A stretch of DNA of 64,000 bases from NCBI GenBank assembly GCA_947475525.1, contig CANJMI010000007.1, forward strand, positions 1 through 64,000, read 5' to 3'. Below, in pieces: positions 1-64,000 of this stretch (positions are counted from its first letter, which is position 1; every line of letters starts with the position of its first letter). The DNA comes from Polyangiaceae bacterium (GTDB taxonomy: Bacteria; Myxococcota_A; Polyangia; Polyangiales; Polyangiaceae). Both the position numbers and the translations under genes were made by a program. A model generated the notes under the pieces. That model was not told where the DNA came from and made no database searches. It was given only the letters and a program-made list of their open reading frames with translations.

Positions 1-2
1 AC

Positions 3-242
3 TGGACGCCCGTCGACGAGGTCTACTTGAATCCAGACAAACCACAGTCCAAACTTCGCAACGCGCACGCTCTGAAACGCGTCGTGAAGCACGTAGCCAA
101 GGAAAACACTCTGGCCGACCGTGGTAGTCAGACCGCACCCTCAGCAACGCATACGCTCACCTCGAAGCGAGCGACAGAGTCGTCGGCTCCAAGAGTTACG
201 CCGAGCGCGCAATCGCGTCAGGAGCGGGTCGCCACGGCTTGA
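3..242 (+). CDS. C-terminal end of an unrecognised protein (5' end outside the window)
   Basis: The frame is open from the left edge and stops at 242, giving about 79 residues. The first part (WTPVDEVYLNPDKP, then a basic helix-like stretch) looks like genuine protein. The last 45 residues are Ser/Thr/Arg-rich and probably disordered. I recognise no family. It converges with the YkgJ-type gene downstream, 71 bases away. An internal TTG at 27 could be mistaken for a start, but the frame extends further upstream. Function unknown; the call rests only on composition and an open frame. Confidence 0.4.
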   Translation, partial: WTPVDEVYLNPDKPQSKLRNAHALKRVVKHVAKENTLADRGSQTAPSATHTLTSKRATESSAPRVTPSAQSRQERVATA

Positions 243-313
243 ATTTTCATCCGACAACAATGTTGACACTCACCGTGAGGCTTGCTCGAGTAGCCGCCCA
301 GCCGGGTGCCCGT

Positions 314-844
314 TTAACTCGAACGCGTAGGAGTCGTGGACGACGACGCCTGACCGACCGCAAAGAGAGAGCGCAGCTCGACCCGTCTCAGCGCCCGACC
401 GCCCTCGGCTTGTAGCTCGCGCAACGCCTGCTCGAAGGGTCCGAGTGTCCAGCATGCCTCGGCAGGAAGCAGCTCGAGCGGCTCGCCGTGATCATTGAGC
501 GGGCAGATGTCGCGTCGCTCGACCGGCTCTTCATCCGCCCCCTCGTCGAGCCAGCGCAGCGGCAAGCCTTGCGTTCGACAAACATACGGACGGTGCTGGT
601 AGATACGGCATGAGCCATCCACGTCAAGGAACGCGCAGGCGCCTTCGGGATGAGGCGTCCCGTAGGCGAGCAGCTCGGCGTGCTCGCGCGCAATGACCTC
701 GGCTTCGACCTCGAAGACGCCAAGCCCATCGACGCAGCAGTCTGCGCAGCCGCGCCGGCATTGCAAGCGCTCGCGATGAAGCTCCGCGATCGGCAACGCC
801 GCCTCGTCGACGAGGACATGCAAACGACGGAGGCGCGCGCCCAT
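314..844 (-). CDS. YkgJ-type cysteine-cluster (putative Fe/Zn-binding) protein
   Basis: A 176-residue protein with the cysteine cluster of the YkgJ/UPF0153 family. The spacing is Cys29-x3-Cys33-x2-Cys36-Cys37, followed by Cys70, Cys79 and Cys89 in the context CRIYQHRPYVCR, which matches the family pattern 'C.iY..RP..CR'. Family members are thought to chelate iron or zinc; the true role is not established. I prefer the ATG at 844; a GTG at 865 would add seven residues. The gene is alone on its strand. It looks intact, and the C-terminal ~25 residues are low-complexity Ser/Thr. Confidence 0.8.
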   Translation of the reverse strand: MGARLRRLHVLVDEAALPIAELHRERLQCRRGCADCCVDGLGVFEVEAEVIAREHAELLAYGTPHPEGACAFLDVDGSCRIYQHRPYVCRTQGLPLRWLDEGADEEPVERRDICPLNDHGEPLELLPAEACWTLGPFEQALRELQAEGGRALRRVELRSLFAVGQASSSTTPTRSS

Positions 845-865
845 ACGATGGAAGGATAGCAGCAC

Positions 866-1368
866 TTCGTGTGGGGAGCCTGGGCGAATGGCGCCAACCC
901 GTTAAGGACTCCGGAGAGCCATCGCCGCAGTACTTGGCGTCAATGCGGGTGTTAACGGAGATGTCGTTGCGCGTTGCGTTTTGGCAGTTGCTGGAGTTGT
1001 CAACGTCGCGTGAGACAGCCTCGATGAAGGGGACCTCGGTGGCGGGGGCCTTCGCGCGGACACTCCGCTAACCTCGGGCAACGCGGCGGGCGCATCCGCG
1101 CCGATGGCGTTATGGTTTTCGGCGGCGGAGCTGCATGACGCCGGGGTGCTGATGCGCCGCAAGCTGTGGCGCGACACCGCAGCGAAGTTGGGCTTTGCGG
1201 AGCGCCGGCATCGCTCTCGGCTGACTTTCGCGGCCAACTCGGACGACCGCCACATTCGCTGGTCTTCAGCGAAAATCTTCACTACGCGTGCCGCTGGCGA
1301 GCGGCGGCTTGCCGCGTGATTCGTGTCCCTAACTTTTTGAGTCGAACGCGCGTTTCCCCGGAGACTTC
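866..1368. other. Intergenic stretch without a supportable gene
   Basis: About 500 bases between the YkgJ-type gene and vgrG. Short frames exist on both strands (for example minus 902-1282 and plus 1104-1319), but none shows a recognisable motif, a ribosome binding site or a protein-like composition. One minus frame near 940-1040 encodes an Asn/Asp-rich peptide with two Cys but has no start codon and meets a stop at its upstream end, so at most it is a gene remnant. It should hold the promoter of the vgrG island; I could not pick out a convincing sigma-54 or sigma-70 site. Confidence 0.4.
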
Positions 1369-2838
1369 ATGACGACAACGCGGCAGGTACGCAGTTACAT
1401 CGAGACGGACGGTGTGCGCTGGCCGGGTTGCCACCTGCAGCGCGTGACCGGGCGGGAGTCGATAGGTGAGCTTTTCACGTTCACGATCGAGGTCGCCGCA
1501 GATCTTCACGGTGACCTTGCCGATACCGCAGTGCCCGGGCAGCGAGCGACCCTCGTGTTTCAGCGAGAGGGGCTGGATGTTCGGCGTGTGCATGGGGCGA
1601 TCGTTCGCGTCGCGCTCCGCTTCGAACAGGAGGGCGAACGCTGCGTCTATCGGATTGAACTCGCGCCTCGTGCGCAGCAACTCGCGCTCGTCGAGGCGCA
1701 AGAGGTTTATCTCGATCGCTCGGTGCCCGATATCCTTCGGGACAAGCTCGAGCTGCACGGCTTTACGGATGACGACTTCGAGCTGCGGCTCGGCTCCAGC
1801 TATCCACAGCGCGATTTCGTCGTTCAATACGGCGAGACGGACCTCGCGTTCATCTCGCGCCTCGCCGAGGACGCCGGCATCAGCCTCTTCGTCGAACAAG
1901 GTGAGACGGTCGATCGGATCGTCTTTACCGACTGGGTGAATGGCTTTGGAGAACGCAGCTCGTCTCTGCCACTCGCCTACGTCGGGCAGGCTGAGGAGGA
2001 AGGCGTGTACGATCTCGAGATCGAAACGGGGCTCATTCCCGGTTCGTTCTACGTGAGGGACTACAACTACCGCAATCCTCTGCTGGAGCCGCTCGGCGTG
2101 CACCACCTCGAGGGCGAGACAGCCGGCGGCGTCGTCGACTACGGGGCGCACGTTCGTACGCCGGAGGAGGCGACCGCGCTTGCAACCATACGGGCCGAGG
2201 AGCGGCACTGCCGAAAGGTCGTCCACCGTGCCGTCGCGACGAGCCTCGAGCTTTCAGCCGGACTGCGTATCCACATCGCCCATTGCCCTGCCCTCGACGG
2301 GAGTCGACCCTTGCTCATCGAGCGGGTCGAGCACGACCTCGCTGCCGCTGTTGACGGCCCAAGCGAGGAACCGAACTTCGTCTATCGCGCGCGCATCACC
2401 GCCGTCGCCGGGGATGCGCCCTATCGACCGGTCCGGCGCGCCCCGCGACCCAAGATGCCGGCGGTCGTCACGGGCATCGTGCAACCCGATCCCGCGGGCG
2501 TGGTCGGCGGTCACGCGATCCTTTCCGACGATGGGCGCTACTGGGTGCAGCTCCATTTCGACACCTACAAAGAGCCGTTACAGAAGGCCTCGGCCCCCAT
2601 TCGCATGGCGCAGCCTTTCGCGGGGTATGGCAATGGGATGCACTTTCCGCTGGTGCCCGGCACCGAGGTGCTGATCGCCTTTGCCAATGGCGATCCCGAT
2701 CGACCCGTCATCCTTGCAGCGGTTCCCAACCGGGTGTCGCCGTCGCCGGTCACCGCCGCCGACTCGAATCAGAATCGAATACGCACGAACGCCGGCATCG
2801 TCATCGAATTTGGTGCCGTCGAGACCCCTATCACCTGA
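1369..2838 (+). CDS. vgrG: Type VI secretion tip protein VgrG (short form)
   Basis: 489 residues. VgrG trimers form the spike of the contractile T6SS needle. Residues 1-330 match the gp27-like hub: a beta-domain start, then 'YPQRDFVVQYGETDLAFISRLAEDAG', the family hallmark (positions about 143-168). Residues about 365-470 are the gp5-like OB fold (YWVQLHFD, MHFPLVPGTEVLIAF, GDPDRPVILAAVPN). The usual beta-helical tail is missing: the protein stops about 20 residues after the OB fold, just where NRIRT normally leads into it. The next gene may supply that part. It heads a + strand island with DUF2169, DUF3540 and PAAR-like genes. No core tss genes are in the window, so the secretion machine must be elsewhere. 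Confidence 0.93.
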   Translation: MTTTRQVRSYIETDGVRWPGCHLQRVTGRESIGELFTFTIEVAADLHGDLADTAVPGQRATLVFQREGLDVRRVHGAIVRVALRFEQEGERCVYRIELAPRAQQLALVEAQEVYLDRSVPDILRDKLELHGFTDDDFELRLGSSYPQRDFVVQYGETDLAFISRLAEDAGISLFVEQGETVDRIVFTDWVNGFGERSSSLPLAYVGQAEEEGVYDLEIETGLIPGSFYVRDYNYRNPLLEPLGVHHLEGETAGGVVDYGAHVRTPEEATALATIRAEERHCRKVVHRAVATSLELSAGLRIHIAHCPALDGSRPLLIERVEHDLAAAVDGPSEEPNFVYRARITAVAGDAPYRPVRRAPRPKMPAVVTGIVQPDPAGVVGGHAILSDDGRYWVQLHFDTYKEPLQKASAPIRMAQPFAGYGNGMHFPLVPGTEVLIAFANGDPDRPVILAAVPNRVSPSPVTAADSNQNRIRTNAGIVIEFGAVETPIT

Positions 2839-2885
2839 TCCTCGTCGATTGGCAGACGCACCTCCGAGCGCAACCTGGAGCCCTC

Positions 2886-4742
2886 ATGACCACCGCTGAA
2901 ACAAAGACCGTGCCGCCCTTCGCCTCGGGTGCGGGGACGACACACACGACGCAATCCGGCACGCTGACGGATCCGCAGCGACTTCGCATCTACGTCCCGA
3001 CGGCCGATGCGAAGGTCGTGCTCGGCCTCACCGAGGAGGGCCACCAGGGCGTCATGCTCAGCATGGAGACCGACGTCTACCGAGAGTCTGTGGGCGGAGT
3101 GGTTTCCCGGGTCATGGCCAAGGGCGCCATGGTCCTCGGCGTAGACGACCGCGGATTCGTCGGCATGCGTACCATCGTCGACCACGGCAACATTTACCTC
3201 AGCGCGACGGGCGCCGCCGATATCGGCTCGAGCTATCAACACTCCGCGCGCCTCGCCTCCATTGTCAGTACGGCTATCAACTTGAGCCGTGCATTGCTGC
3301 TCTGGCATTCGAAGCGTTACGTGGGACATGACGCCAAGCTGACTACGGTGCTGGCCACGGGTGAGCTCGCGATCGACGCTATCGGGGCCGTTGCTTCGCC
3401 AGTCGGCGGCGGCCTTGCGGGAATATTTAACTTTGATTTATTGAAGAGCGGCAATGTCGGGCTGTTTGGCGCCCAGAGCGTCAGGTTGGACAGCCTCTTG
3501 AGCGTCTCGACGTCGTCGGCTGTGTTCAATTCGATGAGTGCCGGACTCAGCGCATCGGTGAACAGCCTCGTCTCCGCAGGTGTGAACGGCGGCGCTACCG
3601 CCAGCGTTACCGGAGGGTACTCGGTGTCGCTAAGCGCGCCGACCGTTACGGTGATGGGTTCGGTGGATTCAAAACTCGGCTCCTCGGTGGGCACGACGAC
3701 GATCGCCGCGCCTTGTATTATCATTGGCAACAAGACCCATAAGGGCACGGCCGCTACCACCTTTACCGGAATCGTCGACCCGACCACCGATGTATGGATC
3801 CGCGCTGCGGAGTACCTCGAGGTCGGCGTGCCGCGCGGGATTGCTCCGCCGGAAACTCCATTGGACTACGTGAAGGATGGCCACCTCATCGGGCACCTAG
3901 GCGCCCCGGCCGGCCTGATGGTGACCCGGATGCACGCGAGCCTTAGCGGGAGCGAGAACGCAAGCGTCCGACTGGGTAACGGGGTCGTTGCACGCAGCGG
4001 TAAGAGCTTGATGCGCCTCACGGCTGCCAAAATGCAGCTCGGTCGAACCCTTGCACCCGATCTCGCGACGGACACCGCCATTGCGGCCGCGCGACTGGCC
4101 TATAACACCGCGATGGGTGAGGCCTCGGGACTGGTCAATCAGGCGAGTCGCGTTTGGGAGAAGGCCAAAGCCGCAGGTGCAGCGGGGGCCGTGGTGACGG
4201 TTGCGCAAGCGCTGGCTTTGGCAGGGGGTGCGGCGGGGGCTGGAGCGGGATTTGGCGCTTATAGCGGCGACCGGGAGGGCGAGGCGGGTGCCGAGGCCGG
4301 CGCGGGGTTCGGCGCGACGGCGGGGGCTGTCATCGGGAGCGTGGGCACGATCATCGGGCTAGGCATGGTGGCAATGAAGGTTGCCGGCCAGGCTCAGAAG
4401 GCTGCGCAGCTCATTGCAAAGAACGCCTACGTCACGGCCGTGAACGGCGCCTTGACCGCTGGGGCCACGGCCGCGGTGCTCGATCCGTCCGGCCCACAAG
4501 TTATTATTAAAAACGGTTGCGTCACGATCTCGTGCGGACCGAATTCGAGCATCAAGGTCACGCCAAGCGGGGTTGTCATCAAGGGTCTTAAGGTTGACCT
4601 GAACGACATCTCCGCCCTTCCGCCCGCGACGCCTGCGGTCCCCGAAGTGCCTATCCCCGATATTCCGGAAGCGGCAATGATTGTGGGGGGCCCGCCGCCG
4701 AGTTCTTTCCTCGAAGGCCTCATTGACGCAGCTCCGTTTTGA
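2886..4742 (+). CDS. VgrG-tail-like protein of the T6SS island
   Basis: 618 residues with a GGAG ribosome binding site about 8 bases before the ATG. Residues about 28-110 (LRIYVPTADAKVVLGLTEEG and following) resemble the region that follows the OB fold in full-length VgrG proteins, so this may be the spike shaft encoded as a separate polypeptide. The middle is rich in short Ser/Gly/Val beta-like repeats. Residues about 430-490 form a Gly/Ala-rich hydrophobic segment with GAGAG patterns, possibly membrane-interacting. Residues 525-560 return to a beta-helix-like pattern (VIIKNGCVTISCGPNSSIKV). The position between vgrG and the DUF2169 gene argues for a needle-tip or cargo role. It is not a frameshifted part of vgrG, since it has its own start signals. 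A toxin activity cannot be excluded. Confidence 0.6.
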   Translation: MTTAETKTVPPFASGAGTTHTTQSGTLTDPQRLRIYVPTADAKVVLGLTEEGHQGVMLSMETDVYRESVGGVVSRVMAKGAMVLGVDDRGFVGMRTIVDHGNIYLSATGAADIGSSYQHSARLASIVSTAINLSRALLLWHSKRYVGHDAKLTTVLATGELAIDAIGAVASPVGGGLAGIFNFDLLKSGNVGLFGAQSVRLDSLLSVSTSSAVFNSMSAGLSASVNSLVSAGVNGGATASVTGGYSVSLSAPTVTVMGSVDSKLGSSVGTTTIAAPCIIIGNKTHKGTAATTFTGIVDPTTDVWIRAAEYLEVGVPRGIAPPETPLDYVKDGHLIGHLGAPAGLMVTRMHASLSGSENASVRLGNGVVARSGKSLMRLTAAKMQLGRTLAPDLATDTAIAAARLAYNTAMGEASGLVNQASRVWEKAKAAGAAGAVVTVAQALALAGGAAGAGAGFGAYSGDREGEAGAEAGAGFGATAGAVIGSVGTIIGLGMVAMKVAGQAQKAAQLIAKNAYVTAVNGALTAGATAAVLDPSGPQVIIKNGCVTISCGPNSSIKVTPSGVVIKGLKVDLNDISALPPATPAVPEVPIPDIPEAAMIVGGPPPSSFLEGLIDAAPF

Positions 4743-4782
4743 CGAAGCGTGCGCGAAGCTAAGCCCTCAGGTATCCCATCCC

Positions 4783-7476
4783 ATGCCCGTTCAACCTCTG
4801 AACGACACCGTGCTCGCCCTCGGTTTTGTCGCCAACCGTGTACGGCCGGGCGCCTTCGATTTGACCACCATCGTCAAGGGGCGTTTCCGCATCCTCGCGA
4901 GCCAACGTTCTGTGCCGCTCGAACGTCCCTTGCTCGCCGGCGACGTTTTCACCGACGACGACGCGCCTTCGAGTCTTCGCTATGCCTCGGACTTCGCGCC
5001 CTTCAAGCCCCACGCCGATATCACGATGGTCGGGACGTGCCATGCTCCTGCGGGCAAGAAGCTATTGCGGCAGCGAGTGACCTTCGGCCTTGGCACCTTC
5101 ACAAAGGCCCTCGTCGTCCACGGTGATCGCCATTACGTGACGGGTCCGAATGGTCAGCGGGTCCCCTCTGAGCCGCTGCCCTTCGAGACGATGCCGTTGC
5201 AATGGGAGCGCGCGTTCGGTGGCGAGGGCTTTGCGCCGAATCCTATCGGGCTCGGCTATGCGCACGCCGCGAACACGGAAGGCGAGGAGGAACTTGCGAG
5301 TGCCGGTCGAGTGCCGAATCTCGAGTTCCTGGGCACTCCTATCCTTTCGCGCGATGAGCGCCCGGAGCCGGCAAGCTTCGGCCCAATCCCTTTGCAGTGG
5401 GCCGTTCGCTCGTCCAAAGCCGCTACCTACGATGCGGCCTGGCTCGCTAAGGATTGGCCGTATTTACCTGCCGATTTCGATTGGTCCACCTTCAATGCCG
5501 CGACCCGCGATCAGCGCGTCGGCTACCTCCGTGGCGACGAGACCTTGACGCTGGAGGGCGTGCATCCCGAATACCCGAAACTCGAATCGAGCTTACCAGG
5601 GCTGCGGCCGCGGTGTTTTTTCCGACAGCGAATCGGCGACGAAGAGGTCATTGTTGAGGCCGCGCTACGGCTCGATACCGCGCACGTCGACGCGGACACG
5701 ATGGAGCTGGTCTTGGTGTGGCGCGGGCTCTTGCCCATCTCGACCCGAGACGCGGATGAGGTGACGCAGGCTTTGCTCGTCGTCGAGGCGCTGTCCGAGC
5801 CGGCACTTCCGCGAGAGACCTACGTTGAGCACCGTTCCTGGACCCCACTTGCGGCAGCGGACGAAGGACTCCAGCAGCCGGAGGCGCCACCGCCTGCGCC
5901 GCGAGGACCGGCGGCCGGACCAAAGCCGGAGCTCGATCCGGGCGAGCAGGAGGTTCTGCGTGCGGCTCGTGCCGACCTCGAAAAGGTGGGCACCGATCCG
6001 GCGCTCTTGGCGCGCCTCGAAGGGGTGACGAGCTCCACGGCCTTCGTGTCGATCGTGCTCGCGGCGATGGCGCCAAGCGACGAGGCCGGGATTGCCACGG
6101 CGACGGTGGCGGCAGCGAATGAGAACGCCGGTGATGCGCCCCCCGCGACGCCAGGATTGAGCGAGCGTCGCAAGGAGGCGCGCGCGCTGATGGCTGCCGA
6201 GCTCGAGGAAGAGCGCAAAAACCTGGTAAAGGCCGGCGCCGATCCCGCACTCTTGAAGAAGCTCGAGAGCGAGGACACGCGTTACGGATTTCTCCGTGTT
6301 TGCATTGGGGCCATGCCGCCGCCGCAATCGCCGGCCGAGCAGACCCAGCGCGATGAACTGATGCGGTCGATTGGCGAAGCAGAGCGCCTCGCGCACGACA
6401 CCGAGCTCGCCGAGGAAGCCGCCGAGCGGGCTCCCCGTGGCGAGCGCCTTAGCAAGGAAGAAGTGCTGGCCATGCTGGCAACCGGCGGCTCGCTTGCCGG
6501 AGCCAATCTCACCGGGCTCGATCTCACCGGGGTCGATTTTCGCGCGGCGAATCTCACCGAGACGAAGCTCGACCGCGCAATTCTCGTCGGCGCTTTGCTC
6601 GCGAAGACCGACCTCACCCGGGCATCGCTACGCTTCGCCAATCTGCGCGGCGCCATCCTCGACGAGGCCGTGGCCAGCGGCGTAGACATGAGCGGCGCCA
6701 ATCTCGCGGAAGCCAGCCTTCGTGGGGCCGTGCTCTCGAACGCGCATCTCGGCGACACCGATTTTTCGAATGCACGGCTCGAGCGCGCGGAGCTCACCGC
6801 CGTCGAGCTGACGGGCGCTAAGCTCGCGGGCGCGGTGCTCGACGGGGCGGCGCTGAACGATGCGCTGCTCACCCGTGTGAACCTCGAGGGGGCGTCGCTC
6901 GTGAAGGCGTCTCTTCGCAACGTGACGCTCGCGGAGGCCAACCTCGTGCGAGCCACGCTCACGTGCGCGATCCTAAATGGGTCGAGCCTGTCAGGGGCTC
7001 AATTCGACGAGGCCAACCTCTCGGAGGCGCATCTCGAGGGCGCGACCGGCGAGGGCGTTTCGTTCGTCGGCGCGAAGCTCGTCAATCTGCGCGCCGCAGG
7101 GATCACGCTTGCGCAAGCCCGCCTCGCAGGTTGCGACGCCTCGGGCTCGAATTGGTCGCGCGCGGCGCTCACGAGCGCGGACTTCACCGAGGCCACGTTG
7201 ACCAAGGCGAACCTAAGCGAGGCCTCGGTCGCACGCGCGACCTTTCATCGGGCGAAGCTCGACGAGAGCAACTTCGCCAAGGCGAACCTCACGATGGCGC
7301 GGCTCACCAAGGTCAATGGCTTTCGGGCACGCTTTGCTGGCGCGAGGCTGACGGCCGCCGACTGCCGGTCGAGCAATTTCTTCGAGTGCGATTTCTTCGA
7401 GGCCGTGACCGATCAAACGATGTTCGACGGCGCGATCCTCGACCGAACCATCCTCGCGCTAAGGCGCCCCTCGTGA
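4783..7476 (+). CDS. DUF2169 domain protein with C-terminal pentapeptide repeats
   Basis: 897 residues. The start at ATG 4783 (MPVQPLNDTVLALG) is chosen because the DUF2169 domain begins there; a longer frame from 4681 would overlap the previous gene. Residues 1-330 show DUF2169 hallmarks: FAPFKPHADITMVGTCHAP, VHGDRHYV, and MPLQWERAFGGEG followed by NPIGLGYA. DUF2169 proteins travel with VgrG and PAAR genes and are thought to act as adaptors or chaperones for tip cargo. Residues about 390-600 are charged and helical, with two similar 'ADLEKVGTDPALLARLEGV'-type segments. From about 600 to the end there are A(N/D)L-type pentapeptide repeats, predicted to form a right-handed quadrilateral beta-helix. 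Its stop overlaps the GTG of the next gene (GTGA). Confidence 0.85.
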   Translation: MPVQPLNDTVLALGFVANRVRPGAFDLTTIVKGRFRILASQRSVPLERPLLAGDVFTDDDAPSSLRYASDFAPFKPHADITMVGTCHAPAGKKLLRQRVTFGLGTFTKALVVHGDRHYVTGPNGQRVPSEPLPFETMPLQWERAFGGEGFAPNPIGLGYAHAANTEGEEELASAGRVPNLEFLGTPILSRDERPEPASFGPIPLQWAVRSSKAATYDAAWLAKDWPYLPADFDWSTFNAATRDQRVGYLRGDETLTLEGVHPEYPKLESSLPGLRPRCFFRQRIGDEEVIVEAALRLDTAHVDADTMELVLVWRGLLPISTRDADEVTQALLVVEALSEPALPRETYVEHRSWTPLAAADEGLQQPEAPPPAPRGPAAGPKPELDPGEQEVLRAARADLEKVGTDPALLARLEGVTSSTAFVSIVLAAMAPSDEAGIATATVAAANENAGDAPPATPGLSERRKEARALMAAELEEERKNLVKAGADPALLKKLESEDTRYGFLRVCIGAMPPPQSPAEQTQRDELMRSIGEAERLAHDTELAEEAAERAPRGERLSKEEVLAMLATGGSLAGANLTGLDLTGVDFRAANLTETKLDRAILVGALLAKTDLTRASLRFANLRGAILDEAVASGVDMSGANLAEASLRGAVLSNAHLGDTDFSNARLERAELTAVELTGAKLAGAVLDGAALNDALLTRVNLEGASLVKASLRNVTLAEANLVRATLTCAILNGSSLSGAQFDEANLSEAHLEGATGEGVSFVGAKLVNLRAAGITLAQARLAGCDASGSNWSRAALTSADFTEATLTKANLSEASVARATFHRAKLDESNFAKANLTMARLTKVNGFRARFAGARLTAADCRSSNFFECDFFEAVTDQTMFDGAILDRTILALRRPS

Positions 7477-9569
7477 GCCGATTGAATACTTCCGAAGCCG
7501 AGCGCGCGCGTCTCCTCATGGCCGCTCGAATGGGTACGCCGCTCGAGCCCGCGTTCGTCGTCGAGGCTGACCTCGGCGGGATCTCTCTACCGGGCGCAAA
7601 ACTCGCCGGAGTAGGTTTTTACCGATCAAAACTCTCCGAGGCGAACCTCGACGGAGCCGATCTATCGACGGCGATTCTCATCTGCTGCGACCTCGAGCGG
7701 GTGAAGTTGACGCGCGCGACTCTTTGCCAGGCGATCCTCTCCGGCGACGACGTTTCGGCGGTGGGCGCGGCTATCTCCCCAGCGGACGGCGCCCAAACGG
7801 AGGGCGCCGAGGCGCAAGGCGTTGGCGGCTTCGTCAAAGGAGTCCTGCGCGCGTGCCACGCCCAGCTTGAAGGCGCGGATCTCACGGGCGCCGCGCTCGA
7901 AGGGGTCGACCTCAGCGAAGCCAACCTGATCGACGCGAACCTGAGCGGCGCGACCTTCATGCGCTGCGTGTTTCATGGGGCGACACTCGTGGGTGCTCGT
8001 CTCGATGACGCTCGCTTCATCGACTGCGATCTCTCGGGGGCCGATCTCTCGCGCGCATCGCTCGTGGGCACGCAGCTCGATGGCTGTTCGCTTCGCGGCG
8101 TGACCTTCGAGGCCGCGCAGCTGGTCGAGGCCGTGTTCCTTCGTTGCGATTTGCGCGATGCACGCTTTGTGGGCAGCGTCCTCGACGCGACCTCGTTCCA
8201 AGCGGTCGTGCCGCGCGAGCTCCCGCTGCTCGGCGCTACCGTCAAGCGCCTACGCGGCAGCGGGCTCGACCTCAAGGGGCTCTTGACGCTCGCCGGTAAC
8301 CAAGCGGGCGGCGTCTTTGCCGACTGCGATCTCGCTCGGATGGATCTCACGGGCGCATCCTTCGAGGGCGCGGATTTTACCAAGGCCAACCTCGAAGGCG
8401 TGGATCTCCATGGGGTCAATCTTTCGGGCGCCGACCTGACCGACGCGAAGCTCGATGGCGCAAACCTCGAAGGCGCGAACCTCGCCCGTGCCCGGCTTAC
8501 CCGCGCCACGCTGACAAGCGCGCGCCTCCGCGGCGCAAACCTCGATGGTGCCGTGCTCGATGGCGCAAACCTCGATGGTGCCGTGCTCGAGGAGGTCAGT
8601 TTCGTGGCTGCGGTGGCGCTGAAAGCATCGCTCCGCGGCGCGCGCCTCGATCGAGCGCGGGTTCATTCGGCGAGCTTTGCAGAGGCCGATCTCACAGGCT
8701 CGACCCTGCGCTCGGCAAGCCTGATTGACTCCGATTTCTCGAGCGCAAAGTTCGAAGGCGCGTCGCTCGAGGGGGCCACGCTCGACAGCGTGATCCTGGT
8801 TGGTGCAAACCTCGACCGCGCGACGCTTACGCGGCTCTCGGCGCGCGGTGGCGATTGGCGTCAGGTGAGCATGCTCGACGCGGTCCTCGACGAGGCCAGC
8901 CTCGAGTCGCTGCAGCTCACCGGGGCGGCGATCCACGGAGCGAGTTTCGTGGGCGCTTCGATGTTTCGTGTCGACCTCACCGGCGTCGACGCGACCAGGG
9001 CCACGCTAGGCTGCAAGCGCCTCGCAGGCTCCGCCCTCGTTGGCGCGAACCTCCACGGCGCCGATCTCACGGGCTGTGATCTCGCCATGTCCGATTTCAC
9101 CGGCGCTGCGATGGACCGCGCGAAGCTCGCTCATGCCCTGGTTCAGCAGACGAACTTCGAAGGGGCGAGCCTCGAGAGCGCGAGTCTCGTCGGCGTTCGC
9201 GGCAAGGCTTCGAACTTCACCGCCGCGCGGCTCGCGAATGCCGACCTCACCTCCGCGGCGCTGCCGATGGCGTGCTTCGATGGCGCCATTCTCACCGGAA
9301 CCAAGCTCGATGGCGCAACGCTCGACCAAGCCATCCTCACCCGAGCCGACGCATCCGGCGCGAGCCTCAAGGGCGCCTCGCTCACCTATGCCGACGCCTC
9401 CCACGCGAAGCTCGTCGGCACCAACTTCGACGGGGCCGACGCCCGCTCGATGATCTTGCATGCCGCCGACGATCGCTCTGCCAACTGGCGCGACGCTCGC
9501 CGCGACGATCAGCGCGTGACCGACCCCGCACTTGCCGCCGCGGAGACCTGGCAACCGTCACCGGACTGA
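7473..9569 (+). CDS. Long pentapeptide-repeat protein
   Basis: 698 residues, almost wholly pentapeptide repeats of the A(N/D)LxG type, interrupted near residue 95 by an Asp/Ala/Gly-rich loop and near 270 by a short non-repeat segment. I chose GTG 7473 because it overlaps the previous stop by four bases (GTGA), which implies translational coupling; the frame remains open upstream only as a shadow. Pentapeptide repeats give a rod-like beta-helix. Some, such as MfpA/Qnr, mimic DNA and protect gyrase, but here T6SS neighbours make a structural, cargo or immunity role more likely. No enzymatic motif is visible. Confidence 0.8.
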   Translation: MSRLNTSEAERARLLMAARMGTPLEPAFVVEADLGGISLPGAKLAGVGFYRSKLSEANLDGADLSTAILICCDLERVKLTRATLCQAILSGDDVSAVGAAISPADGAQTEGAEAQGVGGFVKGVLRACHAQLEGADLTGAALEGVDLSEANLIDANLSGATFMRCVFHGATLVGARLDDARFIDCDLSGADLSRASLVGTQLDGCSLRGVTFEAAQLVEAVFLRCDLRDARFVGSVLDATSFQAVVPRELPLLGATVKRLRGSGLDLKGLLTLAGNQAGGVFADCDLARMDLTGASFEGADFTKANLEGVDLHGVNLSGADLTDAKLDGANLEGANLARARLTRATLTSARLRGANLDGAVLDGANLDGAVLEEVSFVAAVALKASLRGARLDRARVHSASFAEADLTGSTLRSASLIDSDFSSAKFEGASLEGATLDSVILVGANLDRATLTRLSARGGDWRQVSMLDAVLDEASLESLQLTGAAIHGASFVGASMFRVDLTGVDATRATLGCKRLAGSALVGANLHGADLTGCDLAMSDFTGAAMDRAKLAHALVQQTNFEGASLESASLVGVRGKASNFTAARLANADLTSAALPMACFDGAILTGTKLDGATLDQAILTRADASGASLKGASLTYADASHAKLVGTNFDGADARSMILHAADDRSANWRDARRDDQRVTDPALAAAETWQPSPD

Positions 9570-9624
9570 GCCTCTCCAGTCGCGTTTCAGTCCCCATTGC
9601 GCCTTCTTCTCCAAGAGCCTTCCC

Positions 9625-10302
9625 ATGAACCACGCCCTCGTCGCCAAGCCTCGAAACCTCCCTTCGCCCGAGCCGATGCCCCGCGATGGGAGACCGCACG
9701 AGCGTTCAATTTCTGGTGTGAACGGCGCTTCGGTTGCCATCCGCGTCGTTGCCGACGGTGAGCTGCTCGAGGTGCGCGATGCCCGCTCGCGCTTGCTGTT
9801 CCAATACGATCCTGAGTCCGGCAAGACCGAGGTGTGGGCGCCCGATGGCGATCTCGCTTTCCGCGCCTCGGGTAATGTCGAGTTCGTCGCCGGTCAGTCG
9901 GTCACCTTGCGCGGTTCGGAAGCTGTCGCGCTCGAGGCGGGTGAAGGCAACACGAGGAGCATGCTGCGGCTTGGGAAACTTTCGACCGAGCTACGCACGA
10001 GCGCACTGCGACTCGCCGCCGATACCACCGACGCCGTCGTTCGCGAGGCGAGCCTAAAACTCGAGCGCCTTCGCAGCATCGTGGCCGACGCGACGCTGAC
10101 CGTCACGCGCCTCGAGACCACCGCCGACCGGGTATTCGAGCGCGCGAAGAACGTGTTTCGAACCGTCGAGGGCGTCCACCAGCTGATTGCCGGTCGTTCG
10201 CGCACGCTCCTCGAAGGCGGCTTCGAGCTCCGCGCCGGGCACGCCTCGATCGACGCGCGCGACGACGTGAAAATCGACGGCAAAAGCATTCACCTCGGCT
10301 GA
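9625..10302 (+). CDS. DUF3540-type T6SS accessory protein
   Basis: 225 residues, starting at ATG 9625 (MNHALVAKP). A Pro/Arg-rich leader precedes a domain with the pattern typical of DUF3540: LLFQYDPESGKTEVWAPDGDL at about 63-84, then a long helical segment ending in 'HASIDARDDVKIDGKSIHLG', which resembles the closing beta-strands of VgrG-type tails. DUF3540 genes repeatedly sit next to DUF2169 and DUF4150 genes in T6SS clusters. The role is unproven and may concern assembly or loading of the needle tip. It lies 12 bases before the PAAR-like gene. Confidence 0.75.
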   Translation: MNHALVAKPRNLPSPEPMPRDGRPHERSISGVNGASVAIRVVADGELLEVRDARSRLLFQYDPESGKTEVWAPDGDLAFRASGNVEFVAGQSVTLRGSEAVALEAGEGNTRSMLRLGKLSTELRTSALRLAADTTDAVVREASLKLERLRSIVADATLTVTRLETTADRVFERAKNVFRTVEGVHQLIAGRSRTLLEGGFELRAGHASIDARDDVKIDGKSIHLG

Positions 10303-10314
10303 AGGAGCGCGCGC

Positions 10315-10728
10315 ATGTTCCCTATCGCAACCACCATGAGCGGCAACTGCATGGCATTCCCGGATGTCTGCAAGACGCCCGCGCCGCCGGCCGGGCCTAT
10401 TCCCCTTCCCTATCCAAACACCGCGATGCTGATGCAGGCGACACCGGTGTCATGCTCCAAGAAGGTCAAGATCCTGTGTATGCCGGTGGTGCTCATGGGG
10501 ACCAAAATCCCGATGACCTCAGGCGATGAAGCAGGCGTCGCGGGCGGCGTCGTCTCGAACATGATCAAGGGCCCAGCGGGCTTCTCACGCGGGTCGGCCA
10601 AGGTGGCGATCGAGGGCCAGCCGGTCGTGTTTCAGACGTGCACGAGCACCCACAATGGTTCGAGTCCGAACGCTCCCTGCGGCGTGCTCACCTCGCCTTC
10701 GCAAGCGAAGGTCACTGTCGTGATGTGA
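10315..10728 (+). CDS. PAAR-like (DUF4150) needle-tip protein
   Basis: 137 residues. The sequence has the DUF4150/PAAR-like layout: MAFPDVCKTPAPPAGPIPLPYPNTA near the start, a Gly-rich MTSGDEAGVAGGVVSN segment in the middle, and KVAIEGQPVVFQTCTSTHN near the end. PAAR-like proteins cap the VgrG spike and sharpen it. The domain is unfused, with no C-terminal toxin, so any effector would have to bind non-covalently, perhaps the pentapeptide proteins upstream. It is the last gene of the island. Confidence 0.85.
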   Translation: MFPIATTMSGNCMAFPDVCKTPAPPAGPIPLPYPNTAMLMQATPVSCSKKVKILCMPVVLMGTKIPMTSGDEAGVAGGVVSNMIKGPAGFSRGSAKVAIEGQPVVFQTCTSTHNGSSPNAPCGVLTSPSQAKVTVVM

Positions 10729-10851
10729 CGAGCACCCACCGCGGGCAGTTCTTGCCCTCGAGCACTCGATCGGGATCGCAACTCCCCTGCCGCGTTTCTC
10801 CACCGGCTCAACCCATCTCCGCCAGCTCAACCCAACTTCAATGGGGCGGGG

Positions 10852-12075
10852 CTAGCGAAGCACGACGATGGCGGCGAGCGCGAGGAACGTGCCCGCGAAG
10901 CCGAGTAGGATGGTCAGCGCGACGAAGGGTCGGCGATCGAAGAAGCGACCGAACCCGGCGACAGTGCGCTTCGTTAGCGTGAACGGGCATTGGACGCGGC
11001 AGCGCCCGTCGAGAATCGCGAGGAGCTCATCCGCCATCGCGCCGGCGGATTGCCAACGGTCTTTCGGCGCGAGCGCAAGCCCTTTTTGCATGAAATAGCC
11101 GAGTTCCGTTGAGAGGCCGCTCGTGACCAACGCGCCCATGGAAGGGGCCGGCATCGTCATCACGCGGGTGAGAAGCGCATGCAAATCGTCGATGCCATCG
11201 TGGAGGTGCTGGCCGGTCAAGAGCTCGTGCAGCATCAAGCAGACCGCGTAAAGATCGCTGCTCGGCGTGAGTGTGTCCGTCGCGCCGGCGGCTTGCTCCG
11301 GGGACATGAAGATCGGCGTGCCGACGATCGCGCCTGTGCCCGTGCTCGCGACCCGCTGCTCGGCGGTGGTGCGGCTCCCGGGCGCCAGCTCAACGGCTTC
11401 GTCGCGCGCTCCGCCGATGGGTCGGGAGACGCCCCAGTCCATCAGCATCACCTCGCCGTAACGGCCGACCATCACGTTGGCCGGTTTGATGTCACGGTGG
11501 AGGAGGCCGCTGGCGTGCGCGTAGTCGAGCGCGCGCAGGATCGCGATGATCGCGTGTATGCGGCGCGCTGGATCCCACGCGGCGAGGGTCGCGGGGTCGC
11601 GGTCGCGGATTCTCTCGACGACCGACTCGAGGCTCTCACCTTCGACGTATTTCATGACGAAGAAGAACTCGCCATGTTCGTCGAGTCCGACGTCGTGGAT
11701 CGGCACGATCCCCGGGTGGTCGAGCTTGCCGACCATGCGCACTTCGTCGACGAAGCGCAACACGTCGGCCGCTCCGCTCCCAGGCAGCAGGCGCTTGCGC
11801 GCGACCTTGCGGCCAATGTCACGGTCCTCGACGAGCGCGACCTCGCCCATGGCCCCTTCGCCTAGCGATTTCAGGACCAAGTAACGCTCCCCAGTGGCGG
11901 GCTCGACCGTCACGCGGCCGCCCTCGACCGAGATGCGTGGCAAAACGGACGTACCGCCAAAGCGCCGCGAGGTGGGGACGAAAGCCTCCTTGGTGACCTC
12001 TGCGTCGAGCTTTCGCGCTGGTGCCGCGATGGTCTGCGAGAGGGCCATCGTGCGACTAAATGGCAGCGTCGTCAT
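10852..12075 (-). CDS. Membrane-tethered Ser/Thr protein kinase
   Basis: 407 residues. The kinase domain spans about 60-335. It has a Gly-rich loop (LGEGAMGEVALVED), an invariant Lys in GRKVARKRLL, the catalytic loop HRDIKPANVMV and an activation segment that begins DWG rather than DFG. A DWG magnesium loop is an uncommon but tolerated variant. The APE-type helix appears as SPEQA. The C-terminus is a single hydrophobic segment (VALTILLGFAGTFLALAAIVVLR) that ends the protein, so the kinase is probably anchored in the membrane by its tail with no extracellular sensor. It converges on the T6SS island, and regulation of T6SS by Ser/Thr kinases is known in other bacteria; a link here is only inferred. 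Confidence 0.9.
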   Translation of the reverse strand: MTTLPFSRTMALSQTIAAPARKLDAEVTKEAFVPTSRRFGGTSVLPRISVEGGRVTVEPATGERYLVLKSLGEGAMGEVALVEDRDIGRKVARKRLLPGSGAADVLRFVDEVRMVGKLDHPGIVPIHDVGLDEHGEFFFVMKYVEGESLESVVERIRDRDPATLAAWDPARRIHAIIAILRALDYAHASGLLHRDIKPANVMVGRYGEVMLMDWGVSRPIGGARDEAVELAPGSRTTAEQRVASTGTGAIVGTPIFMSPEQAAGATDTLTPSSDLYAVCLMLHELLTGQHLHDGIDDLHALLTRVMTMPAPSMGALVTSGLSTELGYFMQKGLALAPKDRWQSAGAMADELLAILDGRCRVQCPFTLTKRTVAGFGRFFDRRPFVALTILLGFAGTFLALAAIVVLR

Positions 12076-12280
12076 GGGGCTAGGCTAGCGCCTGATTGGC
12101 CGCGTACCTAGCGCATCGTCGTGGCAGCACCCGCAACGAGAGCAAGCATGCGGCGCTGACCCTGCCTTCTCGGTGGCGCGCCGAATTGCGCCTTTGGAGT
12201 CCAACTCCGTTCGATGGTCGATGGTCGATGGTCGGGTCGCATCGCCTTGAAATGTGGCGAAACCCGAGTACGGTCCCCAC

Positions 12281-13003
12281 ATGGTTCCGGTGATGCTCTA
12301 CCAGTTCGAACTTTGCCCTTTTTGCCACAAGGTGAAGGCAGGCCTCGAGCTTAAGGGGATTCCATTCTCCAAGGTCGAAGTGAACCCGATGGGCAAAAAG
12401 GAGCTGCCGGACCTTCCGAGCGACGCGCCGCGCAAGGTTCCGGTCCTTGAGGCGAACGGCGAGATCGTCCCTGATTCGACCACCATCCTGAACTACCTCG
12501 ACGAACGGTACGAAGGCCGCATGCGCTTCCTTCCCGAGGACCCCGAGCTACGCGCGAAGACCGTCGCTATCGAGCAGTGGGTCGATGACGTGCTCGTCAT
12601 GGCCTTACCCACGGTCATTTACGGGACGTGGCGCGAGGCGTTGACCGCCGCGCAAATTACGGCTCGCACCTCAAACTTCGGGTTCTTCCAAAACGTGAGC
12701 GTTCGCGCTGGCGGGCCGCTCATCATGCATCAAATTGCAAAGCGCATACTGAAGAAGAATCAGCGCACTGACGGTCATCAATGGGTCAGTGAGGCGCTCG
12801 ACCGCGTCGAAGACTGGCTCGGTGACGAGCCGTTCGTCACTGGGCAAACGCTGACCCTGGGCGACGTCGCGATCCACGGCGCACTCAGCTGCGTGCGCGA
12901 GTTTCCCATCTTCGAGAAGGTGAATTCTCGTCCGCGGCTCTCAAGCTGGTTTCGCCGCGTGCAGGCCCTTCGCGACGAGCACGCGGCCCCGGCGCGCGGC
13001 TAG
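12281..13003 (+). CDS. Glutathione S-transferase-like protein with a CPFC motif
   Basis: 240 residues from ATG 12281; an upstream GTG at 12254 would add nine. Residues 1-80 form a thioredoxin-fold N-domain with CPFCHKVK (Cys at about 11 and 14), the cis-Pro segment RKVPVL and 'VPDSTTILNYLDERY', the glutathione-binding SNAIL-type motif. Residues about 95-225 are the helical GST C-domain. The dithiol CPFC is closer to glutaredoxin-like GSTs and to the soluble part of prostaglandin E synthase 2 than to classical GSTs. The substrate is unknown. It stands alone. Confidence 0.8.
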   Translation: MVPVMLYQFELCPFCHKVKAGLELKGIPFSKVEVNPMGKKELPDLPSDAPRKVPVLEANGEIVPDSTTILNYLDERYEGRMRFLPEDPELRAKTVAIEQWVDDVLVMALPTVIYGTWREALTAAQITARTSNFGFFQNVSVRAGGPLIMHQIAKRILKKNQRTDGHQWVSEALDRVEDWLGDEPFVTGQTLTLGDVAIHGALSCVREFPIFEKVNSRPRLSSWFRRVQALRDEHAAPARG

Positions 13004-13193
13004 CTTTCGACGCGCTCTTTGACCATCCGCGCGATGCGGAGCGGCCAACAGAGTTCCTAACTGTAAAGCGACATTGCGCGTCTTTTGCCGGGGTTTCCTT
13101 TCGGAATTGGATCGAGGTCATCACACTCTACGGCCGCCGTCGCTTGGCCAAGAACACTTTGTCGCCATCCAAACCTCGTGTTAGCTGCCATGC

Positions 13194-14810
13194 ATGCTGT
13201 TTTTCTCGAAGCGCGCGGCGCTCTGTCTTGTCGGTTGCTCGCTCCTCGTCGCCGGCTGTGAGCTGCTGCTACCGATCGACCGCGACAAGATCACCTCTGG
13301 CAGCGGCGGGAGCACGAGCACCACGACCGGTGGTGGCGGCGCGGCGAGCTGTCCGGGCGGCCTGACAACGTGCGAGGGTGCGTGCCTCGACACCCGCTTC
13401 GATCCAGAAAACTGCGGCGCGTGCAACGCGAGCTGTACCGACGGCAAGGTGTGCAGCCAGGGGGTATGCGCGCTCACCTGCGCCGGCGGCACAAGCAAGT
13501 GCCAGGACGCCGACGCCAAAGACGTCTGCGTCGACACCGCCCTCGACCGCAAGCACTGCGGCGCATGCAGCACCGCGTGCACGACGGACGAGGTCTGCAC
13601 CGGGGGCGCGTGCGCACTCGAGTGCATCGGCGGCTCCACCAAGTGCGACGCCGTTGACGGATCCATCTGCGTCGACACCAAGGCGGACGCGCTCCACTGC
13701 GGCGACTGCGCCACGAGCTGCGACGCCGGTAAGATTTGCGCGTCTGGCAGCTGTGTGACCGCGTGCGTCGGCGGCAGCTCGCTCTGCACGGTCCCGGCCC
13801 CGGGCGGCGCTGGCGGAATGGGCGGCGCTGGCGGAGTGGGCGGCGCTGGCGGAATGGGCGGCGAGACCGTCGATATCTGCGTCGATCTCGACAACGATCC
13901 GAACTTCTGCGGCAACTGCGCGACGGCCTGCGCCAGCGGCAAAGTTTGCCAAGCGGGCGCGTGCGTCACCGACTGCGTCGGCGGCTCCACCAAGTGCAAA
14001 AACGCGAACGATGACGACGTCTGCGTCCAAACGCAGAACGATCCGAGCTTCTGCGGCAACTGCGCGACGGCCTGCGCCAGCGGCAAAGTTTGCCAAGCGG
14101 GCGCGTGCGTCACCGATTGCGTTGGCGGCTCCACCAAGTGCGCCGACGCAATGATGAAGGACGTCTGCGTCCAAACGCAGAATGATCCGAACTACTGCGG
14201 CAACTGCGCGACGGCCTGCGCCAGCGGCAAAGTTTGCCAAGCGGGCGTATGCGCCCTCACCTGCGTCGGCGGCTCCACCAAATGCGGCAACGATTGCGTC
14301 GATCTCGACAACGATCCGAGCTTCTGCGGCAACTGCGCGACGGCCTGCGCCAGCGGCAAAGTTTGCCAAGCGGGCGCGTGCGTCCTCGACTGCGTCGGCG
14401 GCACGACGAAGTGCGGCGGCTCGTGCGTCGATACGAAGAACGACCCCGCCAACTGCGGTAACTGCACGACGGCCTGCGCCAGCGGCAAAGTTTGCCAAGC
14501 GGGCGCGTGCGTCCTCGACTGCGTCGGCGGCTCCACCAAATGCGGCAACGATTGCGTCGACACGAAGAACGACCCTGCAAACTGCGGCGACTGCGGCCTC
14601 GCGTGCTCTCTGCCAAACGCGACTGCGTACTGCGCGTCGAGCGCGTGCGGCGTAGCCTCGTGCTTCGCGGACTTCGGAGACTGCAACAATACGGCGTCCG
14701 ACGGCTGCGAATCCACGCTTGAGACCGACGAGTCTAATTGCGGGAAGTGTGGCAACTCTTGCGGCATGGATGAAGAATGCCTCGCCGGAGAGTGCACGAT
14801 TCTCAGTTGA
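13194..14810 (+). CDS. Cys-rich repeat lipoprotein (Stig1-like modules)
   Basis: 538 residues. The N-terminus is a lipoprotein signal with lipobox LVAGC (Cys at about 22), followed by a Ser/Thr/Gly-rich linker. Then come about ten modules of roughly 40 residues built on 'CVDxxxDPxxCGxCxxxCxxGxxCxxGxCxxxC', a pattern resembling Stig1-type Cys-rich domains common in myxobacterial surface proteins. A Gly-rich insert (GGAGGMGGAGGVGG) separates modules near residue 205. Five modules share almost identical DNA, pointing to recent duplication or gene conversion. The protein is probably displayed on the cell surface and disulfide-bonded. The function is unknown; adhesion is only a guess. A decayed FG-GAP fragment starts right after the stop. 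Confidence 0.8.
   Translation: MLFFSKRAALCLVGCSLLVAGCELLLPIDRDKITSGSGGSTSTTTGGGGAASCPGGLTTCEGACLDTRFDPENCGACNASCTDGKVCSQGVCALTCAGGTSKCQDADAKDVCVDTALDRKHCGACSTACTTDEVCTGGACALECIGGSTKCDAVDGSICVDTKADALHCGDCATSCDAGKICASGSCVTACVGGSSLCTVPAPGGAGGMGGAGGVGGAGGMGGETVDICVDLDNDPNFCGNCATACASGKVCQAGACVTDCVGGSTKCKNANDDDVCVQTQNDPSFCGNCATACASGKVCQAGACVTDCVGGSTKCADAMMKDVCVQTQNDPNYCGNCATACASGKVCQAGVCALTCVGGSTKCGNDCVDLDNDPSFCGNCATACASGKVCQAGACVLDCVGGTTKCGGSCVDTKNDPANCGNCTTACASGKVCQAGACVLDCVGGSTKCGNDCVDTKNDPANCGDCGLACSLPNATAYCASSACGVASCFADFGDCNNTASDGCESTLETDESNCGKCGNSCGMDEECLAGECTILS
13911..14510 (+). repeat. Five near-identical Cys-module repeats
   Basis: A block beginning GGCAACTGCGCGACGGCCTG recurs at 13911, 14055, 14199 and 14328, and with two changes at 14457. 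It encodes GNCATACASGKVCQAG. Nearly no synonymous differences separate the copies, while the intervening segments vary in length and sequence. This suggests recent amplification or ongoing gene conversion within the lipoprotein gene. Confidence 0.85.
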
Positions 14811-14988
14811 GCATCCTGCTCGGCAATGGCAACGGCACCTTCGCGGCGAGGGTCCACCTACCCCATTGCCGGCGGCACTGCTGGCGTCGCGGTGGGGTAC
14901 TTCAACAGCGACCAGAGAGAGGCTCGACCTCACCGTCGCGAACACCGACAGCGCCACAGTGAGCGTCCTTCTGAGCCCGTGCAACTGA
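14811..14988 (+). pseudogene. Decayed FG-GAP/VCBS repeat fragment
   Basis: Directly after the lipoprotein stop, three successive frames spell one FG-GAP/VCBS-type repeat. The first is LSILLGNGNGTFAARV, the second TYPIAGGTAGVAVGYFNSDQ, and the third LDLTVANTDSATVSVLLSPCN followed by a stop. The shifts fall near 14857 and 14923. FG-GAP repeats normally read 'VLLGNGDGTF...VAVGDFNGDGxxDLAVANxxxNTVSVLL', so the order and content fit well. This is the end of a once larger beta-propeller surface protein gene, broken by two frameshifts. From 14989 to 15200 I see nothing more. Confidence 0.75.
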
Positions 14989-15200
14989 GGCACCGAGCGC
15001 CCGCACTCCGGCTGGTGCGATGAGCATCGGGATTAGAGCCTGACGCGGCAGCGGGTCGAACCACGCGCACATCCCGCCTGCCGAGGTAGACGCCGACGTC
15101 CGACCTCCGTGGCAGTGAATGCACCGCACGAGGAAAACCGTGCCCGGTCGACGAGCCTCCCTAGCCGAGGGTTCCTTGCGAGCCGCGCGAGCGCAGGCCC

Positions 15201-16100
15201 TCAGACCGCAGCGTTCGTCATCAACGCCAACGGGACGTCAATCAACGAGGCAGAGCTGGCCGTACCCGTCACGCGCGCGGGCCCAAACCAAGACTTGGGG
15301 GCAGCGGGAATGTCGTTCTTCGCAACGTATTTACTCAAGAGGTCGAACCACTCAAGGCCAGGCAGCTGTCGGATTCGCTTTTCAATCGTGGCGATCACCG
15401 TGCCGTCCGCGCCATCGAACAGGAACTGAAGGGCGTGAGCGACATCGCTCTTCGAGGACATACCGTCGCCGACCGGCGTCCAACCGACCTTCAGCGTGTT
15501 CGCGGTCAACACCTGCGCGACCTTCGACTCGCGAAGGCGCTCTTCGGCTTGATGGAAGTAAAACGAGAAGTGCCGCAACTCCTGCTTCATGATGCGACGG
15601 CAGATCGTCTCGAGCACTGGGTGCCCCGTGCGCTCGATAAGCTGGTTGTAGGCGATGTACGTCGTCCACTCCTGAATCGCGCCCCACGCCATGTGCGCGG
15701 CGGGCCATGCTTCGGGGAAAGCCATCGACAGGAGGAACTGGCCAACCTCATCGGTGCGCTCGCTGCCGGTGCGATGCGAGTACATCTCCGAGCGGTAGGT
15801 ATCGTCCACCTTCACGCCGTAGGCGCGCATGAACTTGAGGAACGCGCGACCGTGAAACTCCTCTTCGAAAGCCCAGGCGCACAGGAAAGGCGCGAACTCG
15901 GGCTCGGACATCGCGGGCTTCGTCTGGATGAGGCTGCGAAGGTAGTAGAAGGTCGCGCTCTCGGTCGTCATGAAGTAGCGCACCGCGCGCAGGGCTTCAT
16001 CGCTCAGCGGGTACTTCGGCACGTCCTCCCAGGGGATATCGTGCAGGTCAACCGCGCCCGATTGTTCCATGAAGCGTTCGATGTCGAAGCGGCTAGCCAT
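15201..16100 (-). CDS. Ferritin-like acyl-[ACP] desaturase family protein
   Basis: 299 residues. Carboxylates and histidines of a di-iron four-helix bundle are visible: FEEEFHGRAF (ExxH, about 79-88), IQEWTTY (about 143-149) and MKQELRHFSFYF (ExxxH/ExRH, about 172-183). This matches the acyl-ACP desaturase/FA_desaturase_2 family, which introduces a double bond into a carrier-bound fatty acid. The protein is shorter and more divergent than plant stearoyl-ACP desaturases, so another oxidation on a carrier-bound substrate is possible. A divergent start at 16100 is preceded by a GGAG-like site (minus strand). It lies next to an MFS transporter on the same strand, about 100 bases away. Confidence 0.8.
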   Translation of the reverse strand: MASRFDIERFMEQSGAVDLHDIPWEDVPKYPLSDEALRAVRYFMTTESATFYYLRSLIQTKPAMSEPEFAPFLCAWAFEEEFHGRAFLKFMRAYGVKVDDTYRSEMYSHRTGSERTDEVGQFLLSMAFPEAWPAAHMAWGAIQEWTTYIAYNQLIERTGHPVLETICRRIMKQELRHFSFYFHQAEERLRESKVAQVLTANTLKVGWTPVGDGMSSKSDVAHALQFLFDGADGTVIATIEKRIRQLPGLEWFDLLSKYVAKNDIPAAPKSWFGPARVTGTASSASLIDVPLALMTNAAV

Positions 16101-16207
16101 AGTTTCTCCCCGAAGTCGCGAGCGTCAATAATCGAAGTCGCGAATTCACTAGCCTAATCACTACGCTGGTTCAAGCGCGCCGAGCGGGCGGAGTTCGGCT
16201 GCGCACG

Positions 16208-17455
16208 TCATGAGAGCGCAGCGGACTCACCGAGATCCTTTGCCTTCGTTTCGGGCAAGGTCGTCAGAATGAGAATCAACGCGAGGATCGGACCCACCGC
16301 GGTCAGCTGCAACACCGGGCCCCAGCCGAACCGGGACGCGCCTAGGCCGAGCAGGACGGGCGAGACCACGTAGGTGATGCGACCGAGCAGGTTGTTCGAC
16401 CAGGCGAACGCGTCCGCCCGCAGAGAGGTCGGGAAGAGCTCCGCGGTCAAGGCGTTCATCACGGGCATGAAGGCCGCCGCCCCGAAGATGGCGACGGTCA
16501 GGCTCGCCGTCAGCGCGGCGAATCCGTGTGCGCCGTAGCAGGCCACCACGCCGAGCGAGGCGACGAGGAAGATCACGACCGCGCCCGGCTTTCGGCCGAC
16601 GACGTCGAGGAGTTTTCCCGCGGCAAAGACGAGCGGCATCGAACCCACCGCGGCAATCGCTACCGCCGTCGCCACCTGCGCGTCGGTGAGACCGCGCTCC
16701 CCCATCGCGAACTGTTTCCAGAACGTGGTGGCGTTGTTCGTGCACACATAGCCAAGACCCCAAATCATCGCGAGCAAGAGCATGCGGTTGCGGTATGGCG
16801 TTTGCCAAATATGGAAAATCGAGCGTTTTTCCTTACGATTCGCGACTTCTTCGAGGAATCGCGAGCTCTCGCGTAGACCACGGCGCGCGACCATCAGGAT
16901 GACGAGCGGAAAGATCCCAACAAGGTACACGCTTCGCCAGCCGTACCCAGTGTGAAGGAGAAACGGCACGAGCCCTGCGCAAACAATGGCGCCGAGGCTC
17001 GAGAAACCCTGAATCACACCGATCACCATGCCCCGCCGCGCCGCCGGAAATTCCTCGGCCGCGTAGACCATGCTCGTCGCCCACTCCGCGATGAGGAACA
17101 TGCGCGCGAGGAGTTGGAGGAGCGCGAACGAGTACAGCCCCGGAGCCAAGCCCGTCGCGAACGTCGTCACGGTGTAGCCAATGATCGTGATGGTCATCAG
17201 CCGCTTGCGCCCCCAACGATCGGCCATGCCGACCAGGCCAAAGGCGATGAGCGTGCCGAGGTTTATCCATGCGACGAGCGCGCCGACCCCCGTCTCGGAG
17301 AGAGACATCGACTGCTTGAGTTGCGGGAGGATCTGCGAGAGCGCGATGAAGTCATAGCCCTCGAAGAAGGTGGCGACGCTCAAAAAAACGAAGAGCTTTC
17401 GCTGGTAAGGCGTCAGCGGCACGGGGGGCGTATGAGCGGCGACCGAGGCGTTCAC
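16208..17455 (-). CDS. MFS transporter, metabolite:H+ symporter-like
   Basis: 415 residues with about twelve hydrophobic segments. The MFS signature loop between helices 2 and 3 reads GMADRWGRKRLM. Helix 1 begins 'LFVFLSVATFFEGYDFIALSQILPQL', typical of the sugar/aromatic-acid:H+ symporter branch with the conserved GYD. A second conserved loop, GKLLDVVGRKPG, sits between helices 8 and 9. The substrate cannot be read from sequence; an organic acid or sugar is likely. The gene is on the same strand as the desaturase that follows. Confidence 0.88.
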   Translation of the reverse strand: MNASVAAHTPPVPLTPYQRKLFVFLSVATFFEGYDFIALSQILPQLKQSMSLSETGVGALVAWINLGTLIAFGLVGMADRWGRKRLMTITIIGYTVTTFATGLAPGLYSFALLQLLARMFLIAEWATSMVYAAEEFPAARRGMVIGVIQGFSSLGAIVCAGLVPFLLHTGYGWRSVYLVGIFPLVILMVARRGLRESSRFLEEVANRKEKRSIFHIWQTPYRNRMLLLAMIWGLGYVCTNNATTFWKQFAMGERGLTDAQVATAVAIAAVGSMPLVFAAGKLLDVVGRKPGAVVIFLVASLGVVACYGAHGFAALTASLTVAIFGAAAFMPVMNALTAELFPTSLRADAFAWSNNLLGRITYVVSPVLLGLGASRFGWGPVLQLTAVGPILALILILTTLPETKAKDLGESAALS

Positions 17456-17466
17456 GGGACGTCAGC

Positions 17467-18567
17467 CTACCGCGTTACGAGTGGGGCGTGGCCGCGCAAG
17501 CGCAGACGCCGCGCAACGGCAGCATCGAGTGCGGCGCGCGCGTTCGACGTCGGCATAGGCATCGACTCCGGCAGGGTCTCGCCGCCGTGCCGAAGGACGA
17601 GCTCCGCGAGCGCCACGCGGCCGAGCTCGCCGACCTCATCGGCATGAAGACGACCGACCCCAGTGACCCACCGGTCACGGCGCGCAGCGTCGCGCGCGAG
17701 ATCCGCCGCGAGCGCCCCCAAGAGGCGGACGTCCGTCGCGTCCGGATCCGCCGCAAGAACGCGTTCGGCCACCGTGACGGCGAGCGCCGGATCCCCGACG
17801 ACGATCGCGAGCCCGACGAAACCGGCCGCACCCAATCGACCCGACTGAGCGAGCGCGGCCGCACGCGCGCTGTCACCCGCAACGAGCGCGGCTTCGATAG
17901 CGGCGATGGCATCCGAGGCCACGGGCGCTCGCCTTGGGTCGAGTTCGGAGAGTCGCGCCTCCGCCGCGTGCTGCCACGCGAGATCACCGGTCGCCACCGC
18001 TCGCGCGAGGATGGCCCGCCAGACGGTGAGCGATGCCGGATGACGAACGGCGAGTTCACGCAAGAGCCACCTCGCGCGCACAATCGCTCCGCTCTCGACG
18101 AGGGAGCGCGCATGCTCGAGCGCCGTTTCCTCATCCTCCGGATCGAGTAAAAACGCACGTGACGTGGCCTCGTGGACGGGACGGCCCAACGCACGGGCGC
18201 AGTCCGCGCGCCCCCGCCACAGCGGTGCAAACGACGCATCGAGACGCTCGGCTTCGGCGAAAGCCACCGAAGGATCTGCACCTATGCGGCATGCAACGGC
18301 TCCGACGCGCACCCATGCCTCGACGCTCTCGGGGTCATCCGAAAGCGCCCGCCGGTAGGCCGCAGCGGCCGCACTCCACTCGCCACGTTCCTCGAGTTCG
18401 GCACCCACCAAGAATTCACGGTAGGCCACCTCGTCGATGAAACGCTCGGCGCGCACCCGTCCACCATAAATGCGCGTGACCTCGTAGTGGGCGCAGCCTG
18501 CGAGCCCGAATACGAAGGCCAACGCGACGGATGCGAAGGCCCATGCGACGGATGCGAGTCGATGCAT
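17467..18567 (-). CDS. TPR-containing lipoprotein
   Basis: 366 residues from ATG 18567 (MHRLASVAW). The signal peptide ends in lipobox FGLAGC. From about residue 40 there are helical TPR-like pairs ('FLVGAELEERGEWSAAAAAYRRALSDDPESVEAW' and 'RARWLLRELAVRHPASLTVWRAILARA'). It has no catalytic motif. It is the last gene of the mevalonate unit, 4 bases after the phosphomevalonate kinase stop, so it is almost certainly co-transcribed. A link to isoprenoid or envelope metabolism is suggested only by position. Confidence 0.75.
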   Translation of the reverse strand: MHRLASVAWAFASVALAFVFGLAGCAHYEVTRIYGGRVRAERFIDEVAYREFLVGAELEERGEWSAAAAAYRRALSDDPESVEAWVRVGAVACRIGADPSVAFAEAERLDASFAPLWRGRADCARALGRPVHEATSRAFLLDPEDEETALEHARSLVESGAIVRARWLLRELAVRHPASLTVWRAILARAVATGDLAWQHAAEARLSELDPRRAPVASDAIAAIEAALVAGDSARAAALAQSGRLGAAGFVGLAIVVGDPALAVTVAERVLAADPDATDVRLLGALAADLARDAARRDRWVTGVGRLHADEVGELGRVALAELVLRHGGETLPESMPMPTSNARAALDAAVARRLRLRGHAPLVTR

Positions 18568-18571
18568 GGCG

Positions 18572-19471
18572 TCAGCTCCGGTGAACCCCGCGCGCACCCA
18601 AACCGAGCTCGATGCGCATGAGACCGAGCGCCTCGGCGCGTGCCCTGAATCCCTCCGACGACGCCGCCAATCCGAGAAACAGCGCGACATCTCCGCCGCC
18701 GGCCCCAGCGGGGTAGAACGCCGCCCGTTCGGCCGACGCGCACGCGTGCAGTGCGTCGACTTCCCCCGTCATGATTCCAGTTCCGCTCCGCGCGCCAAGT
18801 TCGGCGAGGGCCGTGCGCTGCGCCACAATTGCCTCGATGAATGCGCTCGGCTCCGTCGCCGCGACAGCCGCTTCAGCCCCGCCGCGCGCGTCACCGATAA
18901 GCTTGCGGTAAGCCGCGGGCTCCGTGACCGCGAACATGCGAATTTGCGCCAACATCTCCGATGTGGAGGCCGATTGCCGGCAGGCCCACGCTTCGAATGC
19001 AACGCGAGGCATCGTCACGCCGACGACCTCGAGCCCCACCGTCGCGATGCGACACGCCAAAATCCCGCCGAAACAACTCGCGGCCACATCGATGCCGCTG
19101 CCACCCCGTTGTGCGGCCCGATGAATCGCGAGCGCCTCGGGAAAAAGCCTCGAGCCGAGCTCCGCTTCGTCACTCAGCCTTGGCCACGCGGCCGCGAGCG
19201 AAGCCACGAGGATAGCCGCGCTCGACCCGAGCCCAAGCTTGCGACTCTCACCGTTGGGAGTGTTCTCTCGCAGCGCGGCCGCATCGAACCACACCGGGCG
19301 CGTCATCACCCGAAGTCGAATAGCCTCCTTGAGTTCGTCGGTGACGAACGTCGCGTCACGCGTCGCATCGGCCACCACGTAGCGATCGACCGCAGCCACA
19401 AGGGCCGGTGCGCCTTCGAGCACGGAGTACGCTCCGCTGAGGACCAATTTACCGGGTGCTCGCGCCTGCAT
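18572..19471 (-). CDS. mvaK2: Phosphomevalonate kinase (GHMP family)
   Basis: 299 residues. It phosphorylates 5-phosphomevalonate to 5-diphosphomevalonate. The N-terminus APGKLVLSGAYSVLEGAPAL matches GHMP motif 1 of bacterial phosphomevalonate kinases. Motif 2, KLGLGSSAAILVASLAAA (about 77-94), is canonical. 'GGSGIDVAASCFGG' (about 122-136) is typical of this enzyme. Motif 3 is YPAGAGGGDVALFLG near 250. It lies between diphosphomevalonate decarboxylase, 6 bases upstream, and the TPR lipoprotein, so the three enzymes of the lower mevalonate route are contiguous. Confidence 0.9.
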   Translation of the reverse strand: MQARAPGKLVLSGAYSVLEGAPALVAAVDRYVVADATRDATFVTDELKEAIRLRVMTRPVWFDAAALRENTPNGESRKLGLGSSAAILVASLAAAWPRLSDEAELGSRLFPEALAIHRAAQRGGSGIDVAASCFGGILACRIATVGLEVVGVTMPRVAFEAWACRQSASTSEMLAQIRMFAVTEPAAYRKLIGDARGGAEAAVAATEPSAFIEAIVAQRTALAELGARSGTGIMTGEVDALHACASAERAAFYPAGAGGGDVALFLGLAASSEGFRARAEALGLMRIELGLGARGVHRS

Positions 19472-19477
19472 CGAAGC

Positions 19478-20458
19478 TCACTCCTCCACGGCGAGTCGAG
19501 CGCCCTCGCCGGGACGAGCCGAGATCGTTCGCAAGACGCCTGGCACGCGGCTTATCGCCTCGCGAACGGACGCCTCGCTCGCGGTCGGCGTCAGGATCTT
19601 CACGTGCGGTCCGGCATCGATGGTGAAGCACGCGCGAAGCCCTTCCGCGCGCAACTTTCGAACGGCGCGGATCACCTCGACCGTCGTGCCGTTCCAGTAA
19701 ACGAGACCCGGATCGGCCGCGAACGCGGTGGCGTGCATCGTCAGCGCGCTCTGCTCCACCGGGCCGACGAGCGCATCGAAATCCCGTGCGAGCACCGCCT
19801 CGCGAACTCGGGCGAAGATGGCCGGCGCAGCATTCACCCATCCATCGTAGAGCGGGCTCGTCTCGGTCGTTCGGACCATGCCATCGGTCGAGCCCACCTC
19901 TTTTTCGCCTTCGGTCGTGACGGCGACAACGAGCCGCAAATCCCAATGTGAAGCGGGCGCAACGGGAGCTGCGGGCAGGTCCACGGCGAAGGCATCTCCC
20001 GCGGGTAATTCCACGAAACCGCCAAAAAGACTGCGTCCCGCGGAGGCCGAGCTGCGCCGCGCGATCGCGCTCAAACGCTCGCGGCCGAGCTGCGTCGCGA
20101 AAAGGGCATCCGCTGCCACGGCAAGCGCCGCGAACGCCGATGCGCTGGACGCGAGGCCCGCGGCGGTTGGAAAATCATTGTGACTGTCGACCGCCGCACG
20201 AGGGCGTTGCCCCAACCGGCCCGCTTCACGCCACAGCGTATCGAGCATCGCGACGGCCCGCTCGAGTGGGCGCCCCGTGCGCAGCACACCGTTTATCGCA
20301 AGCGAGTCGGCCTCGGCCTCCTCGATCGCGGTGGTGGTCGTCATGCCATCGAGTGTCACCGAAAGACTCGGCACGGCGGGAACGTTGCGGCCCTGGTCGC
20401 GCTTACCCCAGTATTTCGCGAGCGCGATGTTTGGATGGGCGACGGCGACGCGTTTCAT
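19478..20458 (-). CDS. mvaD: Diphosphomevalonate decarboxylase
   Basis: 326 residues. It converts diphosphomevalonate to isopentenyl diphosphate with ATP. The signature NIALAKYWGKRD (about 10-21), VPSLSVTLD and the phosphate-binding loop SHNDFPTAAGLASSASAFAAL (about 93-113) are all present, as is the catalytic Asp in CFTIDAGPHVKILT (about 278-291). Length and motif order match bacterial enzymes. It lies 16 bases after mevalonate kinase and 6 before phosphomevalonate kinase. Confidence 0.95.
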   Translation of the reverse strand: MKRVAVAHPNIALAKYWGKRDQGRNVPAVPSLSVTLDGMTTTTAIEEAEADSLAINGVLRTGRPLERAVAMLDTLWREAGRLGQRPRAAVDSHNDFPTAAGLASSASAFAALAVAADALFATQLGRERLSAIARRSSASAGRSLFGGFVELPAGDAFAVDLPAAPVAPASHWDLRLVVAVTTEGEKEVGSTDGMVRTTETSPLYDGWVNAAPAIFARVREAVLARDFDALVGPVEQSALTMHATAFAADPGLVYWNGTTVEVIRAVRKLRAEGLRACFTIDAGPHVKILTPTASEASVREAISRVPGVLRTISARPGEGARLAVEE

Positions 20459-20474
20459 GTTCCTCCGTTACGGT

Positions 20475-21416
20475 CTAGTCTCGACGAGCACCCACGACCA
20501 CCTCGAATCCCGAGCGTCCATCGGCGCGCCAAGACTCGATGATCCGCGTCGCAATCTCACTCGCAGCGGCGTCGCCGGCTGCTCCAGCGAGCGCCACCAT
20601 GGCCCCTCCACCTCCGGCCCCCGTAAGCTTCGCGCCGAGTGCGCCCGCCGCACGTGCCGACTCGCAGAGCCGCTCGAGCGGTTCGGTCGAGAGCATCCAG
20701 CCCGCGAGCACCATGTGATTGAGCGTCATCAGCTCACCGAGGGTCACGACGTCGCCGTCGATGAGCGCCGTCTCGCCTCGGGCGCACAACGCCTCAATTG
20801 CATCGAGCGTCGCCTGAAATACAGCCGGACTGCGCGCGCGAAGGGCGGCGACCCCCTCGACCATCGACTTCGTTGGAGCGGGTTTGGCGCCGCTCGAGCC
20901 GATGCAAAAATGGAGCGCTCGCCGAGCCGCAATCCGACGCACCGGCTCGCCGCGTCGATGGCGCACAACGCCACCATGCATCACCGCCGCGACATCGATC
21001 CCCGATGGATTGCCGTGAAATACCTGCTCCCACGCATCGGCGCGGTTTCGCACGGCGTCCTCAGAGCCGCCCGAGCGAGCTTCGAGGGCGCGCGCCACCG
21101 CCACCCCCGCCGCGGCCGAGAAACCGAGGTTCATCCCTGGCGGAAGCTCACCTTTCACCGTCACGCGCACCTCCCCGCGCGGAGCTCCGGACCCTGCTGC
21201 GAGCAACGCCCCGAACGCGCGACCAAGCGCATCCTCGTCCGTTGCGAAGCGTGACTCACCGAGAAGATTGAGCACCGACGGGCCAGCTTCGAGCGACTCG
21301 AGCACCGCGATGAGACCCCGATCGATCCCGCACGCGAGCGCAGGTACGCCGTACACGACGGCGTGTTCACCAAGGAGGATGAACTTTCCGAATGCGGCCG
21401 CTGTCACGCTCTGCAT
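20475..21416 (-). CDS. mvk: Mevalonate kinase (GHMP family)
   Basis: 313 residues. It makes 5-phosphomevalonate from mevalonate. Motif 1 is FGKFILLGEHAVVYGVPALA (about 9-28). Motif 2 reads PPGMNLGFSAAAGVAVARAL (about 91-110) where most family members have PPGxGLGSSAA, so the usual Gly and first Ser are replaced by Asn and Phe. 'GNPSGIDVAAVMHGG' (about 135-149) carries the catalytic Asp. Motif 3 is GAKLTGAGGGGAMVAL near 270. The substitution may alter nucleotide binding but all other active-site elements are intact. It starts 24 bases after the kinase gene stop on the same strand. Confidence 0.92.
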   Translation of the reverse strand: MQSVTAAAFGKFILLGEHAVVYGVPALACGIDRGLIAVLESLEAGPSVLNLLGESRFATDEDALGRAFGALLAAGSGAPRGEVRVTVKGELPPGMNLGFSAAAGVAVARALEARSGGSEDAVRNRADAWEQVFHGNPSGIDVAAVMHGGVVRHRRGEPVRRIAARRALHFCIGSSGAKPAPTKSMVEGVAALRARSPAVFQATLDAIEALCARGETALIDGDVVTLGELMTLNHMVLAGWMLSTEPLERLCESARAAGALGAKLTGAGGGGAMVALAGAAGDAAASEIATRIIESWRADGRSGFEVVVGARRD

Positions 21417-21440
21417 GCCGTCACACGCGCAGCTGCCGCA

Positions 21441-23189
21441 TCAACGGTAAGGATTCGCGAGATCATCGGCGTCACGCGGGGGTGCCGGCTGCGGAGCGGC
21501 AGGCGGTGCGACTGCGGCGGGCTTCGCAACGACCGCGGGCTTCGCAACGACCGCGGGCTTCGCAACGACCGCGGGCTTCGCAACGACCGCGGGCTTCGCA
21601 ACGACCGCGGGCTTCGCAACAACCGCAGGCTTCGCAACAACCGCGGGCAGCGCCGCTAGAGCAGTCGCAGGCGGCGCCACTGGGGCCTCGTCCGACTGCA
21701 CGCTCGACGAGGCGTCGGCCGGCATCGCGGCTTGCTCGCTCTCCATCGCAGTTGCGCTCGCCACGACTCGGACGGCTGCGGGCTCACCCTGCATCGGTGC
21801 CTTCGCCGGCCGCGACGCGGCTACCGCCAAGCCGAGCGCCCCTACGCCTATCGCTGCGAAGAGTCGCCACTTCCGGTCGGCTTTCGGCTCGTCTCGTCGT
21901 CGCACCACCGTGAGTCTCGGGGCTTCGATCGCCGGCGCCACTTGCGACACCGGGGCGAACGTGACTTCGGGCGGGACCGTCGTTGCGCGGTCGTAGAATC
22001 CGGGGTCGTCCTCGGGGGGCTCGCTCACGACGACGAGCTCGCTTACGCCCGTGGGACGCAGCGTCGTAATCACCGTCGGTTGGCTCACGCGCGGCACTAC
22101 CGCCCCCACTGCGACGAGCGGAAGATTCTGCGACGACACCGTGAACTCACGCAGGCTCGCAGGCGAAGGAGGAGCCGCTTGAACCCAACGCCGAACGGCC
22201 TCGCGCTGCTCGATTGCATCGCGCTCGTAGCGTTCTTTCATCAGAGCGGCCACGGTGCGCAGGGGCGCGACGGGCTCCTCCTCGCCGGACACTTTTGCCC
22301 ACTCTCGAGCCGCATCCTCGAGCGCGTCGATCATCTGCAGCGCGGTTTGGAAACGCTGGTCGGGCTCGCGTTCGAGCGCCACCGCGCACACGTCCGCAAG
22401 CGACTGGTGAAGACCGGCGACTGCGAGCAAACTTGGAATCGGCTCGACGAGCAATCGGCGCAGCGTCTCCGCCTCGGTCGAGCCACGGAACAACCGACGA
22501 CCGCTGAGCGCCTCCCACATCACGACGCCGACGCTGAAAAGATCCGCGCGCCGATCGATGGAGTCTCCTTTCGTCTGCTCGGGCGCCATGTAGGCGAGTT
22601 TTCCCTTCATCGAACCGTCGCGCGTGTTCGCGATGCGTGACGACGCGCGGGCAATTCCAAAATCGGTGAGGCGCGAGGAGCCGTCCATGCCGACGAGAAT
22701 GTTCTGTGGCGTGCAATCGCGATGCACGACGCCGAGCGGAGCACCGGTCGTCTCATCGACGAGCTCGTGCGCGGCATGCAATCCGCTCAGGGTATCGATC
22801 AGCATGCGGAGCACCACCGGGATCGGCAGGAGCCGCTGTGCCACCGACGTCTGCGACAAGAGCGTCGCGAGCGTGACCCCCTCGATGTAATCCATCACGA
22901 GGTAGTACCCGTTTTCCGTCGTCCCGACCTCTTGCAGCCCGACGACGTTCTGATGATGGATACCCGCGGCGAGGCGTGCCTCATCGAGAAACATTTCGAC
23001 GAACTCCCGCTCGCCGGCGAGGTGCGGGTGCAGCCGCTTGATCGCGACGAGCCGAGAGAAACCACCGACACCCGCGAGCCGCGCAAGGTAAACGACCGCC
23101 ATCCCACCGGAGGCGATCTGACCTATCAGCTGGTAACGGTCGAGCGTGCTCGGCTCGCCGACAGGCATGAGGTCGACGGACGCGACCAT
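21441..23189 (-). CDS. Ser/Thr protein kinase with repeat tail
   Basis: 582 residues. The kinase domain covers about 18-290, with IGQIASGGMAVVYLAR (Gly loop), VAIKRLHPH (Lys), HRDCTPQNILV (catalytic loop, with the usual Lys replaced, as in the HRDxSPQN variants seen in myxobacteria), DFGIAR and MAPEQ. A linker and one likely transmembrane helix (RKWRLFAAIGVGALGLAVAA, about 447-466) lead to a probably extracytoplasmic tail with seven tandem VVAKPA-type hexapeptides. The start overlaps the previous stop by one base (TGATG). It precedes mevalonate kinase by 24 bases, so it is probably co-transcribed with the mevalonate genes. Confidence 0.92.
   Translation of the reverse strand: MVASVDLMPVGEPSTLDRYQLIGQIASGGMAVVYLARLAGVGGFSRLVAIKRLHPHLAGEREFVEMFLDEARLAAGIHHQNVVGLQEVGTTENGYYLVMDYIEGVTLATLLSQTSVAQRLLPIPVVLRMLIDTLSGLHAAHELVDETTGAPLGVVHRDCTPQNILVGMDGSSRLTDFGIARASSRIANTRDGSMKGKLAYMAPEQTKGDSIDRRADLFSVGVVMWEALSGRRLFRGSTEAETLRRLLVEPIPSLLAVAGLHQSLADVCAVALEREPDQRFQTALQMIDALEDAAREWAKVSGEEEPVAPLRTVAALMKERYERDAIEQREAVRRWVQAAPPSPASLREFTVSSQNLPLVAVGAVVPRVSQPTVITTLRPTGVSELVVVSEPPEDDPGFYDRATTVPPEVTFAPVSQVAPAIEAPRLTVVRRRDEPKADRKWRLFAAIGVGALGLAVAASRPAKAPMQGEPAAVRVVASATAMESEQAAMPADASSSVQSDEAPVAPPATALAALPAVVAKPAVVAKPAVVAKPAVVAKPAVVAKPAVVAKPAVVAKPAAVAPPAAPQPAPPRDADDLANPYR
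21517..21642 (-). repeat. Seven tandem 18-bp repeats in the kinase tail
   Basis: The unit GCGGGCTTCGCAACGACC (+ strand) begins at 21517, 21535, 21553, 21571 and 21589 without change. Two diverged copies follow at 21607 and 21625. In the minus frame it encodes VVAKPA. Perfect 18-bp identity makes copy-number change by slippage likely. The encoded Pro/Lys/Ala-rich rod may span the periplasm or contact the wall. Confidence 0.95.
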
Positions 23190-24244
23190 CAGAAAGCCCC
23201 GCTCACCAAGACACCTGCCTCACCCGGTGCGACCCAGGCCGAAGCATGTGCGCCCGCTGCCGGCGAAAACTCGGTGAGCACGGCACCGATGAGGAGCGTC
23301 GCCACTCCAACGCCGGCGGTCGCGCCAATCAAAATGTTGGTCCTCGACTGCTTTTGCACGCCGAGTTTGTATTCGGGGCAATCGACGCCCTGGCCTACGC
23401 ACGCGAGACGGACCACGTCTTTGCCTGGATTCTGCAGCGTGTCGAGCCCGCTCCACACGGTCACCCCACCGAGCGCAGCCGTCGCGCCGAGTGCCGTGAA
23501 GAAGAGCCCGCGCCCGCGAAACCACGGCGCACCGCCCTCCGAAGCGACCGCATCCGGCACCCTTGAGACCTCGACCGTGAGCGGCGCCCGGGCGGTCGCG
23601 ACGGGTGGCTCGGGTACGATGAAGTCCTCGCTGCGCGGCGCTGGCGCCGATGCCAACGGGGTCGCGGTCGGAGTCGGTGCGAGGGCGGGTTCTTCGACTG
23701 GAGAGAGCTCGAGTTCAATCGGCTCTCCGACGCGCGCGTCGAGCCCATGGACCGCTTCGCCGCCGGACGCAAAGCTCACTCGAAGGTTCACGTGACCGGG
23801 CTTTACGTAGAGCGTGTGATGCGCATCAATACCCCCGACAACCACCGCATCGTTCACCGCCAACAAGCACGGCGCCGTGCAGCGAACGGCAATCTTTGTC
23901 AGGGTGCCCGCGACTTTTGCGAGCACCTCGCGCGCCAAGTTCTCGGTGTCGGCATCGGTCGAGTAACGCGCCACCGCAAGCGCCGCGAGCGTCGCGGCAC
24001 GTTCCGATTGCTGAGCCGCATCACGCGCACGGATCGCGCGGCGCAACACCAACGCCTTAGGAACCGCAGCGAACGCCGCCTCGAAGTGCGAAGCCGCCTG
24101 TTCGAACTGGCGCGCTTTGAAAGCCCGCGAGCCCTCCTCGTAATGGTCCGCCGCTCGCAGAACCGCATCTGCGCCCGCGCCTTCCGCGAGCGCACGACCG
24201 CTCGTCGCAAGGACGAGCACGACGGCGATGGCCCGAGCCCACAT
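23189..24244 (-). CDS. Secreted or membrane TPR-like protein paired with kinase
   Basis: 351 residues with an N-terminal signal peptide (AVVLVLATSGRALAEG). Residues 30-110 are TPR-like: 'YEEGSRAFKARQFEQAASHFEAAFAAVPKALVL'. A beta-rich domain at about 115-185 resembles PEGA-type surface domains (KPGHVNLRVSFASGG). After a Pro/Ala linker come two hydrophobic segments (FFTALGATAALGGVTVWSGL and ILIGATAGVGVATLLIGAVL) flanking a loop with two Cys. The layout matches the protein at 30249-31199, which also pairs with a kinase. Its stop overlaps the kinase start. Likely an envelope partner or target of the kinase, by inference. Confidence 0.75.
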   Translation of the reverse strand: MWARAIAVVLVLATSGRALAEGAGADAVLRAADHYEEGSRAFKARQFEQAASHFEAAFAAVPKALVLRRAIRARDAAQQSERAATLAALAVARYSTDADTENLAREVLAKVAGTLTKIAVRCTAPCLLAVNDAVVVGGIDAHHTLYVKPGHVNLRVSFASGGEAVHGLDARVGEPIELELSPVEEPALAPTPTATPLASAPAPRSEDFIVPEPPVATARAPLTVEVSRVPDAVASEGGAPWFRGRGLFFTALGATAALGGVTVWSGLDTLQNPGKDVVRLACVGQGVDCPEYKLGVQKQSRTNILIGATAGVGVATLLIGAVLTEFSPAAGAHASAWVAPGEAGVLVSGAF

Positions 24245-24394
24245 CGGTTTAGGTTACCATTCCCGGCCTGAAGGCCCTAGCGACGACATCGTTCGGCAGC
24301 GTCATGTCAGTTACCGCTCTCCTTCGAGCCTCGAGACCGCAGCGGCCGTCGCGTCAACCGAGAGCGCGAGAGCAGGCAGCGCAGCCCATCGTGC

Positions 24395-25774
24395 TCAAAG
24401 TTCCAAGAAAAGGCGGTCCGGGTTCTCGATCGCCGCGATGATTTCGTAGGCAAACGCCGCACCGATGTGGCCATCGATCAGGCGATGATCGAAGGAGAGC
24501 GAGAGCAGCTGAACGTCGCCGATCACGATCTCGCCGTTTCGTACGACCGGCTTCTGCTTCATCTGGTGCAACCCGAGAATGCCGACCTCGGGCATGTTCA
24601 AAATCGGCGTCGCGAACAGTCCGCCCTGTTGGCCGAGCGAGGTTATCGTGAAGGTCGAGCCGCGCAGATCGTCCGCCGCGACCTTCCCCGATTTGGTGGC
24701 CTCGCCGAGCCGCTGGATGTCCGCCGCCACCTCGAGCAAGCTCTTCTTGTCGGCGTCCTTGATGACGGGAACCATCAAGCCTTGTTCCGTCGAGGCCGCG
24801 ATGCCGATGTTGTAGTAACGGCGCACGACGATCTCGTTGGTGCTCTCATCGTAGGCTGAGTTGAGCTGCGGGTGCTTCTTCAACGCAGCCACAACCGCCT
24901 TGACGAAAAATGGGAGGAACGTGAGCTTGACGCCCTGCTCGGCGGCGAGCGGTCGCAAGCGTTCACGGAGGGCCTTCAGGGCCGTCACGTCACACTCCTC
25001 GACGAACGTGAAGTGGGCGGCCGTGTGCACGCTGCGCCCCATCGCGTCGAAAATTTTCTTGCGTACGCCCTTCAGCGGCGAGCGAACTTCGAGAGCGCTT
25101 TCCACGGGTGACGGTGCGACGACGGCGACGGGAGGTCGCGCGGGAACGGCCAGTGTCGCAGCGCTTCGCGCGGGCAACTCCGGGGGTGAGCTCGACTGGG
25201 CCGCACGCTCGACATCGCCCTTCAACACCCGCCCATTGGGTCCCGTCGGGGCGACGCTCCGCAGGTCGATCGCGCGATCGCGAGCCAATTTTCGGGTCGC
25301 AGGCGTCGCGAGTGGCTTCTCGTTGTAGTAGTTCGCGGCGAGTCGCCCGACCGCATCTGGAGACGAGGCGGCACCTGGAGACGACGCCGCAACTGGCGGC
25401 GACGCCGCCGACGCTATGCGTGGCTGCGCGAGGTCCATGCCAGGCAGGGTTTCCCTGATGTCGCCGACGGCGGTGGCCGCTGGGCCTTCGCTCGCCTTGG
25501 CGAGGGGCGCCGCCGCAGGAGGCACGGAGCCGCCTGCCAGTTCGAACACGACCAACACCGAATGGACCGGAACCACGGAGCCAGCGGGGCCGGCTAGCCG
25601 GGCAATCGTTCCCGCCTTAGGCGAGGTAATCGTGACGGTCGCTTTGTCCGTCATCACCTCGACCATCGGTTGGTCCTCACATACGATCTCGCCTTCGCTG
25701 ACGAGCCACTGAACCACTTCGCCTTCGGTGACACCTTCGCCGATGTCGGGGAGCTTGAATTCGAAGCGGCTCAT
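24395..25774 (-). CDS. bkdB: 2-oxoacid dehydrogenase E2 (dihydrolipoyl acyltransferase)
   Basis: 459 residues, start fixed by the TGATG overlap with E1-beta at 25774. The lipoyl domain (about 1-80) has the lipoylated Lys in VMTDKATVTITS. A linker rich in Ala/Pro/Ser carries near-repeats (AASSPGAASSPDA). The E1/E3-binding domain is 'ATPATRKLARDRAIDLRSVAPTGPNGRVLKGDV' (about 150-182). The catalytic domain follows, with its His-Asp pair in SFDHRLIDGHIGAAF near the end. Together with the branched-chain-type E1 genes it forms a branched-chain 2-oxoacid dehydrogenase complex, which supplies branched acyl-CoA starters for iso-fatty acids. No E3 gene is in the window. Confidence 0.93.
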   Translation of the reverse strand: MSRFEFKLPDIGEGVTEGEVVQWLVSEGEIVCEDQPMVEVMTDKATVTITSPKAGTIARLAGPAGSVVPVHSVLVVFELAGGSVPPAAAPLAKASEGPAATAVGDIRETLPGMDLAQPRIASAASPPVAASSPGAASSPDAVGRLAANYYNEKPLATPATRKLARDRAIDLRSVAPTGPNGRVLKGDVERAAQSSSPPELPARSAATLAVPARPPVAVVAPSPVESALEVRSPLKGVRKKIFDAMGRSVHTAAHFTFVEECDVTALKALRERLRPLAAEQGVKLTFLPFFVKAVVAALKKHPQLNSAYDESTNEIVVRRYYNIGIAASTEQGLMVPVIKDADKKSLLEVAADIQRLGEATKSGKVAADDLRGSTFTITSLGQQGGLFATPILNMPEVGILGLHQMKQKPVVRNGEIVIGDVQLLSLSFDHRLIDGHIGAAFAYEIIAAIENPDRLFLEL

Positions 25775-26748
25775 CAGTACCTCGCCGTCTCGAGCAACGC
25801 CGGGACGATCCGGTGCGACAACGGCAGGTATTCGTTTTCGAGCGTGTACGGAAACGGCGTATCGAATCCGCAGACGCGCTTCGGCGGCGCCTCGAGATAG
25901 AGGAACGCCTTCTCGTTGATGAGCGCGACGATTTCGCCGCCGAGGCCGCAGGTCTTGGGAGCCTCGTGCACGACGACGACACGGCCGGTCTTCTTGACGG
26001 ACGCAACCACGGTGTCGATGTCGAGTGGCCACAACGTGCGAAGATCGATGATCTCGACGTTCACGCCTTCGGCCTGAACCTTGTTGGCCGCGTCGAGCGA
26101 TTCGTAGAGCATCGCGCCCCACGTCACGAGGGTGACGTGTTCACCCTGACGGGCGACGTTCGCTTTGCCGATCGGGACCGTGTAATCGCCTTCGGGGACT
26201 TCACCTTTGGCAGCGCGGTAGATGCGCTTTGGCTCGAAAAACATCACCGGATCGGGGTCGCGCAGCGCCGAAAGCAGCAACCCCTTCGCGTCGGCTGGAG
26301 TCGCAGGGCAGACCACCTTCAAGCCGGCGACGTGAATGAACTGCGCCTCGGGCGACTGCGAGTGATAGTGGCCACCGCGGATACCGCCGCCGACTGGCGT
26401 ACGGATCACCATTGGGCACGGGAACTCGCCACCCGATCGGTAACGAAACTTCGCGAGCTCCGAAACGATTTGGTCGTATGCCGGGAAGATAAAATCGCTG
26501 AACTGAATTTCCGGTACCGGCTTCAGCCCGTAGAGCGCCATGCCGATCGCGGCACCGATGATGCCGCCTTCGGAGAGCGGCGTATCGATCACGCGGTCAT
26601 CACCGAACTCATCGTAGAGGCCAGCGGTGACGCGAAACACGCCGCCGACCTTGCCGACATCTTCGCCGAGCACGACGATGCGATCGTCACGTTGCATCTC
26701 GAAACGGAGAGCATCGTTTATCGCCTGCACCATGTTCATCTGGGTCAT
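25774..26748 (-). CDS. bkdA2: Branched-chain 2-oxoacid dehydrogenase E1, beta subunit
   Basis: 324 residues from ATG 26748 (MTQMNMVQAINDAL), a standard E1-beta start; the frame is open further upstream but that would overlap E1-alpha. Family motifs include VVLGEDVGKVGGVFRVTAGL (about 27-46), VIDTPLSEGGIIGAAIGMA, 'GGGIRGGHYHSQSPEAQF' with the conserved His pair, and IDLRTLWPLDIDT near 230. It forms the thiamine-diphosphate site with E1-alpha, whose stop lies 2 bases upstream. Confidence 0.95.
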   Translation of the reverse strand: MTQMNMVQAINDALRFEMQRDDRIVVLGEDVGKVGGVFRVTAGLYDEFGDDRVIDTPLSEGGIIGAAIGMALYGLKPVPEIQFSDFIFPAYDQIVSELAKFRYRSGGEFPCPMVIRTPVGGGIRGGHYHSQSPEAQFIHVAGLKVVCPATPADAKGLLLSALRDPDPVMFFEPKRIYRAAKGEVPEGDYTVPIGKANVARQGEHVTLVTWGAMLYESLDAANKVQAEGVNVEIIDLRTLWPLDIDTVVASVKKTGRVVVVHEAPKTCGLGGEIVALINEKAFLYLEAPPKRVCGFDTPFPYTLENEYLPLSHRIVPALLETARY

Positions 26749-26750
26749 GG

Positions 26751-27896
26751 TCAATGTCCTTTCGCGCGGGGGCCGGCGAGCAACTCGGCGCGTTGCTCCT
26801 GAAGATGCCAAGGTAGCGTTGCGTACACGTCGTCGAACATGGTCTCAAGGGCCGGAAGGGTCACCTTTTCGGCCGTCTCGATCACCAGTTTTAGCTCGCC
26901 GGCGACCTCGGCTTCGAACGCGGCCTGTTGGCCTTCGGTCCAGCCCACCCGCGCCTCGAGGTAGCGGCGCAATCGGTGAATCGGATCGAGCGTCGTCCAC
27001 GCGCTCATCTGCTCTTCGGGGCGGTAGCGCGAAGCGTCGTCACTGGTCGAGTGGCCACTCATTCGATAGGTCAGCGCTTCAATCAGCGTCGGCCCTTCAC
27101 CGCGCGACGCTCGGAGGACCGCCTCACGCGCGGTCTTGACCACCGCGAAAATATCGTTGCCGTCGCAGCGAACGCCGGGGATGCCGTAAGCGATACCCTT
27201 CACAGCGAAGGTCGCGCTCGCGGTCTGGCGTTCCGTCGGCACGCTGATGGCCCACCCGTTGTTGCGGCACACGAACACGTTCGGCGTCTTGAAAACACCA
27301 GCGAAATTCAAGCCGTTGTGAAACTCGTTTGAGCTCGTCGCGCCATCTCCAAAGTAGACCATCGCGACGAGCGGATCCTTGCGCATACGCGCCGCCCAGG
27401 CGAACCCGACCCCCTGGGTGATCTGCGTACCGATAGGCGAGCTCACGCTCCCGACCTTGGCCTGCCGATACGTCCAGTGGTCCGGCATCTGGCGCCCTTT
27501 CGCAGGGTCGTTCGCGTTGCCGTAAAGATTGTCGAAGTACCGCTGCAGCGGCATCCCCCGATAGAGCGCGCCACCGAATTCGCGGTAGCACGGGAACATC
27601 CAGTCGCTCTCGCGCATGGCGTGCACCGTGCCGATCACGGTCGCCTCTTCGCCGAGCGAGCCGATGTGAAAGCCGATGCGGCCCTGCCGCTGAAGCATCA
27701 CCGCGCGCTCGTCGATTAGGCGCGTTCGGACCATCGCGCGGTAGAGCGCGACCGCCTCGTCATCGCCGACGCCGGCATCGTTGTCGACCAGCGTGCCGTC
27801 CGGAGCAAGCACACGCACGACGTCGGCAGCCAACGCGTCGTCTGGCTCTCGGCGGGCGGTACCGGTCGCGCCTTCTTCGATCGTCGCGGTGGTCAT
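26751..27896 (-). CDS. bkdA1: Branched-chain 2-oxoacid dehydrogenase E1, alpha subunit
   Basis: 381 residues from ATG 27896. It decarboxylates 2-oxoisovalerate and related acids with thiamine diphosphate. The cofactor motif is YFGDGATSSNEFHNGLNFA. The loop 'YRMSGHSTSDDASRYRPEEQM' is the hallmark of branched-chain rather than pyruvate E1-alpha, which has a GHSMSDP-type loop. GRIGFHIGSLGEEATVIG is also typical. First gene of a three-gene minus-strand operon. Confidence 0.93.
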   Translation of the reverse strand: MTTATIEEGATGTARREPDDALAADVVRVLAPDGTLVDNDAGVGDDEAVALYRAMVRTRLIDERAVMLQRQGRIGFHIGSLGEEATVIGTVHAMRESDWMFPCYREFGGALYRGMPLQRYFDNLYGNANDPAKGRQMPDHWTYRQAKVGSVSSPIGTQITQGVGFAWAARMRKDPLVAMVYFGDGATSSNEFHNGLNFAGVFKTPNVFVCRNNGWAISVPTERQTASATFAVKGIAYGIPGVRCDGNDIFAVVKTAREAVLRASRGEGPTLIEALTYRMSGHSTSDDASRYRPEEQMSAWTTLDPIHRLRRYLEARVGWTEGQQAAFEAEVAGELKLVIETAEKVTLPALETMFDDVYATLPWHLQEQRAELLAGPRAKGH

Positions 27897-27971
27897 GGCG
27901 GGCGGGAGCCTAGTGCGAAGTCGCCCTTTCCCCAAGCGAGAATCGTGGTCCTCCGAACAGCACCGCCGCGC

Positions 27972-28529
27972 TCAAGCTTCGACGGCGGCGCGCACCTCGG
28001 CCACGACCTCGTCCACCACCGAACCGGTGAGGGCGAAGCCTGTGCACAATTGATCCAAAATGCCGCGTTCCATCGCGTCAATTCCGCCCGAAGCCAAGGC
28101 CATCAACGCGGCAATTCGCAGCACTTCGCGCTTTTGTTCGGTCGTCTGCACGAGACTCGAGACGACCTCAATCCGCCGCGCCGTTCCGTCCTCTGACAGC
28201 TGCTCGGCGAGGTCGTCGACCAGCGCTTGCAGCTCGGGCACCCGGACATGGTCACAGGCCGATTGCATCACTGCGACAAACGTCTCGCGCTCCGCCGCGT
28301 CGAACTCCCCGTCCGCGGTCGCAACGAGGTAGGCCGCCTCGACCGCGCATTCGAAGAGCGCGGCCGCGAGTGGATCAAAGCCGGTCGGAATCGTCGCGGG
28401 CTTTCCCGTGGGGCGGAGCGCGAACGATGACGAGGCTTGCGCCAAAATCGACTGTTGCGCTGAACGGCTCACGGCTCCTGCCGCCATGCAATTGGCAACC
28501 TTTTCGAGCAAGGTTTTTGGGTCGGCCAT
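27972..28529 (-). CDS. TerB-like protein
   Basis: 185 residues, all helical. Residues about 55-180 resemble TerB/tellurite-resistance-like domains: 'AAYLVATADGEFDAAERETFVAVMQ' and, in the second half, 'ALMALASGGIDAMERGILDQLCTGF', each with an acidic DGxxDxxE-type loop. TerB folds bind divalent metal. It lies between lipA and the E1-alpha gene on the same strand, with gaps of 58 and 75 bases. Its connection to lipoate metabolism is unknown. Confidence 0.65.
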   Translation of the reverse strand: MADPKTLLEKVANCMAAGAVSRSAQQSILAQASSSFALRPTGKPATIPTGFDPLAAALFECAVEAAYLVATADGEFDAAERETFVAVMQSACDHVRVPELQALVDDLAEQLSEDGTARRIEVVSSLVQTTEQKREVLRIAALMALASGGIDAMERGILDQLCTGFALTGSVVDEVVAEVRAAVEA

Positions 28530-28587
28530 GGCGGCACCCTACACGAAATTACGTGAGCGTGGCCTCAAAGGGGCAGCGCCCACCGCA

Positions 28588-29700
28588 TCACCGACGGACC
28601 AAGCTCTCGGCCGACAGGAGAGTTGACGCGCTCCTCGAACCGAGAACCTCGGGCAGGTCGCGGAAGGCGGCTTCGGCCAACGCGCCAGGCTCCAACGTGC
28701 GGGCGAGATGCTCCGAGACGCGGGCCGCTTCCCGCTCCGCGGTCGCAAGCCGTGCTTCGAGGGCGTCCGCGACATCGACAGCCGCGTCGTTGCCACGGAG
28801 CATGCTCTTCAAGAAGACTTCGGCGGCCTTGTAACTCGAACGCACGAGCGGTCCGCTGGCGACGTAGGCAAACCCGAGCTCGCCACCGATCCGCGCGAAC
28901 TCATCGAATTCTTCGGGCGTTACGAAGCGTTGAACCTCGGCGTGACGCGCCGTCGGTCGCAGGTACTGGCCAATCGTCACGACGTCGACGTCGGCGGAAC
29001 GGAGGTCGCGCATCGTCTCGACCACCTGCTCCGCCGTCTCGCCCAAGCCCACCATGATCGAGCTCTTCGTGACGATCGGACCGTCGGCACTCTTCGCGGC
29101 CACTTGGACCGAGCGCCCGCGTTCTTTGGCGCGCAGCAGCACCGCGAGAGATTGATCATACCCGCAACGCGCGTCGCGAATCGAACGCGTGAGATGACGA
29201 ACGACCTCGACGTTGTGCGCAAAAACGTCGGGACCTCCGTCCACGATCGTGTCGACTGAACTCATGTGCCCCTGAAAGTCACCGACCAGGGTCTCGATCA
29301 AGATGTCGGCCCGCAGTTCGCGCAAGCGCTGCACCGTCGTCGCGACGTGTTCGGCCCCGCCATCCAGCAAATCATCGCGATTTACCATCGTCATGACGAC
29401 GTACGTGAGTCCCATCCGGGCGATGGCCCGCGCGACGTGTTCGGGCTCGCGCACATCGACCGCACCGCGAGGATTGCCCGTGGTCACCGCGCAGAAACGG
29501 CAACCGCGCGTGCACGTATCGCCGAGCAGCATCACCGTGGCCGTGCCTTCACGCCAGCATTCACCGACGTTTGGGCAGCGCGCTTCCTCGCACACGGTGT
29601 GGAGGTCGTGCTCGCGCAGCGTCTGCTTCAACTCGTGGTAGCGCTCGCCGCCGGGCGCACGAACTTTCAGCCAGGATGGCTTGGGCGCGAATCGATCCAT
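28588..29700 (-). CDS. lipA: Lipoyl synthase
   Basis: 370 residues from ATG 29700 (MDRFAPKPSWL); a start at 29718 would add six. This radical-SAM enzyme inserts two sulfurs into octanoyl groups on E2 and GcvH. The auxiliary cluster Cys are 37, 42 and 48 (CEEARCPNVGEC), and the radical-SAM Cys are 63, 67 and 70 (CTRGCRFC). The C-terminal RSSYKAAE motif is present near 320. An extra ~50-residue helical tail follows. It lies upstream of the E1/E2 operon whose E2 needs lipoate. Confidence 0.95.
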   Translation of the reverse strand: MDRFAPKPSWLKVRAPGGERYHELKQTLREHDLHTVCEEARCPNVGECWREGTATVMLLGDTCTRGCRFCAVTTGNPRGAVDVREPEHVARAIARMGLTYVVMTMVNRDDLLDGGAEHVATTVQRLRELRADILIETLVGDFQGHMSSVDTIVDGGPDVFAHNVEVVRHLTRSIRDARCGYDQSLAVLLRAKERGRSVQVAAKSADGPIVTKSSIMVGLGETAEQVVETMRDLRSADVDVVTIGQYLRPTARHAEVQRFVTPEEFDEFARIGGELGFAYVASGPLVRSSYKAAEVFLKSMLRGNDAAVDVADALEARLATAEREAARVSEHLARTLEPGALAEAAFRDLPEVLGSRSASTLLSAESLVRR

Positions 29701-29802
29701 CGGTAGTGGCCTTAGCACTTCACGAAGGCGGATTCACGGGTCACCGATGGACGTCACCTTGGCCCGCGTGGCGACCAAGCGCGCTCGAGCATCGCCAAGC
29801 GT

Positions 29803-30252
29803 CTAAGCTCCGCCGACAGAGCCGGACGAAGTCGCGCCGCCTTGCCCAGTAGCGCCGCCAGCGCCGCCAGCGCCACCAGCGCCGTACCCTGAGTCACACA
29901 AGTCCGCGAACCCAGGGAATTGCTTCAAAAGTTCGACCGCCTGCGGGCAATCCTGCGAGTCGAACGCCTCTAGAAAAGGTGGCGTGTCCTCGCAGAGTGA
30001 AACGCACTGCGCGACGAAAGCGACGCGCTCATCGCCGCCCTTGAAGCCCTTGCAAAGCGGCACGCCCATCACCTCGTGAAGGCCGCAGTCATAGGCCGCT
30101 CCGCAAGCATCCCCGCACGTGGCTGCGCCGCCTTGCCCGCCGGTGCCGCCTCCCCCGCGCTCACCGAGTGGAGCGTGCTCGGGGCACGCGACGAAGGCCA
30201 GCGCGCACGCGATCGAGAAGGCCACGGAGGACTGCGAAACTGCCCGCGTCAT
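29803..30252 (-). CDS. Small Cys-containing lipoprotein
   Basis: 149 residues from ATG 30252, overlapping the previous stop by four bases (ATGA). The signal segment ends at a lipobox-like ALAFVAC. After a Gly-rich linker comes a Cys-rich stretch (CGDACGAAYDCGL, then LCKGF, QCVSLCEDTPPF and DCPQA), consistent with disulfides in the envelope. The C-terminus is a Gly/Ala tract (GAGGAGGAGGATGQGG). I recognise no family. It is the last gene of a kinase module. Confidence 0.65.
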   Translation of the reverse strand: MTRAVSQSSVAFSIACALAFVACPEHAPLGERGGGGTGGQGGAATCGDACGAAYDCGLHEVMGVPLCKGFKGGDERVAFVAQCVSLCEDTPPFLEAFDSQDCPQAVELLKQFPGFADLCDSGYGAGGAGGAGGATGQGGATSSGSVGGA

Positions 30253-31199
30253 TCGAACTCCAACCGAGCGCCAAGGCCCGCGCCGCCGGGACCGAACCAA
30301 GGGGTCAACCGCGCCGACGTCAAAGGCCCCACGGGCGCGCTCGACTCTGACGACATCACGAGCCCGATGATTCCCGCACCGATCGCGAGCCCGCCACCGA
30401 TGCCGAGTCCGAGCGTGAGGCCGAAGTCCCGATCGAGGCGAGCGTTTGCAGAGGATGGGTCGAACCCCTCGTCACGGTCGCACGATGTCGGGTTGCAGTG
30501 GCTGCGAACGTTCGCTTGCGTGACCGACTGATCGTAAGCGAATACGCCCGCCGCCGCGCCCATGAGGACTCCCACGCCGCCGGTGACCCACGGCCAAACC
30601 ACGGTGGGACGAAGCGCGAGCGACGGAATCTCGACCCGAATGCTCTCGCCATTTTTTGCGTCGACCATGCCCGACCATGGGACACGCCCCGCTGCGACAG
30701 CACGCACCTCGTGGCGCCCAGCATCGACCGGTGACGAGGTATCCCACGCGGTCTCGAGGAGCGGCTGCCCATCGCGCGTGATGCGAAGGTCCGCGGCGGT
30801 CTCGCGAACGGCACGCGGGACCTCGACGGTCAGCATCGCGAGGCGCGGCGCGAGCGCCTGCAGTTGTTTGTGAGCATAACTCGCCCGCTCGGGTTGGCCA
30901 CCGGACGTAGCCGCATGCTCCGCCACTTCGTATTGCGTAGCCGCACTCGCCAATTTATCCAGGCGCTCAAAACACCGCGCAAGGTGAAGCCGACCACCGA
31001 CGGCATTGGGCTCGAGGACCAAGGCTCGTTCGTACATCGAGCATGCCGTTTTGAAGTCGCCGGCTTCGTCGAGCTTGCGTGCTTCTTCGAAAATCGCCTG
31101 GGCTTTGGCGTTTGTCGGCAACCTTTCGACCGCCAGCGACGGCCGCGGCGCCAGCGTCAACGCGCTCGCCACCACAAGGATGCATCCTCGCAACGCCAT
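30249..31199 (-). CDS. Secreted or membrane TPR-like protein paired with kinase
   Basis: 316 residues from ATG 31199 (MALRGCILVVASALTLAPRPSLA), with a signal peptide. Residues about 30-115 form TPR-like helices ('AIFEEARKLDEAGDFKTACSMYERALVLEPNAVGG'). A beta domain around 120-195 resembles PEGA-type sequences. Two hydrophobic segments (WVTGGVGVLMGAAAGVFAY and LTLGLGIGGGLAIGAGIIGLVM) flank a loop with Cys-x5-Cys. The layout matches 23189-24244, so the two are probable paralogues. It follows the kinase by 16 bases and overlaps the lipoprotein start. Confidence 0.75.
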   Translation of the reverse strand: MALRGCILVVASALTLAPRPSLAVERLPTNAKAQAIFEEARKLDEAGDFKTACSMYERALVLEPNAVGGRLHLARCFERLDKLASAATQYEVAEHAATSGGQPERASYAHKQLQALAPRLAMLTVEVPRAVRETAADLRITRDGQPLLETAWDTSSPVDAGRHEVRAVAAGRVPWSGMVDAKNGESIRVEIPSLALRPTVVWPWVTGGVGVLMGAAAGVFAYDQSVTQANVRSHCNPTSCDRDEGFDPSSANARLDRDFGLTLGLGIGGGLAIGAGIIGLVMSSESSAPVGPLTSARLTPWFGPGGAGLGARLEFE

Positions 31200-31215
31200 C
31201 TTCGGTCTTCTCGCA

Positions 31216-32856
31216 TCAATAGAAGCTCGTGCCAACCGGATCGGGCGTGCGGTAGGGCTTCAAGGGTCCCTTGACCGGCGCGCTCGTCGACGACGGCGTG
31301 CCGGTCGGTGCACTCGAACCCGACGCGCCCGGCTCGGGCAACGAGCCGTTTACCGGTGAATCGACCGAGTTCGCCTCGGCTACCGGAAGCGCGGCGACCG
31401 GATCGACGGGCTCGCCGGCCGCACGTTCCCCCGTCGCCGAGCCTCTGGATGACGTCAGCGGGCTCACGGGGGCGGCGCCCCACAACGCAAGAAAAAGCAC
31501 ACCTGCGATCGCGACCGCGGCGATCGCGACGGCGGCGAGCAACAGCTGCCTTAACATCGGTGCAGGACCGGACGCTTCGGGACCGCCTGCCCCCGCAAGA
31601 TCGCCCTGCGATGACACGGGCGCGGTCACGCTAAAATTGACGCCAGACGGCGGAGTCGGTGCCGCGCCCGGGATGCCTAACGCGAAGGCTGCGCCGCTTA
31701 TCCGTGGCAGCGACGGCATGCTCGGTTGGCTCGTGTGGCCAGGAAACGACGGGGCCGACGGCGCTGGAGTGGCCTGCCTCGGGTGCGCAGGCGACCCGCC
31801 CGACGACGTCGCGGCAGGCGGGGCGACGGACGACGCATCGGGCAGCTCCGCTGACACGGAAGCGGCAGACGTGACGGCATTTGCTTCACCGAGTGCTCCA
31901 CCGAGGTGGGCCTCACTCTCGCTCGCGGCGTCGGCGGTCTTGCGTTGACGCCGCTGCGTTGGCGCACCAACACCGAGGGCCTCGGCGAGGGCCTCGATCA
32001 TCTCGGATGCACTGCGAAAACGCTGCTTCGGCGAGAGCGCCGTCGCTCGTGCAAACCACGGGTCGAATCCCGAAGGCAACGCTCTGGCGGCACGCGCTGC
32101 GCGCACCGACGCAAGCTCACTCGCGCCCTTCAACACCTTGAGGAGCAACGGATAGATGGGGCCTCCCTGCCATTCATCCGACCAATACGATCGCCCGACG
32201 AGCAGCGAATACGCGATGTGACCGAGCGAATACAGGTCGCAGCCCTGTTCGATGGGATCGCCGCTGATTTGCTCGGGCGCCATGTAGAGCGGCGTCCCGA
32301 CCGTCGCGGTCTGCTGGCCCCCCGACGGGTTGTGGGCCATCACCTTCGCGATCCCGAAGTCGAGAATCTTCAACCGCGGCGTGCCGTCGTCTCGCACGGT
32401 ATAGAACAAGTTCTCAGGTTTCAGATCGCGATGGACGATCCCGAGGGCGTGGGTCTTGTCGAGCGCGAGCGCCGCCTGCCAAAGAAGGTGAACCACATCT
32501 TCGGCGGAGAACGCCCCTTGACGCTTCAAGACCGCGGAGAGGTCATCGCCACGAAGGAGTTCCATCACGAGGAACGGGGCTCCGGTACCGACGTCGATCC
32601 CCGCGTCGAAAACATCGACAATGTGCTCGCTCTCGACCGATGCCGCGACCGTCGCCTCGAGTTTGAAGCGCGCTCGCAGCCCGACATCGGTGACCAGACT
32701 CGGCAGCATCACCTTGAGCGCGACGCGACGTCCCGTCTCGCCGTGAACGGCTTCGTACACGCCCCCCATCCCTCCGGTTCGAATGCACCGCACGATGCGG
32801 TAGCGCTCACCGAAGACGGCGCCGGTATCGAGTGTGGCTTGGGGGTCGTAGGTCAT
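31216..32856 (-). CDS. Ser/Thr protein kinase, transmembrane
   Basis: 546 residues. The kinase domain spans about 18-285: TGGMGGVYEAVH, VALKVM, HRDLKPENLF, DFGIAK and APEQ are all canonical. A long Ala/Pro/Ser linker is followed by one transmembrane helix (LRQLLLAAVAIAAVAIAGVLFLALW, about 440-464) and a disordered extracytoplasmic tail. It starts the module kinase - TPR-like protein - lipoprotein. The start lies only about 135 bases from the terminator of the large RNA upstream, so the kinase promoter must fall in 32857-32992. Confidence 0.95.
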   Translation of the reverse strand: MTYDPQATLDTGAVFGERYRIVRCIRTGGMGGVYEAVHGETGRRVALKVMLPSLVTDVGLRARFKLEATVAASVESEHIVDVFDAGIDVGTGAPFLVMELLRGDDLSAVLKRQGAFSAEDVVHLLWQAALALDKTHALGIVHRDLKPENLFYTVRDDGTPRLKILDFGIAKVMAHNPSGGQQTATVGTPLYMAPEQISGDPIEQGCDLYSLGHIAYSLLVGRSYWSDEWQGGPIYPLLLKVLKGASELASVRAARAARALPSGFDPWFARATALSPKQRFRSASEMIEALAEALGVGAPTQRRQRKTADAASESEAHLGGALGEANAVTSAASVSAELPDASSVAPPAATSSGGSPAHPRQATPAPSAPSFPGHTSQPSMPSLPRISGAAFALGIPGAAPTPPSGVNFSVTAPVSSQGDLAGAGGPEASGPAPMLRQLLLAAVAIAAVAIAGVLFLALWGAAPVSPLTSSRGSATGERAAGEPVDPVAALPVAEANSVDSPVNGSLPEPGASGSSAPTGTPSSTSAPVKGPLKPYRTPDPVGTSFY

Positions 32857-32992
32857 CGTCGCCCGCGCACCGAAGACGCAGATGCACAGCTGTCATGCTA
32901 CCTCGCTCGGCACGAAAAGAAAGCATTCGAGGGTCGGCACAGGCCCTCCGCATCCGTCTGCCGCGGCGCTGTGCCACGAGAAACGCCACGAC

Positions 32993-33031
32993 AAAAAAGC
33001 GAGAGGGCCATCTCTTGGGGAGATAGCCCTC
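32993..33031 (-). terminator. Intrinsic terminator of the large RNA
   Basis: Read on the minus strand: GAGGGCTATCTC, loop CCCAA, GAGATGGCCCTC, then TCGC and six T. The stem arms are 33020-33031 and 33003-33014, and the T run is 32998-32993. The stem is about 11 pairs, GC-rich at its base, with one mismatch. It is one of the clearest terminators in the window, and no protein gene lies upstream of it on this strand until beyond 35588, which implies a long transcript that needs ending here. Confidence 0.88.
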
Positions 33032-35335
33032 ATCGCGGAGTCCACGTGTTGCGCGCCCACGGTGCCGGTCACCGTGACTTGCGGCATATTCTGCCGCCGC
33101 GCGCCCTCCGACTTGCGCTTGCGGCGCCGCCGGACATCACCATCTGGTCTGAGTTTCCACGGATCGTTCGGCGTTTCGCGTCGCCTTATTTCACGATCCC
33201 GGATGTCACGCCTTTTCGCCGCGACAGCGGTCCCGCATTCGGCCCTCGTCGTCCTGAGCTTTTCTTTTGCTCACTCCCGAACCACATCAGGTGCTACCTG
33301 ATGCCTGTCCTCGATGGGAGCTTGGACCACCGACCCTCTGCGTCTTTCGACTGGGAGAGCCAAGGTACCGCCACGAGATCCGGCGCCCTCTGTCACTCGT
33401 CGGTGCGGCGATGGAGTTTCCACTTCCACCACCACCGGCCCTCTGCTCCGCACCAACCTCTCGGCCAGTACCGGCGAGCATCACGCCGTGTTCCGTCAAG
33501 CCTAGGAAGCCTTCGTCACACGCGGTTTAAGCGTGCGGCGAACACATTCCAGGACACCTTCGACTGACTTCGACCCCTGCACCAATCTTGCGATTCATGC
33601 CGGTAGCCGCTGCATTGCGCTCGAATCAATTGTTCGTTCGCAGCACGTCGACTTCACCCTTTCACCCATCCAAGCTGTCCGCTCCGTCACGAGTTTACCG
33701 GACCGCCTGGCAGGGCTGACTCGCTCCCCTTTCGGCGTGGCCCCGGAGCCATTTCTGGTTCCGACCACGACGACCGAGTTACGAGAAGATGACTCTCGCC
33801 AGTCTCAACAACTCATTCCATTTTCAACTGGGCACCCTGCGAATCCTTCAACTCCCGAGCGACGAGCTCTCGCCCGCCTTTCCGCCTCGACCCGCGCATT
33901 CCACGATTCCGCACTCTCGTACGGGTCGCGAAACGCAACGCTTCGCTGCAGCGCCAATCCACGGAACGCTTACGCGATCGGCGAATGTGGCCTCGAGTCG
34001 TGGGACGGTTGGCGCCGCCACCACGAGCTGTGGTCATCCTCCCGATGCACTCGAACGGCACTTTCGCACCGCCGTGCTCGTCCCCCCTTTTTAGGCGAAC
34101 GACGTCCGAACCGAGTTTTTCGCTCGTGAACGAACGGACCGAGACGACCCACTGACACTCTCTGTCACGCCGCGTGACCGTCGCCCAAAGGCTCCGAATC
34201 ATCCGCGACGCCCGGATACGCGCGCCATTCCGCTCGCGTACCGCAAAGCCCGAGTTTCCCCGAACCTCGAAGGTCCCCTTCAGCTGGCCGCGCACCACCG
34301 CGACCCCTTCCAGAAACCAGAGCGCCTTCCACCGATGAGTCCCACCACGCCGACCGTTCGTCGGAGCCTTGCTCTCGCAAGTCCAAGCGCCCGGTATTCC
34401 CAGACGCGCGCCCCGCACCTCGGGTTCACCGAGTTACGAAGAGGCAGACCACCACCACGACCAAAGCTTTGCCGCCTTGGCCGGGCTTCCGACACGCGTT
34501 CACCCGCCGGCTTTCACCTTCGAGCTAGACCCTCGCGACAGACCGGCTCATCACCGGTGCCCGAACGCCACATGCCGCTCATCGACTACTGCAATCAAAC
34601 GGATCCACGAGCACACCTCGTGACTCCTCCGAACCCGACCGACGTGACCTCTCGGCTCGCCCGTCATCGGCCACCCGATCCCTTGCGGAATCTAGCGGAC
34701 CGAGGCACCTCAACCCAGGGGTCTACCAGTGATTTCACTACCGGTTCGACGCCCGCAAACAGCGACCGCTCGCTCTGCGGATTGACCCCGACTCGAAGCG
34801 TACTCGAGCACCCTCATGTCGCGTGGCTGGCTCCGATTCCGACTGGAACAGTCGATACCGGCGATCTGCGGTACGGATCCCCCGCTTTTGCGGGGCCCAA
34901 CTCGCCCAGGCACGTCAGGTTTTCGCCCGACGCCACGACAATGCCGTGTTTGCCTTTAGGGACACCTCACGAAGCTCCGCGCGAACGGAACAGCGCTCAG
35001 CAATACCCAGGGTGCTTTCCACCTAACCAACCTCGAATCCACAGCGCGCGAGGCGCGTTTCGTCGAGGGGCGCCGGCTTCCGTCTCAAGTTTCCTCGAGC
35101 GCGGGGCCGAACTCTCACAACACCTTTTTTACCGTAGCCTTCCCTGTCCTGACTTGGACCGGGGGGCCGGGGCTCGAACACACCTTCGTGGGAGGCGATC
35201 GCCCGGCGGAGTGAATCCGCTCGTGCGTCCCCTCGGACCAGGTGGTTCGCAGTGCCTGGAAGGCTTCTGCGTTCGGAAGCGCCGGAGGCTGATGTGCCGC
35301 GGAACTTCCAAAACGGAATGTCTCACTTGGCGTCG
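32993..35335 (-). ncRNA. Candidate giant structured non-coding RNA (~2.3 kb), family unknown
   Basis: No frame here has a protein-like sequence, although long open shadows exist. The + strand is strongly C-over-G (26 C to 14 G in 34501-34560; 30 to 11 in 33421-33480), so a minus transcript is purine-rich, as structured RNAs often are. It runs from a promoter-like site (35342-35370) to a strong terminator (32993-33031). Read on the minus strand, hairpins are dense, for example 33285-33303 (8 bp), 33058-33076 (7 bp), 34461-34480 (7 bp) and a nested pair at 34753-34780. GNRA loops close stems at 35084-35099, 34368-34381, 34251-34262, 33967-33976, 33909-33924, 33745-33762, 33453-33468 and 33342-33351. 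It matches no 16S or 23S landmark I know. A decayed gene is the main alternative. Confidence 0.65.
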
Positions 35336-35341
35336 CTATTT

Positions 35342-35370
35342 GCAATAGACATTTCACCTGGCCGTCACAA
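35342..35370 (-). promoter_or_regulatory. Possible sigma-70-type promoter of the large RNA
   Basis: On the minus strand TTGTGA (35370-35365) and TATTGC (35347-35342) are separated by 17 bases, in a local AT-rich patch. Transcription would start near 35335, about 17 bases before the first hairpin (35318-35306). The -10 element is a weak match, and the whole assignment rests on spacing and context. Confidence 0.4.
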
Positions 35371-35385
35371 TTTATCGTCCACGGG

Positions 35386-35394
35386 TTATCCACA
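35386..35394 (+). promoter_or_regulatory. Consensus DnaA box (isolated)
   Basis: TTATCCACA is a perfect match to the DnaA-box consensus. It lies just upstream of the proposed RNA promoter and about 190 bases from rlmN. I find no cluster of further perfect boxes nearby, only a loose TTTATCGTCCACG at 35371-35383, so this is not an origin. It could be a chance occurrence or a DnaA-responsive regulatory site. Confidence 0.4.
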
Positions 35395-35466
35395 GTTTTC
35401 TCACACGGCCCTGAAAACATTGAGCTTCGGCGACTTCTGCTCGTGGGTGCTCGGGGAGCGCGTTAT

Positions 35467-35484
35467 GATGACAGCGCTATCATC
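35467..35484. promoter_or_regulatory. Palindromic operator-like site upstream of rlmN
   Basis: GATGACAGC followed by GCTATCATC is an inverted repeat matching at 8 of 9 positions. It overlaps a good -10-like TATGAT at 35464-35469 (+ strand). A second inverted repeat (AACCGCG, 5-base loop, CGCGGTT) sits at 35552-35570, about 20 bases before the rlmN start. The first could bind a dimeric repressor of rlmN. No T run follows either one, so they are not terminators. Confidence 0.4.
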
Positions 35485-35587
35485 TTAAAAAAATGCGGAT
35501 AGCTGATGCGGCTCGGAAGCCCTCCGCGCACCCTCGCGCGCTCTCTAACGAAACCGCGGGGCCCGCGGTTGTGGTAACGATCGCGGC

Positions 35588-36787
35588 GTGCCGAGTGCTG
35601 CCCTCACGCGCCCCGAATCCGGAGCCACTGCGCTCGGCGACTTCGATCGGAGTAGCCTCGCCGATCATCTGGTCGAGGCGACCGGAACGCGCCTCGCGAC
35701 GTGTGAACGGACGGCAGCAAAAGCGCTGCGCTTGGCCTTCCGCGCGGATGGGGGGCTCGCGTGGACCGACGAGACGCTGACCGCCGCTGGCATCGGGAGC
35801 TGGGCCCGAGCGAGCTTGCTGGCGCTGAGCCCGGCGCCGCGCCTCGAGCTTGCTACCAAATCGCCTTCCGCCGACGGAACCATTCGCCTTCTCTTCCGCA
35901 CAGTCGATGGCGCGCTCGTCGAATCGGTGATCATCCCGGCGGCGGACGGGCGCACGACGGCGCGCACCACCCTTTGCATTTCAAGCCAAGTCGGGTGTGC
36001 ACGCGCATGCACCTTCTGTGAGACAGGCCGCCACGGCTACTCGCGGCAGCTCCGTGCGGGAGAGATCGTCGACCAAGTGCGGCTCGCCCGGCGCGTGTGC
36101 GAGAGCGATGCGCCTATCGATTTGCGGGGCGTCTGCCGCCCCACGAGCGGGGCCCGCGCGCACGACGAGAACGAGCCGGAGCGTCCAATTACCAACATCG
36201 TGTTCATGGGGATGGGCGAACCCTTCGACAACCTCAGCGAAGTGCTGCGTGCCGTGTCGCTGCTTTCGGATGATGTGGCTTTTGCCTACCCGGCGTCGCG
36301 CATCACGGTGAGCACCGTAGGCGTGGCCGATAAATTCGAGACGTTCTTCGCGAACACGAAGGCCGAGCTCGCGATAAGCCTCCACGCTCCGGACGACGCT
36401 CGGCGGAGCGCGATCATGCCGATCAACAAGCGCTTCGATTTGGCGACGCTGCGCGATGCGCTCCTCAAGGCGAAGCCCGCGAACCGCCGGGTGATGTTCC
36501 AATACGTGCTGTTCGCGGACTTCAACGATTCGGAGGACGACGCCGACGCGCTCGCGGCCTACGTCGCGCCCGTGCGCTGCCGCGTCAACGTGATCCCGGC
36601 AAATCCCGGGCCCGATCCTCGCCTCGTCTCACCGTCGGCCGAGCGAATCGACGCGTTCGTCGCACGCCTCAATGGCCATGGGGTCACCACCCTGGTGCGG
36701 CGTCCGCGCGGCCGAGACGTTGGCGGCGCCTGCGGTCAACTCGCTGGGGCACGCAGGCTCGAGCTCGCGCCAGTGGGTCCCGAATGA
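35588..36787 (+). CDS. rlmN: RlmN-family radical-SAM rRNA/tRNA adenine C2-methyltransferase
   Basis: 399 residues, GTG start. RlmN methylates A2503 of 23S rRNA and A37 of some tRNAs. The radical-SAM motif is CARACTFC in SQVGCARACTFCETGRHGY (about 132-150). Other family signatures are NIVFMGMGEPFDNL, ELAISLHAPDDARRSAIMPINK, and near the end RPRGRDVGGACGQLAG, which holds the second catalytic Cys. An insert of about 25 residues (RGVCRPTSGARAHDENEPE) precedes the MGMGEP motif. The N-terminal domain is divergent, so a specialised paralogue is possible. It is divergent to the large RNA and overlaps the next gene (ATGA). Confidence 0.88.
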   Translation: MPSAALTRPESGATALGDFDRSSLADHLVEATGTRLATCERTAAKALRLAFRADGGLAWTDETLTAAGIGSWARASLLALSPAPRLELATKSPSADGTIRLLFRTVDGALVESVIIPAADGRTTARTTLCISSQVGCARACTFCETGRHGYSRQLRAGEIVDQVRLARRVCESDAPIDLRGVCRPTSGARAHDENEPERPITNIVFMGMGEPFDNLSEVLRAVSLLSDDVAFAYPASRITVSTVGVADKFETFFANTKAELAISLHAPDDARRSAIMPINKRFDLATLRDALLKAKPANRRVMFQYVLFADFNDSEDDADALAAYVAPVRCRVNVIPANPGPDPRLVSPSAERIDAFVARLNGHGVTTLVRRPRGRDVGGACGQLAGARRLELAPVGPE

Positions 36788-37182
36788 GGCTTACCCCCGA
36801 ACAGATAGAGCACGCCATCGCGGAGTGGCGTGCCGTGCGACCGAGCCCCACCCCATTTGTCGTGGTCACGGTCACGCGCGTCGACCGTCTCGCGAGGGTC
36901 ATGCCGTCAACGGCCGCGCCCGGCGGATGTTACGTCGGGAGAATCGCCGCCCTCGACCCCGAGACGATTGCAGCCGAACTCGACGGCGCGACCGTGCAAC
37001 TCGAGAGGCTTTTTTGTGACCTCGGCGTGCTCGAGCCGCAAGGCGAGGAGCTTGTGATCGTTGCGCTCGCGCCGGGGGTGTCGGCGGTCGAGTTGCAAGC
37101 GCTCGTCGGGCCCGCATTGAAGATCACCCACGAGGTTGCGGAAATGATAATTGACGGGACGGATCATGGCTTGGCCGGATAA
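36784..37182 (+). CDS. Small unrecognised protein between rlmN and accD
   Basis: 132 residues. The start overlaps the rlmN stop by four bases (ATGA) and the end overlaps accD by 17 bases, so it is embedded in the operon. The sequence is a compact alpha/beta pattern (FVVVTVTRVDRLARVM, ELVIVALAPGVSAVELQALVGPAL). No Cys pattern, nucleotide motif, signal peptide or membrane segment is seen. I do not recognise the family; codon use and packing say it is real. Confidence 0.6.
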   Translation: MRLTPEQIEHAIAEWRAVRPSPTPFVVVTVTRVDRLARVMPSTAAPGGCYVGRIAALDPETIAAELDGATVQLERLFCDLGVLEPQGEELVIVALAPGVSAVELQALVGPALKITHEVAEMIIDGTDHGLAG

Positions 37183-37999
37183 GACCCCGCCCGACGCGAA
37201 CGAGAAGCGCACCTTAGGCAAAGGTGTCTTCCGCAAGTGCGACGGGTGCGGCGTGACGATTCCTGCGGACGACATGGTGCGCAACTTCGAGGTGTGTCCT
37301 CGTTGCGAACAGCACCACAAGCTCGGCTCCGAAGGGTGGCAGCTGTTGCTGTGCGACGACGGCATCCTCGACGAGTGGGACGAGGGGCTCGCGCCGACCG
37401 ATCCACTCGGTTTCAGCGACGGCAGGCCGTACCTCGAGCGCATCCAAACGAGTCAAAAAAAGAGCGGCGTCCGCGAAGGCATTCAAGTCGGTCGCGCACA
37501 CCTAGAAGGCCGCCCTTTCGCGTACGGCTGCTTCAACTTTGGATTCATGGGCGGGAGCATGGGCTCGGTCGTCGGCGAGAAGATCACGCGGCTCTTCGAG
37601 CGCGGCGCGGCAGAGCGACTGCCCGTGGTGCTTCTTCAGGCGTCGGGTGGAGCGCGCATGCAGGAAGGCATTCTCTCGCTGATGCAGATGGCAAAATCGG
37701 TGGCTGCGCTGGAGCGTTTTCGTGCAACCCGGCTGCCGTTCGTGTCGTGCCTGCTCCATCCAACGACCGGCGGCGTCGCGGCGAGCTTCGCTTTTCTCGG
37801 CGACGTAAACGTGGCCGAGTCAAAAGCGTTGATTGGATTTGCAGGACCGCGCGTCATCGAGAGCACGATCCGACAGAAGCTGCCGCGCGGCTTTCAGCGG
37901 GCGGAGTTCCTGCTCGAGCATGGGATGGTCGACATGGTCTGTTCGCGGCTCGAGATGAAGAGCCGCATCGCTGTGGTCCTGGGTCATTTGTGCGCGTGA
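37166..37999 (+). CDS. accD: Acetyl-CoA carboxylase carboxyltransferase subunit beta
   Basis: 277 residues from ATG 37166 (MAWPDKTPP). It transfers carboxyl from biotin to acetyl-CoA together with AccA. The N-terminal zinc finger is Cys25, Cys28, Cys44 and Cys47. The carboxyltransferase core carries NFGFMGGSMGSVVGEKI, LQASGGARMQEG, PTTGGVAASFAFLGD and IGFAGPRVIESTIRQKLP. Length and motifs are standard. Its stop overlaps the folC GTG (GTGA), the classical accD-folC arrangement. Confidence 0.97.
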   Translation: MAWPDKTPPDANEKRTLGKGVFRKCDGCGVTIPADDMVRNFEVCPRCEQHHKLGSEGWQLLLCDDGILDEWDEGLAPTDPLGFSDGRPYLERIQTSQKKSGVREGIQVGRAHLEGRPFAYGCFNFGFMGGSMGSVVGEKITRLFERGAAERLPVVLLQASGGARMQEGILSLMQMAKSVAALERFRATRLPFVSCLLHPTTGGVAASFAFLGDVNVAESKALIGFAGPRVIESTIRQKLPRGFQRAEFLLEHGMVDMVCSRLEMKSRIAVVLGHLCA

Positions 38000-39309
38000 A
38001 TCGGAACGACGAGCTCGCGCGATTGCTTGCGCTGAGCCGTCGCGGCGCGCGTCTCGGACTCGATCGCATCGAAGAAGCGCTCGCCCTCTTGGACGAGCCA
38101 CAGCGAGCCTTTCGCGTCATTCACGTCGCCGGAACGAACGGCAAAGGCAGCGTGGCCTCCATGGTGGAGACCATCCTTCGCCGCCACGGCGTAAGAACGG
38201 GCCTCTACACGTCACCGCATCTGTGTCGGTTCAACGAGCGAATCCAAATCAACGGCGTCGCGCTGGACGACGACACGTTCGCGGAAGTGCTCGCGACGGC
38301 GATGGTCGAAGAGCTGCCTCCGCTGAGTCTCTTCGAAACGATGACGGCAGCCGCCTTCCTCGCGTTCGCGCGACAGCACGTCGAGGTGGCGGTCGTTGAA
38401 GTCGGGCTCGGCGGCCGACTCGACGCGACCAACGTCATCGACGCGCCGCTCGCGACCGCGATCACCAGCATCGGCCTCGACCACACGCGGTTTCTAGGAA
38501 CCGACCTCGCGTCGATCGCGAGAGAAAAAGCTGGAATATCGAAACGTGGCGCGCCGCTCGTCGTAGGACCACTCGAGGCCTCGGCCACCCGCGCGGTGGC
38601 CATTGTGGCGGCGGCACACGGAGCTCATCCCGTGGTGTGGTTAGACGACGGAGAGCCTCGCGGCATCGAGGCCGGCGCTCGGCGGGCGAAACTTACCCAA
38701 GGCGGCGCGGCCGCAATTGTACGCCTCGATGAAGGCGTTGACGTCACGCTGCGCCCGAGCCTCGCGGGCAGACATCAGCTCGCGAACGCCGGCGTAGCCG
38801 CCACCGTCGTCTGGCAGCTTCGCGACGTTTTTCCAGGGATAGAACAGCACATCGAGGCGGGCATCGCCGAGGCGCGATGGCCAGGCAGAATGGAGCGCAT
38901 CGAAACAGCGAACGCGGTCGTGCTCCTCGACTGCGCGCACAACTCGGAAGGCATAGCGAGTCTTTGCGCGTACCTCGCAGGGGTCGATCGCGCTCGAATG
39001 TCGCTCGTTTTCGGAGCGATCGACGAAAAACCGTATGGCCCAATGCTGGACGCGATAGCGCCGCTCGCTCTCAAGCGTCATTACTGCCGACCGATTGACC
39101 CAGTCGCAGGACGGCGCGCCGTCGAGCCCGCTTCACTCGCCGCCGCGCACGCGGGTCGCACGCATGCTCGTCCCGAAGACGCAATCCGCGCCGCGCTCGA
39201 CGATGCCGCACCCGGCGAGCTCGTCGTGGTGACAGGCTCGATCTTCCTCGTTGGGGCAGTGAGAGCCGAGCTGCTCGGCCTCGAGCGAGATGTCGCGATG
39301 CCGTTGTAG
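37996..39309 (+). CDS. folC: Folylpolyglutamate synthase / dihydrofolate synthase
   Basis: 437 residues from GTG 37996, chosen for the four-base overlap with accD; a GTG at 37990 is also possible. It adds glutamate to (dihydro)pteroate or folate. The ATP loop is HVAGTNGKGSVASMVE (about 44-59). Mur-ligase family signatures follow: TGLYTSPHL, VEVGLGGRLDATNV, ITSIGLDHTRFLG, REKAGI and CAHNSEG near 310. All key elements are intact. Confidence 0.95.
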   Translation: MNRNDELARLLALSRRGARLGLDRIEEALALLDEPQRAFRVIHVAGTNGKGSVASMVETILRRHGVRTGLYTSPHLCRFNERIQINGVALDDDTFAEVLATAMVEELPPLSLFETMTAAAFLAFARQHVEVAVVEVGLGGRLDATNVIDAPLATAITSIGLDHTRFLGTDLASIAREKAGISKRGAPLVVGPLEASATRAVAIVAAAHGAHPVVWLDDGEPRGIEAGARRAKLTQGGAAAIVRLDEGVDVTLRPSLAGRHQLANAGVAATVVWQLRDVFPGIEQHIEAGIAEARWPGRMERIETANAVVLLDCAHNSEGIASLCAYLAGVDRARMSLVFGAIDEKPYGPMLDAIAPLALKRHYCRPIDPVAGRRAVEPASLAAAHAGRTHARPEDAIRAALDDAAPGELVVVTGSIFLVGAVRAELLGLERDVAMPL

Positions 39310-39367
39310 GATGCGGCGCGCGGCACCTCCGGTGCGGCAATGACATTGAACGAGGACGACACCAGCG

Positions 39368-40744
39368 ATGACTGACCGACAGCTCTTTGGAACCGACGGA
39401 ATCCGCGGCGTAGCGAACGTTTACCCGATGACGCCGGAGGTTGCGCTCCGCCTCGGACGCGCCATCACCCACGTGGCCATGCGGCGGACGAAGAAGCACG
39501 GAGGCCATCGCCAACCGCGCATCGTCATCGGCAAAGACACGCGCCTCTCGGGTTACATGCTCGAGACCGCGATCGCGGCGGGCATCTGCGCGATGGGCGG
39601 CCGCGTGATGCTGTGCGGCCCGCTACCGACGCCGGGTGTCGCGAACATCGCCGTCAGCATGCGCGCCGACGCCGGAGTCGTCATCAGCGCGAGTCACAAC
39701 CCGTACGACGACAACGGCATCAAGCTATTTGGCCACGATGGCTTCAAGCTCGACGATGCTCTCGAGCACGAGATCGAGGGCCTGCTCGAGGGCGACGAGC
39801 TCGACAAGGTCAAGGTCACCGGCAGCCATATCGGAAGCGCGTATCGGGTCGATGACGCGCAGGGGCGCTATGTCGTTTACTGCAAGGCGACGTTCCCAAA
39901 CCATTTGAGCCTCGATGGAATCCGGGTGGTGGTCGATGCCGCCCACGGAGCCGCATACAAGGTGGCGCCACTCGTATTCGAGGAGCTCGGCGCGCGGGTC
40001 GATCGCATCGGTGTGAAGCCGAACGGCACGAACATCAACAAGTCGGGTGCGCTCCACCCGAGCTTGGTCGCCCGTGAAGTGCTCAAGCGCGGCGCGCAGC
40101 TCGGCATCGCACTCGACGGCGACGCCGATCGCGTCATCGTGCTCGACGAGCGTGGTCAAGAGATCGACGGCGACGTCATCATGGCCCTGTGTGCAACGCG
40201 CATGCTGGAGCAGCGCACGCTGGCGAAGAAGACGCTCGTAGCCACAGTGATGTCCAACTTGGGCCTTGAGCGAGCCATGGCCAAGCATGGGGGCAAGCTC
40301 ATCCGCACGCCCGTCGGCGACCGCTATGTCGTCGAGAGGATGCGCAAGGGCGGGTACACGTTCGGCGGTGAACAGTCGGGACACCTCATCTTCCTCGACC
40401 ACGCGACGACCGGTGATGGCATCGTCGCGGCGCTGCAATTGCTGGCGCTTTTGGTCGAGTCTCAGCGGCCGATGTCCGAGCTTGCGGCGGCCGCAATGGA
40501 ACGTGTTCCACAGGTGCTAGTCAGCGAGAAGTTCGCGCAGCGACGCCCTCTCGACGCGATGACACAAACAAGCCGGGTCATCGCCGACGTCGAGCGCTCC
40601 CTCGGCAAACGCGGGCGTGTCGTCGTTCGGTGGAGCGGCACGGAGCCTAAACTCCGCGTGATGCTGGAGGGCGAAGACGAGAAGCGCATCGGCCGCGATG
40701 CCCGCGCCATCCTCGACGCGGCGCGCGCCGAATTGGCAAGCTAG
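39368..40744 (+). CDS. glmM: Phosphoglucosamine mutase
   Basis: 458 residues. It interconverts glucosamine 6-phosphate and 1-phosphate for peptidoglycan and LPS precursors. [12 protein letters not shown] starts the protein. The phosphoserine is Ser109 in [13 protein letters not shown]. The metal loop is [10 protein letters not shown] near 250. The sugar-binding loop is GGEQSGH near 335, and the phosphate-binding loop is [12 protein letters not shown] near 420. It is 58 bases after folC. Confidence 0.97.
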
Positions 40745-40748
40745 AGCA

Positions 40749-41711
40749 TCACGTCGGCGATGAGCCGGCCATGACCGGAGGCGCCGAAGCAGCTCCAGCA
40801 CGCCGCATGAAAACATCTTCGAGGGTCTCGCGGTGAGGGACGACCTCGACGACATCGGCGCCCGCCGCCAGCGCCTCCTCGAGCACCTCACGTACCGCCC
40901 GCTCGCCTCTGACGCTGAGGGTGGTAGCTCCCATGCGAGCGACCGGAGCCTTGCCCGCTGATTGTAGCGAAGCGAACAAGGCATCCGTCACATTCGCGAG
41001 CGTGATGTCGGTGCGAATGACATCGCCGCCAAGGAGCTCACGAAGCCGACCGGACTCGACGACCTCGCCGCTGCGGAGAATGACGACATCATCGCAAAGC
41101 GACTCGACGTCGCTCAGAATGTGCGTGGAGAAAAAAATCGTTCGGCCACGAGACCGCTGCGCGAGAATGATGTCGCGAACGTCTTTGCGCCCGACCGGAT
41201 CGAGTCCGCTCATTGGCTCGTCGAGAATCAAGAGCTCCGGCTCGGACACGAGAGCCGCCGCGAGGCTCGCGCGTTGCAGCATGCCCTTCGAGAGCGTGCG
41301 TGCTTGGCGATGCGCCGCATTGAGTACGCCCGTCGACTCGAGGACCTGGTCCGTTCGGCGGTCGAGCTCACGCCCCCGCAAGCCGCTCAAGCGACCGTTC
41401 ATCTCGACCAATTCGCGCGGGGTCAGATACGGGTACACGTAGGGATTTTCGGGCAAAAAACCGACTCGCGCGCGCGCCTTCACCGACGGCAACCGCTCGC
41501 CGAACATGAACGCAGCTCCGCTCGTCGGGGCAATGAGGCCGAGCAGCATCTTGAGCGTCGTCGTCTTGCCGGAGCCGTTCGGGCCTAGAAATCCAGCCAC
41601 GGTGCCAGCCTTGACTGCGAAACTGATGCCTTTCACAGCCTCGACGACCGTGCGCCGAAAGAGCCCGGTACGGTAGGTCTTCGCAAGTGCCTGAACTTCG
41701 ATCAGCGCCAT
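40749..41711 (-). CDS. ABC transporter ATP-binding protein
   Basis: 320 residues from ATG 41711 (MALIEVQALAKTY). Walker A is GPNGSGKTTT, the Q-loop region LPENPYVYPYLTPREL, the signature LSKGMLQR (a variant of LSGGQ), Walker B LLILDEPMSGLDP and the switch His is in FFSTHILSD. The ~85-residue C-terminal extension ('LEDVFMR') is typical of ABC-2-type exporter ATPases such as the gliding-motility (GldA) and drug-export group. No permease is adjacent, so its partner is encoded elsewhere or it acts with an unlinked permease. Confidence 0.9.
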   Translation of the reverse strand: MALIEVQALAKTYRTGLFRRTVVEAVKGISFAVKAGTVAGFLGPNGSGKTTTLKMLLGLIAPTSGAAFMFGERLPSVKARARVGFLPENPYVYPYLTPRELVEMNGRLSGLRGRELDRRTDQVLESTGVLNAAHRQARTLSKGMLQRASLAAALVSEPELLILDEPMSGLDPVGRKDVRDIILAQRSRGRTIFFSTHILSDVESLCDDVVILRSGEVVESGRLRELLGGDVIRTDITLANVTDALFASLQSAGKAPVARMGATTLSVRGERAVREVLEEALAAGADVVEVVPHRETLEDVFMRRAGAASAPPVMAGSSPT

Positions 41712-41886
41712 GGCTCGTACGTCGCGACCCTCGCGGCACGAGTGCCACAACTGGGGAGCGCGTACAAGGAAGCGTGAGCCCTCGAGGCCCCTTGACGGTC
41801 GAACCCGACCGCGCCCGAACCGGCCCTAAAAATTGGTGACGAAATCGCTCTTGCTCAACCGTGGCCGGTGATAAAACCCAAAACCC

Positions 41887-44301
41887 ATGGCCCTCTCTCG
41901 CTCGCATCACCGCATTCTCGCTTGGCTTCAGCCCTCGACGCTGGCCGCCCTCGCCGCTCTCACCGGCGTCAGCTGGACGGAGAGCGCCAACGCACAGGTG
42001 CCGCAACCGCTCCCGCCTGGGCGCGCGACAGCACGTCCCGTCGCACCGTTCGGAGGGCAAGCCGAGCCCGCGACGCCCGGAGCCGAGCGAAAGAACGCGA
42101 TGGCCAAGGCCCCCAATGCAGCGGCGCCCCCCGCCCCCTTCGACGCGGACGAAGAACGCGCGGCAACGCTGGCCGAACACGCGAACTTCAACGGTTCCAT
42201 CGGCCTGCTGCGCACCGCCTATGCCGGTTCCGGCGCCCCGGGGACCTTTCGCGTCGGGTTCCTCGCGGACCTCTTCTCGTCGAGCGGATTTCTGTGCAAC
42301 AAGGGCACCCCTTGCGAGCCCACTTCGGCCGACGACAGTGCAAGTCACGTCGGAGGCTGGTTCACCGTCAACGCGACGCCACTGCCATTCCTCGAGGCGT
42401 ACGCGGGGATTCGCACGTACGCGAACTCGGACACACTCGGCGTCCCGACGCTTCTTCAAGTACTCGGTGACACGACCCTCGGCCTGAAGGTTTTCACTCC
42501 GGCACGCATCGGCAACGTGCTCACGGTCGGTGGTGACTTCCGCCTCCTGCTCTTGAACGGCGCCGGCGACGTCGGCGTTGCAGGCAGCGGGACGAGCGCA
42601 GAACTCAATCTCCTCACCTCCCTCGACTTCCGCAAGCTGCAGGGGCGCGGCGTTGGCGTCCCGGTCCGACTGCACGTCAACGTCGGTTACAAAATCGACA
42701 ACTCGGGCAAGCTCGTCGAAGGCGTCGAAACGGTTCGCGCCGAACGAAACCCAGCCCTCTCCGGCGGTCTCGAGCGCATTCCGGTAAGCCGCATCGAGCG
42801 CTTCGGTCTCGGGATCAATCGGGTCGACTTCATTCCGCTGCGCTTCGGCGTCGATGCGCCGCTCCGCTGGGTGCAGCCGTACGCGGAATTCTCGGTCGAT
42901 GTGCCCTTCAATCGACAGGGATACGCCTGCCATACACGCACGATCTCCGAAGGCGACGTTTGCCTCGCCCTCAGCGACCTGACCAACCCGCAATCCGGCG
43001 CGCCCGGGCTAGCGGCCGCGCCCTCGCGCGTCAGCCTCGGAGCTCGTTTGAATCCCCTGAATGATGCGTTCCGTGGACTCTCCGGACACGTGGCTGTCGA
43101 CATCGGCACGACTGGCACGACCAAGTTCGTCGAGGAGGTTGCTCCGCAGGCTCCGTGGACCCTTTACCTCGGGCTCGGCTACGCTTTCGACACGCAAAAG
43201 AAGGCCCCTCCGGCCCCGCTGCCTGTCGCCGCGCCACCCGCACCACCGGAAATGATCCCGCCACCGGCCGAGTATTTCGTCCGTGGCACCGTCAAGGAAA
43301 AGGGCGCCGCCACGCTCGTCGCCAGGGCATTCGTCACGCTGCGCGATCCTGGCGCCAACGACCCGCCGTACGCAACCGATGGGTCGGGGCGCTTCCTCAC
43401 GCGCCGCCTCGAGCCGGGCAGTCATTCGTTCGAAATTTCCGCCGAGGGCTACAAGACGGCCACGTGCATCGGGAACATCGCTGCCGCGCTCCCAACGGCC
43501 GCAGCGGTGCCTGTCGCAGCGGTGCCTGTCGCAGTCGCGAGCCCGGGCAACCCGACGGTGGGCGCACAAGGAGGCCCGCCGGCTCCGACGAACGCACCGG
43601 CTCCGAAGCAGCACGTCACGGGTTCGTTCTTCACCGACCTCAGCTGTGAGCTCGAGTCGCTCCCGAAAATGGGTGGCGTCATAGGCACCGTAACGACGAG
43701 CGAAGGCGGCGCGCTGGCCGGTGCCACCATCGTCCTGACAGACGCCAAAGGCGCGACCAAGACCACGACGAGCGGCGCCGATGGCTCCTTCAAGTTCGCC
43801 GAGCTGACTCCGGGCGAGGTCAAGCTCCGGGTCGATGCGGACAAGCACTTCGGCCACTCCCAAGACGCCGCGATTCGTCCGCGCGAAGACGTGAAGGCCA
43901 CCGTCGCGCTCTCAAAGCGCCCGGCCCAGTCGAGCGTCAAGGTAACGGGCGAGCAGATTCAGATCTCGAAGCAAATTCACTTCGAATCCGATTCCGCCGT
44001 GATCCTCGGTGACAGCACGCAGCTCCTCGAGGAGATCGCGGACGTCATCAACAAGAACGAGAAGCTGAAGAACATCGAGATTCAGGGGCACACCGACAAC
44101 ACCGGCACGCCGCAGCGCAACAAGGAATTGAGCCAAGGGCGGGCCGACGCGGTCCGAACGTGGCTACTCGACAAGGGCGCGGTCGCGGCAGAGCGCATCT
44201 CCGCGAAGGGCTTTGGCCAAGAGCGCCCACTCGTGCCGAACGTGACACCCGCCAACCGTGCGCGGAATCGCCGCGTTCAGTTCATCCTTTTGAAGAAGTG
44301 A
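41887..44301 (+). CDS. OmpA-family outer-membrane protein with carboxypeptidase-regulatory-like repeats
   Basis: 804 residues. A signal peptide ends near SANA-QVPQP (about residue 36). Residues about 90-440 look like an outer-membrane beta-barrel. Two Ig-like carboxypeptidase-regulatory-like segments follow: 'LVARAFVTLRDPGANDPPYATDGSGRFLTRRL' and 'GGALAGATIVLTDAKGATKTTTSGADGSFKF'. The C-terminus is an OmpA peptidoglycan-binding domain with IEIQGHTDNTGTPQRNKELSQGRADAV and NRARNRRVQFILLKK. It should tether the outer membrane to peptidoglycan. Single-gene unit, convergent with rbfA. Confidence 0.88.
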   Translation: MALSRSHHRILAWLQPSTLAALAALTGVSWTESANAQVPQPLPPGRATARPVAPFGGQAEPATPGAERKNAMAKAPNAAAPPAPFDADEERAATLAEHANFNGSIGLLRTAYAGSGAPGTFRVGFLADLFSSSGFLCNKGTPCEPTSADDSASHVGGWFTVNATPLPFLEAYAGIRTYANSDTLGVPTLLQVLGDTTLGLKVFTPARIGNVLTVGGDFRLLLLNGAGDVGVAGSGTSAELNLLTSLDFRKLQGRGVGVPVRLHVNVGYKIDNSGKLVEGVETVRAERNPALSGGLERIPVSRIERFGLGINRVDFIPLRFGVDAPLRWVQPYAEFSVDVPFNRQGYACHTRTISEGDVCLALSDLTNPQSGAPGLAAAPSRVSLGARLNPLNDAFRGLSGHVAVDIGTTGTTKFVEEVAPQAPWTLYLGLGYAFDTQKKAPPAPLPVAAPPAPPEMIPPPAEYFVRGTVKEKGAATLVARAFVTLRDPGANDPPYATDGSGRFLTRRLEPGSHSFEISAEGYKTATCIGNIAAALPTAAAVPVAAVPVAVASPGNPTVGAQGGPPAPTNAPAPKQHVTGSFFTDLSCELESLPKMGGVIGTVTTSEGGALAGATIVLTDAKGATKTTTSGADGSFKFAELTPGEVKLRVDADKHFGHSQDAAIRPREDVKATVALSKRPAQSSVKVTGEQIQISKQIHFESDSAVILGDSTQLLEEIADVINKNEKLKNIEIQGHTDNTGTPQRNKELSQGRADAVRTWLLDKGAVAAERISAKGFGQERPLVPNVTPANRARNRRVQFILLKK

Positions 44302-44344
44302 ACGCACGTCGCGGCGCCCTGTGGCGCTTCGGCCGACCCCCCGA

Positions 44345-44363
44345 CGCGGCATGCTGTGCCGCG
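44345..44363. terminator. Hairpin between convergent genes (weak terminator candidate)
   Basis: CGCGGCA, loop TGCTG, TGCCGCG: a seven-base perfect inverted repeat between the OmpA-family stop (44301) and the rbfA stop (44464). No T run follows in either direction, so termination here would depend on Rho or on the hairpin alone. Confidence 0.3.
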
Positions 44364-44463
44364 CGGGCTTGCGCTTGATCGCAACGTGCTGGGATGACGC
44401 GCGGGCTGACACTCGATCGCCGGCTGAACGCCACTCGTGGGCCAGCCGAGCAGCGCGGTCGAT

Positions 44464-44889
44464 TCAGCTGCTGCCGTCTTTGATTTGCGCCAGCAGCACG
44501 TCGATCCGGCGCGCGTGGTCGACACCGGTATCGTAGAAAAATCGAAGGTCGGGTACGTAGCGGAGGTCGAGCGTCGAACCGAGCGCACGCCGTAGCCGAT
44601 TTCCGGCCGACGAAAGACCGCGCAAGATCACACGTTGGCGAGGCAGATCGGCGTCACCCTCGAGGCCGGCTACGTGGACGTAGATCCGCGCGAGCCGCAG
44701 GTCATCGGTCATCTGAACGCGAGTGACGGTCACCGATGTCAGACGCGGGTCCTCGAGTCCGAGCACCGCTTGCGCCATGTGCGCAAAGATCTCGCCTTCG
44801 ACGCGAAGGCGCCGCGGGACCTTCTGCTCAGGCTCCGCTATCGCGGGTAGAACTTCACCGCCCCGGCCTTTGCGCTCTTTGCGATTCAT
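44464..44889 (-). CDS. rbfA: Ribosome-binding factor A
   Basis: 141 residues from ATG 44889; a GTG at 44898 would add three. RbfA assists late 30S maturation near helix 1 of 16S rRNA. The KH-like fold shows 'PRRLRVEGEIFAHMAQAVLG', DPRLTSVTVTRVQMTDDLRLARIYVHV and LRRALGSTLDLRYVPDLRFFYDTGVDHARRID, all characteristic. It ends the nusA-infB operon, about 100 bases after infB. Confidence 0.93.
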   Translation of the reverse strand: MNRKERKGRGGEVLPAIAEPEQKVPRRLRVEGEIFAHMAQAVLGLEDPRLTSVTVTRVQMTDDLRLARIYVHVAGLEGDADLPRQRVILRGLSSAGNRLRRALGSTLDLRYVPDLRFFYDTGVDHARRIDVLLAQIKDGSS

Positions 44890-44995
44890 GACAGACACTC
44901 AAGTGTAGCGCAGCAACCGCGTGGGCGCAGCGCTCGAGCCCCATTGGTGGGAGAACCCGAGCGCGCAGCCTCACGCACCACACAGCAGCGAAGCC

Positions 44996-47900
44996 TCAGT
45001 CGTCGAGCCGCGCCTTGACCTCTTCGAGCTCGAAAGCGGCGACGATGTCGCGCTCCTGAAGGTCATTGAAGCCATCGAGCCCGATGCCACACTCGAAACC
45101 CTCGCGGACATCGCGGACATCGTCCTTGAATCGCTTGAGGGTGCCGATGCCGCCGGTCCAGATGACCGCGCCATCGCGCCAAAGTCGCGCCTGCGCCGAG
45201 CGCTTCACGACGCCCTCGGTCACCATGCAGCCGGCGATCGTGCCGACCTTGCTGATCCGGAAAACCTGGCGAATTTCGGCCTTGCCGATCTCCTTCTCGA
45301 CCTTCACCGCGGGAAGCAGGGCTTCCATCGCGCTGCGGACATCGTCGATCACTTCGTAGATGATGGTGTAGAGCCGCGTCTCCACCTTCTCTTGCTCGGC
45401 AAGCTTCTTCGCCTTGCCCGCGGGCCGAACGTTGAAGCCGATGATGCGAGCTTGCGCCGCAGCTGCGAGATTCACGTCCGACTCGGTGATCGCGCCAACT
45501 CCGGTTTGCACGATGATGAGCTTGACCTTCGTCGTCGTGAGCTTGGCGAGCGCCTGGGAAAGCGCCTCGGCGGAGCCATGCACGTCCGCCTTGAGAACCA
45601 CCTTCAATTCGAGCTGCTCCGCCTCGGCGAGCCTCTCGCGAAGTTTGTCGAGGTTGAAGCCACCTTCGCCGATGGTCGCCCGCGGCTTGTTCGACTTCTT
45701 TCGGCGTTCGTCGGCGAGAGCCTCGGCCGCCTTGAGATCCTTCACAGCGTGGACTGGATCGCCCGCGTTCGGGACCTCATCGAGACCGAGCACTTCGATT
45801 GGCGTCGACGGGCCCGCCTCTTTCAGCATTCGCCCCTTTTCGTCGGTCATCGCGCGGATTTTTCCGCTCGCGCTGCCGGCGAGAAGCACGTCACCGCGCC
45901 GCAGGACACCGTCTTGAACGAGCACGCGCGCCACGGGGCCACGCCCGCGGTCGAGCAGCGCTTCAATGACGACGCCAGACGCGCGGCGGTTCGGATACGC
46001 CCGGAGTTCGAGAACATCGGCTTGCAGCTGAATCATCTCAAGGAGCGTGTCGACGCCATCGCCAGTCTTCGCGGAGAGGCGCACGATGATCGTGTCGCCA
46101 CCCCAAGCTTCGGACTGCAAACCCTCGTTCGCGAGCTCGCGGAGGACGCGCTCAGGGTCAGCCCCTGGCTTGTCCATCTTGTTTATCGCGACGATGATCG
46201 GCACCTTCGCCGCGCGCGAGTGCGCGATCGCCTCCTTGGTCTGCGGCATGACGCCGTCATCCGCCGCAACGACGAGGATCACGATGTCCGTCAGCGACGC
46301 TCCGCGCGATCGCATCGCCGAGAAGGCCTCATGGCCCGGCGTGTCGAGGAAGCAGATGCCCTTGCCGTTCTTCTCGACGCGATACGCGCCGATGTGCTGA
46401 GTGATGCCCCCGGCCTCACCCGATGCGACCTGCGTGCGGCGGATGGTGTCGAGGAGCGAGGTCTTGCCGTGGTCGACGTGACCCATGACCGTGACGATCG
46501 GCGGACGCGGTACTTGGTCCCCCGAATCGGGCTCATCGAACTGTTGGACGGCCTGCTCGAGCTGTGCGGCGACGTTGACCGAGACGTCCTCGAGGGTCCA
46601 GCCGAACTCGCTCGCGAGGAGCTTCGCCGTGTCCGTGTCGAGCGTCGAGTTGATGTTGACGCCCGTCATGCCCATGCTGAGGAGCTTCATCAGCACGTCA
46701 GTGGACTTGAGCGCCATCTTCTGGGCGAGGTTCTGAAGGTTGGTTTCGCCTTCAACGCGAATCACCATCTTGTGCGCCGACATCTCCTTGGTGGAGACCT
46801 CGGGGCGTCGGCCGCTCATGGGTCCGACTCCGCGGCCACCGAATTGGGGCCTGCGACCGAATCCACCGCCCGGGCGCATCGGACGTCCGGCCATCGGACG
46901 TTGTCCGTAGGGACCCGGGGGTCCGCCAGCGAAGGGCCGCGCCGGTCCGCCAGGCAGATTCGCCCGCGGATCATAGGTCGTTCTGCGCGGAGGGGCACCC
47001 ACAGGCCCCACCATCGTACGGGGACGCTGGGGCATCGGGACGCCTGGTCGGCCTTCCCAAACTTCGATGCCACTCTTTGGCGTCTGCGGCGGACGGATCG
47101 GCGGCGAGTGCATTGGAATGGTGCCGGCAGGCCGAGGAGCCGGGGGAGCGAGCGGACCACGCGGCCCAGTGCCCCCAGCCGCTTGAGGTCGCTGAATTGG
47201 GGCCACCTTCGGGGCCGTCACGGGCGCGACTGCGGCGACGGCGGCGACGGCAGCGACGGCCACGGGAGCGACAGGCGCAACGGCGGCGACAGGCGCAACG
47301 GCGGCGACGGGCGCAGTTGCAGTGGGCACTTCGGCGACTCGCGCAGTGGCCGCAGGCGAGGCCTCGGGAGGCGCGGCGCGGGGACTGGCGTCAACGACAC
47401 TCGCGGCGGATTCCGTAGGCGCAACGGGCGCTACCTCGGGCTGCGAAGGTTGCGGGCGTCGTCCACGAGACGAACGTGCCGCTGGTACCTCGGTCTCGAC
47501 GCGGTTCTCCTCGACCCGCGAGGATGCGTCAGGCGAAGTGGCCGCCAACGCAGGCCCGTCGGGCGAAGCATCCACTAACGGAGCCGGCGCTTGTACAGGC
47601 GCCGTGTGAGCGCGCTGTGAAGCTTTGGCGGTTGGGGCGACGCTCGAAACGGCATGCGACGTGTCGGGTTCAAGCGAAGGTGCCGCGGCGCCACGCGACG
47701 ACGGGCGCACGCCAGCTTGAGACGGTCGAACTGCAGCAGAACTCGCTCGCGTACCCGAGTGGGACGCGCGCGCCGGCGGCACCTCGGCGGTCCCGCTTGC
47801 GTCGGGACGGGAGACAGCTTGGGGGGCGTCAGGCAGCGAAAACTCGGAACCAGCGCCGTCGGGCGACTTGGCCAGCTCAGGCTTCGCGCGGCGTTTGATC

Positions 47901-48109
47901 ACGCCGGCGCCGATGCGCTGTTCGACGACCTTCTTGTCGTCCTCGCCTTTGCGCTCGAGCTTCCGCTTGATGCGTTCGACCACCTCGGGCTCGACGGCGC
48001 TCATATGGTTTTTCACTTCGGAAAAACCGAGCGATTGAAACATGGTGACCACGTCTTTGTTGGTCAACCCGAGATCCCGAGCGACCTCGTATACGCGAAC
48101 TTTGTTCAT
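44996..48109 (-). CDS. infB: Translation initiation factor IF-2
   Basis: 1037 residues from ATG 48109 ([14 protein letters not shown]), the usual IF-2 N-terminus. A GTG at 48124 overlaps the previous stop (GTGA) and would add five residues, so the start is uncertain. Residues about 60-400 are Ala/Pro/Val-rich, with VAAVAPVA repeats and then a Gly/Arg/Pro-rich stretch. GTPase motifs begin near 540: [14 protein letters not shown] (G1), DTPGHEAF (G3) and NKMDKPGAD (G4). The C-terminal domains are complete. Confidence 0.97.
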
Positions 48110-48120
48110 TGAGTTATCCG

Positions 48121-48906
48121 TCACGTGCCTCGAGCCATCGCTGCCGCCAGAGATAGTGAAACCGCACCCCGCACAGCAATGGCGAGCGATTCGTCAATGA
48201 TCGCCACCATTCCAACGACGTCGCGTCCGCAGGCTTCCCCGAGCGAACGCTTCGAACCAAACGCGAGGGCCAGCCCAGAGGCCAAGGCCTTCGCCACCTC
48301 GCTCTCACGCAACGCCGCCGCATCCACGGCAACGAGCGTGAGCCTCGAATTCGCTTCGGCAACGGCGGTCGTTCCGAAGGCCACCTTACGCGAACGAACT
48401 CCAACGGCGATGAGCTCGTGAACACGGCGCCCCGCCGCATCCTCGAGTGCAGTCGCGAGCCCGTCGAACGAGGCGCTCACTTCACGCTTCGCAGCTCGGG
48501 CGAAACCCCGCCGCGCAGCTTCTTCGAGGCAACGGCGAGTGGGGTGAACCCATGCGCCGCGACCGAACGACTTCCCTGCCAGATCGAGCACCGGCGTGAG
48601 TGCCGCCGGAGTAAAAGTCACCGCAACGTCCGTCACAGCGGCGGCAACTTCGGTCACGGCAACCTCACCTTCGATTGCCGCGGCGGCAACTTCGGTCACG
48701 GCAACCTCACCTTCGGTTGCCGCGGCGGCACGCGGAAGAAGGGCGAAACGGACCATCTCGAAGCTCCCTTTCGGGCGCTCCGCGCGTACACCGCACCCGA
48801 CGCACGAGCGTGCGTTCTCCGGCGCGCGCACGCGCGTGGAGCGAGGTCCCCGGCGGCTCGCCTGAGCGCGCGCGGAACGGTCGTGGTCTCGCATCGCCAT
48901 TCCCAT
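48121..48906 (-). CDS. YlxR (DUF448) and L7Ae-like fusion, RNA-binding
   Basis: 261 residues from ATG 48906; a TTG at 48915 would overlap the nusA stop. The YlxR part has 'PENARSCVGCGVRAERPKGSFEMVRFAL' near 28-56 and, beyond an insert, GRGAWVHPTRRCLEEAARRGFARA. The rest (about 165-255) is L7Ae/YlxQ-like: RKVAFGTTAVAEA, LTLVAVDAA, and KRSLGEACGRDVVGMVAIID. Fusion of YlxR with an L7Ae-type domain between nusA and infB occurs in this lineage. The YlxR domain is split by a 42-bp tandem repeat insert (TEGEVAVTEVAAA). Probably an rRNA- or RNase P-associated factor. Confidence 0.85.
   Translation of the reverse strand: MGMAMRDHDRSARAQASRRGPRSTRVRAPENARSCVGCGVRAERPKGSFEMVRFALLPRAAAATEGEVAVTEVAAAAIEGEVAVTEVAAAVTDVAVTFTPAALTPVLDLAGKSFGRGAWVHPTRRCLEEAARRGFARAAKREVSASFDGLATALEDAAGRRVHELIAVGVRSRKVAFGTTAVAEANSRLTLVAVDAAALRESEVAKALASGLALAFGSKRSLGEACGRDVVGMVAIIDESLAIAVRGAVSLSLAAAMARGT
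48641..48724 (-). repeat. 42-bp tandem duplication inside the YlxR domain
   Basis: The 42-base unit beginning GCGGCAACTTCGGTCACGGC starts at 48641 and again at 48683, with one base difference (GATTGCC against GGTTGCC). A degenerate third unit lies at about 48600-48640. It adds a 14-residue acidic/Val/Ala insert twice, in frame. Confidence 0.9.
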
Positions 48907-48911
48907 TGCCT

Positions 48912-50582
48912 TCAAGCCGTAACTTCCGGTCCTCCGTTAACGCCCGTCGCGCCCTCGGCCGCGGCCTGAGTCCGAGCCGCCGCGAGAAGCTCACGCTCAC
49001 GAAGGGCGAATTCCTCTGCGCTTTTCTTCACGTGCGCCGCCTTCTTCATACCGAGTCCGGTACGAATCGCAAGGCGATCCGCATCCTCCCGTGTCACCGA
49101 GCCAAGCGACCTGTAGCCCGCGTCCTCGAGCAACGTGAGCGTGCGGTGGCCGATACCCGAAACGCAGAGCATTCGCTCGCGCTCCGAAGGTGCCTCGGAC
49201 CGGGTTGCGATCGTGCGGATCTGCTCGTCACGCAGTCGGTCCATCGTCGCCGCGGCCGAATCCCGGACGCGCGCGCCATTCACCTCGTCGCCGATCCCTT
49301 GGATTCCGGCGAGCTCTTCGACACTCGCCTCGGCGATTTCCTCGAGGGCACGGAAGCCCACTCGGTACATCGCGCGAGCGAGGTTGTCGTCGATCCCAGG
49401 CACGCCAAGGATCTGTTCGACGGCCTCTTCTTCCATCTTACGGAACTTCGACTCGCCGATCACGTCGAGCTTCCAATCGGTAAGCTGCGAGGCGAGGCGA
49501 ACGTTCTGGCCCTTGCGGCCAATGGCGAGACTCAGCTTCTCATCAGGGACGACGATTTCCATGCGGCCGCCCGTCTCGTCGACGATGACCTTGTGAACCT
49601 CGGCAGGCTGAATCGCTGCGATGACGTAACGCGCGGGATCGCGATCGTAAGGTACGATGTCGATCTTCTCACCGCGAAGCTCCTGCACGACGGCCTGAAC
49701 GCGCGAGCCTTTCATGCCGACGCACGCGCCGACCGGATCGACGTCCGCATCACGCGAGGTCACGGAGATCTTCGAGCGGCTCCCGGCCTCGCGGGCGACG
49801 GCCACGATGCGCACGATGCCCTCGTAAATTTCGGGCACCTCGGCCTCGAAGAGCTTTTCGACCAACCGCGGGTCGGAGCGCGAAAGCACCACGATGGGGC
49901 CGCGCGCCTCGCGATCGACATCCTTGACGTAGGCCACGATGCGCTCGCCCGGCCGGTAGCTCTCGCGGGGAGTTTGTTCACGACCGCTCAGCACGGCCTC
50001 GGTCTTGCCGAGGTCGACGATGATGTTGTTGCCGCGCTCGAAACGGCGAACGATGCCGCGGATGAGCTCGCCTTTTTTGGCCTTGTATTCGTTGTAGATG
50101 AGGTCGCGCTCGGCATCGCGAACGCGCTGCAAGAGGACCTGCTTCGCGGTCTGCGCGGCGATGCGACCGAAGCTCTTGCGAGCCTGGCGGATCCCGAGCA
50201 AATCGCCGAACTGCGTATCCTGCTTCTCGGCCTGCGCCTTTTCTTCTTCGCGCCAAAAGATCTGGAAGCCAAGGGCCTCGCCGATCTCGGCTTGCAGCTC
50301 GGCTTGGAGGTTCAACCTCTGGAGCTCGCTCATCGCGATCTCGCGCTCCGCATCGGCCACTTCCTCGACGACGGTCATGAACTGAAACAGCTCGACGTGC
50401 CCTTTGTCGGGATTGTAGCGGGCTTCGAGTTCGCGATTGAGACCGAACGTATTTTGGGCGGCCTTGAGAATCGCGGCTTCGATGGTCTCGACGAGGGCTT
50501 GCTTCTCGACGCCCTTCTCCTTCGCGACTTCATCGAGCACCTGGTCCAGATTGACTTCGGGGGTTCTGGCCTTTTCTACCAT
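48912..50582 (-). CDS. nusA: Transcription termination/antitermination factor NusA
   Basis: 556 residues. An N-terminal RNA polymerase-binding domain (about 1-145) is followed by S1 (about 155-215, with [23 protein letters not shown]), then two KH domains ([27 protein letters not shown] and [26 protein letters not shown]). The C-terminal ~170 residues carry helix-hairpin-helix repeats ([30 protein letters not shown]). It lies 48 bases after rimP. Confidence 0.97.
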
Positions 50583-50630
50583 GGCTTTTCCTGTGTTACC
50601 GGTTGCGTTGAACGAGTCCGTGGCTGCGCG

Positions 50631-51203
50631 TCAGTCGCGCTTGCGCCTCGGCTCTTTCGACTTTGACTTCTTGGGAGCGTTCTTGGCCTGTGCGCCAACC
50701 TCGAAGACGAGCTTCGCTTCGCGGATGTTGGCGAGCGCCACCGAGAACCGTTTGCCGTCGACTTCCATCTCGACGGCGTCTCCGACGACGGAGAGGATGG
50801 TGCCGCGAAAGGCCATCTGACCATCGGTCGCGGCTTCCTTCAGCTTGCACTTGGCGAGCCTTCCCACCTGTCGCTTGAAATCGTGGGCGTTGCGCAGTGG
50901 CCTGTCGAGTCCAGGCGAGCTCACCTCGAGGTCGTATGCGCCCGGCACCAGGTCGGCTTCATCCAGCGCGAGCGAGACCGCACGCGACACGTGGGCGCAG
51001 TCATCGAGGGTGACACCTGCGAGGGGGTCTTTCGCTTGCGCGGGGTGTTCGATGAACACACGCAGGATGTTGCCCGTCCACTCGAGGTCCCAAAGGCCAA
51101 AGCCGCGCGCCTGGACGATCGGTTCAACCAACGCGCGAACGAGCCCATCCTCGAAGCGTGGCGTCGCTTCGGGCGGGGATTCTTCGAGCAGAGGGCGATC
51201 CAT
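50631..51203 (-). CDS. rimP: Ribosome maturation factor RimP
   Basis: 190 residues. RimP acts in 30S assembly. Diagnostic parts are LVEPIVQARGFGLWDLEWTG, 'VTLDDCAHVSRAVSLALDEAD' and YDLEVSSPGLDRPLRNAHDF. The C-terminal domain is SH3-like and ends in a basic tail (KKSKSKEPRRKRD). It is the first gene of the nusA operon; a terminator for upstream genes lies just before it. Confidence 0.93.
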   Translation of the reverse strand: MDRPLLEESPPEATPRFEDGLVRALVEPIVQARGFGLWDLEWTGNILRVFIEHPAQAKDPLAGVTLDDCAHVSRAVSLALDEADLVPGAYDLEVSSPGLDRPLRNAHDFKRQVGRLAKCKLKEAATDGQMAFRGTILSVVGDAVEMEVDGKRFSVALANIREAKLVFEVGAQAKNAPKKSKSKEPRRKRD

Positions 51204-51224
51204 TAAAAACAGAGTCTAAATACG

Positions 51225-51254
51225 AAAAAACCGGCATCCCGAGCGGGCGCCGGC
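51225..51254 (-). terminator. Intrinsic terminator upstream of rimP
   Basis: On the minus strand a GC-rich hairpin (GCCGGCGCCCGCTCGGGATGCC, arms around 51249-51254 and 51231-51235 with an inner CCC/GGG pair) is followed by six T (51230-51225). It should end transcription of ileS and the amidohydrolase gene before the rimP-nusA operon begins. A T run also precedes the hairpin, so it could work weakly in both directions. Confidence 0.75.
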
Positions 51255-51372
51255 AAAAAACTTTTCAGTCTTTCGACCAGTCCGCCGGCTTCTTACGAGA
51301 AACCCCGAGCGCGGTCAAGGTGCACGGCGCCGCGCTGGTCGATAAATGATCCACTTCGGCAACGTGAGCGCG

Positions 51373-52137
51373 TCACGCAGTCGGCACTCCGCGCGCCGCA
51401 TCCGCCGCAGCCGTTCGAGCAAACTCCGCCAACACGCGCACGACCTTCGCGCGGACGCCAGGTTCTACCGCGAGATCTTGCCTCAACTCGAGTTCGAGGG
51501 CGCGCCGACCCGACACGCTCGCGTGGGAGCTGACCGAATAAATGAGCCCCTCCTTGCCCGAGTACGGTTCGTTCAGTCGCGTGTCGAAGCCGGCCGACTT
51601 GAAGCGCGCGCAAAGCTCAACGGCGAGCGCCTCCTCGCGATCGAAAAGCACGCCTACCTCGACGGTGCGGGGTGTCCCTTCGTAAAGGGGCGTGAAGCTG
51701 TGGAGCGACAGCGCGAGGGGTGCTGCGCTGGCCGCGAAGAGCGCGTCGAGCTCGCGGTGGTAGGCATGCCAGGCGACGAGACGGCGGTCGAGGGCCGCAC
51801 CGTCGACGTTCGCGTTCATCGCAATCGTTCGACCTTCGGCCACCTTCCGCACGAGCGTATCGGAATCGAGCGGCCGGTTCGCATCGCAGAAGAGTCGCGA
51901 GAACCCGGCCAGCACCGCTCCCGCACCAAGCTCGCGCGCAAGCTCGCGCGTGAGGTGTGCCGCGCCGAGATCGAACGCCCAATGCGTGCCTCGAAGCCAG
52001 CTGTCCTCGTCGGGCCAACTGACCCCTGCCGGCAGCGCTTCGGACGCGTGCTCGCACGTCAGGACGAGCGGCGCTCGCGGATCCCGCTCGAGGATGACCT
52101 GGACGAGCTCTGTGCCCTCGCCTTCCGTAGCCGACAT
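51373..52137 (-). CDS. N-formylglutamate amidohydrolase family protein
   Basis: 254 residues from ATG 52137. The family hallmark LTCEHASEALP is near residue 25-35. Other matches are 'HWAFDLGAAHLTRELAREL', the 'FSRLFCDANRP' segment, 'ALSLHSFTPLYEG' and 'EVGVLFDREEALA'. Members hydrolyse N-formylglutamate in histidine degradation, but no hut genes are nearby, so the natural substrate is uncertain. It lies 5 bases after the ileS stop and is probably co-transcribed. Confidence 0.85.
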   Translation of the reverse strand: MSATEGEGTELVQVILERDPRAPLVLTCEHASEALPAGVSWPDEDSWLRGTHWAFDLGAAHLTRELARELGAGAVLAGFSRLFCDANRPLDSDTLVRKVAEGRTIAMNANVDGAALDRRLVAWHAYHRELDALFAASAAPLALSLHSFTPLYEGTPRTVEVGVLFDREEALAVELCARFKSAGFDTRLNEPYSGKEGLIYSVSSHASVSGRRALELELRQDLAVEPGVRAKVVRVLAEFARTAAADAARGVPTA

Positions 52138-52142
52138 CAGGG

Positions 52143-55100
52143 TCACGCCTTCGTCCCGTCGAGTGCGAGCTCCTCCGCCTCGATCGCGAAAATCGCGGCG
52201 GTCGCAGGGGCGTCGGTGAGCGGTGCTACGACGAGCGACGCGCAAAGTGCTTCTTCGGCAATCGTCGAGCGCGCGGCCTCGACGACACGCATGATGCGCT
52301 CGCTGCCGTAGATCGTGAGGGCGAGTTTGTCGGTGAACGCGAGGCCGAGGTCTTTGCGCTTCTGCTGCACCTTCGCGAGAACGTCCCGCGCGAGTCCCTC
52401 GTCCCTGAGTTCGGGCGTAAGCTCCGTGTGCAACACGACGACCCCCGTGCGTCCACCCGCGGCGGCAAATCCCTCGCTCGCGACGACTGCGATGTCGAGC
52501 TCCTCGCCCGAGAGGTCGATGCCCTCGCCCTCGACGTCGACGACCACCTTGCCTTCACGCGACAGCTCGGCATGGAGCCTGGCTGCATCCGCCCGCTCGA
52601 GCGCTTGCTTCAGTGCCTGGACCTTTTTTCCAATGCGCGGGCCGAGTGCGCGGAAATTAGGCTTCAACCGATAGTGCACCGCGCCCGCCTCTTGGCCGGG
52701 TTCGAGCCAGCGCACCTCGTGCACGTTCAGCTCCTCCGCGATCAGCGGCCCGTAGCTCGCAAGCGACGCTGCCAGCGCACGATCGCTCACGACGACATCG
52801 GCTCGGCCAAGGGGCTGACGGACGCGCAGGCGGTTGTCGCTACGCACCTGCAAGCCAAGGCTCACAAGCTCCCTCACCGCGCGCATTTCGGCGGCGAGAC
52901 TCTCGTCGATAAGCGACTCATCGGCGTCCGGGTACGCCACGAGATGCACACTTTGCGGCGCATCGGGCCACGCCCGGCGCACGAGGTTCTGGTAGAGCCC
53001 CTCCGCGAAAAATGGAACGAATGGCGCGATAAGTTTCGAGAGCGTGACGAGCGATTCGTAGAGCGTCGTGGTCGCATCGAGCTTGTCTGCGGCGAGGGTC
53101 GCGTCGCCCGCCGGGGCCCAGAATCGGCTGCGGCTCCGCCGGACGTACCAATTCGAGAGAGCATCGACGACGTCGACGATTCGCTGCGACGCCTCGTAGA
53201 TGCCGAAACCGTCGAGATGCTTTTTCACCTCGCGCACGGTGAGCGCGACCTCACTCGCGATCCAGCGATCCAGGATGCTCCGCTGCGCCATCGGGTTGGC
53301 CGTCACCTTCGCGGGATCGAAGCCGTCGATGTTCGCGTAGATGACGAAGAACGAATAGACGTTGCGGAGCTTTATCAGGAAATCTTTCTGCAACAAGCGC
53401 ACGTTCGAAAGGGAGTGACGCGTGTTCGTCCACGGCGGCGACGACGCGTAGAAGAACCACCGGAACGCGTCCGCGCCAGGCGCCGGCCGGGTAGGATCTT
53501 CAACGAAAACACGCTCATTTTGCGGAAGGCGCGGCACATCGACGACTTTGACGGCGAGGCCCTGCGCGTTCGGTTTCACGCTGAGCGAAGCGGCATCTTC
53601 GGGCGCCATCACGAGCACCCGGCGCGGCAGCCCCTTCAGCGCCTTGAGCGTCATCGGACGCGCGTCATCATGACGGTCGCCTCGATACATCATCACGTGG
53701 GCTTCATCCCCCGTGAGGTCGAGGCCTTCGTAATCTTCGCGCGCGGCATACACGGCGCCGGCTTCGACGGGCTTGCCCCGCAGGAGCTTTTGGACGGCGG
53801 GGTCGTCCGGTGACACGGGGGCAAACTCGATGCGCACGCGCTCCAAGATGATGTCGGGCGGCGTGTAGTTGCCTTTGCTCTTGCTCTCTTTCTTTCCTTC
53901 CCGATCGCCGACGTGGCCGAGGACGACACAGGCCTTGTAGGGGTGCGGGTAAGAGCGTTTGCCCAGGCCCAGCCGCTCGCACGTCGCCTCGTCGAACACG
54001 AGCGTCGAGATCATCAAGAGCGAGTAGAACCAGCCGCGGGTCTGATCGATGGCCTCGCTGATGAAGTCCGCCGGCCAGCGCTGCGAGAACTCGGCTTGCG
54101 AGCCCTCCTTGTGCGGAAATCCGAGCTGCGCGAACGGCATGCAGCCCGAATCGAACCAGCAGTCGATAACCTCGGTGACGCGACGCATCGTCCCCTGGCA
54201 CGCCTCGCACGGCAGCGTGACCTCATCGATCCACGGCTTGTGAACAATTAAATGTTCATTCAACGACGGGTCGGCCGCGCGTGCCGCACGAAACGCGTCG
54301 AACGCATGCGGGTTCCGCTGTTCGATTTCCGCGACGCTCGCGGGCGCATGCTCCGCGCCACAGCCCTCACACACCCACACGTTGAGAGGCGTCCCCCAGT
54401 AACGTTCACGCGAGAGCGCCCAGTCCACGTTGTTGCGCAAGAAGTCGCCGAAGCGCCCATCTTTGATGTGCTCAGGCAGCCACGTCACCGCCTGGTTGTT
54501 CGCGATGGCATCGCCGATGCGGTCCGTCGTACGGATGTACCAGGCGGGCCGCGCGAGCTGCATCAACGGGTCTTCATCGGCGCGCCAACAATACGGGTAG
54601 TCGTGGCGGTACTTCTCGCTGAAGACCAGCAATCCGCGAGCATCGAGGTCCGCCAAAATTTTCGGATCGGCGTCCTTGATCCAAAGGCCCTCGAAGGCGC
54701 CGGCCTCGGCGGTCATCTTGCCGTCGGGCCCAACCGCGCAAAGCAGCGGGACCTCGTCCGGTTCGCGATAACGCCGCAGCTCGAGCTTGTGAGCGTTGTT
54801 GTCATCCTCGCCGAAGGCCGGAGCGATGTGGACGATGCCGGTACCCGCATCGAGGGTGACGAAGTCCGCGTCGAGAACACGCCAGTAGAGCGGAGCCGCG
54901 CCGCCTTCCTTGAGGTCAGCTTTCGCATCGCGCAGCGCGCCGAACGTATCCATGCACGGGACGTAGCGGCGGCCGACGAGGTCACGGCCTTTCAAGGACA
55001 CTAAAACGGTCAGCTCGAGGCCGAGTTTCTTCGCCAGTCCTTCGCGCAGTGCCGCTGCGACGATGAGCTTTTTACCGTCTTTCCAGTCGCAAACGACGTA

Positions 55101-55859
55101 GTCGAGTCCACCGCGAACGGCTGCGTATCCGTTCGACGGCAAGGTCCACGGCGTGGTCGTCCAGACGCACAAGTGCGTACCGGGCTCCCCCTCAAGCTCG
55201 AACGCCACGAACGCGCTCGGGTCCTCGACGCTCTTGTAGTTCCAGCCGACCTCCGCGGCCGACAGCGCGGTCCCGCCTTGCGGCCACCACCAGCACACCT
55301 TGTGGCCACGGTAGAGGAGGCCTTTCTTGTGAAGTTCGGAGAGGGCCCACCAGACGCTCTCGATGTAGCTTTGGTGGTAGGTGACGTAAGCGTTTTCGGT
55401 GTCGAGCCAGTAACCGATGAGCTCGGTGTTGCGCTCCCACGCTTCGGTGTAACGAAACACCGACTCGATGCACTTCTGTACGAACGGCTTGATGCCGTAG
55501 GCCTCGATCTCCGCCTTGCCGTGAATGCCCAGATCTTTTTCGACTTCGACTTCAACGGGCAGACCGTGCGTGTCCCACCCAGCCTTGCGCGGTACGTCGT
55601 AGCCGCACATCGTTTTGTACCGCGGCACCACGTCTTTGATGCTGCGTGTGAGCGCATGTCCGTTGTGCGGCATGCCGTTCGCGGTCGGCGGTCCTTCGTA
55701 AAAGACGAACGGCCCCTTCGACGGTCCGGTCGCGCGAGAATCGGCGGAGAGCGTCCGCGCGAAAATGTCGTTCGCTTTCCAGAACGCCGCGATCTTCGCC
55801 TCCTCGCTCGGGAAGTCGAGTTCTCCTGTAACGGTCTCGAAGACGCTCTTTTCGCTCAT
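52143..55859 (-). CDS. ileS: Isoleucyl-tRNA synthetase, eukaryote-like type, with a large insert
   Basis: 1238 residues. HIGH appears as HNGH (65-68) in GPPTANGMPHNGHALTRSIK, and KMSKS as KESKS (657-661). Editing-domain landmarks CVWTTTPWTLPSN (about 231-243) and GTGIVHIAPAFGEDDN (about 339-354) are present. The overall sequence is the eukaryote-like (IleRS2) type, which is usually mupirocin-tolerant. Between residues about 672 and 795 there is an extra domain of about 120 residues, between 'SKGNYTPPDIIL' and 'ADAFRWFFYASSPPW', which are adjacent in ordinary enzymes. The zinc-binding C-x2-C pairs are visible (CEGCGAEH, CEACQG). Start and end look normal. Confidence 0.95.
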   Translation of the reverse strand: MSEKSVFETVTGELDFPSEEAKIAAFWKANDIFARTLSADSRATGPSKGPFVFYEGPPTANGMPHNGHALTRSIKDVVPRYKTMCGYDVPRKAGWDTHGLPVEVEVEKDLGIHGKAEIEAYGIKPFVQKCIESVFRYTEAWERNTELIGYWLDTENAYVTYHQSYIESVWWALSELHKKGLLYRGHKVCWWWPQGGTALSAAEVGWNYKSVEDPSAFVAFELEGEPGTHLCVWTTTPWTLPSNGYAAVRGGLDYVVCDWKDGKKLIVAAALREGLAKKLGLELTVLVSLKGRDLVGRRYVPCMDTFGALRDAKADLKEGGAAPLYWRVLDADFVTLDAGTGIVHIAPAFGEDDNNAHKLELRRYREPDEVPLLCAVGPDGKMTAEAGAFEGLWIKDADPKILADLDARGLLVFSEKYRHDYPYCWRADEDPLMQLARPAWYIRTTDRIGDAIANNQAVTWLPEHIKDGRFGDFLRNNVDWALSRERYWGTPLNVWVCEGCGAEHAPASVAEIEQRNPHAFDAFRAARAADPSLNEHLIVHKPWIDEVTLPCEACQGTMRRVTEVIDCWFDSGCMPFAQLGFPHKEGSQAEFSQRWPADFISEAIDQTRGWFYSLLMISTLVFDEATCERLGLGKRSYPHPYKACVVLGHVGDREGKKESKSKGNYTPPDIILERVRIEFAPVSPDDPAVQKLLRGKPVEAGAVYAAREDYEGLDLTGDEAHVMMYRGDRHDDARPMTLKALKGLPRRVLVMAPEDAASLSVKPNAQGLAVKVVDVPRLPQNERVFVEDPTRPAPGADAFRWFFYASSPPWTNTRHSLSNVRLLQKDFLIKLRNVYSFFVIYANIDGFDPAKVTANPMAQRSILDRWIASEVALTVREVKKHLDGFGIYEASQRIVDVVDALSNWYVRRSRSRFWAPAGDATLAADKLDATTTLYESLVTLSKLIAPFVPFFAEGLYQNLVRRAWPDAPQSVHLVAYPDADESLIDESLAAEMRAVRELVSLGLQVRSDNRLRVRQPLGRADVVVSDRALAASLASYGPLIAEELNVHEVRWLEPGQEAGAVHYRLKPNFRALGPRIGKKVQALKQALERADAARLHAELSREGKVVVDVEGEGIDLSGEELDIAVVASEGFAAAGGRTGVVVLHTELTPELRDEGLARDVLAKVQQKRKDLGLAFTDKLALTIYGSERIMRVVEAARSTIAEEALCASLVVAPLTDAPATAAIFAIEAEELALDGTKA

Positions 55860-55973
55860 GGCCCACGCTGTTTACCAAGCCTCGCTTGCGGGGGCTACCG
55901 ATCGACGATGCGACCGACCGAGCCGCTGGCAGTCGCGCCGTCCGGCAGGTAAAACCGAGTCGCCCCTGACCCC

Positions 55974-57164
55974 ATGACCTCCCACCTCACCCCGTTCAGG
56001 CTAAGCCTCCTCGCCAATCATTTCCCGGCGCTCCATGGCGCGCGGGTGCTTGGGATCTTGAGCGTCATCCAAATTCACGTCACCTTCGAGCTCGGCGCGC
56101 GTGGCTGGCTCCCGATCAACTCCTGGGTCTACAACCTGTCGCAGCACCTGTGGTTCGGGATGGACCTGTTCTTCTTCCTCAGCGGATTTCTTATCGGCAC
56201 GATCCTGCTGCTCCCCGAGGCCGAGGGCACGAGCGGGACCCTTCGATTCTACGGACGACGAGCCTTCCGCATCATCCCGCTTTACTACGTCGTCCTGACC
56301 GCGCTCGTGTTCTACAAGCAGCCGCTCGACGCGCTTCAAAAAAGCCAGCTTTGGCGGGAGTACCTGTACCTCACCAATTACTCGGACGTGAAACACGTCG
56401 TGATGGTGTGGGCTTGGTCACTCTGCGTGGAGGAGCATTTCTACTTTCTCATCCCGCTCCTGCTCGCGCTCGTGAAACGTGTTCCATCGCACCGCGGAAG
56501 AATCACCGCGCTGCTTCTGCTGTGGTTGTCCGGAGGCTTCGTGCGCACACTCGTCGCGAGGACGATTCCGAGCGCGCGCCCCGAGGAGGGGTTCGTTCGT
56601 ATCTACATCCCAAGCCACACGCGCTACGACATCTTGCTCGCCGGCGTGCTGCTCGCCTACCTATGGCACACCGAGCGATCGCGCATCGAAGCCTCGATGC
56701 AGAAGCGCTGGATTCAGCTCGCGTCGCTTGCGCTCAGCGTCATCGTGTTCGGCTCGCTCGTGCTCGTCCCAGGAAGTGCGCTCGGCGGTTATTGGGGCGT
56801 GCTCGCGATAGGCACGGTGACTGGGCTCGGCTACCTGAACCTCGTAACGTACCTGATCACGACCAAGGGGCTGCTCGTGCGCTTTCTCGGGCATCGCATC
56901 TTTCTCTCCTGCGCGACCCTCGGCTACGGCGTGTACCTCGTTCACATGCCGCTCGTGCTCGCGTTCGGGCTGCCCGGTTTCCTGTACATCGCGTTCGCCC
57001 GCGCGCTCCCGCCGCTGCTCGCCGTCGCCTTCGCGACCCTCCTCGTATTCGGCGTGTCGCTCGCGATAGCCTACGTCTTGCACCTCGTCGTCGAGAAGCC
57101 CGCGCTCATTGCCCGCGACAAGTTCGTTGCGGCGAAGGGCGCACCCCGCCGGCTGCCTCAGTAA
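55974..57164 (+). CDS. Acyltransferase family 3 (OafA/YrhL-like) membrane protein
   Basis: 396 residues with about ten hydrophobic helices. The hallmark N-terminal block is 'ALHGARVLGILSVIQIHVTFELG' with the catalytic His. Others are FFFLSGFLIGTIL and 'FYGRRAFRIIPLYYVVL' (RxxR-type). 'WSLCVEEHFYFLIPLLL' and a late GYGVYLVHMPLVL follow. These enzymes O-acylate exported sugars or lipids. The acceptor is unknown. The last seven bases overlap the convergent thiE. Confidence 0.88.
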   Translation: MTSHLTPFRLSLLANHFPALHGARVLGILSVIQIHVTFELGARGWLPINSWVYNLSQHLWFGMDLFFFLSGFLIGTILLLPEAEGTSGTLRFYGRRAFRIIPLYYVVLTALVFYKQPLDALQKSQLWREYLYLTNYSDVKHVVMVWAWSLCVEEHFYFLIPLLLALVKRVPSHRGRITALLLLWLSGGFVRTLVARTIPSARPEEGFVRIYIPSHTRYDILLAGVLLAYLWHTERSRIEASMQKRWIQLASLALSVIVFGSLVLVPGSALGGYWGVLAIGTVTGLGYLNLVTYLITTKGLLVRFLGHRIFLSCATLGYGVYLVHMPLVLAFGLPGFLYIAFARALPPLLAVAFATLLVFGVSLAIAYVLHLVVEKPALIARDKFVAAKGAPRRLPQ

Positions 57165-57730
57165 CCTTGGCCGGAGAGGTCGGCGCGAATCGACGCGACC
57201 GCGTCCGCCCCGGCATCGAAGCACGATGCAGCGTTGCCAGCCGTCACGCCACCGAGGGCCACGAGCGCGATGTTCTGAGGCAATCTACGCCGCGCACGAA
57301 AAAGCGCGTCGAGTCCGAGGGGCTCCCCTTTGTCGGGCGACGCGAAGACCGGCGAGAGGATCACCGCATCCGCGCGCTCCGCTGCCGCCCGCGTGAGGTC
57401 AGCGGCGTCGTGGGCCGAACGCGTGATGAACCACGCCCCCACGACACGGCGCGCTTCTTCCACCGAAACCGATGCGCGCCCGAGGTGCACGCCGTCCGCA
57501 TCGAGCACCTGCGCGAGGTCGAGCCTGTCCGAGACGAGGAGCCGCGCTCCGACGGCCCGGGTCGCCAGCCGCAAACGCCGACCGAGCTCGAGTTGGCTTC
57601 GCGTATCGAGCTCCGGATCGCGAAGGACCACACAAAAACCTGGGCCCGCACGCGCGACGCGACCCAGCAACTCGGTTTCACTCACCTCCCGCGAAGCACA
57701 GAACTGAAACACACGGAGCGCGAAGGTCAC
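57158..57730 (-). CDS. thiE: ThiE/TenI family protein
   Basis: 190 residues, a (beta/alpha)8 barrel of the thiamine-phosphate synthase/TenI family. Seen are LLVSDRLDLAQVLDADGVHLGRASVSVEEAR, RSAHDAADL, ILSPVFASPDKGEPLGL and ALGGVTAGNAASCFDAGADAVASI. The usual INDR is VSDR, and the protein is short, so a TenI-like role (thiazole tautomerase) is possible. It ends a unit that starts with thiG, with the small gene between. Confidence 0.8.
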   Translation of the reverse strand: MTFALRVFQFCASREVSETELLGRVARAGPGFCVVLRDPELDTRSQLELGRRLRLATRAVGARLLVSDRLDLAQVLDADGVHLGRASVSVEEARRVVGAWFITRSAHDAADLTRAAAERADAVILSPVFASPDKGEPLGLDALFRARRRLPQNIALVALGGVTAGNAASCFDAGADAVASIRADLSGQGY

Positions 57731-58014
57731 TTCTCTGCCGTCGCAGGCAGCGCGCCATCGGGCGTCGTCGCGAGTTCATCCGAGGCCATCACCGCTTCAC
57801 GCGTGCCCGGGTAGTTCTTGACGAGATTCGTAAGCGTCCCACGCCATGCAGCAGCATTGCCTTGCGCTCGAAACTCGGACGCGAGTCGGTAGAGCGCGAC
57901 CCCAGGTGACTCGTCGATGGCGGCGTCGGGAGCAGGACCGCGGCCGCATTGGTAAGGCGCCGCGACGAGACCCGCGAGCATGACGAAACCGCCAAGAGTC
58001 GGCAACGGCCCCAT
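57727..58014 (-). CDS. Small membrane or exported protein between thiG and thiE
   Basis: 95 residues. The N-terminus is hydrophobic (MLAGLVAAPYQCG), perhaps a signal with a Cys at about 23, but the lipobox is poor. The rest is a single TPR-like helical pair ('ALYRLASEFRAQGNAAAWRGTLTNLVKNYPGTREA'). It overlaps thiG by one base and thiE by four, so it is translated with both. It is not ThiS: there is no C-terminal Gly-Gly. Confidence 0.6.
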   Translation of the reverse strand: MGPLPTLGGFVMLAGLVAAPYQCGRGPAPDAAIDESPGVALYRLASEFRAQGNAAAWRGTLTNLVKNYPGTREAVMASDELATTPDGALPATAEK

Positions 58015-58811
58015 CAGTCGATGAGCCCACCGAGAGGCGACGATGCATTGGCGTAAAGGCGCTTAGGGATGCGGCCAGCGAGGTACGCGTGGCGGCCGGC
58101 CTCGACCGCAAGGCGCATCGCCAGCGCCATGCGAACCGGCTCTTTCGCGCCGGCAATTGCGGTGTTCATGAGCACGCCGTCACAGCCAAGCTCCATCGCG
58201 ATGCTCGCGTCGCTCGCCGTGCCTACGCCGGCATCGACAATCACCGGGACCTTCGCTTGCTCGAGGATGATGCGCAGGTTGTACGGGTTGCGAATACCGA
58301 GACCCGAGCCGATTGGGGCCGCAAGCGGCATCACCGCTGCGCAGCCAAGCTCGGCGAGTTGCTTGCAAACGATTGGATCGTCGGTGCAGTACGGAAGGAC
58401 GGTAAATCCCTCGGCGATCAAGATCTTCGCGGCCTCGAGCGTCTTGGCGTTGTCCGGAAATAGGGTCTGCTCGTCGCCGATCACCTCGAGCTTGACGAGG
58501 TCACTCATGCCGAGTTCTCGCGCGAGCCGACACGTGCGCACGGCGTCGTCCACGGTGTAACAACCCGCGGTATTCGGCAAGAGCACGAAGCGCGGACGCC
58601 CTCCGACTTTTTCGGTGAGCAGGCTCATCATCGAGCCTTCCCCGCGCTCGCTCGTATTCACGCGGCGCAGTGCCACCGTGACGACCTCCGCGCCTGACGC
58701 GTCGAGCGCACGACGGGTCTCATCCGTGTCGCGGTACTTCCCGGTTCCGACGAAGAGTCGCGAGCGAAATTCGAAGGAGCCGATCCGGAGCAAGTCGCCG
58801 TCAGAGCTCAT
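58014..58811 (-). CDS. thiG: Thiazole synthase
   Basis: 265 residues. It makes thiazole phosphate carboxylate from deoxyxylulose phosphate, dehydroglycine and ThiS-thiocarboxylate. Motifs are [55 protein letters not shown], the Schiff-base Lys in [20 protein letters not shown] and [18 protein letters not shown]. Length is normal. No thiS is visible nearby. Confidence 0.96.
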
Positions 58812-58861
58812 GGCTCCGATTGGTACAGCTGCGGCGGCTGCCTTTCAAGCGGCGCCTCGCG

Positions 58862-59851
58862 TCACGGTTCGGCCCGCTTTCGCGCAAAGACCACGGACTC
58901 GCTGCCGTCGCTCTCACGCGAAGCCACGAGCGTCACTTGGGGGTCGTCGCAATCGAGACGCAAGCCGCCCGCCGCATCCTCGCCGCCGTTGCACGTGCGG
59001 CTGTCGTTGACCACGCCAAGCGCGATGCGTGACAAGAGCGCGCGCCAGGCAGCTTCGGCCGCACCCGGGGCCGACGTCGCGAGCATGCCCGCACCGGCTT
59101 CTTCAGCGTGCAGCGCGAAATCCACACCTTCGAGCCGAAGCTCGACGAGTCGGTAGTCCCGATCGAGGAGGATCTCGAGCTTCACGTTGAGCTTCGCGTC
59201 GAGCTCGCCCGCCGGACCTCGCACCCGAAACGCTTGTGAGCTCGCCTTCGTGCACCGCTGACCCTCGCCGACGGGTGCGCACTTAGGCTCGGGCGCGGAG
59301 AGGCGAAAGCGCACGAGCACCTCGGCCGGAGCATCCGAGAACGTGCCTCGCCATGGGGCAGGGTCGAGCATCGCGCGGATCCACCACTCGACCATTCCGC
59401 GAGCTTTTTCTCGGGATTTTTCCTCTCGGGCAATGCGGAGAATCGTCGCACGCGTAGCACGCGAGGCGAGCGCTTCGCGGCGGCTCTCGTTGCGAAGTCC
59501 CATGAGCTCGCCTAGCGACTCGGCGGCGTGAGGCCCATCGGGCAGCGCGCCGAGGTAAGCCTCGAGCCCAGGTGCCGTGCGACGCCGCACCTTGAAATAG
59601 AGAGGCTCCGCGCCCTCGAAGTACGCTTTCAACCGAGCGTGGTAGCGCCCATCGGGCCGCTCCTTCAAGTAAGCCCACGCGGCCGCGAGGCGCTCGTCGA
59701 GAGTACGCCCGAGACGCACGCGTCGATAATCAGCGTAATCATTCGGTGTCGCGACGAACGTACGCGCGGCGTTGCAGCCGCCGAGTGCGAGCCCCATGAG
59801 CCCGACCATCGCGAGTCGGCGCAGAGCACCTCGAGCGCATGCGACGCTCAT
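58862..59851 (-). CDS. Uncharacterised lipoprotein
   Basis: 329 residues from ATG 59851, which overlaps the stop of the Cys-rich gene (ATGA). A lipoprotein signal ends in LALGGC. The rest is helical (TLDERLAAAWAYLKERPDG, TILRIAREEKSREKARGMVEW) followed by a beta-rich region with a few Cys (PKCAPVGEGQRC and DSRTCNGG...LDCDD). I recognise no family. Last gene in the pepP-mutY chain. Confidence 0.65.
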   Translation of the reverse strand: MSVACARGALRRLAMVGLMGLALGGCNAARTFVATPNDYADYRRVRLGRTLDERLAAAWAYLKERPDGRYHARLKAYFEGAEPLYFKVRRRTAPGLEAYLGALPDGPHAAESLGELMGLRNESRREALASRATRATILRIAREEKSREKARGMVEWWIRAMLDPAPWRGTFSDAPAEVLVRFRLSAPEPKCAPVGEGQRCTKASSQAFRVRGPAGELDAKLNVKLEILLDRDYRLVELRLEGVDFALHAEEAGAGMLATSAPGAAEAAWRALLSRIALGVVNDSRTCNGGEDAAGGLRLDCDDPQVTLVASRESDGSESVVFARKRAEP

Positions 59852-60231
59852 CTCGAACCACCGGCCCCGCGCCGCTCCGAGAGCGGGCAGAAGTTGCACT
59901 CCGTAGGCGTCGTCGGAGAAGCGTCGTCCACGTAGCTTGCGTACTCTTCGCACGGAGCGGCATCCAACGCGTTCAGGCAGCCTTCACCGTCGTGCACGAG
60001 CGGGTAGCAACCCTCCTCGAACGCGACGTTGGCGACGCCCGAGCACGCGCGCTCGCAGGCCAGCGTCGCGAAGGGACAACGCACGCATCGCAGGCAATCG
60101 ATCGACGCCTTTTCAGCGAAAAAAATCACGGGATCGAGCTCCGCGCTCGGCTGCCCACAGCTGCCGATGTCTCCCGCGGTCGGCGCTGCGACGGCGAATA
60201 CGACCAACAGAACCTTCGCGAGGAACCTCAC
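59848..60231 (-). CDS. Small secreted Cys-rich protein
   Basis: 127 residues with a signal peptide (AKVLLVVFAVAAPTAG). About 12 Cys follow in the mature part (for example DCLRCVRCPF, CERACSG, CNFCPLS), suggesting a disulfide-rich or metal-binding exported protein. It overlaps both neighbours by four bases (ATGA at 60228-60231 and at 59848-59851), so it is translationally coupled. Family not recognised. Confidence 0.65.
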   Translation of the reverse strand: MRFLAKVLLVVFAVAAPTAGDIGSCGQPSAELDPVIFFAEKASIDCLRCVRCPFATLACERACSGVANVAFEEGCYPLVHDGEGCLNALDAAPCEEYASYVDDASPTTPTECNFCPLSERRGAGGSR

Positions 60232-61970
60232 GGCAACACCTCGAGGTCGACGATAAGACCGAGCTGGAGAGACACGACCGGCACCACCGTATAACGGGTG
60301 TCGTAGGTCCCTGCCCCGTAGAACAGATCGCCGACCAGCTCAGCCGTCGCACCGAGCGCTCCTGTGAAGAAGCCACCGATGCCCGCTGCGACTTCACCGC
60401 CGACGTTCAGATCGGGAGCGGTGAGAAACGCCGCCCCACCGCGCAGGTAAGTGAGCCACGGCGACGAGCTGCGATGGAGCACCATGTAGCTGAGCGAGAC
60501 TGCCGACTGCGACACGCCCTCCGTCGCAAACGACGCGTGCACGTTGGGCCCGTGCTGCAATCCGAATGGGTCTCCGAAGGCCACGCCCAAGCCGAGGTCA
60601 ACGTAGGGCGCGGTAAGCGACAGCGACTCGCCCGTTTGCCCAAGCTGGGTTCCGAGGCGGAAGGGATTGTTGAATCGCACGCCGCGACCGCCCGCGACGC
60701 TCGCAAGTACACGGCCATAATGGCCCGATCCGCGCGAAAATTCGCGGTAGCGTTCGAGTTCCACGGGACCGAGTTCGCCACCGTCATCGGCCGAATGTGG
60801 CTCCTGGGCACGCGCAGGCGCGGGCGTCGCCACCAAGAAGCACGCAACTTGCGCGCACACGCCGGCGGCCTTCAAGACTTTGCGTGCAAGGGTCGAGAGC
60901 GCAACCTCCTCGGGGCGCCGCAGTGCGAGCTTCTGGTAGTTCTCGCTGAAGCCAGCGCCGATCGTGAGTGACTTGGGGCGCGCCGACAGAGGGAGCGTCG
61001 CCGAAGCCACTTCGACCGCGAGACGCTTGTGGCTGAGGACGTGCTTCACACTACCGCGCGATTCGAGGGCGAGCTCGCTCGGTAGGCCGGCAGCCACGAG
61101 GCCCGCCAACACCGATGCTCGATCTGGGGCCGTGGGCGGCTCCCACATGCCCGCGTAAAGTCCATCGTCGCGCCGCTGTGCGAAGACGAAACAGTCGTCC
61201 GCGAACACGACCGCCGCGAAGAGCGACTCGGCGCGTGGAGCCTTCTTCGCACTCAGGTTCGGCAACTCTTCCGCACGCCCCGAGGCCCTCGCCACGCAGT
61301 GCGCGCGTACCGGACAGCGGTCGCATCCAGGCGCTCGCGGGGTGCACACTTGCGAACCAAGCTCCATCAACGCTTGATTGAATGCCCCCGCGCGCTTCGT
61401 GGGAACAAGCTCTCGGGCGATGGCCCACACGCGCGCTCGGCCCTTGAGCGACCGCATGTCCTCATCGAGCCCCTCGATGCGCGACAGCACGCGGATCACG
61501 TTGCCATCGACGAGCGCCGCTGGCTCATCGAACGCGATGCTGGCCACTGCCCCCGCGGTGTACTCGCCTACCCCCGCGAGCGACCCAAGCTCGATTGCCG
61601 TCCGCGGCAGGTGCCCGCCGTACCGGCTCACGACATCGCGTGCCGCCAGGTGCAGCTGCCGCGCACGCCGATAGTAACCAAGGCCGCTCCAGCGCAAGAG
61701 CACGTCATCGAGCGGCGCTTCGGCGAGGGCGTGCAATGTCGGATATTCCTGCAAAAAACGCTGGTAATACGGGATCACCGTGTCGACCCGCGTCTGCTGA
61801 AGCATCACCTCACTCAGCCAAATTGCATAGGGATCACGGGTGCGCCGCCACGGCAAATCACGGGCCTCGCGGTCGAACCACGCGAGAAACTCCGCGACCA
61901 ATGCGCGCCGACGGGCGGGATCGAGTCCGTACGAGTCGGCCTTCGGATACGGCGTCTTCGCAGGACTCAC
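60228..61970 (-). CDS. mutY: MutY adenine glycosylase fused to a secreted barrel-like domain
   Basis: 580 residues from GTG 61970, chosen for the GTGA overlap with pepP. Residues about 20-230 are MutY: LSEVMLQQTRVDTVIPYY with the catalytic Glu, LAGVGEYTAGAVASIAF (helix-hairpin-helix and Asp loop) and the Fe-S cluster Cys in CTPRAPGCDRCPVRAHC. A NUDIX-like C-domain runs to about 360. The frame then continues without a stop into KVLKAAGVCAQVACFLVATPAPARA-QEP, which looks like a signal peptide, and about 190 residues of outer-membrane-type sequence. A TTG at 60875 could start a separate exported protein. MutY removes A opposite 8-oxoG. Confidence 0.85.
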   Translation of the reverse strand: MSPAKTPYPKADSYGLDPARRRALVAEFLAWFDREARDLPWRRTRDPYAIWLSEVMLQQTRVDTVIPYYQRFLQEYPTLHALAEAPLDDVLLRWSGLGYYRRARQLHLAARDVVSRYGGHLPRTAIELGSLAGVGEYTAGAVASIAFDEPAALVDGNVIRVLSRIEGLDEDMRSLKGRARVWAIARELVPTKRAGAFNQALMELGSQVCTPRAPGCDRCPVRAHCVARASGRAEELPNLSAKKAPRAESLFAAVVFADDCFVFAQRRDDGLYAGMWEPPTAPDRASVLAGLVAAGLPSELALESRGSVKHVLSHKRLAVEVASATLPLSARPKSLTIGAGFSENYQKLALRRPEEVALSTLARKVLKAAGVCAQVACFLVATPAPARAQEPHSADDGGELGPVELERYREFSRGSGHYGRVLASVAGGRGVRFNNPFRLGTQLGQTGESLSLTAPYVDLGLGVAFGDPFGLQHGPNVHASFATEGVSQSAVSLSYMVLHRSSSPWLTYLRGGAAFLTAPDLNVGGEVAAGIGGFFTGALGATAELVGDLFYGAGTYDTRYTVVPVVSLQLGLIVDLEVLP

Positions 61971-63256
61971 GTTCGGCAAGCGCGCTCGATGTCGTCGACG
62001 GTCTTCGGAGCCGCCGCGGAGAGGACCTCATGACCGTTCGCGGTGACGAGCACGTCGTCCTCGATGCGAATGCCGATGCCGCGGAACTCGGCAGGCGCTT
62101 CGACGTCATCGGGGGACACGTAAATTCCCGGTTCGATCGTCAACACGACACCAGGCACGAACGGCCTCGCTACGCCTCCAACGAAGTACGAGCCGACGTC
62201 GTGAACGTCCATCCCAAGCCAGTGGCTCGTGCGGTGCATATAGAAACGCTTGTAGGACTCCTTCGCGATGAGGTCATCGACGGCACCGACGAGCAGTCCC
62301 ACACGGACCATGCCTTCGACGAGCACCCGGAGGGCAACCTCGTGGACGCGCTCGATCGTCGAGCCGGGTCGCACCTCGTCTATCGCCGCGAGCTGCGACG
62401 TGAGGACCGCCTCATAGACGGCGCGCTGCGCAGCGCTGAACGTGCCATTGACGGGGAAGGTCCGCGTGATGTCCGCGGCGTAGTAATCGAACTCGCAGCC
62501 CGCATCGATCAGCAGAAGCTCGCCGTCTTGCATCTGACGGCGATTCTCGCGGTAGTGAAGCACCGTGGCATTCGGGCCCGAACCGACGATCGGGGCGTAG
62601 GCCTCCCGCAGCGCGCCGTTGCGCCGAAATACGTCGCGCAACGTAGCGTCGACCTCGTACTCAAACCGACCGGGAGCCGCCACCGCCATGGCCGCTCGAT
62701 GTGCGTCCGAGGATATCGTCGCGGCACGACGCATCCGCTCGAGCTCGTGAGCGTCTTTGACGAGGCGCAGCTCATGCCACACCGAATCGGGATGGATGAT
62801 CGTGCGAGGCCACGGCTTGACCGACCGACCACGGGCCCGGAGCTGGGTGATGGCAGAGAGCACGTGCGCGTCAACCTCACTCGACTTTCCAAGCTCGTAG
62901 ACGAGCTCTTCGGCACCGGCGAGGTACTCGGGAAGACGCTTCCTCAGCTCGGACAGCGGGAATGCCGCGTCGAGACCGTAAGCCGCCACCGCGCCTTCGA
63001 CACCCGCGCGAGCACCATCCCATTGCTCCCGTTCACGATCACGCGGACGCACGAACAAGACCGACCGATGCTCCGGATGCACCTTCGACAAGACGAGCAC
63101 GCTCTCCGGCTCATCGAAGCCGGTGAGGTACTGCATGTCGGAGTCTTGCCGATATTCCTGCTCGACGTCATTGTTGCGTATCGAGACGGGGGCCGCGACA
63201 ACGATGGCTGCCCCCCGAATCGAGTCGAGTACCCGCCGCCGCCTGTCCGCGAACAT
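61967..63256 (-). CDS. pepP: Xaa-Pro aminopeptidase (M24 family)
   Basis: 429 residues from ATG 63256 (MFADRRRRVLDSI). The N-terminal creatinase-like domain has RQDSDMQYLTGFDEP. The M24 metal ligands are seen in LLIDAGCEFDYYAADITRTFPVNG (two Asp), HRTSHWLGMDVHDVG (His), LTIEPGIY (Glu) and GIGIRIEDDVLVT (Glu). It removes N-terminal residues next to Pro. The first gene of the overlapping chain, with a divergent gene starting 3 bases away. Confidence 0.93.
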   Translation of the reverse strand: MFADRRRRVLDSIRGAAIVVAAPVSIRNNDVEQEYRQDSDMQYLTGFDEPESVLVLSKVHPEHRSVLFVRPRDREREQWDGARAGVEGAVAAYGLDAAFPLSELRKRLPEYLAGAEELVYELGKSSEVDAHVLSAITQLRARGRSVKPWPRTIIHPDSVWHELRLVKDAHELERMRRAATISSDAHRAAMAVAAPGRFEYEVDATLRDVFRRNGALREAYAPIVGSGPNATVLHYRENRRQMQDGELLLIDAGCEFDYYAADITRTFPVNGTFSAAQRAVYEAVLTSQLAAIDEVRPGSTIERVHEVALRVLVEGMVRVGLLVGAVDDLIAKESYKRFYMHRTSHWLGMDVHDVGSYFVGGVARPFVPGVVLTIEPGIYVSPDDVEAPAEFRGIGIRIEDDVLVTANGHEVLSAAAPKTVDDIERACRT

Positions 63257-63259
63257 CGC

Positions 63260-63940
63260 GTGAAAGCCTACCTCAACACCATCGCCGCGGAGCCCGGAAA
63301 GTGGCCGCCGTTCGCACGCGTCGTCATTGCGGCCCTCCTCGGGGTGGCAGGTTGCGACAGCCGCGCGCGCCCGTGGCAGGGGCAACCTGACGCCAGCGTA
63401 AAGGACGAATCCCGGCCGTTCCTTCCATCGAGACCACACGACGGCTCTTGGCTCGCTGGCTCGAGCCTCCCCCCGAACCCGTCGAGCCCCGTCGAGAGCG
63501 AAGTGCCGCCGCCCGTGACGCGCGCCGGGGGCCTCTGGAAAAGCTGCGGTGCCGACTACGCCCCAACGGATGAGCCAAAGCGTGACGTGTCGCGGCTCGC
63601 GATGCTGTGCGGCCCATCGAACGGCATGCGGCCCGTCGGCCCAATGCTCGAGGGGACCGCCACGAACGCTGCGTCGAGCCATCCGCTGGCGGTACGCGTT
63701 GGGTTCTGCTACCGAATTTTCGGCGTCGCGGGCCGAGGGGTCTCGGACCTCGAAATTCGGGTCAACTCGGTGCGGGGCAGCCGTCTCGCCGAAGAGAACA
63801 CTCTCGGGCGAGTGGCCATCGTCGAAGCGGATCGGCCTTTTTGCAGCTTCGCGACGGAGATCGTGTCGGTCGATGTCTCGAGCCGCGAGGGCACCGGCGA
63901 CTACGCCCTGCTGATCTATCAGTTGCCGACGAGTGACTGA
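63260..63940 (+). CDS. Uncharacterised lipoprotein, divergent to pepP
   Basis: 226 residues from GTG 63260, the only in-frame start that keeps the signal intact. A hydrophobic segment ends in lipobox GVAGC (Cys at about 34). A Pro/Ser-rich linker precedes a compact domain with four Cys (LWKSCGADY, LAMLCGPSNG, RVGFCYRIFGVAG, RPFCSFATEI). No family recognised. Its start codon is only 3 bases from the pepP start, so the two promoters would overlap the opposite coding regions. Confidence 0.65.
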   Translation: MKAYLNTIAAEPGKWPPFARVVIAALLGVAGCDSRARPWQGQPDASVKDESRPFLPSRPHDGSWLAGSSLPPNPSSPVESEVPPPVTRAGGLWKSCGADYAPTDEPKRDVSRLAMLCGPSNGMRPVGPMLEGTATNAASSHPLAVRVGFCYRIFGVAGRGVSDLEIRVNSVRGSRLAEENTLGRVAIVEADRPFCSFATEIVSVDVSSREGTGDYALLIYQLPTSD

Positions 63941-64000
63941 CACGATAATGCGGTGGCGATGGCAGACAGCCGGCCGCCCAGCGACGACGAACGGTCGCAC

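Follow-up and report, generated by a model that had tools for sequence, protein, structure and literature searches.

What occupies the roughly 2.3 kb that separate a Ser/Thr-kinase gene from rlmN in this myxobacterial genome? The window that we analysed is a 64-kb stretch of DNA, and the original prediction, made from its letters alone, placed a purine-rich, structured, non-coding minus-strand transcript at 32993-35335. The locus and the strand were right, but the 5' limit was not, since 35335 falls inside the promoter; we refined the RNA gene to 35309-32989. It is a free-standing gene. On the plus strand, C exceeds G as predicted, with a GC skew of -0.16 to -0.27 in most intervals from 33000 to 34999 and mostly -0.1 to +0.1 outside. 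The minus-strand RNA is indeed purine rich (56.5%; homologues, 52-58%). The window contains no tRNA. A second BLAST match within the same genome (C2:175400) was discarded as a chance match in apparently coding sequence. Table 1 gives the coordinates of the gene and its parts.

Table 1. Features of the giant RNA locus, in window positions; nucleotide (nt) p of the RNA corresponds to window position 35310 - p.
Feature	Window position	Strand	RNA position or distance from 5' end	Remarks
rlmN	35588-36787	plus		Radical SAM; name assigned from sequence
Exact TGTGGATAA box	35386..35394	minus	-85	Reverse complement of DnaA-box sequence TTATCCACA
Second, degenerate box, CGTGGACGA	35375..35383	minus	-74	TGTGGATAA at this place in many homologues
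-35-like element, TTGCAA	35340..35345	minus	-36..-31 from conserved 5' end	TTG(C/A) at ~-36 in most homologues
-10-like element, GACATT	35317..35322	minus	-13..-8	17 nt past the -35 element; several other genera have GCATAA
Giant structured RNA gene	32989..35309	minus		~2.3 kb; based on 31 aligned homologues with common 5' end, core and terminator, and on covariation
P1, 5' strand (end-closing stem), GGAAGUUC	35302..35309	minus		In-register pairing with bases preceding the terminator in many homologues
End-to-end contact	35290..35294 with 33139-33135	minus	16-20 with 2171-2175	5' side is the 5' hairpin loop, CAUCA
Domain 1	34807..35264	minus	46-503	P2 46-50/285-289, P3 294-301/496-503, inner helices; covariation
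Domain 2	33833..34613	minus	697-1477	Closing helix 697-709/1464-1477; covariation, folding
Domain 2, inner helices			P5 724-732/971-979; P6 984-991/1149-1156	Also P7
Loop-loop contact in domain 2	34292..34297 with 34015-34010	minus	1013-1018 with 1295-1300
Domain 3	33149..33816	minus	1494-2161	Closing helix 1494-1499/2156-2161, P9-P16; covariation
P1, 3' strand, GGACUCC	33037..33043	minus		GACUUCC or GCGAGCUUCC in other genera
Intrinsic terminator	33003..33031	minus		12-pair GC-rich hairpin, then T run
Kinase gene	31216-32856	minus		Pkinase domain

The idea of an RNA class depended on conservation, and conservation was found. Many genera of the same family (f1), and two further families of the order (f62 and f2), have homologues that share its 5' end, core, and terminator. 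We extracted and aligned 31 RNAs from these families, with identity down to ~43% (~43-97% among the first 12); they measure 1.09 kb in f2 and 1.7-2.45 kb elsewhere. BLASTN against 60 genomes of the same family detected a full-length homologue at 82% in G051 (MAG Polyangiaceae bacterium ZH-3nov15-113, contig CANMZR010000124.1), a homologue at 64% in G005, and, in four further genera, islands of similarity in collinear order. R1, a covariance model built on a 125-nt core with double-sided change in 13 of 35 pairs, matched 11 genomes within the family, one of them with two copies, and none outside it. R1 missed diverged members, which R2 and R3, models built from wider alignments, recovered: further genera of the family, one f62 genome, and one f2 genus. 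The 5' element was confirmed by pattern in g5, g13, and g21 and by sequence inspection in G046, G006, G452, and f2. Additional R3 matches carry the 5' element (G081) or the terminator (G037, G099, G071, and G026). We judged R2/R3 matches in G083, G379, G486, G327, G107, and G004 to be false, as they were kinase-like or other coding sequence or lacked the landmarks of the RNA. R3 matches in other orders stayed at noise level (best, 7.5e-6), and Sorangium and Polyangium records likewise gave only noise. These calls of absence are limited by the models, which score only a few candidates in each genome, and by the genomes, most of which are draft assemblies. No match was found in 50,697 phage records or in plasmid records; viral contigs with the 5' motif were chance matches that lacked the core.

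Several individual forms deserve mention. The compact 1.1-kb form of family f2 (loci L172-L177, genus g49; for example, L172:7655-8749) retains the core, P6 of domain 2, and the terminator and lacks most of the 5' domain; as a minimal version made by nature, it lends itself to structural work. One genome, G073, has two divergent copies that are 69% identical (L113 and L114), one adjoining rlmN and the other near an SbcD-like gene. In another, a second, weaker core match (G078:C143:50207-50385) lies ~0.6 kb past the first; part of the RNA may be duplicated there, or the match may be due to chance.

Does the block evolve as a folded RNA? Since a covariation test over all pairs had too little power with 12 sequences, we used a helix-level covariation score and compared it, with 12 and then with 31 sequences, to alignments simulated on the tree with the observed substitutions redistributed. 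These nulls are our own simulation, not R-scape. With 31 sequences, about 26 non-overlapping helices scored above all nulls, the top one reaching 7.67 against a null maximum of 2.31 over six simulations. Helices that close domains of ~780 and ~670 nt are among them. In a model of 192 pairs, 85.3% of the cells pair, versus 39-44% after sliding of the 3' side, and 155 pairs show double-sided change. The model holds 719 G-U cells versus 136 A-C cells, an excess that is to be expected only with the minus strand as the RNA strand. A separate count on P6/P6a gave 96.4% paired versus 35-52% slid, with a covariation score that none of 500 shuffles reached. Domain 2, folded alone, had a z of -4.95 against 20 dinucleotide shuffles. 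Poorly supported parts of the model are P6b (55% paired) and the terminator columns (58%), both of which are poorly aligned. The predicted hairpin-rich, structured RNA is thus borne out by covariation in its stems, measured against phylogeny-preserving nulls, by long-range closure, and by the G-U strand bias.

The aligned RNAs start with GGAAG or AUGAAG, followed by a C/G-rich hairpin and, except in f2 and a few genomes, by a CGCAGAAG/CGUAGAAGCC-type element. The ends would be closed by P1, whose pairings among homologues include GGAAGUU/GACUUCC, GGAAGCUCGC/GCGAGCUUCC, and UGAAGUU/GACUUCA. The case for P1 rests on register and compensatory changes; its length alone is significant in few sequences, and it is weak and bulged in the source genome's own lineage. 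The most conserved core is in domain 2 (GUGUGCUCG..UUGCAGAAGUCGAUGAG and GGGUCUAGC), and P14 of domain 3 is a GAAA-capped hairpin. The loop-loop contact in domain 2 is paired in 93% of cells, with double change in 5 of 6 pairs, and the end-to-end contact is paired in 92%, with double change in 5 of 5. A conserved palindromic CUAG lies within GGGUCUAGC (window 34522-34532, nt ~778-788). By analogy with the palindromic loops of OLE and GOLLD it could be a homodimer contact.

What might such a fold do? We infer that the RNA may be the scaffold of a large particle acting in trans, either RNA-only, like ROOL and GOLLD, or with proteins, like OLE, and that it would not be a message, a leader, or an antisense RNA. 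The scaffold mechanism is a tentative proposal, somewhat more doubtful than not. In favour of an active role, as a large catalytic RNA or RNA machine, strongly conserved single-stranded stretches are concentrated at the junctions of domains 2 and 3 (UUGCAGAAGUCG, GGGUCUAGC, GGUGUCCUGG, and a GAAA-capped hairpin with an internal loop), and there are loop-loop contacts, as in catalytic RNAs. However, ornate RNAs without catalytic activity have the same features, nothing points to a substrate or a reaction, and the Rfam searches of the window and of 8 homologue loci showed no resemblance to RNase P RNA or introns. We consider a ribozyme unlikely.

The block was said to be bounded by a promoter-like site and a strong terminator. 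A strict sigma-70 scan of the window found no promoter, but comparison of homologues did reveal a conserved one: its elements lie at a constant distance upstream of the 5' end, with the -10-like hexamer at ~-12, and in most homologues a T-rich tract precedes the -35-like element. The terminator is present at 33031-33003 of the minus strand, and homologues end with the same type, a GC-rich hairpin plus a U-run. Farther upstream, TGTGGA-type boxes are found in most homologues, near -73/-75, near -84/-87, or at both places. In the whole 5.15-Mb assembly there are just two exact copies of TGTGGATAA, the promoter copy and one within an open coding frame. The dnaA region that we scanned is also without an exact copy. 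We infer that transcription would start from the conserved sigma-70-like promoter and might be controlled through the tandem TGTGGATAA boxes, by DnaA or by a factor with the same site. Since dnaA is not near the boxes (it is on a different contig here and ~715 kb away in G055) and the locus shows no skew switch, we rejected a replication origin and, despite the match to the DnaA 9-mer, leave the binding factor open.

Genomic context bears on whether the RNA acts in cis or in trans. The RNA gene is divergent from rlmN in g1, g24, g41, and g45. Elsewhere it occupies other loci, near EVE, MscS-type, and FadL-like porin genes in g13 and at different sites in g5 and f2. The downstream gene differs by lineage, being the kinase gene, an IF-2B-family gene read as mtnA, a lipA-like gene, or a FadL-like porin gene. 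In the lineages compared, we found no constant neighbouring protein gene that would be a candidate RNP partner. Three g13 genomes (L159-L161) have EVE-domain and MscS-type genes immediately upstream of the RNA, and a similar EVE-domain-like frame is near the RNA in G021 and G006.

A location between genes and upstream boxes that match the DnaA 9-mer are what one would expect of a cis element, whether a leader or riboswitch of great length for the downstream gene or a site that acts as DNA, for instance in replication origin function or DnaA titration. Yet the RNA has its own terminator ahead of the next gene, the downstream genes vary among lineages, the G-U bias and covariation are specific to the RNA strand, there is no skew switch, and dnaA is elsewhere. 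The criteria for a riboswitch or mRNA leader are unmet, as the downstream gene is not constant and homologues have the terminator at the 3' end. A cis element is largely refuted by these observations, and we give it very little weight. An own terminator combined with varying downstream genes suggests a trans-acting RNA and not a leader; as far as sequence can tell, this argues for action in trans.

Could the RNA belong, in divergent form, to one of the large classes already known, such as OLE, GOLLD, ROOL, HEARO, group II introns, RNase P RNA, or tmRNA? It shares their broad style, being large, purine rich, multi-domain, and usually single copy. Searched with Rfam 15 covariance models, however, neither the window nor any of 8 homologue loci gave a match at the gathering score; within the block there were only chance-level matches (E ~3-9), so that the Rfam search that had been proposed as a check returned no known family. 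RNase P RNA scored over the cut-off in 6 of 6 genomes tested, at loci other than that of the giant RNA, and tmRNA did so in 5 of 6, including the source genome (G051 had it only below the cut-off). The giant RNA is therefore no stand-in for either. With no phage or plasmid match as well, membership in a known class is highly improbable. The lack of an Rfam match, of a phage context, and of a constant partner gene indicates a new RNA class.

The original prediction held that no frame in the block encodes a protein and named a decayed gene or old insertion as its main alternative. The block shares ~81% identity with its G051 homologue, and the mismatches are spread evenly over codon phases (144/146/140), that is, without the protein-like pattern of codon substitution that would have refuted the idea; of its six gaps, each 1-2 nt, none is a multiple of three. 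The control genes behave differently: rlmN is 74% identical, with phase counts of 61/42/209, and the kinase gene is 67% identical, with 145/120/279. At the DNA level the block is thus better conserved than both of its adjacent genes. Open frames of up to 337 amino acids exist in the block on both strands, and the long ones keep neither strand nor position from one homologue to another. The flat codon phase and lack of triplet indels show that the block is neither a gene nor a decayed gene. In favour of a protein gene in decay, a pseudogene, or an old insertion there are only these long chance frames, and all three are practically ruled out by conservation over many genera, by the codon phase and indels, and by compensatory changes in helices: the block evolves as RNA.

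Taken together, comparison of homologues supports a unit that codes for no protein, is bounded by a promoter-like region (also conserved) and an intrinsic terminator, and yields an RNA form with three multi-helix domains, end contacts, and a domain-2 core. We are highly confident that this large structured non-coding minus-strand RNA class is real, with the reservation that we have no expression data; the original interpretation is supported, and transcription has not been observed. The explanation that best fits the whole, and that we regard as probable, is that the block is a gene of its own whose product is a stable structural RNA of ~2.3 kb that acts in trans, its scaffold function being inferred. 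A bolder possibility, which we regard as speculative, is an ancient RNA machine on the scale of rRNA, catalytic or an RNA-only particle, whose synthesis would be tied to the replication cycle by the tandem DnaA-type promoter boxes.

In the literature cited here, known structured bacterial RNAs that are neither ribosomal nor introns measure ~0.6-0.8 kb or a little above that. The existence of a family of chromosomal RNAs of up to ~2.4 kb, with closure of several domains in the manner of rRNA, implies that a very large RNA serves the cell in some unknown function. The family spans much of one myxobacterial family and is traceable to two others. The 1.1-kb version and the covariation model make the class directly testable, and the finding suggests that long intergenic blocks of large bacterial genomes merit re-examination. 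Searches of the open-licence literature did not turn up any such RNA.

OLE is 610 nt and GOLLD ~800 nt (PMC5643018), although many GOLLD members exceed 800 nt (PMC12286853); one example of ROOL, which forms an RNA-only octamer, is 659 nt (PMC12286853). Against these sizes, the claim that the block is larger than the recognised ornate bacterial RNAs stands. Like RNase P RNA and tmRNA, the giant RNA appears to be trans-acting and structured, with long-range closure of its fold; unlike a substitute for them, it coexists with canonical copies of both elsewhere in the source genome. Like OLE, it is a chromosomal large structured RNA. OLE, however, has a neighbouring gene for a membrane-protein partner, whereas the neighbours of the giant RNA vary by lineage; it has no Rfam match to OLE and is ~4 times as long. 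GOLLD is similarly very large, highly structured, and non-coding, with intricate tertiary contacts and unknown function, but it resides in phages and prophages near tRNA islands. The giant RNA is chromosomal, has no match in the phage collection, shows no sequence or Rfam match to GOLLD, and is more than twice as long. It differs from ROOL in having no Rfam match, in not being phage-borne, and in being ~3.5 times as long; ROOL is also a large stand-alone structured RNA, and the giant RNA is, like it, a candidate RNA-only particle. The broad kind, a large structured RNA of unknown function, is already known; the RNA class itself is new.
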